This document shows positions 1 through 64,000 of a stretch of 64,000 nt of DNA, piece after piece (position 1 is the first letter of the stretch; each line of letters opens with the position of its first letter). The stretch is taken from assembly GCA_019096195.1 (NCBI GenBank), contig JAGTXK010000054.1:62001-126000 (forward strand), given 5' to 3'. A model generated the notes under the pieces. It saw only the letters and a program-made list of their open reading frames with translations. It searched no databases and had not been told where the DNA came from. The stretch is from Boletus sp. NGJ. Taxonomy: Eukaryota > Basidiomycota > Agaricomycetes > Boletales > Boletaceae. The position numbers and the translations under genes are program-made.

Positions 1-1746
1 CTCCGCTAGGTGTACACCTGGACACGACCGCCTTCCCCACCCGAAACACGCCTCATGCGGGTCAGGCTGCTGTTCCTCGCCAAGGAACCTCTCCGGGTTA
101 AACACGTCCGGATCGGGGTATGTCTCTGGGTTGGATAGGATAAACCTACACAAACCATTTCAGCTGAGATCTTAATTTCATGTTACTCTCGACAAGCCAC
201 GAACCATATATTCGGAAGAAGACACGTCCCTTTCGGGATGAAACGCCCCTCGTAGATATTATCCTGTGTAGTGACACGCGCAGCTAGCATCACACACACT
301 CCAGTCAGTCCATAAATGCACATGGGAAGATACGTACCCGTTGGAGCCACCACGTGCCACCGAAGGAGTTCTGTGCAGATCGCATTCACGTACGGAAGCG
401 AATCACGATCGTCAAAGGTCGGAAGTCTGTCGTGCCCGATGACAGCATCCACTTCGGCCTGTGCCACTTTTAGAATATCGGGGTATATTGTCATGGCAAG
501 GAAGAACGCAGACACTGCGGTGGGTGTCTGTTACCGCGCTTTTCAGTGCGATTCTCTTGTTTGTGAGATAATTCAGCTCACGGTGTCTGATCCACCTGAT
601 AAATCATAGAATTGTAAGCTCAACTGTCCCAAGAGGTGAATGCATACCGAGATACATGGCAAAAGAAGCCCACTTCAAATTCTCTCCCTCCTCGGGAGTA
701 ACACCATCCTGCAGTGCCCGTGAAATGAATGATGGCACAGCATCACCCTTTGCCTAACCCAGAATTAATAAACAAGTATCACGAACTCAAAGAATAAAGA
801 TACCAGGTGCTCTAACACAAACCTGTATGGTGTGCCCACTGCCTCGTTCAGCATTTTTCGCCATCGCCTTGCATCTTTGTGGAAACCACCTCCAGGGAAC
901 CACTCAGGCAAATATCGCACTAGAGAAACCCTTCAAGAAACCGAAAGAGATCGCAAAAAAAAATTCAGAGAGAACGTACGGATCGGAAATATGTCCACTA
1001 GAAATCGTCCTGGGGCAGCAATCATAGATAAATTATTCATGACATTGTCAACCATCTCCACGAGAGGGTCACGATCTTCCTTGACGGTATAACCATGCGA
1101 GATTTTCAAGATCACTGAGCCCGCCATTCTGTCCGAAATATGACACATTAGCACGATCACCCAGGGCACAACGGCACCGTATCGCACTTGCGACTATGAA
1201 CGACGAGATCATCAGCGTTCTTCAACACATTGCGTAGGAATTGTCTCGCTTCGGTTTCTTGGGCAGGGTAGAACACCTCTATGCTACTCTTGGTGCCAAT
1301 TTGCTGATGAATGAACGTGCGAAGTTTTCGGTACCGGTCACCATATTGTATAAAAGTTATGGATTTACCCCACCCGACAAGGTCACAGCACATCGTAAAG
1401 TGTGGTCTGTTGGATGTGATGGCGCTTTCCTTCTCGAGTAAGTCTTTCGATGCCTTGAAGGAGTTGAGCACGACGTATTGCGTGCCCATTACGTTGAGGG
1501 ATATGATAGGGCCTGACATAGCATGAGCGACGTATGTACATCGTGAGGTGTGTGTATGCACTTGCCATATTTTCCGCTCATGGCTCCGAGGGTTTTATAT
1601 GGTGCATATATCGGAAGGTCGAGCAGGTTCCCGATGAGGGGCCAACCAGGAGGTCCAGGCGGAAGCGGAATCTTCCTCCAGAGAAGTCGTCGGATGAAGT
1701 ACAGTGCCAAACCAGCAAGGCAGACATCCAGTACTCGAATCCCCAT
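1..1746 (-). CDS. Cytochrome P450 monooxygenase, C-terminus outside the window
   Basis: This is a microsomal haem-thiolate monooxygenase. The N-terminus (start ATG at 1744-1746) has a hydrophobic anchor followed by the proline-rich hinge PPGPPGWPLIGNLLDLP. Later exons show the C-helix block (WGKSITFIQYGDRYRKLR), a stretch near 840-900 ending in RRWRKMLNEAVG, an I-helix GGSDT near 590-600, and the K-helix core ELLRW with its partner Arg near 340-360. A further exon at 1-130 reads toward PERFLA; the haem-binding Cys region must lie beyond base 1. Several short introns interrupt it. The first (1513-1565) fits only as a GC-AG intron and restores the frame. The PPGPPGWPLIGN pattern is common in secondary-metabolism or xenobiotic P450s of Agaricomycetes, but I cannot assign a CYP family or substrate. 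The sequence in the window looks intact. Confidence 0.88.
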
Positions 1747-2554
1747 GATTACGACCCAGTGGGGTCGCACAGCGGCAGGATACGATGGATAGTGTGTTCA
1801 TGGAAATTCCGACGGCTTTATACCATACAATCCCTGAGTTTGAACGTGTGACGGCATAGTCCTAGAGTGCTCCTGACAGCAACGGTGTGAATGTCTGATC
1901 TAAATTAAGCTGGTCCGAATGTCCCAATCATCAGAGATCATCAGCTGGCGAACAAAATTGAAAACAAACATCGTTTGACCAGACCAGTCAAACGATGTCT
2001 GTTTGACCGGAGTTAAAAAACGTACAAAGATGCTCTTGACAGTGAATATCTCACTAGGTAAGTCGGGTCTACGTGCGTGAAGTGGAGAATGGAAAACCAC
2101 CTCGGTTGTTAAAATACGTTTCGCGGGAGTTTCCGTTCTTGTAGCCCGACGGCGCTGGTCGCCACAGTCTAGAAGTATTGGTATTTGGCAACCGCCTTCA
2201 ACTTGTCACAATCGTCGCCGTCGGACGTGTCGTGCTCAGTTGAGAGCGGCTAGCGTGACATCGGAAATGGTTACAGCTGTCGCTGTCAAAAACTGTCCTG
2301 GTCAGCTGGTGCGCACCCCACGTTGGCGCCGGGTCCGGCAGTGACCTTGTTTACAATTATTGTCGTGCTATGAAATAGAAGGTGTTCTGATAAACAGTTT
2401 GTTGTTTAATTCAACACGTTGTAGGTACACGGATCAAGTACAGTCGGTCGTGTCACGAAGGCGAAGGTTTCATAAGTGTACGTAAGAGGAAGTCCAGACA
2501 GACAACGATGGCAGGGCCGCGGACGACGAGGGAACAGTCAGTGGAATAGACAGG
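1747..2554. other. Intergenic stretch upstream of the P450 gene
   Basis: No gene is seen here. It should contain the P450 promoter, since that gene runs leftwards from 1746. The only structure noticed is the inverted repeat at 1962-2004, listed separately. The right part leads into the decayed helicase. Confidence 0.5.
1962..2004. repeat. Short perfect-looking hairpin upstream of the P450 gene
   Basis: Two 18-base arms (1962-1979 and 1987-2004) are reverse complements with one mismatch and a 7-base loop. The arm core is ACATCGTTTGAC. It lies about 215 bp upstream of the P450 start codon, so it could be a palindromic regulator site or a remnant of a small mobile element. Confidence 0.6.
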
Positions 2555-4101
2555 ATGGTTGTAGACGAACAAAACGAAAACGGACAACGCGACGTGGTGG
2601 AACCTATGGCGGGGCCCGACTCTGTTATCGAAGACCACATGATGCCCGCAGACGTACACAACCTGCTCAAACAACAACCCACTTCAACGGCTGATGATTA
2701 TACCAGGCGAAGGAGGGGTCGGCAAATCGAAATTGATTCAGACCATCACAGACAACTTCGAACGACGCGCAGGACCCCGTTTGTTGGCAAAAGGCGCTTA
2801 CACGGGAATCGCAGCCAAGCCCGCATCATCGACACCAAAACACTGCACATGATTGGTCAGATAGCCATGAACACTCGAAACCGCTCAAGGAAAGCGGGAA
2901 AAAAAAAACTGTCAACGTTCTGGCACGACAAAGGATATCTACTCATCGATGAGAAATCCATGCTTTCTCGAAAGTTCCTGGCGCGCGTCTCGTCGTCGAT
3001 AAGCACAGGCAAGAGCCTAGCACCGGGGTACGATCTCCCAACGTGATATTGGTCGGAGATTTCCACCAATTCCTCCCCGTTGTAGGTAGACCACTCGGAG
3101 AAGAACCGCTCGGCGCGTCACTGTATGAACAATTCAAGACAGTGGTCCGGCTCACGGAACAAGTCCGTGTAAACGATACGGAATGGCTCGACCTCCTTCC
3201 CCATGTCCGTAACGGGAGCTGTCGGGCCCATCACATCGCCATGCTCCGTTCACTCATAACCACCAACCCGTTGTGTCCACCGACGGACTTTGCCACCCCT
3301 CCCTGGAGCAACGCAGTTCTGATAACTCCCCGCCATTCCGTCCGTCGTCACTGGAACACAACCATGACCTACGAACGCAGTCGACAGACCGGCCATCAGC
3401 TCTTCGTTTGTCGAGCAACCGACACCATCGGAGGAAGACCAGTCACACTCGCAGACCGCTAATTCGCTATAGCAACAAAAACATCAAACCGCGGCAACAA
3501 GCACGACGAACACGGAGGTCCCCCGACACAATTATGTTATTGATTGGCATGAAAGTCATGGTCACTTTCGATATCGAAACTGACCTTGACATCGCAAACG
3601 GCGCGAGAGGGGAGATAGTAAAAATATTGCTGAGCGAACGCGAAGCCTAATTCCCGTCAACCCAGCCAGTCGTTGAGCTCGAAACCCCACCTGCCTACAT
3701 CCTCGTAAGAATGCTAAGCACCAAAATCACACAGCTCAAAGGATTGGAACACAACGTGATATGTACCAATCACCTCGATCGACCGCACGTTTACTATCAT
3801 CACAGGGAACCACCGCAAAACAATACACAAGACCCAATACCTACTCACACCCGCACAAGCCTTGAATCACCGACTATCCAGGGGCAAACGATCCGTCACG
3901 CCAGAATCGGCACATCCCGGTGCATTGACACCATTCAACATATCCGTCGCGTTGTCCCGATGCCGCGGACGAGACACCATCCGACTACTACGCGATTTCG
4001 ACGACAAACTTCTAACCAGCCACCCCAGCGAATACCTAAGAACAGAGGACGAGAGACTTCAGAGACACGGAAAAGTGGTGGAAAGATTTTCAAGGATCTA
4101 G
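2555..4101 (+). pseudogene. Decayed Helitron/PIF1-type helicase
   Basis: Remnants of a PIF1-family helicase occur in order across all three plus frames. There is a Walker A region (PGEGGVGKSKLIQTIT, near 2700-2745), a Walker B-like LLIDEKSM (near 2940), the motif VGDFHQFLPVVG near 3050-3085, a region reading GMKVMVTFDIETDLDIANGARG near 3550-3605, and the C-terminal VALSRCRGRDTIRLLR near 3945-3990. In fungi such genes usually belong to Helitron rolling-circle transposons. No Rep/HUH nuclease domain was seen beside it, so this is either a Helitron 3' fragment or a captured helicase. Multiple frame changes mean it cannot encode a working enzyme. A GC-rich hairpin-like stretch at about 4309-4338 might be near the element's 3' end, but this is weak. 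Confidence 0.75.
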
Positions 4102-4663
4102 TACCGTACCCAATTGACTGGTGGACAACGACAAATGATCCACGAGAAACCCCAGCCCACGCCAGAACACAAAACACGAACGAGCACGAAACGTACGTAA
4201 CAAAATCCCACGGGCAAATAAAGGCTTCGACACAGCCCCATTGTCAACCTGCAGCGACCTTGTAAACAAGGTGTTGCCGGCCCCTTGTTTTTTTTGTGTT
4301 GGCAGTTTTGGCGGCACGCCTGTGCTTCCGCCGACAAATCCAGCAAAAAGTAACGACAGCCGCAGTGAACCACGTCGATGCTTTCTGCCTACATTGGTCT
4401 ATTCCTGCTGCATTGAAGCGTCAATCTTGGACTCTTCTTGTTCCTCCGAGCTACCAGTAGCCTCGTTTGGGTTGTTGAATGTATTAATGTATGTACACGT
4501 ACCACGTCGTTTTCAAGTAACTGCAGTACTATAAATTGCGGTACTAAGTATATGTCTACACAAGCGGAAGGAAGCAAAGGTGGAAAGAAAAAATCGACAT
4601 CCTCTATTTTTATGAGTGCCAGCGATGGCTCTCGCTTGCTCTTACACGCAATGATACACGAAC

Positions 4664-7219
4664 CTAATCGACATCCATCTCCGTAGGCCCTTCCTGCTGC
4701 TGCTGCGCCTGTTGTTGCTGCTGCTTCGCCCCCGGATCTGGCGTCTGCGTGCCACTCTGCGGTGTCTGCGTCCCATTGGGCGTCTCCGCCTTGATCGGCT
4801 TGGGCTTGGGCCTGGTCAAAATCGGAATCGCGAAGTAGACCACTTCCTCCCGCTTCTTGATGATATCCCCCACCTTCAACACCGCATCCTCATGTTTCGG
4901 TCGCTCGGCCTGCCTCGCGATCTGATCCTCGAGCCACTTTTGAACGGTCGCACACTTTTCGATGACAGCCGTCTTGTCCTTCTCGTCAATATGCGCGTAC
5001 CTGTCGTCGGATGAGGTCGCTTGCGCGAGGTACTCGTTGAGCGTCGTACGGAGGTCGGCAATGCTGCGCGGACGTTCCTCATATTCGCGGAAGCGCGCGA
5101 CGATGGGGTCCCCGACGACTTTGAGCGCGTCGAGGCGGGCGACGTAGGCGGATTTCGTGGCATCCTCGCCTTCTTCCGAGTAGAGCCAGTCTTCGGCTTC
5201 TTGGAGCAGCGTGAGGAGTTTGGCTCTTTCGGCGGCTTGGACGTACGCGGTGTAACGGTCTTCGAGTTTGCCACGGGTGTCATAGACGTATTCTTCGAGG
5301 GCGTTTTTGCGGTCCTAGGATGGGGTGAGTATGGGGCGTGTATGCGGAACAACAAAGGGTCGACGCACCTCGGTGTCTTGGACCAGCTTGTCGGCAGCGT
5401 GCATCTGGGCTTCCTGTTCCTTGAGCTTCTCGAGGATGCTGAGGTCGAGAGAGGTCCCAAAGGAGGTGAATGGAACTTCAATTTTCTTGACCCGCTTCTT
5501 CTTTGGTGGTTCGGGAGGTTGTGCATCCCCGTCGACGTCCATCGCAGTCTGTTCCTCATTCTCCTCCACATCTTCGACGTATGCTGCCTCAAACGACATG
5601 ATGCCGTGTAGGTTCAGCCGTGTCTTGAGCTTGACACACGAGAGGTCGCCGTTGGGAGCTGCAGGAACACTCTTGGCACTGAATCGAGCGATCCAGGAGT
5701 GAATACGACCCGGCAAGTCTTGTGGCTCCGCGTACGATGCCTCGATGTCGAACGGCCCTTTTCTGTAAAAGGTCAAGACCTTGGTGGAGGGAATGCCGTT
5801 GCCGCGAGGGAAGACGATGAGCTCGGTGTCCTCGTCGGGATCCGTCTCTGAACGATCCCAGGAGACTCTGATGGGGTATGGGGTGATGTCCCTGATGTGG
5901 AACTCGCGTACGCGGAAGGTTGGACTGAAGAATGCGCAGGCAAAGGTGGCACCACGTGCGACGGCTTCGTCTTGGTTGAGCGTGGTATGGAGGGGTTTAC
6001 CGCCGAGGGCAGCTTGGATGCGTGCACGGACGGCAGGAACACGGGTCGTGCCACCAATGAGCTCGACAGCGTCGATTTGGTCGATGGAGAGACCAGACTC
6101 GGCGAGGGCCTGCTGGAGAGGAAGGGCGATGCGATCGAGGACAGGGGTGATGAGTGCTTCATAGGCGTCACGGGAAAGCTTGGATGAGGCATCAACGTCG
6201 TTCATGATGTTTTCGACGCTGAGAGGTGCTTCTGTGTTGGCAGAGAGAATTTTCTTGAGGCGTTCACAGCCGACGCCGAGACGGAAAGTCGCCTTTGGGC
6301 TGGCGAGGACGTCGATCTTGTATTTTGTCTTGAACTCCGAGGCAAAGTATTGGCGGAGGGCATAGTCGATGTCACGGCCACCGAGATGTCTGTCGTAGGC
6401 GGAAGATTTGACGACGAGCTGGCCTTTCGAGAATGCGACTATGGCGACGGACATGGAAGAGTGACCGACATCGACGAAGAGGATGTGACGTGGGTTCTCT
6501 GGCTCTGGGAGGTCGGTTTTGGTGATGCCCCAGCTGAGGGCAGCGGCGGTGGTATCATTGATGACACGGAGGGCGTTGAGGCCGGCGATGGCGGCAGCGT
6601 CTTGGACGGCGCGCCGTTGGGCGTCGGTATACCAGCCGGGGACAGCGATGACGACATCGGAGATGGTAGACTTTAGTTCATAGGATGCATTATCGCGGAG
6701 TTTTCCCAAATACATGGCTACAAGCTGTGTGGCAGAAAAGGTGCGCTGCTCGCCGAGATACGCGACCTGGAAGTGGCGGAGCGATCAGATCCGATTGATA
6801 AAGGGAGAGAAGCAAGGTACCTCTGTGCCGACGGCGCCATTGACATCGACGAGGCTGGCATTGAAGAAACGCTTTTCGTAGTCGAGATCGGGGTCGAGGA
6901 TGGTGCGACCGACGAGCCGTTTGAGAGAGCCGATGGTGTTTCTGAAATTGGAGGTCTCTTGGGTCTTTGCGGGCTCGCCGATGGCACGTTGTTTTGGCCC
7001 GAAGGCGACGAGAGATCTAGAGAGAGTCAGGAGACGAATATTTGAGGAGAGCCGAGCACGAACGGAGTGGCACGATTGGAGACTTCGTTGACTATGATGT
7101 CGATGCCGCGGTTTCTCGCGACACCAATCTGCGGGTGTGGTGAGGAACGGTTAGAGGAGAAGAAAGGATGTGCAGACCTTGCTGTGGAGAGTACCGAAAT
7201 CGATACCGACGACGGACAT
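4664..7219 (-). CDS. SSE1: Hsp110/Sse1-type chaperone (Hsp70 nucleotide-exchange factor)
   Basis: Sse1-type Hsp110 proteins act in the cytosol as exchange factors for Hsp70 and as holdases. Five exons fit cleanly: 7219-7178, 7128-7064, 7016-6821, 6766-5369 and 5314-4664, with introns of 49, 47, 54 and 54 bp; the joined frame gives 783 residues. The protein starts MSVVGIDFGTLHSKIGVARN, the Hsp70 phosphate-1 loop, in Hsp110-like form. The actin-like ATPase domain follows (VIAVPGWYTDAQRRA, FVDVGHSSMSVA, ELIGGTTRVPAV), then the beta-sandwich, an acidic loop (VEDVEENEEQTAMDVD), a long helical C-domain and a Gln-rich tail ending EMDVD. Length, loop and tail separate it from canonical Hsp70, which ends EEVD and is about 640-650 residues. 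It is divergent from the gene at 7418. I see no breaks. Confidence 0.95.
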
Positions 7220-7417
7220 GACTGGGATGGTCAAGAAAGAGATGAGAGGCGGAGTGGACGCTAAATAAACTGTATCGGTGGCTGAGGGTTCTGCTCGTTT
7301 CGGAAGACGGTTCTTGACGGTTCCACCACGTTCTACAGACCCGACGTCGTCGAGGACAGCGACGACGAGCTCAGCGACGCCGAGAGGGACAAACGTTCAG
7401 TACTGCAGTTATTATCA
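7220..7417. promoter_or_regulatory. Divergent promoter region between SSE1 and the RD-rich gene
   Basis: About 200 bp separates the Hsp110 start from the first in-frame ATG of the rightward gene. The right part (from about 7340) is open in the downstream frame and reads like protein (DVVEDSDDELSDAERDKR), preceded by a plausible acceptor (CTACAG, ending 7338). The true start of the rightward gene may therefore lie in a short upstream exon that I could not identify. I did not find a clear heat-shock element. Confidence 0.45.
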
Positions 7418-10400
7418 ATGTCGGCAAGGCAGAATAAGAAACGCAAGGGACGAAACCACGTCAATAACCGCGAGCGCACCGTCACCACGTTTACAGAGGA
7501 CCCCAACACGTCTTTTCTCGTTCCCCTCTCCTCAGAGGATCCCCCCGCCGTCCTCGCGTCCCCCTTCCCCATGCCCTACCAAAACTACATCCCTCCCCAG
7601 CAGCAGCAGTTTTTTCAGCCTGTCCTTCCCCCGGGCAAAAACGACCTCGAGATCCTCGAAAACCTCAAGACGATCATCAGGGAGGGCCAGCACGAGTTCT
7701 ACCGTGCAGTCCCCCAGCCAGCCGCCCTCGCATCTCTCTACGTCGGCCATATCCCCCCACAGGCCCATCCCGAGCAGCTCCTACAAGAGTATCCCTCTCC
7801 TCGCTTCACTCAGGATCCCGCCTTGGCTGACAGTAGCAACGGGCCCGACTCCACTTTTCAGTCGGTCAACAATGTACCCTTTCGTTGTCTCACACCTTTT
7901 CTCGCACTCACCCTTGTCTCAGACCATCGAGGCCCACACCCCTCTTTCTGGTGCCGACTCGCCCATCAAAATAAGCGCCGACCCTCTCAACGCCGCCGAC
8001 TCCAACCTGTCCTCTGTCAAGCATGACCCAGACGACCCCACTCGACTCACAACACAAGGCCCTCCAGTCGACACCAAGACGGACGTTCCCGGTGAGTATG
8101 GCACACGACAACCTGCGGACACCGCCTCGTCCAACAAGGCAACCCCATTTGACACCACCAAAGACGACGAGCCCTCCCAGTTGACAAGTGAAAACGTTTG
8201 GGAGCGTCGCACTCTCGACGACAGAAAGGTCCACTACGACGATCGCAATGCCAATCTGCCCCAGAGTCGAGCCAGTACCTACGACGGCAGGCCGCCAGAT
8301 GGTACTACTACTGCTGCAACCTCTCCCACAGAGGACCGTCGTTTCCACGACAGAGATCGGGACAGAGACAGAGACAGAACCGCCGACCGTGACAGAGACA
8401 GAGACTGGGCCCGTGACCATGACCGTCACGACTCGATCAGAGACCGGGACAGAGACAGAGACGTCAGGGACAGACGCCCCGAGTATTTTGGCCGCTCTTA
8501 CGGACGAAGCCATGCTCCACGACCACCTCCTGAACTTCGCCATTACGAGCCCTCGTATGGTGCCGATTACGTGCCCCCTCTCCGCCGCTATGAGCCCGAC
8601 GACAGGCGTGGTCTCCGTAACGCGTCCTTCGACGATCGGTTGAAACCACCTCCTATTGACGACAAAAGGCCCCCATTTGACGACCGTCGTCCACCACCAC
8701 CATCACCTGCTGTTGCTGATGACCGCCGTCTGACTCTGGATGATCGCCCGATAAGACCACTTCCCGGCTCTGACACTAGGGCGCTCCCGCCAAGCTCTGA
8801 GGACCGTGCTCGTCCAATTGGCGATTCTATGCCACTCACTCGTGCAACCGCAGAGGACGATCGAGGCGCTCGTGCAGCCTCACTTGCGACTGATGACCGT
8901 CCTCGAGCCATTGTACCACTGGAAGATAGGCTGTCTCAACCTGTTCCCACGCCCTCCCTGCAAGATCGTCTGAGCCAACCTGTGTCTGCTGTCGTGCCTG
9001 CTCGCGTGGATATTGCCTCTGCTCCAAGTCTGGAGGAGCGACTCTCCTTGGGACCTGCTCCTCCTCGTTCCTATGCACGCGCCGCCTCTGTCGCACGGGA
9101 TGACCTTCGTGCACCGCTACCAAAAGACGATTTGCGTGATCACGACCGTGTCACCGATTTCAGGACCAACAAGGACTTTTCCCGAGAACGCCCCGGCGGT
9201 CCACTTCCCACCGCGTCCACCTACCGACCTGACCTAGATCGTAGCTTCGGAGAAAGAGATGACCGCGACAGACGTGATCGCGGTGTGGCTGACGTCGACG
9301 CGCCTCCAGCGCGGTTCGGCGACGCATTCAGTCGCGCAGGTCCGCCTCCGCCACGCCGGTATTCGCCGCCCCTACCCATGTTCGATCGCGACCGTGAGCG
9401 GGAAAGAGGAAGAGCCTATTACCCGACGCGTTCGCCGCCGCCGTTCCGCGGGGAAGGTGTGTATGATCCCGATGGGGAGAGAAGGTATGCCCCCGATCGA
9501 GAACGCGATGTGTATGAACAACGGCGGCGGGATTGGTACGGACCTGGCGACGACGAGAAACGTGGACCGGTACCGCCACCGCCTGCTTCGTGGCGACCAC
9601 ACGAGAGACCGCCATTCGTGGATAGAGAGAGGGACCGATTCGACCGCGAGAGAGAAAGAGACAGAGACCCACGCGAGCGTGATCGCGAACGAGAGCGGGA
9701 TCGGGATCTGGGCGCATTGGCGCCGCCCCCGACAAGAGGGCATTGGGACGACCGTGACCGACGGGGCGGCTTCCAACTCTCGCCACCGCTTTCGCGAATG
9801 GATGCAACGGGGGGTGTTGGACCTGGCCGTTCTCTGAGCGCTCGATTGACAGATCCATACCCGCCACCACCGTCTAGCAACGACGAGCGAACGTACCCAC
9901 CACCGAGAGACTTTGACCGTGGGCGGTACGGTGGCCCTGCTTTGGACGACCATGCGCATGCACACGCACACGGGCCCCCACTGCCATTTACGCGTGTCCG
10001 GAACAGGAGTCCAAGTCCGTCGCGCCGTGGGCCGGGTCTTGCAGAAGACATGCGTCCGCCTATGAAACGCGCACGAGAAGACACCGGACCTGGGTACCCT
10101 GGCGTCGGTCTGGGTGTTGGTGGGGGTGGTGCTGCGTATTCACCCCCACGACGAGGTGGCATGGGCATTAGCGTGGGAGGGGCAGGAGAGTACGCACCTG
10201 GCCCGCCGCCCTCGTCTGCGGCGACGACAACGTCTGTGGTGACTTCTGTGAGCGGGACGGTACCGTCGCGGTCGACAGGGGCACGCACACCGCCTGTGTC
10301 AGCGCTTCCGCCGAGCAACAGTGCGAGCAGTGGGTTTTATGAGCGAGATCGTGAGCGGGAGCAGCGGGAAAGAGAAAGGGAGAGGGAGAGGGAGAGGGAG

Positions 10401-10634
10401 AGGGAGAGGGAGAGAGAACAGCGGGAGAGGGAGAGGGAACGCGAGTATGTGCGTGGAGAGTATGGGATGGGGTATGATCGGGATGGACGTGGGCGACGGA
10501 GTCCACCATTGTTGGGGTCGCGGATGGGGCCCGGTCCTGGGTCTGGTGTAGGTGGGGGAGGATATGGAAGGGGTGTGGTTGGGGATAGGAGAGACGACCG
10601 GAGGTATGTTCCACCGCCTCCACGTACGAATTGA
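7418..10634 (+). CDS. Long Arg/Asp/Glu-repeat low-complexity protein, probably nuclear
   Basis: Two exons, 7418-7873 and 7923-10634, joined across a 49-bp GT-AG intron give about 1055 residues. The first exon has a Lys/Arg-rich start (ARQNKKRKGRN), a Pro/Gln-rich segment and a short conserved-looking helix (DLEILENLKTIIREGQHEFY). The second exon is almost wholly low complexity. It contains RD/DRD runs (for example DRDRDRDRDRTADRDRDRDW), many DDR repeats, Pro-rich blocks, RSPSPSRR-like and Gly-rich stretches, and near the end a perfect RE alternation. Mixed-charge RD/RE tracts are known to target proteins to nuclear speckles and occur in splicing factors such as U1-70K, so an RNA-processing role is an inference. 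No RNA-recognition motif was seen. The 5' end is uncertain: open protein-like sequence extends upstream to about 7340 without an ATG. Confidence 0.75.
10374..10441 (+). repeat. Purine repeat (GAGAGG)n encoding alternating Arg-Glu
   Basis: Nearly uninterrupted GGGAGA/GGGAGAG units encode REREREREREREREREQ-like alternation inside the RD-rich gene. Such hexanucleotide arrays change length by slippage without breaking the frame. Confidence 0.7.
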
Positions 10635-13600
10635 AGTGGGGGCGGTGGAAAGGGGGGTGGATGCAGGCGTTGAATGCTGGATCTTTGGACGTCCGCTAGC
10701 GGACGATTATTGGATGCTCCAACTGTTTTGTGTTTTACGACGTTTTGATTGATGTGTAACAAAAAGATGGTATAAAGGGAATTATTGTACGTGTGGCCAA
10801 AGCATGCCACATGCAACTCTACCGCCATCAAAGTCAATATACGCCTGATCATATCCAGTGCGTGATTCTGATACCAGCCTGAGTGTCACCGAACAACTCT
10901 CAGAGGCTCGTTTCATCCTCCCCTCGCTGCTCACGCTGTCATTCCAAACAACACATTTCGTCTCGTCACGATACATCTGTTAGATGGTCGTTTTACCCCT
11001 CCTCAAGCGCAGCGTCCCATTCATTCTCGAGTGTTTCACAGAGCTCAAAGGGTCGTCATAGTAGCCAGTGGCTGTGCCCGTCCGTGCTAACTTACAGTGC
11101 TCTGTACATTTCAAGAAAGAGAACATATGACCATGGCCTTCGTGTTGGACGCGTCACGCCCTCGTCGAGAGGGGGGGCTGAGAAGGATGTCCATGTCCGG
11201 AATCCTGGAGAGGGGACACCAGTGGCGCAGTAACAGTGCAAAACGTTACATGGACGATTTTCCCTCCTTCCACGTTCGACTTGGAGTTGAGCCGTTCGTC
11301 CTATCATCCTCGAGCGGCTGCTACGCCCGGGCATCTAGCGATAGGCTGCCAGTGCTTTGTACTGAACCTGCTTGACAATCGGCTCCAAGCAACCAACGAA
11401 TGGACACCCGATGACCGTCGGGTGTACGCGGCTGTGGAGATGCGAGTTCAAAATGAGCGAGCGATGGCTAATCCTAGAGTTGTATCCAAGTATATTGGTG
11501 ATGCCACATTCGTTGTCTCCGTCGTGACGGCGGATGCGGCATCGCCGAAATAAATGTGTACAATTGGACGTTGGTATGCAGTGGGGGGTGCACATGAACC
11601 GAGGGAGGAGACTGGAGAAGTTCAAACATTGTAGAGCGTGACTCGCGTGGAGGCTTGGCTTACCGGAGCGGAGTGTGATGTCATATATGGAACATCTTCG
11701 GCGGCAAGCTTACCTAAAATGGAAATCAACCCAGGGAACATTGTCCCATGGTAAATTCCTATTTTTTTTGGAGGGTGCAAAGTTCGTCCACTCTGTTCTT
11801 ATCGCGTATACGCCTCGGAGGAAACCAAGTTACATGGTTCAGCGAGGTCGCCCTGACACTCTGTGTCTCAAACCAGTTTGGCCGTCAAGTTTTATCGGTT
11901 CAAACAAGTCGAACACGTCCCTCTACCTCCGTGTTACAGCTTCAAGCTGTTAGGACGAACACGACCCCTTACCTCCTCCGTGATCTCGACAAACGCACAA
12001 GACCTTTACGCGACCTCGGCTCCGCATCCTACTTCTACTGTATTCTGGATAGTAAGTAGTACATACCGTTTTACGGTTCACCCTGTATCGCGTACACGTG
12101 TCATCGCCCCCTCCTCCGTCTCACATCGGTTGGTCGGTCCGAGGTTGGGCTCGACAGGTCGCCTTACCTCCATGGTTTTGCCACTGCCACTGCCACCTCC
12201 ACCCTACCTCCTTCATCTCATCGTTCACCTGACGAGCACCACTGCTTTGCCGACTGCGCATGCGGTGCCGCCGACAACCTCCATCTCGTAACGCACCAGA
12301 CCCTCGGGGGAAACACGACGACGCCACACAGATATCGCACGACACACATGCCATACCCATTCCAACAACCCTGCGATACTCGCCCTACCCGAGTGACAGC
12401 CATGCCCAGAGTACTGCGTGTGTGTGTGTGTGGGCTTTTGGGAATGATATTGGACAGGCGGGGGGGACGTGTCTGCCAAACGGGACGAGGGCAAGTAACG
12501 CGATATGACCAAACGTGTGCTCGTCAGCATGGGGTCCTCACATCGTAATCCACGTTTTGAACGTGCGGGGACGATCCACGATGAATGTTCGTGCGCGTGT
12601 GCCAGCTTAAACCGCATCAATGCTAGTCTGCACATAGCCTCGTGGTTCGTTATCAGAGCTTATCTTGCGCTCATCCGATAATGCATTGCCCATCTACACA
12701 CTCCCAACACACACATACAGATGTACACAAGGCTGGGCGCTAGCGCAACGTCGGCGGAGGCATTGACATACTGCGACACTGCGCAATGACCTTTCTCAGT
12801 GATCGTCCGATATGGTCGCCTCGGGGACTTCAGACGTCATGGATCGACCCGGTCGGTCATCCGTCACCTTACCAACACCATCCTGACTGGCAAACGTGCA
12901 ATTGCCAATCTTCAAGTTTAGATACGGATCTTTTTGTGTTTGGCCTCGCTCTTTGGGCGAATGGTATTGTTCCTCTTACTTTTTCTGTTCAAGAGACTCC
13001 GCTACGTTGACACGTTTGATCGCCCCAAGGGTTTTGCGTCAGCTACTGTACACAGCCCGAACTTTAGAGACGAGCCCCAAAATACGGACATGAGAAGGCG
13101 GTGAGGATGATGGAGGCACTGGTGACTCGGCATTCGATAGGTTCGGGTGGATGATCCTATCGTGCGGTCCAGGATGATACCGGCGGGATGCGAGGACGGC
13201 GGATCCGGCGGTGGTGCTGTGTTGATCAACATTGCGTATGCGACATGCTCGATCCCGCTGATACGGGTACACCCGCGGTGTCGCGCAGACGTTGTGTCCA
13301 TCGGTGCCTCGTGAAATGTCCTACGTCCTGTCGCGGTGTCTGGGTCATCCACGAAAACCCTCTGATTACCATCCGTTCCATCCGACCCCGACCTTTCTCT
13401 TAGGCCCTCGTCCTCGCACGTTTCTCCTTTCCAAGATGGCGTATGAAAAGGACGGTATGGAACGTCTCGGTACGCCGTCGATTCCCGTCCTGTTGGACGT
13501 TATCTCGCCACTCCACTCTCTTCCATTCCAGTCTCGTTGATCCGTCAACTGCCCTTGATCGTATACCGACACCGGCCTGATATAGGATGCTAGCCCGACG

Positions 13601-14739
13601 AACTCGAACCCCCTGACCCATGTTGAAACGTTGATCTTTTGATGTCGCCATTTCCCCTTGTCGAGTTTCTGATATCATGCGATAACGAGCGACTCGAGTG
13701 TCTACGAACTCTATCGGCCGATGATGATCAACTTTTTTTTTTTTTTTTTTTTTCTCCAACAAGGGTTGCCGCACGGACACGGGACGGAATGGTCTGCACC
13801 CGTATCTTTTCTATTGTTCTGTACGCTCCAATTTCAAAATTTGAAGAGACGCTCGTATTGGTTTATCATTTCCGCGATCATGTAGCGTACGACCGTGTTA
13901 AAAAGGAGCGGCGACGTAAAACGACGACGGGCTAATAGAATATGCGGGGGCATCTACTACGTTTTGAATAAATGAATGGCGACAACAAAAAATACGTAAG
14001 GACGGTGGACGAGGTCGGGTATTTCATCAAGGAAGAAGAAGACGTGTGAAATGGTGTGGCTACATGATGATGAATGCGAGAGGGTGTTCTCGTCCGTTTT
14101 TCGTGAGCATGCGTGAGGGAACATGATGGGATGATGTGGTTCGGTGGGCCTGCGCTCTTTGCGGCTTTGGATGGTGTCTATCATATATATGCTTGGGGGG
14201 ATCGTAAACGTGCGTGTACAATGCATTGCGAGGTTGCGTCAAGTTCGTATCTAAACAGAGACAATACTGTGTGGGGCCTTGAAGAAAAAGGCAAGTGGCG
14301 AGAGTGAGGGGTGGGTGGGGGTGTGGAGAGTGGGGGGGAGGTGGGGGGAGGAGAAAGATCGGCAAAGGAAGCAAAGACCTCTTTTTTGCCATTCTAGAAC
14401 GCCCGTCGTTCTCGGTCGGGCTGCGACCGACCTTCCCGAATCATTTCCCGTCGACCGGGAGAAGGTGAGGGCGAGAAGAAAAGGCGAGATCGAGCGTTAG
14501 CCCAGCCAAGCTTTTCCCGTCAGTTTCTGGGTTCTAGTACGAAGAACCTCTAAAACCTCGACCATTTCCGCTCCGACCGCCAACGGGCGACATGGTGACG
14601 AAACCGAGGAGTCGTTTGAGCAAGGGTTGTTGTTGGCCGTGTGGTTTCGTCGGTACGGGGGCATGTATTGGAGGCTAAAGGTCGGCGCGAGCGAGATATC
14701 GAGAGTACAATCAGCACGAGCACGGACACGTGAGGAGAA
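10635..14739. other. About 4 kb with no confident gene
   Basis: No recognisable family was found on either strand. A few short stretches read protein-like. One is on the minus strand near 10797-10920 (SVTLRLVSESRTGYDQAYID), ending just before 10780. Another is on the plus strand near 11400-11550 (YAAVEMRVQNERAMANP). Neither joins into a convincing multi-exon gene by eye. A run of 21 T lies at 13733-13753, and a short TG run near 12417-12431. The stretch may hold long UTRs, a non-coding RNA gene or a species-specific gene with many introns. Confidence 0.5.
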
Positions 14740-15414
14740 TCAAAGACGCACGCCGCGCTTATACTCCGCCTTTGGGCCGCCACCCTGGACGAGGAGGTAG
14801 GGCTGTGGCGGGGGCTTTGAGGATGGGTGGCGGGAATAGGAAGGATGCCGATGGAGCGTGTCCTTTGGCGGGTTGGGCGAGGGATGGTATATCTGGCCGG
14901 GGGGTGGTTGGGTCGCATAGGCTTGGCGGGTGGGGCTGTGACCATACCCGGTAGGGGATGGGTACTGGTAGTTGTGTGGAAGGGACGTGTGTATTCGTGG
15001 CGCAGGGGCGCGGGCGACGCCATGCGGTTGAGGGTAGATGTAGGGTTGCGAGCCATGTGAGGGGTAGTTGGGCTGCACGTCCCTTGGGGTGGGTGGGGAG
15101 CGGGAGTGGGACTGGCTACGGTACCTTGGTGGTGCGGTGCGGTCATGATAAGCGTGGTCGGTGTAGGACCTGCTGCGGGACCGAGATGGGCGAGAGGAAC
15201 TCATGGACCATTGGTCGTAAGTGTTGTAGCGGTTGTGGGGAGGGAGGGTGTCCTCTGGCTCGTCGTAGAAGGCGCGATCGCGGAGGGTGGGGGAGAGCAC
15301 GAAGGGATTGGAGAACTGGGCCTGCTGGAGGGTGTGGTTGACCCAGTTGGATACGCGGGCCTGCTGGGCGAGGTGGCGCTCGTGCGCGGCGGGGGAGTAG
15401 TCGTACTCTGTCAT
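14740..15414 (-). CDS. Small Pro/Ser/Tyr-rich protein with a conserved-looking N-terminus
   Basis: A single uninterrupted frame of 224 residues starts MTEYDYSPAAHERHLAQQAR, followed by VSNWVNHTLQQAQFSNPF. Similar openings (MTEYDYSPEA.ERY...) are, to my recollection, frequent in uncharacterised Agaricomycete proteins, but I cannot verify this here. The rest is low complexity: Ser/Arg pairs (RPSRSRSRSY), many Pro/Tyr/His residues and a C-terminus ending GPKAEYKRGVRL. The frame stays open 30 codons further upstream, but the start at 15414 matches the family-like opening. It has no signal peptide or membrane segment. The function is unknown. Confidence 0.65.
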   Translation of the reverse strand: MTEYDYSPAAHERHLAQQARVSNWVNHTLQQAQFSNPFVLSPTLRDRAFYDEPEDTLPPHNRYNTYDQWSMSSSRPSRSRSRSYTDHAYHDRTAPPRYRSQSHSRSPPTPRDVQPNYPSHGSQPYIYPQPHGVARAPAPRIHTSLPHNYQYPSPTGYGHSPTRQAYATQPPPGQIYHPSPNPPKDTLHRHPSYSRHPSSKPPPQPYLLVQGGGPKAEYKRGVRL

Positions 15415-15708
15415 GAGGCGGGAGGGGACGGAGAGGCGAGTGGGTTTTCGCTTTATACCAGATCGATGGCGTCTTCTTATAATAAGCCCAAAGTCACTTC
15501 CCACACGAGGATTTTCTTTTTTTCTTTTTTTTTCTTTCGTTCTTTCTTCACGGATCGACTCCTACAGCGCAACGCCCGTCCCTGTGCTCATCGCCTCTCG
15601 GACTCGTTCGGTCTCCCCGTCCTCTGTCAGCTTCGTCCTCATCACTGCCCAAATCGATCCTCCACCTCCCCTCTTTCCCCGCACGAATATCTACCCCACA
15701 GACATGAG

Positions 15709-16669
15709 GCAAGAAACGGTGTACAACTCTCCCATACGTGCAGAAATACTCTCGCCTGTCCCATGGGGTGCACCGCTCATCTGACCCTCTCCCTCTCTCT
15801 CTCGCTTACACGTGTCGTCCTCCCCCAGGATTATCCTTGCAGCACCGTCACTGCCTACGTCTCCCGCGTCACGTCCACCATCCTCGGAACCCGGCTTCAT
15901 GATCTCAGACACGTTTCCCCGTCTGCGTCGCACATCTCGCAACTCCTTCCTTTCATCAAGTGCCTTTTCGGATCTCGTCCGTCCTGGAGTGCTAGTTTAC
16001 CGGTCGTCCACCATATCTCCCATTGTCCAAGGGACATTGTCATTTCTCGTGGCACTGCGTTGATCGCACAGCTTGCCTTTGCCAGTAGCCACAAACAGCC
16101 CACAATAGATGGCGTTCCAAGTATGTCTCTCCAACAATTAGTCCGCCGGATCGAGTCACATCCTCACCTCCATCGCGCCCGGTTCGGGAATCTATGTCTC
16201 TTCCGGTACACTAGGAAGGAGTCAGCTTCCATCCGACTCCACGACGGACTCCCTTTCCAATTGGTTCGTTGGCGGTCCATCCGTTTCTAGTATGGAAGCT
16301 TCCTCGACCTTTCACCTTTCTATTTCGAGTCGTCACTTTGGATCCCTTGCAGGGGTTGCCGAAATCAATTTGGATTGGCCAAAAAAAAGGGTCGTGTGCA
16401 CGGTCCTCTTGGCACATTCGATACCCTCGTCCTGCTTAGTTGTGTTCACTGCTCCGCTTGTCAACGACGCCAGTGGGCATTTCGTCGGCACGCCAGTCCG
16501 TACTGCGTGTCACCGGCCAGATTACGTACCCGTGTGCATCCCTTCTCACCCGTTTCTCCGATGCCCGCCAAATTATGGGTCCCTGTATAAATTTAATGGG
16601 CTGTTGCGGCTGTGCATCCTGTTCGCGTCATCTATACTTGACCTCTGGCCTCACGTGTTTTCCGACTAG
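15709..16669 (+). CDS. Possible uncharacterised multi-exon gene, low confidence
   Basis: Several adjacent open stretches on the plus strand have a Ser/Thr-rich, protein-like composition. One is at 15709-15781 (MRQETVYNSPIRAEIL). Another is at 15812-16063 (RLRRTSRNSFLSSSAFSDL). The longest runs from about 16142 to 16669 (LTSIAPGSGIYVSSGTLGRS, then VAEINLDWPKKRVVCTVLL). A CCCCCAG acceptor-like site precedes the second. I could not join them into one clear reading and recognise no family. The interval could equally be the 5' region of the minus-strand gene at 14740-15414. Confidence 0.25.
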
Positions 16670-19600
16670 GAACATGCCATGCTGTTGGTCGAGAGACGCT
16701 CTCGCTCGCACGGGTGGGACCCTGACCTCGTTTTCAAGATACGTGTGTTGGCACGGGACGTGCGACCCTAGACTTGGCCATGGCCTTTTCGAGCATGGAC
16801 ATGGAGCGAATCGTCTCTATTGCACGCCTGGCATTGGCAAGTGACACCCGCCGCGTACAGCAAGCCCATTGACAGTGCTGTGGGTGAGCGCCAACGTACT
16901 CTCCAAGCTACCCATCTTGGTGACCCACGACGGGTGCAGCGCCCATAACACATTATGAATTCATTTCGAGCGTCGCAGGTTCCACGGGAGCGTCTGGCCG
17001 CGGGACGCCACCATGATCGATAGCGATAAGCGAACTGCCCATATCCATATCAATGACGATAGACTTCACGGTCTGGGTCTTTCTTTCGGACCGAGCTTCG
17101 AAATGGCCTGGAGTTGCTCGATGGCATCATATGTGGCATGATTGAGGTGGTCGCATAAGATGTTTAAACGCGGACCGTCTCACCAGGTTTTCCCTCATCG
17201 ACCGTGGACGACGACGTGAAACATGATCTTGCGATCTCAACATCTGCGCAAGGCACACGTACGTGGTTCATGGTTCATGCCGTTTCGAGGTCACGCTACC
17301 CCGGTTTCCCCTGTCTCCGGTCCTAGAGGGGACAAGGTTAACTTTGACAAATACCTTACAAACCCATCAACGCGGGCGGACCTTGAGGTGTGCGGCCAAG
17401 GGACGATCGAAGCGTCCACAGCCAAGAATTCATGAAACGCACCGGAATATATACGCATATACACAAGTGTAATATGTGTCACGTTCTTCCTTGCGTCTTC
17501 ACGATAATCACATCGTGGCACATGAGTAGGTGTCGTTGAGCCCTTTGCCATTGACCATCGTAGAACAAAGGACCGCAAGCGAGAGACGAAAGCCGAGTGG
17601 AAGAGTGTAAATGTCTTGGCGCTCGGGTGAACGATCTTTGTGTCTTCCGCATGCAAGCAAATGTGACACGCCAACACGTTTTTTCAGGCTTCCTCACGGC
17701 CGACCTCGCCCGTGTCACATCGTGTGTATGAGTGACCCCCCAGACGATCCTTGCCATTCAGGATCGCGATATACTGTGGAGCCGAACGAACGTGATGTTG
17801 GTAGGCGTATACGATTCAAACTTGATGCCTTGAGGTCCCAGGGTCCAACGTTTTTGCAAGAAAGGCATCCCGTGTGAGTGTGATGTGATAGGAATGTGGG
17901 GAAGGGGGGAAATGATCGGTGGGAGTCGGACACGTTGACGCTGGTGACATTTTTTTTTTTGTGGCATAGTCCGCGAAGGTGAAGGAGGCGTGTTTACTCG
18001 TACCGGACGTGGGGGGTTAGTAAACGATAAGATGAAATGAATGTTTTCTCGCGGTGGGTCGTAGTCCGCGGGGTTATACGCGTTTGCAGGATCGGAGAGT
18101 CGAAGCGGGACCGTTATTATTCGAAAGGGGTCGTGGGTCGTGGTGTTGGTGTTGGCGTTGGTGTGCGATTTGAGAGTGAAATATATACGTTTATATTATT
18201 CGCTGCAGATAAGGGGGGAGACGTACGACGAGTCTCGAGTTCGTGGATGCCTCAACCTTCAACTTGCGGGCGCGATACCGGTACCAATACTCCCTTGTGG
18301 CCCTCGGATGGTGGAGTACGAGACACGAGAGCGAGTAGCTGTTCGTTCCTCGTGCGTATACGTGTCCAGTACGTACCTCTATCTGCTCGTCTGCCTTGCA
18401 ATAAGCGTGGCTGTGGTCCATATCTAGATCAACGATAAAATAAACCCGACATTCCGCCCCCCCCCCTATACAGTACCTACATGCACGTCTGAGCGTGTTC
18501 CCCGAATTCCTGGACGTGAGGAATGGAGTGGAGGGGCAGTTTGAAAGTTAAACTTGGCTTACAGTACACATCGATGGTCGCACCCGCCGGGCCGTGGCAA
18601 GTTCAATGGACCGCAATCAGGGACACAAAGTGACGTCACGCCACGAGTTGAATCCTGGAAAGCGTGTCCGCGTCCCGGACCAGAGAGATAATCGGGAATA
18701 ATAAAAATATGCTGTATGACAGACATTAATATTTTAATATTTGACTGCGCAACATCGTCAGCATCTTCGTCGGAGAAAGCATACACGGACCGCCCGGGCC
18801 AGACGTACCCGCGGAGGCAGTACTAGTAGTGATGCATTGATGATCCGTTCCCTGAGCTTGTGCGTACGTGCTGGCGTTGCTTTGAAATCTACGATAAGCC
18901 CGTGTCACCGTTTCAAGTTGGAAAGGATATGAGTGTGACGAGGGTCAGAGGCCCCAGAGTCATGCAGCCGTTCACGTTCCACACCTCGTATGATGTGCAT
19001 TTTTCGTACTTTTGATCTCGATTCTTCAAGTTAGGATGACGGTGCTCGGACGAAAGCCTGGCTCCGAGGACACGTTGCAACTCTAGAAAAGGGACGGAAA
19101 ACCATTATCCTCTCTAGACGCACAATGGATGCTCGTCGTGCAGTGGGGTAAAATTGGAAAGACAAGAGGTGTTGGTAGTCTCTTGGGGTGAGGCAACGGT
19201 GATTGATCTGGACGCTATTGGTCACTGCAGACTACTAAACAATGCGCTGGACATGACGTTGACCTGTCGAATTCAAGAACCACCCTAGGCCACCCAACTT
19301 GAAGTTCTTTTCCAAGTATTCTTGAAGCAAATATCCAAGCCGCGTGCACGTCAACAACATATAGGTAACCTCTAAGTAAGCGACATGGACGAGCTAATAG
19401 CGCATGTATCGTACGAAAAAAAAACCGACATCGCGATCCCTGTCCTCAATTACGGTTCTCTTACATTCCATACCGGGTCCACACGGGAAGCGTAAAGAAA
19501 AGAAAAAAAAAAAAGGTGAAAAAGAGTGCGACCCTCGGACGCGTTGAAATAATAAAAATCGTCGAGGCTTTCTTCTAAAGTCCCGTCTGATAAAAGAAAC

Positions 19601-19863
19601 GTCTTAAGCAAGGGATACTACATAAAAAGAAGGGGGAATTATTTGTTCCAGTCTGTACGTGTGAGCGCCTCGAGCGCGGTGAGGATGGCGGCTAAGACCA
19701 TTGACACCAAGCACCAGAAAAACACAGAGGGCACATGGAATAAAAAAGGAAATCAACAACTCCACCATCCGCAGTCCACATTAGATGCGTTACAGATTGG
19801 CAGATCGTCCCGCAGGGCATTTCGTCTTTTCATCGCCTCTTTCACGTACCTTCACTCACCCTT
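16670..19863. other. About 3.2 kb with nothing recognised
   Basis: Only short, unrelated open stretches occur on both strands. No coding family, tRNA or clear repeat was seen. A/T homopolymer runs occur near 17950-17960 and 19500-19515. The last few hundred bases are the 3' flank of the Mg2+ transporter gene. Confidence 0.45.
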
Positions 19864-22800
19864 TCAAAACCGTCCACCTACACCAGCCAACCGTGAACTC
19901 GGCCGAACGAGCCTCACACTCGGAAACCCCTCCTGTTCCTCCTCGATCGGCGACCTGTGATCCCACAGACTCTGTCGTTCTTCCGCGTCGTCATCCCCTT
20001 TCGGGTATCGTCGTGACCGCGAAGCTGAGCTGCTCCTTCGTTCCCTGCGTGTTCGATCAACCTCGGCGCTTGAACCCGCACTTGCGCTGGTGCTAGTGTT
20101 CACATTGATGTTTGTGTTGGTGATCACGGTTGAACGTCCGGCAAGAGGCGTTATCGCAGAGACAGGCGTCGCATACACCGTATGCTCGCTGCCCGTGCTC
20201 ATCAGTGACGGCGCATACCCCGCACTCTCCGCCAAATCCACATACGACGTGTTCTCGTTCCCCAGGAAGTCGTTTGAGGAGGGAAAAGCGGACATGGAGG
20301 GTGTTGAGGGTGTTTCAAAAGGGTCGCGTTCGACGCGCGTACCATATGTAGATGCGGTCGGTGCGGGTGGCTCATCGTTGGCACGTATGGGAATGACGAT
20401 GGATTGGGTGTTGAAACCCGTATCTTGGGGCGTCTGAGGTGCACTAGGGTTGTCCCCTCCGCTTGTAGGCACCCCAGCACCTGACCCTGGGGGCGGGAGG
20501 AGCGGCGGTATAGAGCCAGCGGGCGAGGCCGACGCTGCTGTAGGGGGGTAGGTGAACGATGGTGAGGCTTTGGTGTCGAGGTCAGCAGGGATGGACGTCG
20601 TACGGAGCGCGTGGACGGCCTGGGCATTGCGGTTCCCTGTGGGCGCGTACGAATGCACGATGTCCTGCGCCCCAAACTTGACCGTCGTCCGGCGCGGGCT
20701 CTGTGTCGAGGACGTCGTGAGCTCCGAGTCGCGGTCCGTCGAGTCACCGCGCACCAAGGCTGTCATGGGTGCATCGTACAACGCGTGCCGCGTGAGGCCG
20801 TCATAGCTGTTGTCGGTGTGTTGGAGGGAGGAGAACGGGAGTCCGTCGAGGTTCCCTACCATGCCCCCGCCAACGCCCATCCCACGCGGTGCACGTACAG
20901 AGCCGGTGGACCGGCTTGATTGGCTGAGTCGTCGGGCACTCCGTGCACGCATGAGGCTTCCGATGGTGCCAAACGAACCGCGTAGGGCGTCCATCCCGGG
21001 TTCTTCCGTGCCTGCAAGGTCCTTTTCTTCGCTGTCGTAATCGAGGTCGATCGTGGCGGGCTTGTCTGTGTGGGTGCGAGCAGCCTGGAGGAGTAGTGTC
21101 GACCGTCGGTCGAGTGATGTGAGCTTGGCAGGGTCGATCTTGGACATTTGAAGGATCGTGATGCCGACACAGATGGTCAGGAACGCGAGGACCAAAGTAA
21201 TAATTTGGGACGCTGGCGCAGCAAGACCTTTGAAGAGAACCTGAATCGAGAGTATGAGGCATTCTACAAACAAAGAACATCGACACGTACGATCGTCGTG
21301 ACCATTGAGCAAAATGAAACTTTGTCAAGAGATCAGCATCGTTATGCATACGAGTCAACGGACTCACATAAGACGTAGTACGTCGGGGTTACTTGTGCAA
21401 AGAACATCAGAGTTCGGAAACGGCACAGACAAGATGATACGTACCCATAGCTGTACAAATAAGGTAGTGAAATGAGCATATATGCGCAAGAACGAGTAAA
21501 ATGCGCACCTGTATTGAATAGCGCAAGCGCGACGTTCAAGTAATACACTTCTGTCACTACGGAACGTCAAGTCCTGAATGCATGTGCAACACTGGAAGAT
21601 ACCCACGCAATGTTACGACTACGAAAGCCATCAGGAAATATATGAACCAGTTCTTGAACTGCAGGTGATATGAGCATAATATCATGATGAGATGTTTGTC
21701 TAAACCTACCTGGTTATTGCCCATCACAGAGGTGACGATAGCAGCTCCAAGACCAGTCGTAACGCTCACGCTAATGCCGCCAATCGTACTACAAACGGTG
21801 ATGTACCAAATCATGTTGTTCTTTCCATGCCTGATGGGAGACGGGGTGAGTAAAGGGGAGGGAGAGGAGGGAAGACGGACTTTGGACCGAAATAGATGAT
21901 GATGCTTAGTGCAATGGTGATGAGTACACTGATGTAGGCGAGGAAGCTGGGTGCGATGAACAATAATTCGAATTCGGATATCTCGGAAGGGGTTTGTTCT
22001 TGGGGGCCTAGCAACGGAATTAGGGACGGGGGAGAGAAGCATCAGCCAAGGACATGCCATTGAGAGCGATGATGACAGAACCGATCTAGATGGAAGGGTG
22101 AGATGTGACAAAGAACAAAAGGGGACAGGCATACGATACAAAGAGAGCATCCGAGCCAGCCGAAGAATGTGAGCTTCTCGTTGAGAAATATGGAAGATAG
22201 CATGGCGCTGATTACAACAGAAAGGGCGCCCATGGGTGTCTTGGAAGGATGAATCAGCCGAGACTGGAATGGAGTATGATGGGATACAGACCACAACAAG
22301 AGCCTCGACGAAAGCATATGCTGGGGTGGGGTGAGAGGAGGGAGGGGAGAGGGCGTGAAGAGACGCACCGGCAAAATTACAGAGTTCACCGAGAATCATC
22401 ACTGGACGGACAGAATGAGAGTCGGTATTGAATCTGAGAGAAGAGATACATACTTATCATGCCGGTCCACCATAATGGCTGTCAAGCATAAGGATGATGG
22501 AGATATGCGCATGAAATGGAAGGAGACTGACCGATTTGAGGTAAGCGACGCCCTCGCCTGCGGTGTGCCCGGCCTGCGAGCGCAAGAGACCTTTTTTCTT
22601 GAATACAAAGCTTGAACCTATGAGGAAACCGCTGGTTACGGCGAGTACGATGCCGACAATCTGCAAGGCGTGAGTTTCGGGATGGAGGGCAGGAGAGAAG
22701 AGGCACCTTGAGGCTAGAAGGCAGCTGTATCGTTGTGCTTGAACCAGAAGCAGAAGCAGAGGAGGAGGCTGCCCTCGCAACTGGTCGCGGCGGGGTTGGG

Positions 22801-22880
22801 TGCATGGTTGGGATGGAACAGAGAGAGCGGCGCTGCGGCAGTATTGTTGCGATGCAAAGACGAGACCGAAAAGTTGCCAT
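19864..22880 (-). CDS. NIPA-type magnesium transporter (DUF803 family)
   Basis: NIPA proteins are multi-span membrane carriers for Mg2+ of the drug/metabolite-transporter superfamily. Exons read in order on the minus strand. The first membrane block is VGIVLAVTSGFLIGSSFVFK followed by KGLLRSQAGHTAGEGVAYLK. Then come WWTGMI, MILGELCNFA, AYAFVEALVV, TPMGALSVVISAMLSSIFLN with EKLTFFGWLGCSLCI, then LLFIAPSFLAYISVLITIAL. They continue with NMIWYITVCSTIGGISVSVT, FKNWFIYFLMAFVVVTL, EVYYLNVALALFN, PTYYVL and QIITLVLAFLTICVGITILQ. A Ser-rich cytosolic tail of about 430 residues follows, including EPGMDALRGSFGTIGSLMRA, and ends GVGGRF. There are about eight or more short introns. The first exon (MATFRSRLC...LPSSLK) joins in frame to the first membrane block. 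ATGs at 22880 and 22949 are both possible starts. It is head-to-head with adenylate cyclase. Confidence 0.9.
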
Positions 22881-22957
22881 TATTGGAAACTGAACCGTGG
22901 CGGTACAAAAGGGAGTGAGCCCCCCCGTCGAGGGCGCTGGTCGGTACATAGCTGGTC
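22881..22957. promoter_or_regulatory. Very short divergent promoter, Mg2+ transporter / adenylate cyclase
   Basis: Only 77 bp separate the two likely start codons (8 bp if the upstream ATG at 22949 is used). The regulatory DNA of each gene must overlap the other gene's 5' leader or coding sequence. No TATA box was seen. Confidence 0.6.
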
Positions 22958-25900
22958 ATGCACCGCGACGAGTTCCTGTTCGTCTCTACGGAAGATCTGC
23001 TGAACACGCCCCCGCGTCCTCTCCAGGCGTACCCGACGGACATCCTGGAACCGCGCGAAGCAAACGGGCGAGATCCGGACATTTCTCCATGGTCTGAGCC
23101 GGTGGGTAACGCAGATATTCGTTCTTGTTCGCTCGCACCCACGCCCCCCTCCCAGCCCACAAAGCGCACGATGGCCTTTCCTTACAAGCCCTTCCGACCG
23201 TCGACCGCCTCGACCGCCTCCGTCCGCTCGCGTCCGAGCGACTCCCACTCCATCGCCGGCGACACCTACGTCTCCTCCGTGTCCGACATGTCCATCACTG
23301 ACCCTCGCAGGGGAAAGGGCTCCCTCGGCTTCTTCAGCGACATCATCATGAAAAAGCGCTCCCGCTCAAAGCTCGCCTCCTCCGACCAGATCAACGACAG
23401 CATCTCCTCCTTCGCCGCTTTCACCCCGAATCCCTCCCAGGTCTCCGTCAACACATACATGGCCCCCTTTCACCACGTCCCTCCCCCCGTCCCTCCCCTA
23501 CCAAAGAAGGAAAAGGACAGGTCCAGAAAGAGATACCGCCTCAACAAACCCCCGCCCCTCCCCCCCAAGGCCGAACCCCTCCTCACAATCGACACCGATT
23601 TCTCCCATATGGAGGACATCATCCACATGAGCGCCACCTCGAGCACACTTGGCAGTCGTCCCAGTGCCTCCTCCTCCAGTGGTTTCGACTCAAGCTCCCT
23701 CAGCTTGTCCAGCTTCACTCCTCCCTCCCCATCTACTTCCATGTTCACCGATCCTTTCCATCCCTCCCCCGCCGCCGCCTCCAAGCGCAAACATCGACAC
23801 GACCACAAGATTTCTCCAAAGACCATCACGGAGCCACACGACCCCGAACCCGACAGCGGCCAACTAACCGAACGCGAATGGACCGCACCCGAAAGCTGGG
23901 CAATCGAAAAGGAGGGCGGAGATACGGCTGCCGAAGGCGCAGGTTCCAGTTCAGAGGAAAGCGTCGTCGCCACCAGCTCACGAACACCCGATGACTCGTC
24001 CACAACCACTGATATCTCTGCCAAGAAACGCATGCGCAGAAAAACCCATTCTTCCCACAAAACGACATCGTCCTCCGGCTCCACAAAGTTCGTCCTCGTC
24101 CGCATATATCGTGCCAACGGCTCCTATCATGTCGCACAAATCCCCCCGCATGCAACCGTCGCAGATCTCACCCCCTCCCTCAACGCCAAGGTCCTACGTG
24201 ATCACGAACGAGAATCCCACAAGTTGTATCTCAAGGAACGAGGAAGGGGTATGTAATCACTCCCATGCCCTTGTTTCTGCTTAATCTCCCTCTCAGAACG
24301 GATGTTGGCTCCGACGGAGCGGCCCGCCGCAATCACCCGCCGCCGTTTGGAACAAGCAGGATATGATCAACTCGACAGTCTCGACTACCTCGCCGCTGAA
24401 GATATGACGTTTCTTCTCAAGTTTGTGTACAAAAGTCAGCTGCTTGGCCCAGCGGTATGTACCATCACTGCGATCCTGGATCCGGGATTGACCCTTTCCA
24501 GGCCGAAGATCTCAACATTGACGAATTCGAAAATGTAGATCTCACAGGGTGTGGTCTACCCACTATACCCATCATCTTTCATAAAAATGCGGCAGCCATC
24601 ATGTTCCTTAATCTTTCTCGAAACCCCATGGTGGAGATACCCCTCGACTTTATCCAATCTTGCACCAACTTACGTGAACTCCGTCTCTCCAATATGGCAA
24701 TGAAGAGAGTACCTCAAAGTGTTCGACATTCGGCAAGCTTACGTCGTCTGGACCTCTCATGTAACCGCATAGTAGACCTTGATGACGCTGGGCTTGATCG
24801 TATCCCTGAATTAAGCATCCTCAAGCTGCAAAATAATCGCATGGAACAACTTCCCTGGTATTTCCCTCGCCTACGGATGCTCAAGACATTGAACATTTCC
24901 AATAACAAATTCAGCCATCTCTCCTCCGTCATTTGCGAGATGCCCGCCCTTCTTGACCTCGATATATCGTTTAATATGATCACGGAACTCCCAGAGGACA
25001 TTGGCAAGTTGACTGCGCTTGAGCAGCTTATTTTCGTCGGAAATCAGATATCCAAACTTCCCGAGCAATGCAGCCAACTTGTCAACCTTCGAGTCCTCGA
25101 CTGTCGACGAAATAGTATCGCCGACCTTTCCATCGCGCATACAATCCCTCGACTGGAGAAACTCCTAGCAGACCACAACGTAATACACGCACTCGACCTC
25201 TCTCATGGTCCACGTAGCACGACCATCCTTGACGTCTCATTTAACGACATCACGCTTCTCAAACTCGTCCCCTCTGTACAAACACCTTTCGCTCTCACCT
25301 CCCTTGACGTCTCGCACACGAAACTCTCCTCTCTTGACGACTTTACATTGTCACATCTTTCTGCACTTCGAACCCTGAAACTAGACCACAATCTATTCCG
25401 AACTCTCCCCGACTCCCTTGGGGAGCTCAGTCATCTCATCACGCTCTCCTGCTCTGACAATCATCTCGATGCTCTCCCTGACACCATTGGCTCGCTCCGG
25501 CGACTCGAAACTCTTGACGCACACAATAACAGTCTTAGGCAACTACCTATCTCCATCTGGAACTGCCCCTCACTAGTCTTGATCAACGTGACATCCAACC
25601 TGCTCGATACATGGCACAGCCCACCAGACACGTCGCTCATCACTCCCCCTGCTTCCGGTATATGCCTCGAAATTCTGCAGGCGTCGCCAGGGCCACGGTC
25701 ACATTTACAGATCGCAAGAAAAGCATCGTGTGCTACGGTACACACGTCATCCGGTCGACCTTCCCCACCGATCGCGTATTCGCTCGAGAAACTGTACGTT
25801 GGGGAGAACCGACTCACAGACGATTGCCTCCCGCTGTTCACGATCCTGAAAGAACTCCGTGTCCTCAACCTCTCCTTTAACGAAATACAAGAACTCCCTT

Positions 25901-28572
25901 CCTCTTTTCTCCGCAACCTCACGAAACTTGAGGAACTCTACCTAAGCGGCAATCAGCTGACAAGTATACCGACTGAGGATTTGCACAGGTTGACGAGGCT
26001 GAGCGTCTTGTTTCTCAACGGAAACAAGTTGCAGACGCTGCCCCAGGAGTTAGGCAAGGTGCAGAGTCTAACGGTGATCGATGTAGGGAGCAATATGCTG
26101 AGGTATAACATTAATAATTGGGAATTTGACTGGAACTGGTAAATTTCCCCTACTTTTTCGCGGGTGTCGTTTTTTGTGGAGAGCTGACTGATGCCGTTGT
26201 GCGATAGGAATTTCAACCAGAATCTCAAGTACCTCAACCTGTCGGGAAACAAGAGACTCGAGATCAAGCCTGACCATCCGAGCGCGAGACAGCTCTCGGA
26301 TGGGGCAGAGGGAGGTCGCGGTCTCCTCGCCGAATTTTCCGAGCTGACCTCGTTGCGCGTCCTCGGTCTCATGGACGTCACCACCACCTTCTTGCCCAAC
26401 ATCCCTGAGGAAACCGAAGACCGACGCGTCCGAACCTCACTCTCCGAAGTGAACAAGATGTCATATGGGATCGCGGACAACCTCGGGAGCACCGGCTACC
26501 TCACCATGCTCGATCTCGTTCAGCCCGAGTTTCGGGGCCAGCAGGACGAGGCCGTATTTGCCATGTTTGGACGGTCGGACGCAGCACTGACCGATAACCA
26601 TCTGTCCAAGTATCTCCATGACAACTTTTTACCGCAGTTCAGCGCACACCTTGGTCAGATCGATGAGTCAAAGAACGAGACGGTCCTCGATGCGCTGCGT
26701 CGGACGTACCTGAGACTTAACAAGCAATTGCATGACACGCTCTACGCCGGGAGCACGTCGAATCGAAAAATGTCCCAGGTGAGCGCGTCGACAATGGGCG
26801 CATGTCCGCTCGAGAGTTCGTATCGCGCAGGGGCATCCGGCATCGTGCTCTACTTTGTTGGGAAAACCCTGTACGTGGCGAACGCGGGTGATGCGCTCGC
26901 GGTGATCTCGATGCAGGGCTCTGCCGAGCTGTTCTCGAGAAAACATGACCCGTTTGATCGCCGTGAGACAGAGCGTATACGGACGGCCGAAGGATGGATC
27001 TCGCCCAAAGGTCTCATCCACGAGGAGATCGACACATCGCATTCTTTTGGCTACTTTTACCACTTCCCCGTGGTGAACGCCCGACCGTACGTGGAGAGAC
27101 GGCGGTTGACGGAGCAGGACGAGTTCGTCATCGTTGGCAATCGAGGGCTTTGGGATTATATCTCGTATCAGACGGCGGTGGATATTGCGCGGTCGGAGAT
27201 TTCTGATCCGATGATTGCAGCGCAAAAGTTGCGGGATTTTGCGATCAGTTATGGGTCGGACGGCAGTACGATGATCATGGTCATCTGTGTCGCAGATCTG
27301 TTCCGCCCAAAGAAGCAACCGACGGCCGATTTGTCGATGGACGTGGAGGCATTTAGCTCGTCGAAAAAGCGAGCGGGTAAGAAGGCGGATATCCAGGATC
27401 GCACGATCGCACGGTTGGACTATGAAGTGTCGCCTCCAATGGGTCACTTGTGTCTCGTCTTCACCGACATCCGCAATTCGACCCAGTTGTGGGAGGCGAA
27501 CGCGGGTATGCCGACTGCGATGCGTCTGCACAATGGTCTCTTGCGCCGACATCTGCGTATATGCGGTGGGTACGTCGTCAAGACGGAAGGGGACGCGTTC
27601 ATGTGTTCGTTCCCGACCACGCTGGCCGCGCTGTGGTGGTCGTTGACGGTCCAGACTCAGCTGATGCACGAACCATGGCCGTTGGAAATTCTGGAGTGTG
27701 AGGAGGGCAAAGAAGTGTGGGATGCACAAGGCAACCTGATTGCGCGTGGGCTTTCGGTGCGTATGGGCATCCACTGCGGTACGCCCGTCTGTGAGCCCGA
27801 CCCAATCACCGACCGGATGGATTACTTTGGTCCGATGGTCATTCGCGCTGCACGAATCAGTGGGAACGCTTCTGGGGGGCAAATCATGTGCAGCGCCGAC
27901 GTCGTCCGGGAGATCAACGCGCGTATCACTGAAACCGGTCCTGACACCGAATACTCTGAATTCCAACCCCCGCAAGCGATCGAGGCGATCCGGCGGATGA
28001 ACATCAAAGTGATCCCCGTAGGAGAAATCAAACTCAAGGGTCTCGAAATCCCCGAGACGGTGTCGTCGATCTATCCGGGGTCTGTGGCAGGACGACAGGA
28101 CGTGGACTTGACGGGAGGGTCGGCGACTGCGTCGGCGTTGCCATCTGCCAAGGTGCTATGGATTATAACGCAGGTGAGGGAGTTGGCAGTGTTGTGTCTC
28201 CGCTTTGAAGCGCTCGCGAGTGCACGCGTCTTTTGTCCCTATTCGAAACGCAAGGAGAGTATCCCGCCACCATCACAGTCACAGTCGTCGCAGTCGTCCA
28301 TCCCAGCACCATCGGGCTCAGAGCTCTCCGAAGACGAACGGTTCGAGCCGGGGTACATGTACGGCAACCCCGATCAGCTGTTACCCCCGATGCATGACAA
28401 GATGGGCGAGTTGGAGATCATGATGATCATGGATTCGTTGCTGACACGACTCGAGAACGCGGCGTCGACGATGGCAATGACGGCGATGGTGGAGCGTATG
28501 GGGGCGATGCAGACCCGGGGGGGATTGGACGAACGGACGCTGAGTTTGATTTCGTCCTTGGTGCTTCGGTGA
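22958..28572 (+). CDS. CYR1: Adenylate cyclase, Ras-responsive LRR type
   Basis: This enzyme makes cAMP from ATP for the PKA pathway and in fungi is membrane-associated and Ras/G-alpha controlled. Exons 22958-24248, 24297-24454, 24502-26138 and 26208-28572 join in frame to 1816 residues. Order: a Ser/Pro-rich N-terminus; a Ras-associating domain (about 376-480, FVLVRIYRANGSYHVAQIPP); leucine-rich repeats (about 490-1100); a PP2C-like domain (about 1110-1390, GASGIVLYFVGKTLYVANAG); and the class III cyclase domain (about 1440-1650). The last has both metal-binding aspartates (VFTDIRNSTQLW and VKTEGDAFMCSF) and the glycine-rich FGPMVIRAARISGNASGGQ. A long C-terminal tail follows, as in yeast Cyr1. 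The catalytic residues look intact. A 54-bp GT-AG segment at 23102-23155 keeps the frame and may be a further intron. Confidence 0.96.
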
Positions 28573-28915
28573 TATGTTGACGAATATTAATCATTTCTCG
28601 TTTCTTTCTCTTTTTACGGGTTTCTGGACTCTTTTCAGTCTTTCTGGTGTCTGTGCTGTTGTCCTCGTCCTCATCTGTGTTTTCTAATGGACCACTTTCC
28701 GCCCTGGACCTGTTCATTTGCTTTACTTTTTCCATCTTTCTGTCATTTGTGATATCATTGTATGTAATTTGCACGTCTGGGCTCATTATATGTTGCGTAC
28801 AGGTTATCATATGGGGCTTTGTTTTGTTTCTGTCACGCTCCCTTTTTTTTGTAATGATTGACGAGTAGCTTTTCGATACTATACACGATACGGTGATGAG
28901 TTTGAATGTTCCCTT

Positions 28916-28973
28916 GGCCAAATCTGATGTGCATGTATGAAATGTCGTTCATGCATGCACATCAGATTTGGCC
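28916..28973. repeat. 26-bp inverted repeat with 6-base loop (strong hairpin)
   Basis: Arms 28916-28941 and 28948-28973 are reverse complements except one position, which would still pair as G-U in RNA. The arm begins GGCCAAATCTGATGTGCATG. It lies between the 3' ends of two convergent genes, about 345 bp after the cyclase stop and 325 bp before the stop of the leftward gene. It could be a small MITE, a transcript-end structure or a recombination scar. Confidence 0.8.
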
Positions 28974-29296
28974 CCAAGCCACACGATCCACGGATTGCAG
29001 TTGAATGTATGTTGAGATATGGATCCAGGTACTAGCGCTATGCCAACGCTCGGTCGAACCAGGTCGCGTCTCAACACCCGGCCCGGGTCGAGGCTGCACA
29101 ATTACATAATGATCGATCACTCGAGCCGATCCCGGCACTAGAGCTCGGAACCAGAGCTGATAAGTACTTCTGTACTGGGAACGCATTTGCAACACAGACT
29201 GCTCAGTAAATTCAAGGATGTCGACTATTGTACAACAACTGAGCTGGTACGACGACACAAACACTACAAGTACATAGGATTTACGAGGAGGAAGGC

Positions 29297-32200
29297 TACT
29301 CTTTCGCATAAAGCACGTCCTGACCAAGGGTGAACTGCGGGACACCCGGGTAAGGCCAGATGTTGCCGGTTCCGCTGCTCGGGAATGTGGGAAGCGGGGA
29401 CGGGTTGGGTTCATTGCCGATGTAAGGGTATTTCTTCGTCACGTGGAATGGCCATTTCTCGCTCCCCGGAGCAGTGTCTCGGGTCAGGTGCTTGATGGGA
29501 CTACATCGAAGCAGCGTGATGAGTCGTGGGTCCGGGGTGCAGTCAGGAGAAAGAGAAACTTACGACGTGAGAGTTTCAGTGGCAGCGAGCCTGAACTTGA
29601 CGCAGGGTGGCGGGATCTTCTTACCCCCGTGACACCATTTGACATACAAGGTGAGTTTGGCGGTGTAACCGGGGGGTGCCCCAGTGAAGTGGCAGCCCGC
29701 AACCTAACTCGGACCGTCAGCTATGTGTACTACAGGCCACGGCGTGGTCACATACCGCGGGGGATTCAGTGTCGATGGCACAGCCCTGGTCGATGGGTTA
29801 GTATTGACTGCGAAGAGAGCGAACGAAACGACCTGACATCGAAGCACACCCCATTCGTGAAGATCTTATCGTTCTCACATGTCAAGGTCCCTGGAGAAGA
29901 CACGAGTCAGCGTCGCTGACGAGAGGACACCACGGCAACAACAAACATGTGGACCCAGACGGAATGATTGCGTTGTCACACTCGACGATGATGGTCCAGA
30001 AGGTGCAGGTAGAAGCGCATTCGGGGATGACGAGCTGAGTGCAGCAAGGCCACTGTGTGCACTGCGGTCCAGGGGTGCAGGGAATCCAATTGATGTTCCT
30101 CCAGCACACGAGCGGGCAGGAGAAAATCCAGTTCTGGAAGTCGGCCACTGCAACGAGTTCAGGTGAGCACTAGACTGGTGCGAGCGAGCGAAAACACGAA
30201 CAGGTTGCAAAGTCCTGCTGCTGTTCGTTTGGCCAGCACGAGTACATCAAGCAGCATTTGCGCTTCTGACGTACTTCTGCGACGAGGCAGTAGTGAGTGT
30301 TGGGGTCGGTAGGGGTCGTGAGGTCGAATGGCTTGTTGAACAGGTAGAACTGATTGCCATTTGCGACAGGGGGGAGGCTTTGCTGGTCGATCTGCGCGGT
30401 GCCACCGATGACCTGGGCCGAGATGCCGTTCTTCATGTACTGGGACGGGTGGAGGAGAGCGCTTCCCGGGACTTCGATAAGTCTGCACTGGAGATCAATG
30501 TCCGCGAGGGTGCTGTGTCCGCGCACGAAAATATAGTTGGTATCGCCTTCGATAAGCTGGACCGAATTGGCAGTCGTATAATCAACATCGGGGTTCTGGA
30601 GACCACCCCACAAGCCCTGTTTAGTCAGGTCCGTGCCGACGGGCTGAATGTCTGTCGTGTCGTCCCCGTTGGTAACGACGAGGTATGCAGGAACAGAAGA
30701 AGAAACGTACCAGGAGAATATCCGCCCGTGCCAGTGAGAGGGAAGTTGTTTGTGTCGGTCACATGAGCTCGGAACCACCATCCAGTGGCTGCCGGGCTCG
30801 TGACGGGAATTGGCCCACAGTCTTGGCCGGAATTGGGGTCATCCTTTCCAGGACAATTCTTGGAGTGCTCCCTCAGCTGCGCCGCAGCGGGACTAGCGAA
30901 GCGAAGATTACGGGTCGAATGAGGCTCGAAAATGATGTTCAATGCACCCAGTAACTGAGAAGAGTCGTGATGAAACGTGTCGACGGCAGCCCCTGGGAGA
31001 TCCGAACTGACGTTCAATGCACCCAGTAACCGAGAAGAGTCGTAGCGAAACGCGTCGACGGCAGCCCCTGAGAGATTCGAACTGACGTTCAATGCACCCA
31101 GCAACCGAGAAGAGTCGTGGCGAAACGCGTCGACGGCAGCCCCTAGGAGATCCGAACCCGGTCCCGAGCCGCGGATGCCTTTGCTCTTAAGAACCTGGAG
31201 AGAGAGGCCAGAGTATGGATCAAAGAATGTGTTGTCCTTGGAAGTAAACACGTGTAGCGTCAACATGCCGTCGTAAGACGGCTCGAGCTGGACCTGGAGT
31301 TCCTTCAAGTTAGACCACTTGGTGCGCGGTATAGCTATCTTTCCGAGATTGTCATGCAAGGACACCTCCAACCCATCAGGGACCGGCGTGCCTTTGTGCC
31401 ACTATACAGATTCAAGCGAGTCAGGGTGATCGTGCGTGCGTGCGTACAAGAGAACGATGACGCTTACGTTGAGTCGGAAAGTGACTGACGTGGACGACTG
31501 ACCAAACATGCGGAGTCGAGTGGTGGTTGAAACATGCTTCAAAGTAGGGTCTGCGACAACCACCTATGGAATGGTTGGATCATGTTCCTTTCAGAGAAGA
31601 AAATGTGAAACTTTACATTATAGAAGGTGTGGTTTTTGTTCTCAGACAGGAAAGAGAGGAAGTCGTCCACATTGGATCGCTTGAAATTGAACGACGGAGC
31701 CGGCTCGTAATCTTGCAAGTTCTTGTTCTCGTCGCCGGGATGATATTTGAAGACGTTGGCGACCAAGGAGTATGTGTTTCCCGTGGTGTGAGGTGGACGG
31801 AACTGCACAGGACCATCGGAAGCGTCTACGATCCAGATGAGTGGCACCCCCAAACAAACGTACGAAAGACACCTACATGGACCCTTGGTGTCTCCGCTCG
31901 TAATCACTACGGGGCTAGATGAGACAGGCTTCACGTCGGACCACACTTGCGGCCATAAGATTAGCTCGCTTGGAACGGCCCTCAAGGTAGCGAGGTGGGG
32001 TCCGCCGGAGCCATGGCCGCGGATGTAGACATTGTTGTCATCGCCGCCGACAATGGGCATACCCGTGAAACCACGCCAGGATGCAGGATGAACAAGGGTG
32101 CTTTGATCAGCATTCGCGCCGTAGAGCGGGATGATGTCAGGTGACTATATAGCGCATCAGTTTCGCCACGCATTCCAGTTGAAGGTAAACATGACGTACG

Positions 32201-32495
32201 AAGGACTGCGCTTTGGAGTACTTCCCCGGATTGTCCAATGCATCGTCGTCTGGATCTAGAATGAGCTTTAGTGTGACAGCGTGGTCTAGTGAGACGGGGG
32301 ACGCGAACAATTTCTCAAGGTGAGGGTGGTTAGATCGTTGGACATTGTATGGGTTCGAGTTATCTGTGAGATCGCGAGATGGAGGTGAGATGCTGACGGA
32401 GAGAGCAGAACGCACCTACCTTTATATCTTTTGGACACCCCTACATAACAGAACTGGTAACTGACATCCACACGGTATTGCCAGCTGACTGCCAT
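29297..32495 (-). CDS. Intron-rich gene of unknown function with two similar beta-rich repeats
   Basis: About ten exons can be followed from MAVSWQYRVDVSYQFCYVGV at 32495 to a C-terminus reading GVPQFTLGQDVLYAKE with a stop at 29297-29299. Two parts resemble each other. One is PDIIPLYGANADQST then NNVYIRGHGSGGPHLATLRA and PSELILWPQVW. The other is DIQPVGTDLTKQGLW then NYIFVRGHSTLADIDLQCRL and PGSALLHPSQY. The pattern NxYxRGH...L.xxL.xVPs.L..P is typical of beta-sandwich repeat proteins, but I cannot assign a named family. There is no clear signal peptide or membrane span. Between the repeats lies a 24-residue unit present three times (LLGAAVDAFRHDSSR). The C-terminal exons are Cys/Trp-rich (NWIFSCPLVCWRNINWIP). 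Exact splice junctions were not all resolved. Confidence 0.72.
30937..31157. repeat. 72-bp minisatellite, three in-frame copies
   Basis: Three consecutive 72-bp units with a few substitutions each encode the 24-residue repeat of the gene at 29297-32495. They start with GTTCAATGCACCCAG on the plus strand. The unit length is a multiple of three, so copy-number change would preserve the frame. Confidence 0.9.
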
Positions 32496-32661
32496 TCCGA
32501 CGGAAACACGAACCCTTTACGCGATATCTATGTCAGATGGTTGGGAGCAAGGGTGGGTTGGACAACGGGCGCGTCCAATGAAAAAGTCGATGGCTGCATC
32601 CTTCTGTTTCTAGGGCGCATCTCCATTTATAAAATATAGACATTGATCGGCGAAGTGTCTG

Positions 32662-34246
32662 AAGATCAGTGAGATAGGAGAAGAATTCGCAGTTCCATCA
32701 AACCCCGAAGCCGAGTTGGCGGTCCCCCAACTCTAAACAATTCAGGATGGATGTTTCCGATGACAGCACTCACGGACACCGCAATGACGATTCATGGAAG
32801 CACCGGTAGCCCTCATGGGAAGGTCAGAACCCTGCAAGTACGGCTGACTCGATGACAAAGAGCATGTTGGGAGCAAACCGTCGAACTTAGCTGGCGCTAA
32901 AGCGGTAATTCTAATTGCTGGTTTGGGATGACCTTCCCGCGACTCGTGAGTTGTCCGGCTCTCTCATGGCGCAGTTCCGACACAGCGTCGACAACGCATG
33001 GAGGCACCTGTAGCACCCACAACTGATATTTTTTTCAGTCAGCAGGTCACCTTATTCTTGCTTTTTGCTATCGGGTGAGTGTTGGTCGACTTCGCCTTTT
33101 TTTTTTGTCTTTTTATGATTATTATTCGTGGTTGGTGTTTTCACTCAACTGACTTTTTCTAGTTGGAACAGTGACTCAATTACGGGCAGGGCAGCAATAA
33201 TTACTTTCGCCGTTCACCCACTCCACAAACCTCGTCACCAAGTATGCGACAAATGCGAAACAGGGGAACAAGCTACCCTTTTCTGTACTTGACCCACTTT
33301 CTTCAGTAACAATCAGTCTAGAAAGCCTCATACTAAATCCGTCAGGGAACCTCCTGACTGGATGCATTAATGGGCTTGGGTTGAGTACTGAGTAGGCTCC
33401 TGCAGGCTGGCTACTCCACTATGAATGGTGTTCTGAGTTCCGACCTTTATATACTGGGGGTTGTGCATGGAACACCAGGATACATCTTTGGCAACCCTTC
33501 TAGTGGTATGATCCTGTGTTTTTGATTCTGACTGATGAGTATAACACCCTTTAGAGCAATATGATGTAATTGGCATTTATAATTGCTGGTTTGGAATAAC
33601 CTTCCCGCGAGTGAATTGTCCGGCCCTTCTTGCCACGCAGTCACCGACACCGCATTCATGATCCATGGAAGTACCGATAGCGCCGAGAATCTTTGGATTT
33701 CTATCTGTACAAATCATCCAATTTTGTCCATCCGGTGATAAGGTGGGTGATCGAGTGTATCTCACCTTATTCTTGGGTTTCGATTGGTCTCACTGTCATT
33801 ATTATCAAGTGACCCAGGTGGTACTCAAATTACATAATATACGACGGTTCGATCCCAACATGCTCATTTCGTCGGCATCGCAAGGGAACATGATAGACCC
33901 AAGGTCACCCAACTGCACTACTCGCTGTTGCAATCACAAGATACGCATTCTCGCACATACGTCTACAAAGTCAAGTACTCCCATGCATGCCATAACCCCC
34001 GCCGGAGGGCACATCTGGATTTTCACTCATTATCATGGTCACATCAGATGATTTGTCATCGAGTCAGCCGTACTTTCAGGGTTCTGACCTTCCCATGAGG
34101 GCTACCGGTGCTTCCATGAATCGTCATTGCGGTGTCCGTGAGTGCTGTCATCGGAAACATCCGTCCTGAATTGTTTAGAGTTGGGGGACCGCCAACTCGG
34201 CTTCAGGGTTTGATGGAACTGCGAATTCTTCTATCTCACTGATCTT
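32662..34246. mobile_element. Fold-back element with 195-198 bp terminal inverted repeats
   Basis: Bases 32662-32859 and 34052-34246 are near-identical reverse complements (start AAGATCAGTGAGATAG), differing by a 3-base indel and a few substitutions. The roughly 1.2-kb centre encodes nothing recognisable. Inside it a motif starting AATTGCTGGTTTGG occurs twice in direct orientation (about 32912 and 33581). A related block, with the sense of caccgcaWtNatgaNYcatggaagNaccg, occurs in both arms and near 33648. No target-site duplication is evident. It is most likely a non-autonomous DNA transposon. Confidence 0.75.
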
Positions 34247-35082
34247 GGAACACCAATACCCCTGCCACCAGTGTGGCTCACTGGCACTTGTCGGATCATG
34301 ATGGCGATTTGCCTGCTCACCTAGAAGCTGCCAGTGGCAGTTTCAGCTGTACGTGGCATGGTGGCTAGTACTGTGGTATGAAAATTGGAGCGTTGCGGGG
34401 GAAAGCAGGGCACTTCTGCTCTTGAGGACAGTTGAGAGGAGCCACCTGAAGTTCAAGTTGCTCATTCCCGGTCAGCAAACAGATGGATGGCATCTATTTA
34501 TGACCGGCCCGGAGTGTCACATTCCGATATTTCTTTTGTTTCCGTCCAGGTTTGCTGGCTAGGATAGACTAGCTTTATCAAACATTCCCAGCCAAAGTAG
34601 TTCGATTGCACGCAGGTAACTCTACGGAAGAACAAAATTTATGAAATCAGTGTTCTACTGACTTGTTTTTATTTCTATTTTTATTTTCTCCCTGTTTATT
34701 ATCCTGTAGTGGTGGCCCTATGTTGGACAGTATCTGCTTGGTTCTTTACATGTCTGCTTGGTGTGGTATAAGTAGTTTGTGGTGTCTAAATAAATGGCTC
34801 CATGCTTGGAGCATAGCCTGTGTGTGGCTAAGGGGTGACCATGTTATGGATCATAAGTGCTAGAGTGGCACTAGGTGGTGTGGTTTGCATTGGGGTTTAG
34901 GGTGGGTGGGTCTTGTGATGACTACTGGTGTGGTTTGAGTTTGGGTGGGGAGAGGTCCTTGAACTGTTTGAATCAGCCTATCTCATGTAAGAACTGTAGG
35001 GTGTGGGGGATATGGTCAGGGTCTGATAGCAATGGGCCAATCTGGCTCATTTTGTGGTGCATGCATTAGTAAATATAGGATT
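34247..35082. other. AT-richer spacer with nothing recognised
   Basis: No coding family or obvious repeat is visible. Composition is richer in T and G, with TGG/GTG-rich text near 34870-34960. Confidence 0.4.
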
Positions 35083-35945
35083 TCATCATAGCACTCATGG
35101 TACCATAGTAGTTTCATAGATAACTCATAGTGTTCATAGTGTTCATAGTGTCATAGTATTGAAAGTGTATTCATAGTATCCATAGTATATTCACAGTGTT
35201 CATAGTATCATAGTATCATAGTACCATAGCATTTCATAGCATTTATAGTACATTCATAGTAGTCATAGTCATAGTAGTAATTTTAAACTAATCCTAATCC
35301 TAATCCTAAATCAAAAGTATACAAAATGTGTAGTCAAAAAGTGTACAAAAAGTGTAGGAAAGAGTGTAGCAAAAATGCGCACCAAATGTAGCAAAAGTGT
35401 AGTAAACAAAGTGTAGTAAAAAAAGCAATCAAAAGTGTAGTACAGTGTAGCAAACAAAGTGTACCAAAAGTGTAGACCTACACTCAAAAAAAAAAATATC
35501 CAAGTCCATTTTCCCACACACAGTGTTAAAAAAGCGGACATTGTTTGCCAATATTTGTGCCACCATTCTTATATAAACAAGCCAGACTTCAAAAACTTTT
35601 CCACACCCTCTTATTTCTCAAATTTATCCTTTTCTACTTATTACATGAAGTTAATATTCCACTTTGTAAATCATTAGGATTAGGATATTGAGATTGGGAT
35701 TAGGATTAATAGAATTAATATTTAATTGGATTTGAAATTAGAATTGGCTTAAAATTGGATTAGGATTAGAATTAGAATTGCTAAGCCACTATGCTATGAA
35801 AGCACTATGATACTATGGCATCACTATGACCACTATGGAAGTACTATGAGAATAATATGAGACACTATGAGAATACTATGACAGACTATGGCCACACTAT
35901 GAATAGACTATGAGACACTATCATACTATCCAATACTGTCCAGCA
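35083..35945. repeat. Paired inverted microsatellite arrays (CATAGT-like / ACTATG-like)
   Basis: A degenerate CATAGT(N) array at about 35083-35280 is matched by its reverse complement, an ACTATG(N) array at about 35785-35945. Nested inside are AATCCT units (35288-35305) and their complement ATTAGG (about 35674-35770). A central array of AAAGTGTAG(T)-like units spans about 35325-35475. The whole block is symmetrical like a large imperfect palindrome. Confidence 0.7.
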
Positions 35946-36031
35946 CTGAACAGTGTTGTTTTTACTGATGGGCATAGTGGAGGTGGAACCTCATATGTCT
36001 AGGAGGAGGTGGGAGACAGTCTCATTATGGT

Positions 36032-36154
36032 CTGCATTAGCAAATCACAACTAAGCTACATAGTAAGGTCCTTCCTGTATAGCACTGTATACACTATATA
36101 GTGCTGTATAGAGAGGACCTTACTATGCAGCTTAATTATGATTTGCTAATGCAG
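36032..36154. mobile_element. MITE-like 123-bp hairpin
   Basis: Arms of about 40 bases (start CTGCATTAGCAAATCA; end TGATTTGCTAATGCAG) are inverted repeats with few mismatches. A short, itself self-complementary centre (CACTGTATACACTATATAGTG) lies between them. It has no coding capacity. Confidence 0.7.
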
Positions 36155-36189
36155 GCAATGTGGCATGCTGGGTTGTTTAATTTGGAGAT

Positions 36190-36708
36190 ACAGTAGAGGT
36201 GTTTATTTGGTGGGACATATTCAGTGCGGAGTTAGAAGAGGATGGCTGGGTGGCATTTGGGTAGGTTGTTAGTGAGTTTTCAGAATTTGTTGAAGAGGAG
36301 CAAGTTGTCAATGGTGAGAGTATTTGAAGCATGGGGGGATGCTTGAAAGGTGGTTTTTTGGAGTGTTTTTAGGGATACATAAATACAGTATGTTGTTTCA
36401 CTGCTGATTTGCTTCTGGGTAGAGTTTTAATCTGGTTTTTGAGATGTCTGAACTGCACTGGGAGGTTTTTTGCATTGCTGTTGTTATCCACTGCTGCCTG
36501 TTGGCAGCTACTATATATCTGCTTCTTCATTTTCTGGGATACCAATGTGTCCTGGGGTCCATGTGAGTGTGATTGATCTGATGTGGTGATGTGCTAGAGT
36601 CAATTTTAGATTTGAATGGGAGATGTCCAGGAGGTAGTGACCAGACCCCAAGGTGAATGTAGTGGTCACTTGGAGTGCTGCTGTTATGACCTCATAACAA
36701 TAGGACAT
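36190..36708 (-). pseudogene. LINE-type RNase H remnant
   Basis: On the minus strand the reading SITLTWTPGHIGIPENEEAD (near 36520-36580) is the RNase HI active-site block typical of Tad1-like non-LTR retrotransposons. Upstream lies a stretch consistent with the same domain (TTTFTLGSGHYLLDISH). Downstream, towards 36190, the frame is closed by many stops, with residues suggestive of the C-terminal cysteine region but no clear motif. It is a 5'- and 3'-truncated fragment. Confidence 0.6.
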
Positions 36709-36790
36709 GTGATCTGAGTAAACTGAAGGTGATCTGGGTTATACTAGGACCTGCTACTCTTCCTTTCTCTAGATAGGTAAGGGTCCAGTT
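36683..36790. repeat. Repeat shared with 48378-48485
   Basis: About 105 bp (from TTATGACCTCATAACAATAG to CTCTAGATAGGTAAGGG) align with 48378-48485 in the same orientation with scattered, mostly transition differences. The second copy ends exactly where an LTR (48486) starts. It may be part of an older LTR or satellite. Confidence 0.6.
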
Positions 36791-37019
36791 GACAGGTGGG
36801 TACTGTAGCAAGGCTTTGAAAATGTTGAGGATAACCACCTCTAACACTGATACATGAGTGACAAAGATGTCCCCAGCTCTCAATGTATCATCAGAGCAGC
36901 AACTGCCTGTGACATATGCTCTGTGAGGTTTCTACTTCTTACTCTACCTCTGTAAAGTAGACACCTCTTATAACCTTGGGCCAATATCAAGGAGTACAGC
37001 TTTACCCTGACCCTAACAG

Positions 37020-37590
37020 GTTGTGAAGTAAACAAAGAAGCTAGAGATCATGAGAATCACTAGTGCGAGGAGAAGCAGGGCTTCCAGCTTTAGCTTCTAG
37101 GAACAGAAGCTAATGGGGAGGTGGAGATGATATACACTTAGGTTGAATTGTGTAGATCAAGGTTAGGGAATACATGAAGGGGCAATGCCCATATAAATAG
37201 ACTCTGCCTATTTAGGGCAGGTTTTCTATCGTACAAAGTAATATGAGATCTGGATCAAATATTACCATAAAGGGGAAACAGGACATCAGTCAAATGGTAG
37301 GTTTTGAAATACTGGGCTGTGTGTGAGAGAGCACAGCCATGGAGGCATTGTCTATGTTCAGATCAAAGGGTGAAATAGAAGGAGAGATAAAATAGAAGGC
37401 TGTGGTCTACAGCCAAGGTGATGGTGATGGTGAGCATAGCATTGCCAGGAAGGAGGCAGGGTATGGTGATGCTTGGGTGGGAGTTTGTGGGGAATCCCAG
37501 AAGAGTCTGAAGTCAAAGGACAAGTCATTCCAGAGGCCTGTTGGAGGGGATGGTAGAGAAAAAGATATACCCCCTTCCACAACTATAATA
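37020..37590 (-). mobile_element. Old, strongly diverged LTR copy
   Basis: This segment aligns along much of its length with the solo LTR at 37747-38693 in the same orientation. Shared landmarks are the CATGAAGG...GGGCAG block, the GTGAGAGAGCA block and the end with GGGGGTA. It has lost most CpG and is the oldest copy of this LTR family in the window. Confidence 0.6.
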
Positions 37591-37600
37591 TTACCCACCT

Positions 37601-39370
37601 CATAGTCTTGAAGTTCCGTCTCAAGAAATTCAATCTTCCTCATTGATTCCATAGTCAGTGAGGTCCCATGACTTGTTGAGGGTGCCCTGATTTGAATAGG
37701 TCTGATAGCTGTGTCTATGTTCCCCACAGTAGGTACATGTCCATCTTGTTACGCCGGGTAACAATTGGGACACGTTCCCGTATAATCCCAACACCTGTTG
37801 GATTACCGGACTAGCAGGCTTGAGGAAGAGATCACTTAACCTCCAGAGGCCCAAATACCCTCTGACTGGGGACCACTGCTAGCTTTACGTAGAGCGCTGT
37901 GTTTACCTCTACGACCGATGGCGGAGTCTCGGATTTGGAATGCCGGTGGCGGAGTCCTGGTCTTACTGGAATGCCGGTGGCGGAGTCCCGGTCTTGCTGG
38001 ATTGCCGGTGGCGGAGTCCCGGTCTTACTGGGTCAGTGGCAGAGTCCTGACCTACGGCGACCAACCCCTGTTGGTCGTTGGAGTTGCCGAAGCTTTAGGA
38101 GCCGGTTACGGCAATGATGGCGCACAAGTGCGAAGTGAAGAGGAGGATGATCACAAGCACAAGGGCGAGCACCTCCAGAGCGCAGCAGAAGGCTTCTGAG
38201 GTGAAGTGGAACCTTGGCGGGAGACGCTGTAGATTACACGGGAAGATGTGTAGATCTAGGTTAGAGTTACATGAAGGGCCCGCGTCCCTATTTATAGGCC
38301 TTACCCCTCTAGGGCAGACTTCGTGGCGAATATAGTAATATCTAGTCTCAGACGCGAGATTACTATAAGTGGATCTAGGCATGAATCTAAATGGGAAGGT
38401 AGGAATACTAGGCTATGCGTGAGAGAGCATAGCCGAGGAGGTAATGTCTATGATCGGGTCAAGAAGGAGGAAGGCATGTATCAGTGAAATAGAGAGGCAG
38501 TGTCCATACCAAACAGGTAGGTTCCTAAAAAGGAAGTTATGAATAACTTCCTAGAAAGGTAGTTCCGAATGGGGCGATGCCTGAGTGGGTGTCGTGGGGG
38601 AATCCCTGGTCAGAGTCGAAAAAGAGGTCGTCCCATAGTCCTACGGCAGGAGAGGGAAGGGGAAAAGAGGTACCCCCTTCGGTAACCGTAACACATCTAG
38701 GGCAAGCATACTGTGGATAGTTTGGGGCAACCATCTGACAGTAGGAGCATCGGTAGTGGGGGCAGGATGGCCAAAGGTGACCTTGATGTTCACATTCAAA
38801 GCAGTGGAGGCCAGTAATGGGAGCTCAATTGTGATGGATTGAGTGGGGGAGGGACATAGGATGGGGATTACCAACCACTGAGTCAGAATGGTTGGTACAA
38901 GAGGCATTTGTGATGGGTTCATGAAGAGGAATGGAGGAAGGAGGGCTCCTTGTTGTAAGGTTCCCAAATGGGTGGAAAACATCTTGGGTGTTGGGGCGAG
39001 AGGGGAGATTGGTTGAGAATACCACAGCCCCTTTGCCAGTGGAGAGTCTAGGGTTGGTAGGAAAGGGCTTAGGGAGGTACTGTGAGGACTGGTACTGCAG
39101 GGGTTCCTTCTGTCACAGGGTTGGAGGTCATGGAGGAAGGAGAGGTGACAATGATGTTGTTGGAGGATTCTATTCCCTATGTTCTTGGAGAGCTTCAATC
39201 AACTCCATTAATGCTTGGGATTTCACTGATGTTCTCCAAGGGTTGCTCTGCAATGGAAGGGTTTTGTTGGTGGAAAATGGGATATCAGGTCGTGGTGGTT
39301 GACAAGGGGGCAAAGAAAAGGTTACTGAAAGGAACAACCAACAAATGGAAGGCAGAAGTCTATATCTGAT
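37601..39370 (-). mobile_element. Broken retroelement fragment (gag-like), interrupted by a solo LTR
   Basis: On the minus strand a Pro/Ser/Thr-rich reading (about 38699-39200) contains NVNIKVTFGHPAPTTDAPTV, and on the far side of the solo LTR there is a Cys/His-rich stretch (WTCTYCGEHRHSYQ). Together they suggest a gag-type region of a Gypsy element. It is old and broken, with several breaks and the solo LTR inserted in it. Confidence 0.45.
37747..38693 (-). mobile_element. Solo LTR (Ty3/Gypsy family 'TGTTACGGTTACC')
   Basis: It starts TGTTACGCC and ends CCGTAACA as seen on the plus strand. It is flanked by a perfect 5-bp target duplication CATCT (37742-37746 and 38694-38698). A TATA-like element on the minus strand (near 38290) and a roughly 31-bp tandem repeat (CCGGTGGCGGAGTCC units, about 37918-38060) lie inside. 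It keeps many CpGs, so it is fairly young. There is no internal region: a product of LTR-LTR recombination. Confidence 0.88.
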
Positions 39371-40199
39371 ATCCTATACATTGCTACTGTAACTAAAGCA
39401 ATATGTGAGAGAGAAAGAGGCAATTTCAAGACTAAGGGAAACATGGTACTCTACTGGCTACTTATATACTACCAATAGTGGTGCACAGACTGTGCTATGC
39501 TATGATGTCATAGGTACTGGATATGACATCACAGGAATGAGAAAATGTTAGTATCCAATGGCAAAAGGGAGAAATGATGGAATGAGATGCATGTGGTACA
39601 GTATATGCATGTAAGTGAAAGGTAGTCCATAGTGTTCTGGAATGCAGCTACATTGTGATATATCAAAGGATCTTAATAAATAAGAATGCAAAGATGAAAT
39701 GAAAGGGAAATGAAGAGGTAATGCTTAAGGCATTGCATGGATTGATTGTTAGATCTGGTATTGAGATAGGATTGCCTCAGAAGATGGATTGGATCTATCT
39801 ATGAAATAAATGGGTCAATCTAGCATTGGCTTGATTAGTACTTGGTGTAGGTTACTGAGCACTGCATCAGGTACTGCCTACAGGCCTTGGTGTAGTTTAT
39901 AGGTGTGTGGGCCTGTGCTTGTGGTGGTGAACACCAGGTTTAGCCATGAGGCTACTTGGTGTTGTATGGTGTAGTGGGTACAACGAGGGTACAACTAATG
40001 AAAGTGTATGTGGGTGTGGGCAACAGTATGGTGTATCATATGGTGAGGATATGATGGGCAATGTAAGGGTACGAATGGTGGAATGGTGTACGATATGAAT
40101 GTGGTATCATATGGGGATTAGGTTGTGTGTTTGTATGTGTAGTGAGAAGAAAGCTTGGTTGGTAGTAGGCAAGAATATCCTCTATAAGTAATGCAAGAG
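39371..40199. other. AT-rich, CpG-poor repeat-island spacer
   Basis: No gene or clear element part is visible. There are many ATG/GGT-rich simple stretches and direct short repeats near 40000-40100 (GTGTATGGTG-like). Confidence 0.4.
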
Positions 40200-41283
40200 T
40201 GTAGTGAGGGTGGCAATAAATAATGGGTATCAATGGTGTGAACATTTCAGTTACTTTTTTTCTGCAAAAGGAAGAGGAGGGTGATGTGGAGCATGCAATC
40301 ATGGGTGTTGATGAGCGGAAGGGCAATGGAATAGTTGAATCCTTCAATGAAGAAAAGGTTGAGAATAAATTCATGAATCTCACTGACATTTTCCATCACT
40401 CTTTCTTCTTTAGCAGTCTACTGGGCATTGAAGAGAGGGGAACTTGTCAAGCTCCTGGAGATCCTGGAGAAAACAGATTGAAGGGTGGAGTAGGATCTGT
40501 AAAGAGTGGCAAGCTGGATGAGGGTATCATCACAGGTGAAGAATGAGATGCATTGGAGCACCTGAAGCATGATGGGGTCATCAAGTATGGATGCATAGAG
40601 GTTTTGGTGGTGAATTGGGGAGAGATGACTGAGACATTCTGAGAGGGAGGTGATGGCCATCTACCAATTGGTATGATAAGGAGAGTAATTGATTCTGCAG
40701 AAACAGGAATGTTGGGAGATGTGCTTGGGGATGTTGAGATCAGGATACTGGACTATCTTGGGGCATGGGGATGCATCTCAGAGTTTCTGTCGCCTTTTAT
40801 ACTCCAAGAGTACTGCCTTGGCATTTCCCAAATTTGACTCAGGCTCCCAAGTTTGTTCTGTGGAGGGCCAGCCATCCTGAGATGATCCTGGAATGCCAGG
40901 ATGCTTTCAGCCTAGGTGAGTATCAGCAAATTTGTTGATCTTATCAATTTATCCACAGAGACCCTCTAGGGACATTGAAACAAAAATACCCACTGCGGTA
41001 TCTAGGACATGATGAAGAAGAATTCATCAAAAGGGAATTGTATGAACAATTTTGCCACTGGAAGCCTCTGCAACGGGCAGAATTCTTTAGGGCCACCAGA
41101 GACATACTGGAATATGTAGCCTGAGTTTGATTGTGTGATTGTATAATTGGAATGGGGGTAATTTGGCAGGAGTCTTCTCTATGAAGATGTCTTGGTATTC
41201 TTTGAGGGCAAGAGGAAGGGATACTTTTGTCTTCTCCACTTGTTGGGTGACAGTGGTAGACAAAGTTGTCCTTCAAGAAGTCA
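40200..41283 (-). mobile_element. Broken Gypsy remnant with chromodomain-like piece
   Basis: On the minus strand near 40810-40880 the reading PSTEQTWEPESNLGNAKAVL is the core of a chromodomain as found at the end of chromovirus integrases. Other weak pieces follow on both sides (for example LTSSPLFNAQ at about 40420). It is old, CpG-poor and heavily broken, and it abuts the start of the plus-strand pol at 41284. Confidence 0.5.
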
Positions 41284-41837
41284 TTTGCATCAAAAAGAGT
41301 CAAAGCTTACCCATTAAACCCTGCTGAACAGAAACTCTGCAGGGAATTTATTCAAGAACATCTCAAAACTGGGAAGATCTTGCCATCCAAATCTCTCCAA
41401 GCTACCCCCTTCTTTTTTGTCCAGAAGAAGGATGAAAAGCTCCAACCTTGCCAAGATTACCAATACCTGAATGAGCACATGATCAAGAATGTCTATCTTC
41501 TCCTTTTAATCTCTAACCTTGTGGATAAATTAAAAGGATCATTGATCTTCTCAAAATTCGACATATGATGGGGATACATGCTCATCAAACTGGAAGATCA
41601 GTGGAAAACTGCCTTCCTCACCCCCTTTGTTTTGTTCAAATCCAACATAATGTTCTTTGAAATGTGTAATTTCCCCACTACCTTTCAGGCCTTCATGAAT
41701 GACCTTTTTGAAGACTACATCACTGAGGGATAGCTAGTAATTTACATGGACAATCTGCTGATTCACTCTTCAGATCAAGAGGTCCATGATGAAAGGACTT
41801 GGAAGGTCTTAGAATGCTTCTGACAGCATGAAATGTA

Positions 41838-43409
41838 CAGTGGCTCAAAAAAGTGTCCCAATGTTTGGCTATTTTGCAAAGACTTGACATTTGCAAAAGA
41901 ACCAAAAGGTATTAGCCCTAACCCTTGCTGGGCCATTGACAGCCCTAATCCTTGCCCTGAAGATGAGCCCTTAGTCATATAATTTGGTTGTCATGGCACT
42001 GAGATATAGCCATATTAAAGTGACATGTCATTGGAACACTTTTTTGAGCAACATTTCTATTCTTCAATTTAGTACTTTGTATGCCCTCCCTTTGCTTTTA
42101 TCACTGCCTCTAGTCTTCTAGGCATACTCTCTATCAATCCTTGACACTCCTCAACCTCTATCTTCCCCCACTCCACTTCAATTCTCTCCCAAAGCTCCCA
42201 TACTCCTTTTGGTGGTGTTGTATAGCTATTGAGGTTTTTTTTGAGGATTTGCCAGAGATGTTCAATGGGATTAAGGTCTGGAGATTGTGCTGGCCAGTCA
42301 AGAAGCCTGATCCCTTGAGATTCCAGCCACTCCTTGGCTCTTTTAGAGGTGTGCTTGGGGTCATTATCTTGTTGAAAGATAATGCTCTCTTCAGGAATTT
42401 CAGAATTTTCCATGGAAGGAAGCAGATTATCCTCCAAAATGGAGACATACTGCTCAGCATTCATCCTCCCTTCAACCTCTGCAAGAATCCCCACTCCACT
42501 CCAACTCATGCATCCCCAAACCATCAAGGAACCTCCTCCAAACTTTACTGTTCCCTGAACTTCCTTGTCTTGCAAAGACTTTCCTGCCAATTTCCATACA
42601 TACTTCCTTCCATCTGACCCAATTCTGTTGATCTTGGTTTCATCTGACCATATAACCCTAGTCCAGTCCTCCACAGTCCAATGTTGGTGCTTGAGAGCAA
42701 AGGCTAGCCTATGTTGCCTATGCTTCACAGACAAGAGTGGCTTCTTTTTCTTGACTACAGCCTTGAGAGATGCAGACTTGAGAACATTCCTAACAGTTTG
42801 AGCAGAGACAGGAGAAGAGAGAGCAGAATTGATGAGATGGGTAGCCTGGACAGCATTTTCAGCTTTGCCAGAGGTAATACTAGAGACAATTCTCCTTTTA
42901 TCAGTAGGAGAAAGTTTAGAAGGACATCCTAATTTGATGTTTTCCTTGCCTGGGTGGATCTCCTTGATAACCCTGGCCACAGTAGACTTCCCCAGACCAG
43001 TTTGGAATGATATTTGCCTAGTAGAAAGGCCAGATTCAGAGAGAAAAAGAATACTGGCTCTAGCAGAGGAGGGAGTGGATTTCATAATGAAGTAGGGTTG
43101 GCTGAATGGTATCTCTGCTCTTTATACTATTTGGAGTTATGTAAGTGACATAATCAGACAGGGTTGAAGCACAGCATCCATCAGAACCTTATATTATTTA
43201 CTAAATGATAGTTGATAATATCAGGGTCAAATAAGTGTCCCAATGACATATCCTTTTAATATGGCTATAACTCAGTACCATGACAACCAACTCACATGAC
43301 TAAGGGCTCATCTTCAGGGCAAGGATTAGGGCTAATACCTTTTGGTTCTTTTGCAAATGTCAAGTCTTTGCAAAATAGTCAAACATTGGGACACTTTTTT
43401 GAGCCACTG
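41838..43409 (-). mobile_element. Complete Tc1/mariner-type transposon, 1572 bp, CpG-free
   Basis: The ends are CAGTGGCTCAAAAAAGTGTC and its exact complement at the other end, flanked by TA (41836-41837 and 43410-43411), the Tc1/mariner target duplication. The terminal inverted repeats are long, 41838 to about 42049 and about 43224 to 43409. The left one carries an extra ~27-base partial duplication (GCCCTAACCCTTG / GCCCTAATCCTTG). Each inverted repeat ends internally with an inverted copy of the terminal motif. Line-by-line reading found no CG dinucleotide anywhere in the element. It is inserted in the Gypsy element's reverse transcriptase region. Confidence 0.95.
42069..43085 (-). CDS. Tc1-type transposase, DD34E
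   Basis: This 338-residue cut-and-paste transposase has no interruption. The N-terminus has a helix-turn-helix (LSTRQISFQTGLGKSTVARV) and a second DNA-binding part with the basic GCPSKLSPTDKRRIV. The catalytic triad reads VIWSDETKI (first Asp), FQQDNDPKHT (second Asp) and, with Tc1-like spacing, NPIEHLWQILK (Glu). Length is usual for the family (about 340). The start ATG is at 43083-43085, and the stop is near 42069, just inside the left inverted repeat. The gene has no CpG at all, although such a protein would normally use CGN, TCG, ACG and GCG codons. All its arginines are AGA/AGG. It may be active or recently so. Confidence 0.96.
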   Translation of the reverse strand: MKSTPSSARASILFLSESGLSTRQISFQTGLGKSTVARVIKEIHPGKENIKLGCPSKLSPTDKRRIVSSITSGKAENAVQATHLINSALSSPVSAQTVRNVLKSASLKAVVKKKKPLLSVKHRQHRLAFALKHQHWTVEDWTRVIWSDETKINRIGSDGRKYVWKLAGKSLQDKEVQGTVKFGGGSLMVWGCMSWSGVGILAEVEGRMNAEQYVSILEDNLLPSMENSEIPEESIIFQQDNDPKHTSKRAKEWLESQGIRLLDWPAQSPDLNPIEHLWQILKKNLNSYTTPPKGVWELWERIEVEWGKIEVEECQGLIESMPRRLEAVIKAKGGHTKY

Positions 43410-43720
43410 TACCTCAAACTGGAGAAGTGTACCTTCTTAGCAAAAGAGGTTGAATACTTAGGGATGATCATGGGCAAACATGGGGTCAGAATGGAGCTGG
43501 TCAAGCTCAAAGCCATCCAGGAATGGAAAGCACTACTCAATGTGAGGGATGTACAGTCCTTCCTAGGATTTTGCAACTTCTATTGGAAGTTCATCCCCTC
43601 ATTCTCCAACATCATCTGCCTATTGCTAGACCTCACAAAGAGCAAGGAACCATGGTGATGGAATGAACCCTGAGAGAAGTCCTTTCTGGCTTTAAAGAAT
43701 GCCTTCACTCAGAAGCCAGT

Positions 43721-44767
43721 TGTTACGGTTACCGAAGGGGGTACATCTTTTCCCCTTCCTTCTCCCCCGTAGGACTATGGGACGACCTCTTCTTCGACTC
43801 TGACCAGGGATTCCCCTGGGATTCCCCCGCAACACCGACCCAGGCATTGCCCCATCCGGAACTACCTTTCTAGGAAGTTATTCGTAACTTCCTCTTTAGG
43901 AACCTACCCGTTTGGTATGGACATCGCCTTCCTATTTCCTTTGATACATGCCTTCTCCCTTCTTGATCCGATCATAGACATTGCCTCCTTGGCTATGCTC
44001 TCTCGCACATAGCCCAGTACTCCTACTTTCCCCATTGGACTCATGCCTGATCCGTTTATAGTAATCTTTCGTCTACGACTAAACATTACTATATTCGTCA
44101 CGAAGCCTGCCCTAGATGGGCAAGGCCTATAAATAGGGACGCGGGCCCTTCATGTAACTCCAACCTAGATCTACACTCCTTCCCGTGTAATCTACTGCTT
44201 CTCCCGCTAAAGGTTCCACTTCACCTCAGAAGCCTTCTCCCGCGATCTGGAGGTGCTCGCCCTCGTGCTCGTGATCATCTTCCTCATCACTTCGCACTTG
44301 TGCGCCGTCGTTGCCGTTACAGGCTTCTAAAGCTTCGGCAACTCCAATGACCAACAGAGGTTGGTCGTCGTCGGTCAGGACTCCGCCACTGACCCAGCAA
44401 GACCGGGACTCCGCCACCGGCATTCGTAAAGCCTGAGACTCCGCCATCGGCATCGAAGACTCCGCCATTCGATATTAGGCCCAGTAAGCCCTAGGAATCA
44501 GCAGACGGAAGGCTACTGCTCCTAGGCCTGCGCACCGGTCTGCCCCCTCCTCAGTGTAAGGATTGGGATTCCGTGGTAAATCCGAGACTCCGCCATCGGT
44601 CGTAGAGGTAACGAGAGGACTCTACGTAAAGCTAGCAGTGGTCCCCAGTCAGAGGGTATTTGGGCCTCTGGAGGTTAAGTAATCTCTTCCTCAAGCCTGC
44701 TAGTCCGGTAATCCAACAGGTGTTGGGATTATACGGGAACGTGTCACCATTGTTACCAGGCGTAACA
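43721..44767 (+). mobile_element. Solo LTR (family 'TGTTACGGTTACC'), second copy
   Basis: It begins TGTTACGGTTACCGAAGG and ends CCAGGCGTAACA, flanked by a perfect 5-bp duplication CCAGT (43716-43720 and 44768-44772). It contains a TATA box (TATAAATAGG, about 44129) on the plus strand. It is inserted within the old Gypsy pol just before its RNase H part, in opposite orientation to the copy at 37747-38693. Many CpGs remain, so it is younger than its host element. Confidence 0.92.
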
Positions 44768-46640
44768 CCAGTCCTTGCCTTCTCCAACACCACTAAACTC
44801 TTTATCCTCATGATGAATGCCTCACTCACCACTTCCAGAGCAGTACTCATGCAAAAGAACACCAATGGAGACTTGCAGCTATGTGGCTACCTCTTCCAGA
44901 CCTTCTCTCCTATAGAGAGAAATTACAATATATAGAACAAGGAATTTCTGGCTGTCATACAGGGGTTGGAGGAATGGCAATAGTATCTCTTAGGGTTGCC
45001 CCATCCTATGATGGTATTGACCAATCACAAAAACCTCACTTATTTCAAGGAACTGTGAAAACTATCAAGGCGACAGGCTAGGTGGCTCTTATTCCTTCAA
45101 GACTTTGATGTGGAATATCAGGCTCTTCCAGGCATGAAAATGGCACCAGCAGATGCACTCTCATGATGTGATGAAGTAGACATGTCTAAGGATAATAAAG
45201 ATGTGCAGGTCCTTTCATCAACCACCTTTGATCATCAGGTCTGACAAATTGATCTTACCCTCTCTGAAAAGATCAAAGAATCCTCCCCACCTGACCCCCT
45301 GGTGATCACAGCATTAGACAAGATGGCAGAGGATGTCCCACTCTTCATCCAATCCTTCACCACTGACTGGACCTATACCAACAGCCAATTATACTTCAAG
45401 GGACAACTGTATGTCCCTGAACAGGCATGAAAAAACCTTGTCACCTCTCTTCATAAATTGCCTGGAGGAGGCCATAGTGGTCACCTTTACACCATGGGCC
45501 TCTTGGTAAAAGAATATTGGTGGCCCAGTCTTTCTATGTTCATCTGGAAATTTCCAGATGTGCGGTATGCCAAGTCAACAAGGTCCAGACTCACCCTATA
45601 GTTCTCCTGATCAATCCATTAGCCTTCAAAGGACACTGCCCATTTCAAAATCTCTTAGTGGATTTGATCACTGACCTACCCCCAGTGGGGGGGGGGGGGG
45701 TTGACTCTGTTATGGTCATGGTCAACCATGGCCTTGGTAAGGGGGTAATTCTTGCCCCTTGTACAAAAACAGTGGATGTAGCTGGTATAGCCTGTCTTTT
45801 CTTTGAGAAAGTCTTCCTATAGTACAGTTTACATGATAAACTGGTCTCTAATCACAGACTCCAATTTGCCTCTGACTCCACTTGGGAACTGGCCTGACTT
45901 CTAAACTATGACATCACCCTTTCCATAGCCTATCATCCACAAACTGGGAGCAAAATGGAGCGATATAACCAAGAGTTAGAAACCTACCTATGGATATTCT
46001 GCAACATCCAATCTCAGAAATGGTTGGAACTACTATCCATGGCAGAATTTGCCTACAACTCCACAGCCCATTCGGTAATGGGAAGATCCTCCTTCTCTCT
46101 AATCCTAGAATATGAATCATAAGCCTACCCTTCTATCGGAAAGACTTTTCTATCTGCTCTGAAACAACAACTCTCATTCCTAGAAGAAGCAAAGCAAGAA
46201 GCTGAAGCTACCCACAAATTAGCACAAGTCAGAATGAAGAAGAGAATCCACTCTTGCTTCAAATCATGGAAACTTGGAGACAGAGTATGGCTGGACACTA
46301 AGAACCTCAAACTCCAAGTCCAATCAAGAAAGCTGTTCCTGAAACATACAGGACCATTTGAAATTGTTCAAGTGGTGTCCTCCATAGTGTTTTGACTCAA
46401 GTTTCCAAAACAGTGAAAGATCCATGACATGTTCCATGCTTCTTTACTTTTCCAATATCAGAAAACAACAGAACATGGTCCTAATTTCACCCAACCACCA
46501 CTGTAACTTATCAGAACAAAAGAGAAGTACAAAGTGGACAGCATTGTCAATTACTGGGAAAAACCAGAATGAAGGCAGTACCTCACACACTAGAAAGGAT
46601 AAATTCAGGACCATGTTGGTCTTGTATTTGATAGTTCCAG

Positions 46641-47104
46641 ACTAATTCTGGGTACTGTCCATGTTCCATACTCATACCAGTGTGTTGAGGGGAAATACTG
46701 GCAATGCCATCCTTTTTACCACACATATGAAACATCCTGTTGTACTGCTGTTGATGAGTGCATTCATTTCAACGATTTTGCCATCCTACTTCCAGATCAA
46801 GAGAGGAATACAAAGAGAATTACTTCTTAATCCGGAAATAAATACAGGGGCTATCATAAAGAAGGGGGGTGGAGTTGGTCCAGTCCCTCCTTTTAAAAAT
46901 GTGACTCAGCAGTTGAAGAAGTGGAAGAAGACAGGGGTTTGGAGGCAGGTTCTGTGGAGCAGACATCTATGTCTACCTTTCAATTGGTTGCATCCTCTAG
47001 TGTCTCTTGTATTCCTCCTGTCAATGGGAGGCCTTGCTTATCTAACCCTGTGTCAAAGATAGTCTTGAGTGCTCTGAGAATCGTCTTTTTCTTGTTGCTT
47101 CTTA
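46641..47104. other. Repeat-island spacer
   Basis: No part of a known element was recognised. It may be the 3' non-coding part of the old Gypsy element or the 3' edge of the next fragment. Confidence 0.35.
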
Positions 47105-48284
47105 CTATCCAAGTAATTGTCCAGTAAGTCTTTTCTGTGGTTCAGCAGAGAGTGTGTTGGTGGTAGTTGTTACTACCCAGGTGTAGATTCCTCGTGGCTG
47201 CTGTGATTTCTGGGTGTACCCCTTCTTTGCAGGCTTGTATCCTTTGTGGTTCCAGGTGGAGCACCCAGTTTTCTGGCATACAAAGCACCTTTGCTCCTGC
47301 ATGAGCTGGGCACAAGTGACAGGGTCTAGGATGATGTGATCCATGTCCATTGCATTTGGGTCTCTCTGTCTCCTGTGGTTCTCTCATCCTCCATAGTACA
47401 CTCCTCCTTCTTGGAGAGATTGGATATGTTGAATGCTGCTATCAATATCGGTGGCTTTTGAGTAGATGTTCTCCATGGAGGTGGTGGTTTTGATGATTCC
47501 AGAACTTTGGAGTTGAGACACAATGTCTTGACTGACTCCACACAAGAAGTATTCCAGGACAGCATCAAGTTCCATCAGACTGAAACAAATGGCATAGAGA
47601 CTGAAATTGGCTAGATATTGATTGAAGCTATTTTTTGCTTGTACGTTCTGTCTGAGGATTTTGAGCTGTTGTCGTGCAACTTCCTTGGTATTGTGTGGAT
47701 AAAACATGGTGATGAAACTTTCCTTTATCTTCAGGCAAGTTTTATCTGCAGTGAATATGGCAGTATGCCATGCTTCTAAGAAAGCTTTTCCCCTTCCTTT
47801 GGTTATTCTGTTTAGCAGCACAGTCTTCTTCTGGTCCTCTCTGTAGGCGTCATGAAGCCCAAAGTAGGCTTCCATTGATAGAAGTCATCACCTGGCATCC
47901 TTGGTGTTTCCACTATACAGTACTCTGGTAATGCGGCTTTGATTTTGGGCATGTCTTCTTCATCTGAGTCCTCTCTTGCTGGATTGGCTGCAGCTCCTAT
48001 ATCAGTGAGGATGGTGTCACCTTCTATGTCAAAAAATGGCTCTTGGATAGGATCTTCCAATGGGATTGCAGAGCATGAGCAGAGATCACCTGGAAGTTCT
48101 TGAAACTGAGATGGAATGTGAGATGAATGGTCGTGGGAGGGTCTGGAAAGCAAGATGACCCTAGGACTCTTCTTGATAAAGACATTTTGGCCAATGGTGT
48201 TGGAGTTACATGTGTTGGGGTTGGTTCTGGTTTCTCTTCCAAATCACTATTTGAAATAAAGGTGTTGAGATTGATATGGTGCAT
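47105..48284 (-). mobile_element. Ty3/Gypsy gag fragment with zinc knuckle
   Basis: The minus strand shows a capsid-type region (about 47400-47880, FGLHDAYREDQKKTVLLNRI and ITMFYPHNTKEVARQQLKIL). A CCHC-like knuckle (CFVCQKTGCSTWNHKGY) lies near 47230-47300, and an acidic N-terminal part is at 47900-48284. It is broken and CpG-poor, so fairly old. Its pol is not adjacent. Confidence 0.8.
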
Positions 48285-48377
48285 TATGAGAGCAAGTTTC
48301 TATCCTTTGATAGATGTTCCGGTGGTTTATAGAATTCTAGATCTAGTGGCACTAGATGTTTATAATCTTGATCTTTT

Positions 48378-48485
48378 GTTATGACCTTGTAACAATGGGA
48401 CATATGACCTGAGTAAACCAAAGGCAATCTGGGTTATACTAGAATCTGCTACTCTCCCTTCCTCTAGATAGGCAAGAGTCTAGTC
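48378..48485. repeat. Repeat shared with 36683-36790
   Basis: Same block as at 36683-36790 (TTATGACCTTGTAACAATGG to CTCTAGATAGGCAAGAG). It abuts the start of an LTR at 48486. Confidence 0.6.
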
Positions 48486-48897
48486 TGTCATATCCTGTGC
48501 AACTCGACAAGTCTAACTCCAGACCTCCATCCATAACTCCAGCATGTTCTCCCTTGGAGTATGCTCTCATACCCTTGGACTTGTAACTCACTCCACATAG
48601 TATTCCTACTTCCTCATTCATACATAAAGTTATGTCCTACTCATCTGTCTTAGTCCTACTTCATAGCTGTCTCTGATTCAGTGTCTGTCTCGCTTAGGGG
48701 CACTGCTTCAGCAAGGTCCCATCTCCGTTCCTAATTACTCAGCTACTACTTACTCATTACACCTTATGAACTCCGTTAGTAATCTCGTTTCCAATTGTAT
48801 ATAAACCTTCACTACTACTCTTGTAAAGTTAGTTTGAATATCAACTCTGAACACCACTGCTGTCCTCCATCTGAGTCTTGATGACTCACTCTGATCC
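48486..48897 (+). mobile_element. Left part of a Gypsy 5' LTR, split by a later insertion
   Basis: It starts TGTCATATCCTGTGCAACTC and is homologous, in inverse orientation, to the LTRs of the 56634-63356 element. It continues after the inserted element at 56174-56348, where it ends TTCTTAACA. Confidence 0.85.
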
Positions 48898-49480
48898 TGT
48901 TACGATTCCTCCTTTTCTTTCTTCTTAGTCGTCCTCAGTCTTACTTCGTCCTCCTAATTCCCCTTGGACCATTCGCTACACAGTGAGACTCCGTGTAGTC
49001 AAGGCCGACCTTCGCACCTCGTGCATCATGTGTACTTTCTACGCTGACTTCACACAGGAGATCCCTTCTATTTCCCACTCCATAGGATCTCTCCGGTGCT
49101 GCAGCTTATTCATCCTTTTCCCATGCCTCAGTATGTATATAAACCCTGCCTCTGTAGTCGATCCTGCAATTTACACCTACTTGGTGAACTTTCATCATCG
49201 CCTCTCTGGACCTCTATAAGTCGTCGTTCCACTTTGAGTGAACGCTTCTTCTACGTCTCGTCTTCACTCTTTGAGTGAACCCTTGACTACGACTAGGAAG
49301 ACCCTTTGTCGTCGAACCCTTGACCCTACGACGAGGATACCCCTCCGTCGCCGAACCCTTGACCCTACCAAGGGACCCTTCGTCTCGTAGCTCTCTGAAG
49401 CTACCCTCCTCGACTCCGGTAGCTTGTCGCTACTCGACCATCCAAGTTAACATCTGTCCCTACCCGGGGTAGTCGTAACA
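48898..49480 (+). repeat. 5' LTR of the young chromovirus
   Basis: 583 bp, TGTTACGATTCCTCC ... GGGGTAGTCGTAACA. It contains a TATA-like TATATAAACCC near 49135 and short tandem units (GAACCCTTGACCCTAC) near its 3' part. Confidence 0.95.
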
Positions 49481-52400
49481 AAAGGTGTAAATTCTTATAC
49501 TGAGGCTATCGTTGTCATAGCCCTCCACCCACCATTGCTCGCCAACGTCCCACTCTGAACCCTGTGTGGTGGAATCCTCGTGCACGTGCCGAGACACCCC
49601 CCACTGACGACAACTCTTCTGACCACGAAGAGGGATCACCAGACACCGACCTCGACCTTGACCTCCCGTCCCAACAACAACAGGACGTGGCCCTCGACTT
49701 GTCACGCCAACTCTCAGATCGTCTACGTCTACCAAGAACCCCCACACCACCGTCTCCAACACCGTTGACGGCAGTACCCTCGTTCTCTGCACCACCCCCT
49801 CTCCTGTCACCCATGTCTTCGGTAACTCGACCCACCGAAACTCCGTATTGGTACCCCCGAAGCCTATGATGGCTCCTTTGACACCTCGGTACCATGGTTG
49901 AACACTGTCCAGTTCTACCTCTACGTCAATGCCAAGGTCTATGATACCGACGCTAAGCAAATCGCCTTCACCCTGTCCTATATGACTAAAGGACCAGCCC
50001 TCACCTGGGCTACCACCTATCAACAAAACGCCATCAATGGCATCACCATCACCCTCGGGTCGTTCGCCGACTTCGTCACTGCCTTTGAAAAGGCATTCAA
50101 ACATCGAGACACCACTGGAAACACCATCGCTTGGCTGTCTACCAAGCGAATGATCAAGAAACGAGACAACTCGTACTCCCCCTCCCTCACACAATACACA
50201 TCAGAGTTCCAGAACAATGCCGCCCTCGCTAAGATCACTGACCTGAACATCCTCATTGGGTACTATTCCACTGGGATCCCACCAGGGCTGATGCGACGGA
50301 TTATGTCCATGGACACGGTGCCCACCACCATCGAAGAATGGTACTCCCATGCCATTCATTTCCAAACACAATGGGAAAGAGCTGACGAGATCGCCAAAAG
50401 GAGTAGTAAACCATTTGCGCACGCCTACCACTCCTTCTCTTCGCCTACCTCCTCCAAACCCCAAGACCCCGACACCATGGACGTCGATGCCATCTCTATC
50501 CCTAAGTTGACCCCCAAAGAGTGAAAACGCTGCTTCGACCAAAAACTTTGCTTCCATTGTCGCCAGCCAGGTCACATCACCACGGCATGTACCACCTTCA
50601 CCTCCCCCATCAAGAAGGTGAAGACCCCCCCTGCTAAGAAGATCAGGATTGTTGAACAAGGAGAAGGAGACTCTGATGGAGAGACCATCAGGACAAGTCT
50701 CCTCGGGTTTTTGAAACGGGGAACACCTTTGACGCATGTTTCCCCTTCTCTTAGTTGTGCCGCTGTAACAGTAGAATCGAAATTGAAAGGCATTTGTATC
50801 CCTGTTCAACTCCTTGTTCCTGCACACACTAAGAAAGCCATCAACACCAGAGCCCTTGTAGATAGCGGCGCAGAAATCTCCTGCATCGACTATCAGTTTG
50901 TGCGGAAGCATAAACTCCCGACCACACGACTCCACACCCCCATCCGTGTTCGAAACGCTGACACCTCATTCAACAAGAACGGGGATATCAAATTCACCTG
51001 TGATCTCTTTGTGAACATCAAGGGCGTCCTTATGAGGACGACCCTCCATGTCATCTCCTGCGGACAAGAAAACGTCATCCTTGGCCAACCTTGGCTCCGC
51101 TCATGCAACCCGACCATCGACTGGGCGGCTAATACCCTCACCCTCGATGAAACCCTCGACCAGTCCGCCGACCTCTATCACACGAGGACCAAACCCATTC
51201 CCGCCGAAGTAGACGAATCCTCATCCCGACCAGGCCACGTTGACATTAACCTTCGGACCTGTCACCACCTCCACGGCTTTCCTTCAGAAGGAAACCAAAG
51301 AACGAGAGTACCTGCGGAACGCGAACTGAAACCGCGTCTTACACCGAAATCATCCGAGGGCAATACAAATACGTTGCCTCCTCTGTCGTCGCCAAGATAA
51401 CGGTTGCAACCGAACTCGCAGAGGCCACTGAAAAAGCCAAATCCAAACCAACCCTCCCCTGCAGCATATGCTGATTATGCCTCCGTCTTCTTGAAGGAAG
51501 CCACTGACCATGTTCCCCCATCACGTCCCTACAACCATGAAATCAACGTCAAGGAGACTTTTGTTCCGAAGATCGGGAAGGTGTACCCCCTTTCCCCCCA
51601 TGAACAAAAGGTAACCGAAGAATTTCTTGATGAACACCTTAAAATGGGAAAGATTCGCCCGTCGACCTCCCCCCAAGCATCCCCCTTCTTCTTCGTCAAA
51701 AAGAAGAACGGCGACCTCCGCCCATGCCAAGACTACCGGTACATCAACAAACATACCGTTCGTGACGCCTACCCTCTCCCCTTGGTCTCGAACCTCATCG
51801 ACAAGCTCAAAGGAGCGACAACCTTCACTAAGTTCAACGTCCGTTGGGGATATAACAACGTACGCATCAAGGAGGGTCACCAATGGAAAGCCGCTTTTGT
51901 CACACACCAAGGCCTCTACGAACCTACCATCATGTTCTTCGGCCTGTGCAACTCCCCCGTAACTTTCCAACGATTCATGAATGACTCCTTCCGAGACATG
52001 ATCGCCGAAGGGTGGCTCATCATCTACATGGACGACCTCCTCATCTTCTCCCCAGATGATGCCCTGCACACTGAACGGACCAAACATGTCCTCCAACGTA
52101 TGACCGAACTCGACCTCCACCTCAAACTCGAAAAATGCACTTTTGCCACCGACGAGGTGGAGTACCTTGACATGATTGTCCGTCCTAACCAATTGGCTAT
52201 GGACCCCGTCAAGCTTGACGGGATCGCCAAATGGCCCACTCCCACCAAGGTCACCGGAGTCCGATCGTTCCTTGGCTTCGCCAACTTTTACCGACGATTC
52301 ATCCCAGACTACTCCACAATCGCCCACCCCCTCATTGACCTCACGAAACTCAACCGACCCTGGGCCTGGTCAAACGAATGCCAGGATGCGTTCGACAACC

Positions 52401-54101
52401 TTAAACGTCTCTTCCTGGCAAAACCAATCCTCCACCTCCCTGACTTCTCCGCCCCCTTCGCCATCGCCACAGACACCTCGAAGTATGCCACGGGCACTAT
52501 CCTCCTGCAAACCGACACCAATGGTGACTGGCACCCCTGTTCATGCCTCTCACAATCCTTCTCCCCCGCTGAGCGAAACCACGACATCTACGACCGCGAA
52601 CTCCTTGCCGTCATCCGCGCACTGAAATCTTGGCGCCACTACCTGTATGGCTCCCCCTTCCCCGTGCAGGTTTTTACAGATCATAAAAACCTGCTGTACT
52701 TCAAATCTCCCCAAAACCTCAATCGCCGGCAAGCTCACTGGCTCCTCGACCTCGCCAATTTTGACCTCAAAATCATCCATGTTCCTGGCTGCCTCCTTGC
52801 CGGTCCAGACGCCCTGTCCCGTCGCCCCAACCTCATCCCGATGACCGATGCGGACAACGAAGGCGTCACACTCCTTCCCCCCTTCCATGTTCGTCAACTT
52901 GATTGACACCTCGCTGGCATCTCTCATCCAGAAATCCTCCCTGTCCGATCCCCTCGTCCTCCAACACCTCCAGGCGACAGACACCTCAGCACCCGCGTTC
53001 CTCCGTGCCCGCCTCTCTGACTGGTCGTACTTGGACGGCCTTTTATCCTACCGCAACCGCGTCTATGTCCCACCGGAGGACTCCCTCCGGCGCTCCATCC
53101 TCCACCGCTGCCACGACCACGAGTCGGCCGGCCACCCTGGCTACTCTGAAAACCCGACAGCTGGTGTCCGCTGACTTCTGGTGGCCCGGCCTGGCCTCCT
53201 ACGTCCGTGCCTATGTCTCTGGCTGCCCATCCTGCCAGCAGAACAAGGCCAACACACACCCTGCCATACCCCCCCTGACCCCTATCCACTCCACCAACCT
53301 CCCTCCCCTTCCGCCAGGTGTCCTGCGATCTCATCACCGACCTACCCCTTTCCTCCGGCTTTGATTCCCTGTTGGTCGTGGTCGACCACGGGCTTACTAA
53401 GGGGGTAATTCTATGCCCCACGAAGAAATCAGTGACCGCAGAGGGGATCGCGACACTCTTCTTCCACAAAGTGTACCTCCGCTTTGGCCTCTATGACAAG
53501 ATCATCTCCGACCGAGGACCCCAGTTCGCCTCGGCCTTCGCCAAAGAGCTTGGAAAACTCCTGAAATACGACCTTTCCCTCTCCACCGTGTATCACCCCC
53601 AATCCGACGGAGAAACGGAACAGGGTCAATCAGGAGATCGAGACCTACCTCCGGATCTTCTGCGGCAACGAACCCACTACCTGGGCCGAGAAGATCTCCT
53701 CACGCCGAATTCACTCACAACCACCGACCCCACTCCGTCACCGGGCAATCTCCGTGCTTCCTCCTCATGGGATACGAACCCCGTGCCCTCCCTTCGGTTG
53801 TTCCCAGACTCCGCGATCCCCGCCCTAGAAGAGCGCATCCAGAAACTTTCAGCCGCCAGGGACGAAGCCCTAGCAGCACACGAACTCGCACGACAGGTCA
53901 TGGCCTCTCGTACCCGCCGCCACTTCACCCCATTCAAGAAAGGCGACAAGGTTTGGCTAGAGGCCAGGAACCTGAAACGCTCCGTCGCCGACCCAAAGTT
54001 CGCGCCGAAACGAGAAGGCCCATTCACCGTCACACACGTCCTATCCCCCATCGTCTACAAACTCCGCCTCCCAGTCACATGGAAGATCCACCCGGTCTTC
54101 C

Positions 54102-55355
54102 ATGCCTCGCTCCTCTCCCCCCTGTCACGAGAATGCCACATACGGCAAGCACTTCGTAAAACCGCCGCCCGAATTGATAGCCGGTGAAGAGGAATACGAA
54201 ATCGACAAAATCCTACGGCATCGCGGCCCCCCGTCTCGCCGCTCCTTCCTGATCCGATGGAAAGGGTACTCCGCAGAAGAGGACTCCTGGATCCCCGAGC
54301 GGGATCTGAAACATGCCAAGTCCGCTCTGCTCGACTATAAGAAGCGTCACCCTAGGAGCATTCCCCTCCATCGCCTCACTCACACTCGTACCATGACCAT
54401 TCCCCTCACCGCCGACATGCAACGACCCTTCTCCAATGCCACCATGTCTCCCTCCCCACATTTTCTTTCTACGATACCTGGTAGCCGTACTGTATCTCCT
54501 ACTCTCTCCTCTCCTTCGTCACTCTCGCGTTCTAGCTCCCCTCTTGACGACTACTCTCGTCCTCATTCTCCTCTGTTACCTTCTCCCCACGGCGAACCTC
54601 ACCTTCTATGCCCACCGACACTGGTCTCACTAGCCTCCACCCCTACACCAATCATGTCGGTGGATGTCCCTATCTATGCCACTCGTCTTCGCAACGACTT
54701 CCCAGACCTGGCCGAGGTCACCCGCCTCACAGAGAACCTCGAAGACCCCCGCATGGCACTAGGGCTTGGGGCCCACTTGGACTACACCTCCCCCTTATAT
54801 TCCCTCTACAAAGCGTACTTGCAAGCGGCCGCCCTAGAGTCCATCGCCAACCGCACCACCGCCAACACCCACCTATCCCTAACCCAGCTATGCCTCCGGG
54901 GCATATCCAGTGAGCTAAAAGCGGCGCTCCTAAATGCCCTCCATCAGCTCGGGGCCGTCGAGCTCCTGGACGACCTTGACCGATATATGAGGGACCTAGC
55001 TAACCGTCCCGTCCCAGCAATGCCTCCTGCACCCTCCACACCGTCCGCCTCGTCGTCCCCTCTAGGCAACAAGGAACTCGCGGTCGTCCGCCGTGAGGAA
55101 GCCTATTGGACTGGTCGTGACAGAGCGGTCCCATTGGGACCTTCTCACCCCCACTACTCCAAGGCTTGCTACCAATGCCACCGTTTAGGTCACCTACGCG
55201 TCTATTGCCCCATCTACCAATGCCCCCAATGCTTACGTTGGGAACCCGGTCACACTCAGGCACACTGCCCCCTACGCCGTCGTCTGAACCCACAGACCCC
55301 GTCAACCTCGTCCTCGTCATCTAGTCGTGCGTCGCCCTCGTCCCACTCAACCTGA
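54102..55355 (+). other. Chromodomain followed by an extra zinc-knuckle domain (3' end of the young chromovirus)
   Basis: One open frame of about 417 residues holds a chromodomain (YEIDKILRHRG...RWKGYSAEEDSWIPERDL), then about 100 low-complexity residues. A helical region follows (DFPDLAEVTRLTENL, YKAYLQAAALESIAN). It ends with two Cys/His clusters (CYQCHRLGHLRVYC, CPQCLRWEPGHTQAHC). Chromoviruses normally end at or shortly after the chromodomain, so the helical-plus-knuckle tail is an added module. Its role is unknown. Confidence 0.75.
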
Positions 55356-55591
55356 CGCGTACCTCCCCCTCCCATCTGCGGCACCCAGCTCGCTCGCCGC
55401 CGCTCCTTTTTCCATCATCTTACCACGGAGGTTACACACCAGAATCATCCCACCGCGTCGACTGATCCCTACGACGACCCAGACGACTTTGACAGCGCCA
55501 CTATGAGCAACATGACCGGATCCCCCTGTGGGTCCTATCGCGGTTTGGACTAGAGTTGCTTAGTGGTACTTCACATGTAATAGGGGGGTAA

Positions 55592-56168
55592 TGTTACGAT
55601 TCCTCCTTTTCTTTCTTCTTAGTCGTCCTCAGTCTTACTTCGTCCTCCTAATTCCCCTTGGACCATTCGCTACACAGTGAGACTCCGTGTAGTCAAGGCC
55701 GACCTTCGCACCTCGTGCATCATGTGTACTTTTACGCTGACTTCACACGGGAGATCCCTTCTATTTCCCACTCCATAGGATCTCTCCGGTGCTGCAGCTT
55801 ATTCATCCTTTTCCCATGCCTCAGTATGTATATAAACCCTGCCTCTGTAGTCGATCCTGCAATTTACACCTACTTGGTGAACTTTCATCATCGCCTCTCT
55901 GGACCTCTATAAGTCGTCGTTCCACTTTGAGTGAACGCTTCTTCTACGTCTCGTCTTCACTCTTTGAGTGAACCCTTGACTACGACTAGGAAGACCCTTT
56001 GTCATCGAACCCTTGACCCTACAACGAGGAACCCTCCTCGCAAACCCTTGACCCTACCAGGGACCCTTCATCTCGTAGCTCTCTGAAGCTACCCTCCTCG
56101 ACCCCGGTAGCTTGTCGCTACTCGACCATCCAAGTTAACGTCTGTCCCTACCCGGGGTAGTCGTAACA
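55592..56168 (+). repeat. 3' LTR of the young chromovirus
   Basis: 577 bp, matching the 5' LTR nearly throughout. The largest differences are small indels in the tandem CCCTTGACCCTAC part. Confidence 0.95.
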
Positions 56169-56633
56169 GATCCTCTGCTCGACTTGATGTTCGACCATGT
56201 TGAGTCCAAACCTCTGATCTTACTATGTCCTCAAAATCTGGGACATTGGACTCGAGCAAGGGTGCACCACATAAGGTGAAGCCAAGTCCTGACACTCTCA
56301 AGTAACTCCAGTCCTTCAGAGTTGCATTGGAGTTGTCCATTCTTAACAGTATATTCAAACTCCCACTTGCAACAAGTCTCTTACATTATGGCTACACACA
56401 CCACTAGATCCCAGACTTGCGCCATCAGCGTGAACCCCTCTACATCCCCACATTACAACCTGTTGAGCACATTCGGTAGCAGTTGGTGAGGCCCAGAACT
56501 CATCGACCAGTTCTGAAGCTTCTCCGCTTGATGAATCCCCACCTCTGCCTCACAGTCGCAACCTCTCCTGGAGTCCCCTACTCCAGGAGTGCACATTGTC
56601 GAGCTATCTACCAATGATGACTCCACCACCTCC
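56169..56633 (+). mobile_element. Right part of the split LTR plus start of its internal region
   Basis: Bases 56174-56348 complete the LTR that began at 48486. After it, 56349-56633 match, in inverse orientation, the beginning of the internal region of the 56634-63356 element (starting GTATATTCAAACTCC). The fragment stops abruptly at 56633, where the other element's LTR starts. It is the 5' end of a plus-oriented sister element that has lost the rest. Confidence 0.85.
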
Positions 56634-57203
56634 TGTTAAGAACAGACAACTCCGATGAAACTCTGAAGGATTGGAGTTACTTGAGGGTGTTGGGACTTGG
56701 CTTCACCTTATGTGGTGCACCCTTGCTCGAGTCCGATGTCCTGGATTTCGAAGATGTAGGAGGATCAGAGGTTTAGACTCGACATAGTCAAACATTAAGT
56801 CAAGCAGAGGGTCAGAGTAAGTCGTCGAGACTCAAACGGGAGACAGGAGGAGTGTTCAGAGTTGATATTCGAACTGACTTTACAGGAGTAGTACAGAGGA
56901 TTTATATACAATCAGAACGAAGGTATTAGTAACGGAGTTCGTAAGGTGTAATGAGTAACGGGACGGAGATGGGACCTCACTGGAGCAGTGCTCCTAAGCG
57001 AGACAGACACTGGGTCAGAGACAACTATAAGGTGGGACTAGGACGGATGAAGAAGCATAGGTTATGTATGAAAGGAGAAGTATGAATACTATAGTGAGAG
57101 TGTTACAAGTCCAAGGGTATGAGGACGTACTCTGAGGGAGAACATGCCGGAGTTATGGACAGAGTGCCAGAGTTGGACTTGTCGAATTATACAGGATATG
57201 ACA
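56634..57203 (-). repeat. 3' LTR of the 56.6-63.4 kb element
   Basis: 570 bp, on the plus strand TGTTAAGAACAGACAAC ... GGATATGACA. It aligns without gaps to 62787-63356. Confidence 0.93.
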
Positions 57204-57343
57204 GTATCCCCCTCTTAGGCCTGAACCCCTGAAGGCCTAGGTGAGAGACAATGCGGAGTGGAGGAAAAAATCAGAGTCTGAAAAAAGGATATAAAGGGCA
57301 AGGGTGTGCCCTGGTCAATTCCACATTACCCTTATTCCCTACC

Positions 57344-58126
57344 ATGTCCGACCTTGACAACATCAAGGAGTGGTCTGACAAGCGCATCACGGAGAACGAG
57401 GACGATGACGAGGAGGTCAGCGCAGCCAAGTACGCCGAACGGCGGAGATGAGTGTGGGCCCAGAAAGAGAAGGCGGAGAGGAGGGCACATGAGGAGGCTG
57501 AGCAGAAGGCACATGAGGAGGAAGAGAAGGCATGCCATGAGGCCAAGAAGGAGGCCATATGCAGGGTGAGTTATTCTAACCAGAGTTCGACAAAACTAAC
57601 CAGACTTCACAGGCAGAGGAGGTTAGGGCATGTCAAAGTGTCAAACAGGGGAAGAAGAGGGAGGCAGTGGAGCAGTCATGCATCTGCTGCAACAACCGGG
57701 GCCTCGAGTGCGTGCTCGGCCCCAGGAAGTCTAAGTCATTGCGTCGAGTGTCGCGACACGAAAGCAAAGTGCGAGCAGACTGGCGAGGAGCAGCCGGAGA
57801 AGCAGAGGGTGGAGACTGGCAAGGCAGGGCCTAGTGGCTCCAACAGAGGGGAGTCAGGGTCCGGGGGGATAGAGGGGCTTTCGGAGATCCTTCGGGAGAT
57901 CCGAGAGGCCCTCAAGACCCAAAATAGGCGTCTGGAGTGGCAGAATGTGCTGCTTGGGTGCCCAGTGGATCTAAACACGGAGGAGGTGTATGGGAGTGAG
58001 GAGTCAGAGGAGATAGAGGATGGGGAGGAGTCGGAAGCAGAAGCAGAGTTGGCCGGATTGGCTGCGGAGGTAATCGAGGAGAACGGGAAGGAGAGCGAAG
58101 AGGAGGGAGTAGAGGAAGAAGTCTAG
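57344..58126 (+). pseudogene. Antisense accessory ORF inside the Gypsy element (acidic coiled-coil, cysteine cluster)
   Basis: It lies on the strand opposite to gag-pol, between the end of pol and the 3' LTR. It reads MSDLDNIKEWSDKRITENED, then a highly charged Ala/Glu/Lys helix (KEKAERRAHEEAEQKAHEEE). A cysteine cluster with a CVECRDTKAKC unit follows, then a Gly/Ser linker, a helix with REIREALKTQNRR, and a Glu-rich acidic C-terminus ending EEEGVEEEV. A GT-AG candidate intron lies between the helix and the cysteine cluster. I recall similar antisense ORFs in Gypsy elements of other Agaricomycetes. The cysteine spacing is reminiscent of, but not the same as, fungal Zn2Cys6 DNA-binding domains. 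This copy looks broken, with about one break. Function is unknown. Confidence 0.65.
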
Positions 58127-61100
58127 TAGTAGTTTTTAGATTTACTTGTCTTTTTTCTTCATCCAATGGAGTTTGTGTCTGGTCATGCAGAGTGAGGTCT
58201 GGGTTTGTCTGGGTAGCGAGTGTGATAGTCGCGGACAAGTTCGGAAGCATGACTGAGTTCGGTGGCTAGAAGCCATGAGGTTTCTTCGTCTGTTTCCTTT
58301 GTATCCTGACCAATGGACGAGGTACAGGAGTTTGCAGTTCCGGTGACATCAGTCTATCTTCAAGTCAAGGATCTCTGAAACTTCATACTCTGGTTCTCCA
58401 TCTACTTCAACCGGAGGTGGCGGAGATTGTACCTGGTTAGGTATTGTGTTGGGTATGAAAGGGTTCTAATTGTGAGATATGAAAGACCGGGTGAACAGAC
58501 TTCATAGACTCGGGGAGTCGGAGTGTGAAGGAGTGGGAGCCTGCCTGAGCGATGATTGGATAGGGCTCTAGGTTCTTCTTGGAGAGTTTCTTTGAAGGCC
58601 TAGTGGAACAGAAGTACTTGGCTTTATTAAGTCCGGGGATGTTACCATGTCATACATCAGGATGAAAATGCACTGTTTGGATAATCGGTCTACGACAATG
58701 AGGATAGTGGTAAATCTGGAGGACGAGGGGAGTTGCTCAATGAAATCCATAGAGATGGAATTCCACGGCTTCTCCGGGATGGGGAGTTGTTTCAACAACC
58801 TATAGGGTCGGTGTCTTGGAACCTTTGTGCAGGCACAAGTGGTGCAGGAGGAGATGTATACTTTGACGAACGTCCTTATCCTTGGCCAGGTGTATTTGCG
58901 GCATACAAGTTCCAATGTCCGATTTTGGCCGAAATGTCCAGAGAGGGGATGGTCATGTTTGTACCGGAGGACTCGGAGTCAGAGGTCATTGGCATCGGGG
59001 ACATAGATGTGCTTGTCGAGACGGAGGAAGCCGTCTTTATCAACTAACCAGCGTGAGTCTGGATCAGGAGAGGACATATGTAGTTCAGCAAGTGGGTCAG
59101 AAGGGAGTGCGGATAGGATGTTGCTGTGGAGTTGCTCTATATCAAACAGGGTGCTAGCCTGGAGTACCAGAGCTGCAAGATAAGTAGCGCAGAGGGAAGA
59201 AGCAAGCTGTTCCTGTGTAAAGATGGGGTGGAAATTATGCGGATTGACTGCAAGTGTAGTCCTTATCCCCCTCTTTGGGATAGACGTCCCAGCATCTAGT
59301 GAGGGCATCAGGTTTCATGCCAAGTTGTCCAGGGCGAAAGTGGACTATCATGTGGAATTGGGAGAGGAACTCCGACCACCGGGCTTGCCGGCGGGTCAGG
59401 AGTTTTGAAGTGGCAAAGTACTCCAGGTTCTTGTGGTCGGTGACGACGTTGATCAGGGTGCCGGAGCCTTCAAGATAGTGCTGCCAAGCCTGGAAAGACT
59501 TGTGGATGGCAAGGAGCTCCTTATCATGAGTGTCATAGTTGAGCTCCAGAGCGGTGAGCATCCATGAAAAGAAGGCAACGGGCCAGAGTTCTTCATCCGG
59601 ACAATGGATGGAAAGAATCCCGGTAATGGCATAGTTGGAGGCATCGGTTTCTATGATCATTGGAGCATCAGGAGCCCAATGGGTAAGGATGGGAGTGGTG
59701 GTGAAGGCTTCCTTTAGCAAAAGGAAGGCAGATCGACAGTCGTCTCTGAAGACCCAAGGAATACCCTTGTGGGTCAACCGGGTTAGCGGAATGATGATGT
59801 CGGAGTAATTGGCAATGAAACGCTGGTAGAAGTTGGTGAATCCAAGGAAGGATTGGATGTTCTTGACTTTACAAGGTTCTGGCCAGTCCTGCACAGCTTT
59901 GACTTTGTCCGAAGACATTGTAAGGCCAGAGGGAGTGATGATGTAGCCGAGGTACTCCATAGTGTCGGTGGACCATTCGCATTTCTCAGGTTTTGCGTAC
60001 AGGCCATGTTTGCAGAGTCATTGAAGGACTTCCCGGACATGTTCTCTATGAACAATTTTATCTGCAGAGAAGATCAGAATGTTGTCCAGGTAGACAATCA
60101 CACTAACATCTAAAAGATCTGCAAAAATGGTGTTGACAAACTGTTGAAAAGCCACGGGGGCGTTGGTAAGGCCAAATGGCATTACCAGCCACTCATAGGA
60201 GCCATAGCACATTTGGAAAGACATTTTCCATTCATCTCCGTTGGCAATGCAGACCAAGTGATAGGCATGCCGGAGATCGATCTTGGTGTAAATCTTAGCA
60301 CGGCTCAGAGCGTCTAGGAGGTCGGAGATACGGGGAGTGGGTAGCGGTCTTTCTTTGTGATCTTGTTAAGTCCTCAGAAGTCGACGCAAAGGCGGAGTGA
60401 ACTGTCCTTTTTGTGGACAAAGAGGACTGGGGTGGTGTGGGCGGAGGAAGAGGGTCTGATGAAGCCCATGACTAGGTGCCCATCAAGGAAAGCATGGAGA
60501 GAGCCGAGTTCAGAGGTGGAAAGGGAGTATGTGGTTCCCAAGGGAGGAGAGGCTCCTTCCTCCAGGTCAATCTTCAGATCGTGTTCCCAGTGTGGAGCAA
60601 GCTGGGAAGCTTTGCTCTTGCTGAAAACATCCGGGAAGTCATGATATTCTGGAGGAACGCCGGAAAGATCGACTGGTTCTGGGGGAGTGATGGAAGCGGA
60701 GCAGAGATCACTCTCCTGGGGATGGAGTTGCAAGCTGAATTGGATGGAGCCCTCAAGGTGACAAGCTAGTGCAAATGCTGGTGCACTAACAAGCGTGATG
60801 GGTGGAGCTTTGCAGTTGGAGAAATGCGGTGGATTGGGTGGGGTGTCAGCCAGAGGAAGGGATTCCAGAGGCTGCAGAGGGGAGCTCAGGGTTGCTGGCA
60901 AACGCTGCTCGGATGAATGGAACGTGATACTGCTCGTGACCCAGTCAATCAATGGATTGTGGTGGGTGAGCCAGTTATGCCCTAGAACAATGGAACAGGC
61001 GGAGTCCAGCAGAGTGACATAGAAAGTCATCAGGGTGATGCCACCAGTTGTGAAGCAGACTGAGAGGTTGGTGGCTTGGGTGATTGTGCTATTGGTAGTT

Positions 61101-62786
61101 CCATCAAAGAGACACAGTTGGAGCGGAGGGACAGGGTAGGTTGAAAGTTCATTTTTATTTACGAAAGTAGTATCTATGAAATAATCAGAGGAGCCCAAAT
61201 CTACAAGCGTGGAAAAGGGCGGAATTGGGTAGGAGACTAAGGAGACGGAGGGCATGAGGGATTTGGGGTTGGAAAGAGCAGACGTGTTGAGGCGAATCTC
61301 CTTAGCTGCACATGTGGGTTTAACGCAACCTCCAGTCTGTGCGGAGTCATGGAGGTCATGGATTATTTTTTTGCCTCCAAAGTGGAGACTTCCAGTTTGG
61401 TTTCCAGAGTTGTGGTCGCAGTGTGACCCTTGGATGTGCTGGAGGTCAACTTCAGACAATCCTTTGCCATGTGACTGGCTTGGCCACAGAACATGCAGAG
61501 CTTGTTGTCGAACTTGCACTTTCTTTTATCTGAAGTGAGCTTGCCATCTTTCCCTAATTTGGATGACAAGTCCAGCTTCGGATGGGCGGAGGTGGTAGCT
61601 CCTTTGCCTTTGGACTCCTTGGAGTCCTTGGCGCTACCGGAGGGGCACAGAGAGGATGATGTGGTGGGGGTGGATGGTTTTGGGGCAGAGGATGGGGTCA
61701 ATGCTTTAGTCTGCCTGCTAACTTCTGACTTGCACTCCCAATAGCATGCATCGATGGTGTGTGCGAGGCTTTGGAGTTTGGAGAGTGTAGGGGGTTTCCC
61801 AACCTGTGATATCTCATCCTTGATGTGGTCCGGACAGACCCTTAGAGAAGTGGTGTTGGAGGGCACCTGCTCCGTAGCCGTGGACTTGTGAAGTGATCCA
61901 GTTGAACTCGACCACATACTTGATGATGTGTTGGGTATCCTTCATTGACAAGTGGTCGAGCTGGTGCTCTGCATCTCCAACGGGGTTGTGCGGACCAAAG
62001 TTGGTCTGGAGCTCTAGGATGAACTCTTTAAAGTCGTCCATCCAGAGCGGATGGAAAGTGGGATCTTCCATCTGGAGGAGGTCCAGTTCGAACCACTCTA
62101 GAGCCATGCCCTTTAGGTAGGGACTGCGCAAAGGTGACTTTGGTGCAGTCCATCCTGAAAGTCTTCGGGCGGTCTTGGAAGTTAAGTTTCGCACTGGACC
62201 AGAAAGACCCAGAGTTTTGCAGGGCTCAGTCCCGTCAAACTGGTCCGGTTCCCGGACCTTAGTGGCATGGAGTGTGGTTGGAGGGATGATGCATGGAGCA
62301 AGCAAGGCCTTTGATGGCATCAGCAAGCAGTGCGCGAGAGTGTCTTGTGGGACGTGCTTGTTGTCGGAGTCTGAGGGAGCGTCGTTGTTGGGGAAGTCAG
62401 GATCATCATCCGACGGGTCATCTCCAGGGAAGTCCGGGAAGTCGTCATTTGGGAAGAGGGCAGCCTGCACTCATTGACTCAAGTGTCGGCTTGTGAGTGG
62501 GGAGGTGGTGGAGTCATTGTCGGTGGGTAACTCAACGATGCGCGCTCCTGGAGTAGGGGACTCCAGGAGTGGTCATAACTGAGAGGCAGAGGTGGGAGTT
62601 CATCGAGGCGGAGAAACTTCAAAACTGGTCGACGAGTTCTGGACCTCGCCAACTGCTGCCAAATGTGCTCAACAGGTTGTAACGTGGGGATGCGGAGGGG
62701 TTTGCGCCAATGGCGCAAGTCTGGGATCTAGTAGTACATGTAGCCATAATGTGAGAGACTCGTTGCAAGTGGGAGTTTGAATATAC

Positions 62787-63356
62787 TGTTAAGAATGGAC
62801 AACTCCGATGAAACTCCAAAGGACTGGAGTTACTTGAGGGTGTCAGGACTTGGCTTTACCTTATGTGGTGCGCCCTTGCTCAAGTCCGATGTCCCAGATT
62901 TCGAAGACGTAGGAGGATCAGAGGTTTGGACTCGACGTAGTCGAACATCAAGTCGAGCAGAGGGTTGGAGTGAGTTGTCGAGACTTGGACAGGAGACAGG
63001 AGGAGTGTTCAGAGTTGATATTCAAACTGACTTTACAGGAGTAGTACAGAGGGTTTATATACAATCAGAACGAAGGTATTAGTAATGGAGTTTGTAAGGT
63101 GTAATGAGTAACGGGACGGAGATGGGACCTCACTGGAGCAGTGCTCCTAAGCGAGACAGACACTGGGTCAGAGACAACTATAAGGCGGGACTAGGATGGA
63201 TGAAGAAGCATAGGTTATGTATGAAAGGAGAAGTATGAATACTATAGTGAGGGTGTTACAAGTCCAAGGGTATGAGGACGTACTCCAAGGGAGAACATGC
63301 CGGAGTTATGGACAGAGTGCCAGAGTTGGACTTGTCGAATTACATGGGATATGACA
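62787..63356 (-). repeat. 5' LTR of the 56.6-63.4 kb element
   Basis: 570 bp, on the plus strand TGTTAAGAATGGACAAC ... GGATATGACA. A TATA-like segment (TTTATATACAATC) is near 63053-63065 on the plus strand, and as TATATAAA on the element's sense strand. Confidence 0.93.
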
Positions 63357-64000
63357 ATGAGATAAACTAGCACTTGTTTTCATTATGTTAAATTTATTGT
63401 ACTGCAATGTTTTTTGAGAGCTGAAAAGCTGAGAAAGTTTAATAAAGGTGAGATAAGGGTTTTGCTAATTTGCTGATGTGCCTGTGGCCACAAGATAATG
63501 CCTGATAATTTGCATACTCTCCTGCTGTACAACAATGTTCTTGATTCTGACAAAAAATAATTATGACCCTCAGAGACATTATTCTATCCCAGTACATGAC
63601 TCTGATCTGGCAAAAATTGTGTTGTTATGTAGTGGGAGACTTGAGAAGGTTCCATGATGCATTTGGTGGTGGATAACTGTATGCAATTTATACACTGAAC
63701 TCAGGTTCATACTGTACCATAAGAACCCACATTATTATATGGAAACAATCAATCCGCACTCACAATAGGTGTAAATGCCCACATCAGTAAATTTACATGC
63801 ATCTTATTCTGTCTTATTCAGCTTATTGACTTGCACAACATTTCCAAATCTGACATAGAGACAAATTCTAACCCTCATTTTGTTGAAAAATAGATCAGCT
63901 TGGTTGTTGTTGATGTTTCTGATGTTCTGGAATGCATCATCATGGGAATGAATATATTTTGTAATTTAACAAACAGAATTAGCTAGAATAAGCCAGATTA
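63357..64000. other. AT-rich sequence with nothing recognised
   Basis: No open reading frame or known repeat family is seen. It is CpG-poor and rich in TG/CA, as in other decayed repeats of this window, and so probably old transposon sequence. Confidence 0.4.

Follow-up and report, generated by a model that had tools for sequence, protein, structure and literature searches.

A Tc1/mariner transposon of Boletus sp. NGJ retains an open transposase gene without a single CpG dinucleotide, and comparison of its copies indicates that a lineage already free of CpG has recently been amplified to at least 40 sites in the genome. The element lies in a 64,000-nucleotide stretch of contig JAGTXK010000054.1 (positions 62,001 to 126,000; assembly GCA_019096195.1), referred to here as the window. 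The account that best fits the sequences, to which we assign a probability of about 70%, is that CpG methylation and deamination would have eroded a Tc1 lineage while selection maintained its protein, yielding a CpG-free element that then spread. CpG erosion is normally taken as a route by which methylated repeats die. Here it would have ended in a readable, amplifying gene devoid of CpG, residing in a genome beside long-open-frame retroelements that mostly keep theirs. The family therefore offers a natural test of two questions: does CpG methylation silence mushroom transposons, and can an element outlast methylation by losing its target site?

Structure and composition of the window copy

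The element and the retroelement sequences around it are listed here in window coordinates.

41838–43409, minus strand: Tc1/mariner element, 1572 bp, no CpG, TA target-site duplications on both sides
41838–42047, unstranded: left terminal inverted repeat (TIR), about 210 bp, first letters CAGTGGCTCAAAAAAGTGTCCCAATG
43227–43409, unstranded: right TIR, about 183 bp, some 27 bp short of most sampled copies (which are about 1599 bp long)
42069–43085, minus strand: transposase ORF, 338 aa, HTH_Tnp_Tc3_2 and DDE_3 domains, DD34E, 17 of 17 arginine codons AGA or AGG
41266–41835, plus strand: RT-like stretch of a Ty3-type element, left part, interrupted by the Tc1, CpG-poor and broken (read from translated frames)
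43412–43658, plus strand: RT-like stretch of the same Ty3-type element, right part, restarting right behind the TA duplication (read from frames)
50525–55352, plus strand: Ty3-type retroelement, CpG close to normal; frames for protease, RT/RNase H, Tf2-1-like SH3 and chromodomain
59238–61525, minus strand: second retroelement with protease and RNase H frames, CpG observed/expected (o/e) 0.42–0.56

The initial annotation had described a 1572-bp element without any CG, in which every arginine would have to be encoded by AGA or AGG. A base-level recount bears this out: no CG is present where 69.9 would be expected from the element's own C and G counts, and the absence spans the TIRs, the non-coding parts and the ORF alike. 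The transposase uses 7 AGA, 10 AGG and no CGN codons; NCG codons are likewise absent, and no codon ending in C is followed by one starting with G, against 17.5 such junctions expected. Synonymous recoding of the transposase at the same base composition gave 26–64 CpG in 2000 draws (mean 43.9), and this minimum of 26 excludes chance or composition as the cause of the zero count. TpG and CpA reach o/e values of 1.24 and 1.26 in the element; the host part gives 1.11 and 1.05. One feature of CpG-eroded repeats, CpG loss with TpG/CpA excess, is present, while the other, a destroyed reading frame, is absent. As the frame contains no CGA codon, no TGA stop can be reached from it by one CpG transition.

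In other respects the element appears to be of the standard Tc1 type, with TA duplication, TIRs and both DDE_3 and HTH domains present. The TA duplications occupy 41836–41837 and 43410–43411, and the TIRs are 98% complementary over their 94-nt outer arms (TA included) and 91% over 107-nt arms. A form of 1572–1573 bp, represented by the 43227–43409 end of the window copy and by copies L011 and L015, lacks about 27 bp of one TIR relative to the common 1599-bp form. The transposase had been described as uninterrupted over 338 codons with its catalytic residues in place, and this description holds. The ORF listing gives no stop over 338 aa, Pfam matches were obtained to PF13358 (DDE_3, E 3.2e-19) and PF01498 (HTH_Tnp_Tc3_2, E 1.4e-12), and residues 113–338 align with the catalytic domain of Sleeping Beauty (E 1e-57). 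D148, D240 and E275, which we take to be the DD34E catalytic triad, are conserved in 30 of 30 aligned transposase sequences. TA duplication, TIRs and a single 338-aa transposase with a matching catalytic domain are shared with Sleeping Beauty-type Tc1/mariner DD34E elements, from which the window family differs in its 0–3 CpG, its fungal host and its TIRs of about 183–210 bp. Other ORFs lying wholly inside the element are at most 158 aa long and all overlap the transposase, which is the longest. No TET/JBP gene was found within the element in the ORF listing, the Pfam search having covered the transposase alone, and an Rfam search of the 64-kb window returned no match.

A reading of the translated frames suggests that the Tc1 inserted within a broken, CpG-poor Ty3-type retroelement, whose halves remain on both sides. 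In the surrounding 1-kb bins (35–49 kb) CpG o/e ranges from 0.00 to 0.74, whereas bins from 0 to 33 kb range from 0.87 to 1.40 (1.07 overall); beyond about 33 kb retroelement frames are present and CpG is highly variable, the poorest bins besides the Tc1 itself lying at 0.02–0.14. Because the Tc1 is surrounded mostly by CpG-poor repeats, CpG loss is evidently widespread among the repeats of this genome, and the special feature of the Tc1 is loss with the frame preserved. The Ty3-type element at 50525–55352 (plus strand) contrasts in its CpG with the CpG-poor repeats at 35–49 kb, its long frames having o/e values of 0.67–0.99 and the four plus-strand ones 0.90–0.99. The retroelement at 59238–61525 is apparently midway through CpG decay. 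Neighborhood as the only cause of the CpG loss was considered and set aside, the right 500 bp of copy L024 having a CpG o/e of 0.90 and the right side of copy L017 one of 0.71; yet most measured copies lie in CpG-poor DNA, so these flanks decide little.

Copies of the family and their recent spread

The genome searched comprises 32.8 Mb in 141 contigs. The sample of copies consists of the window copy and 39 fetched ones, these being the 40 scored among 419 first-look DNA candidates; all 40 proved to be family members and all were used. No CpG was found in 12 of them, one in 18, two in 8 and three in 2. The possibility that the window copy is a chance outlier among CpG-rich relatives, which had been raised as an objection to the original observation, is thereby excluded for the sample. 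Copy-to-copy identity is 96.7–99.9% (median 98.4%, n = 40) and no common flanks were detected among the 40 copies: where at least 40 bp of flank could be compared, no pair was more than 60% alike in the first 60 bp, which excludes assembly duplicates. TA is present on both sides in 33 of the 39 fetched copies. Among the other family copies, L025, L026 and L029 are off by one base (the match being one base short), L044 is without the first 16 bp, and L048 and L049 reach a contig end. High identity combined with unrelated flanks points to a recent burst of real transpositions, and recent mobility of the family is implied by these recent independent insertions.

In the alignment of the 40 copies no majority column pair reads CG. 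Of the 27 column pairs with residual CpGs, 19 have CG in a single copy, and 17 show TG or CA in the majority of the other copies; judged by the alignment, these CpGs are new mutations rather than survivors, which indicates that the lineage was already CpG-free when it was amplified. Loss of CpG separately in each copy after insertion could draw on the CpG-poor retroelement stretches that adjoin the element, but is hardly tenable, as it is contradicted by copies of such high identity being near CpG-free with identical letters and by the distribution of the transition products, TG and CA both being present at only 5 column pairs in the 40 copies, with the rarer of the two in at most 2 copies. 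Decay of newly gained CpGs within the burst was also considered and found to be unsupported, given that at columns 61 and 167 the copies reading TG do not cluster with those reading CG.

The transposase frame is intact in 30 of the 40 copies. Of the remaining ten, two are disrupted by an insertion or gap, and the other eight contain ten stops in total, all of them TAG or TAA; in the wider family (at least 90% identity), TGA is among the stops of 3 of 24 stop-bearing matches by hand count. Among recent copies, pN/pS is 0.85 for singletons and 0.66 for shared variants; selection is thus weak, and the open frames partly reflect the youth of the burst. A TAG at transposase codon 177 is common to copies L024, L027, L032, L034 and L035, which lie at unrelated sites and probably represent a non-autonomous group mobilized in trans; its presence at independent sites suggests that broken copies do move in this way.

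Variants that create a new CpG are rarer in the burst than other variants, with 26 seen versus an expectation of 38.1 (MH odds ratio 0.59, z -2.4). The deficit fits a high mutability of CpG, and sequence context could also cause it. It would be expected as well if CpG loss had itself been advantageous, by removing the substrate of DNMT1/DNMT5 and allowing transcribed CpG-free variants to win, a process that may act atop mutational erosion. The even absence of CpG from TIRs, non-coding parts and ORF, together with the existence of two lineages with many open copies at 0–3 CpG, is in keeping with such adaptive escape. At the same time, sub-clades in which one or two CpGs have newly appeared have still transposed to independent sites (L024/L027/L034/L035, L028/L030/L039, L018/L022 and L026/L029/L044). 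One or two CpGs thus do not stop transposition, and any benefit of CpG loss is not strict. Escape from methylation-based silencing, as proposed in the initial annotation, is plausible from these sequences, and selection for escape as the cause of the CpG-free state is a tentative possibility.

Older lineages and arginine codons

Further Tc1 regions were fetched non-randomly, 20 of 119 protein matches being chosen as sister, intermediate or high-identity loci and 10 of 150 DDE_3 matches as absent from those 119. Tc1 lineages at approximately 67%, 60% and 50% protein identity are also CpG-poor at the sampled loci. In the ~67% lineage all ten fetched open frames contain 0–1 CpG, L061 with its changed start codon among them. 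Relative to the window copy, L057 of this lineage has 295 nucleotide differences in the frame, a DNA divergence of 29% and a third-position identity of 57%; the dN/dS of 0.24 is a rough value, synonymous sites being near saturation (pS 0.56). Such a ratio, with third positions turned over, indicates that the protein was under selection as synonymous sites changed. TG/CA swaps between the window copy and the ~67% lineage number 4, versus 1 for the GT/AC control, and their scarcity suggests that most CpG loss is older than the split of the two lineages. Judging from the 26 CpG-making variant columns in the burst, CpGs would have arisen and vanished many times over a divergence of 29%.

Traces of the earlier decay appear at two arginine positions. 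A third lineage, at 58–61% identity, is represented by seven loci (L080–L086) with stop-free regions of 438–441 bp that hold 2–3 CpG against 24–26 expected. The equivalent of R154 is CGC in all seven, and that of R160 is CGT in six and CAT (His) in L086. Of two worn relatives, L025 has TGT (Cys) and CAC (His) at these positions and L026 has CGT and TGC (Cys), while the window copy has AGA and AGG. Residue 154 is R in 28 of the 30 aligned sequences; residue 160 is R in 16, Q in 7 and K in 7. A CGY arginine codon can leave the CpG state by a single transition only via Cys or His, and CpG should consequently persist longest at such codons if the protein matters. The Cys and His codons at R154 and R160 read as products of CpG deamination. 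In post hoc tallies, arginine codons account for 6 of the 8 distinct sites of residual CpG in the 58–61% clade versus 20% expected (P = 0.0012), and for 3 of 4 when only the seven loci are counted (P 0.03). The worn L025, a distant copy at 49% identity over its full length with a stop at codon 303, retains 1 CpG against 50 expected.

These observations can be arranged in a sequence of events. The fungus would methylate CpG in its repeats, and deamination of 5-methylcytosine would convert repeat CpG to TpG or CpA. Over many transposition cycles only copies with a working transposase would leave descendants. CpGs would thus disappear, lasting longest where a CGY codon encodes an arginine that a transition would replace by Cys or His, until the last arginine codons became AGA or AGG, the state observed in the window copy, and no CpG target remained. 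The CpG-free lineage would then have amplified in the burst that is observed. The initial annotation had offered a lineage propagating CpG-free and decay under selection as alternatives; each appears to hold in part, as successive stages, the copies having amplified in CpG-free form after an earlier decay with protein selection (the dN/dS of 0.24 and the arginine refuges).

Tc1 families might instead have lost their CpGs in other hosts, entered this genome CpG-free and then burst. The burst is recent and its branches are short, 6941 relatives were obtained among 7992 scored candidates (best at 92% identity among the matches listed), and no CpG-rich Tc1 relative that could serve as a starting point was found among the Tc1 lineages sampled in the genome. 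Scans of viral_contigs and genome_contigs confirmed no DNA relative outside this genome. Arrival from elsewhere is nevertheless unlikely: worn copies at 82–90% identity and several more distant lineages are resident, which argues for long residence, and the genome's own repeats are strongly CpG-depleted.

Predicted host methyltransferases and the contrast with retroelements

The host appears to encode the enzymes that erosion by methylation would call for. A DNA_methylase match on contig C102 lies in a piece that matches PDB 7r76 (E 6e-81; labelled Rad8), which we take to be Cryptococcus DNMT5, and a second, on C45, adjoins a BAH-domain frame, presumably as in DNMT1/Masc2. On these matches the host is predicted to encode an enzyme resembling DNMT5 along with another methyltransferase candidate, the latter beside a BAH domain. 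STE3 receptor matches, many on one contig, were also found, as were 88 KDZ transposase matches and 23 TET/JBP matches, 18 of the latter above the cut-off; this gene content suggests an Agaricomycete host. In excerpted accounts, the main basidiomycete set is DNMT1 plus DNMT5, accompanied by CG methylation (PMC7862722), and in two Pleurotus species CG methylation is mainly found in transposons (PMC5974365).

Retroelements of the same genome were sampled from seven of 150 integrase matches that lie in open frames of at least 1000 aa, five of the seven being read. Over the fetched stretches their CpG o/e values are 1.03, 0.99, 1.07, 0.70 and 1.16, and in the longest open frames of the five stretches, taken together, arginine is encoded by CGN 121 times and by AGR 23 times. 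On a sample of five retroelements, this one genome thus contains two classes of transposon with open frames that are in opposite CpG states. Integrase matches with stops include TGA in 22 of 23 cases (hand count), as expected of a trace of CGA to TGA decay, although the domain is a short one and the stops may be shared by descent. A simple reading, based on CpG levels rather than ages, is that retroelements here start CpG-normal and lose CpG with age. Longer residence of the Tc1 or its arrival from another host would each explain the contrast between the two classes. That long-open-frame retroelements are mostly CpG-normal also bears on adaptive escape, since CpGs evidently do not bar element survival here.

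The contrast bears as well on the agent of the erosion, which, instead of passive 5-methylcytosine deamination, might have been an active, RIP-like mutator that targets CpG in repeats. CpG-biased hypermutation has been reported in Agaricomycetes (PMC4014442 and PMC6980582, in excerpt), but CpG-normal sequence in 4 of 5 long-open-frame retroelements would be unexpected if the mutator were repeat-sensing and the retroelements multi-copy, and such a mutator is distinctly improbable as the cause.

Among known systems, basidiomycete transposons with a CpG to TpG signature and a Masc2-type methyltransferase are discussed as cases of transposon inactivation in the accessible part of the source (PMC4352252). 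The dinucleotide, a related kind of host enzyme and CpG-poor repeats are common to both settings; the discussion there is of inactivation, whereas an intact frame and a young family are found here. No description of CpG-free intact fungal transposons was found in titles and abstract openings of the open-licence literature among the matches listed. Fungal DNA transposons that carry TET/JBP dioxygenases (Kyakuja, Zisupton, Dileera and others) occur in Agaricomycetes and are thought to counter cytosine methylation, as given in part of PMC12730594. Those elements carry an enzyme against the mark, while the window Tc1 has a transposase only and has lost the target. Such transposon-borne enzymes, proposed in the same excerpt as another escape route, together with the 23 TET/JBP matches of this genome, lend adaptive escape some further support. 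That a CpG-free, deamination-proof Tc1 clade would be invisible to DNMT1/DNMT5 silencing and expressed within methylated heterochromatin, complementing the TET/JBP route of the KDZ transposons that the genome also contains, is a speculative and rather unlikely reading.

TET/JBP matches have KDZ transposase matches no more than a few kb away at C33:19048-23096, C133:43330-46788, C3:112358-115869 and C97:117899-122338, a proximity also reported for Kyakuja elements. Short open retroelement-like frames of low CpG were noted in two of the fetched regions, one of 254 aa with an o/e of 0.18 (L029:2329-3090) and one of 263 aa with an o/e of 0.06 (L020:4998-5786). The latter has a Pol_BBD match, 2 CpG and 2 arginine codons. 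It was considered as a possible CpG-free open Copia lineage, but was found to have no more than two close relatives, at 87% and 65%, each of them with stops, and looks like a worn fragment.
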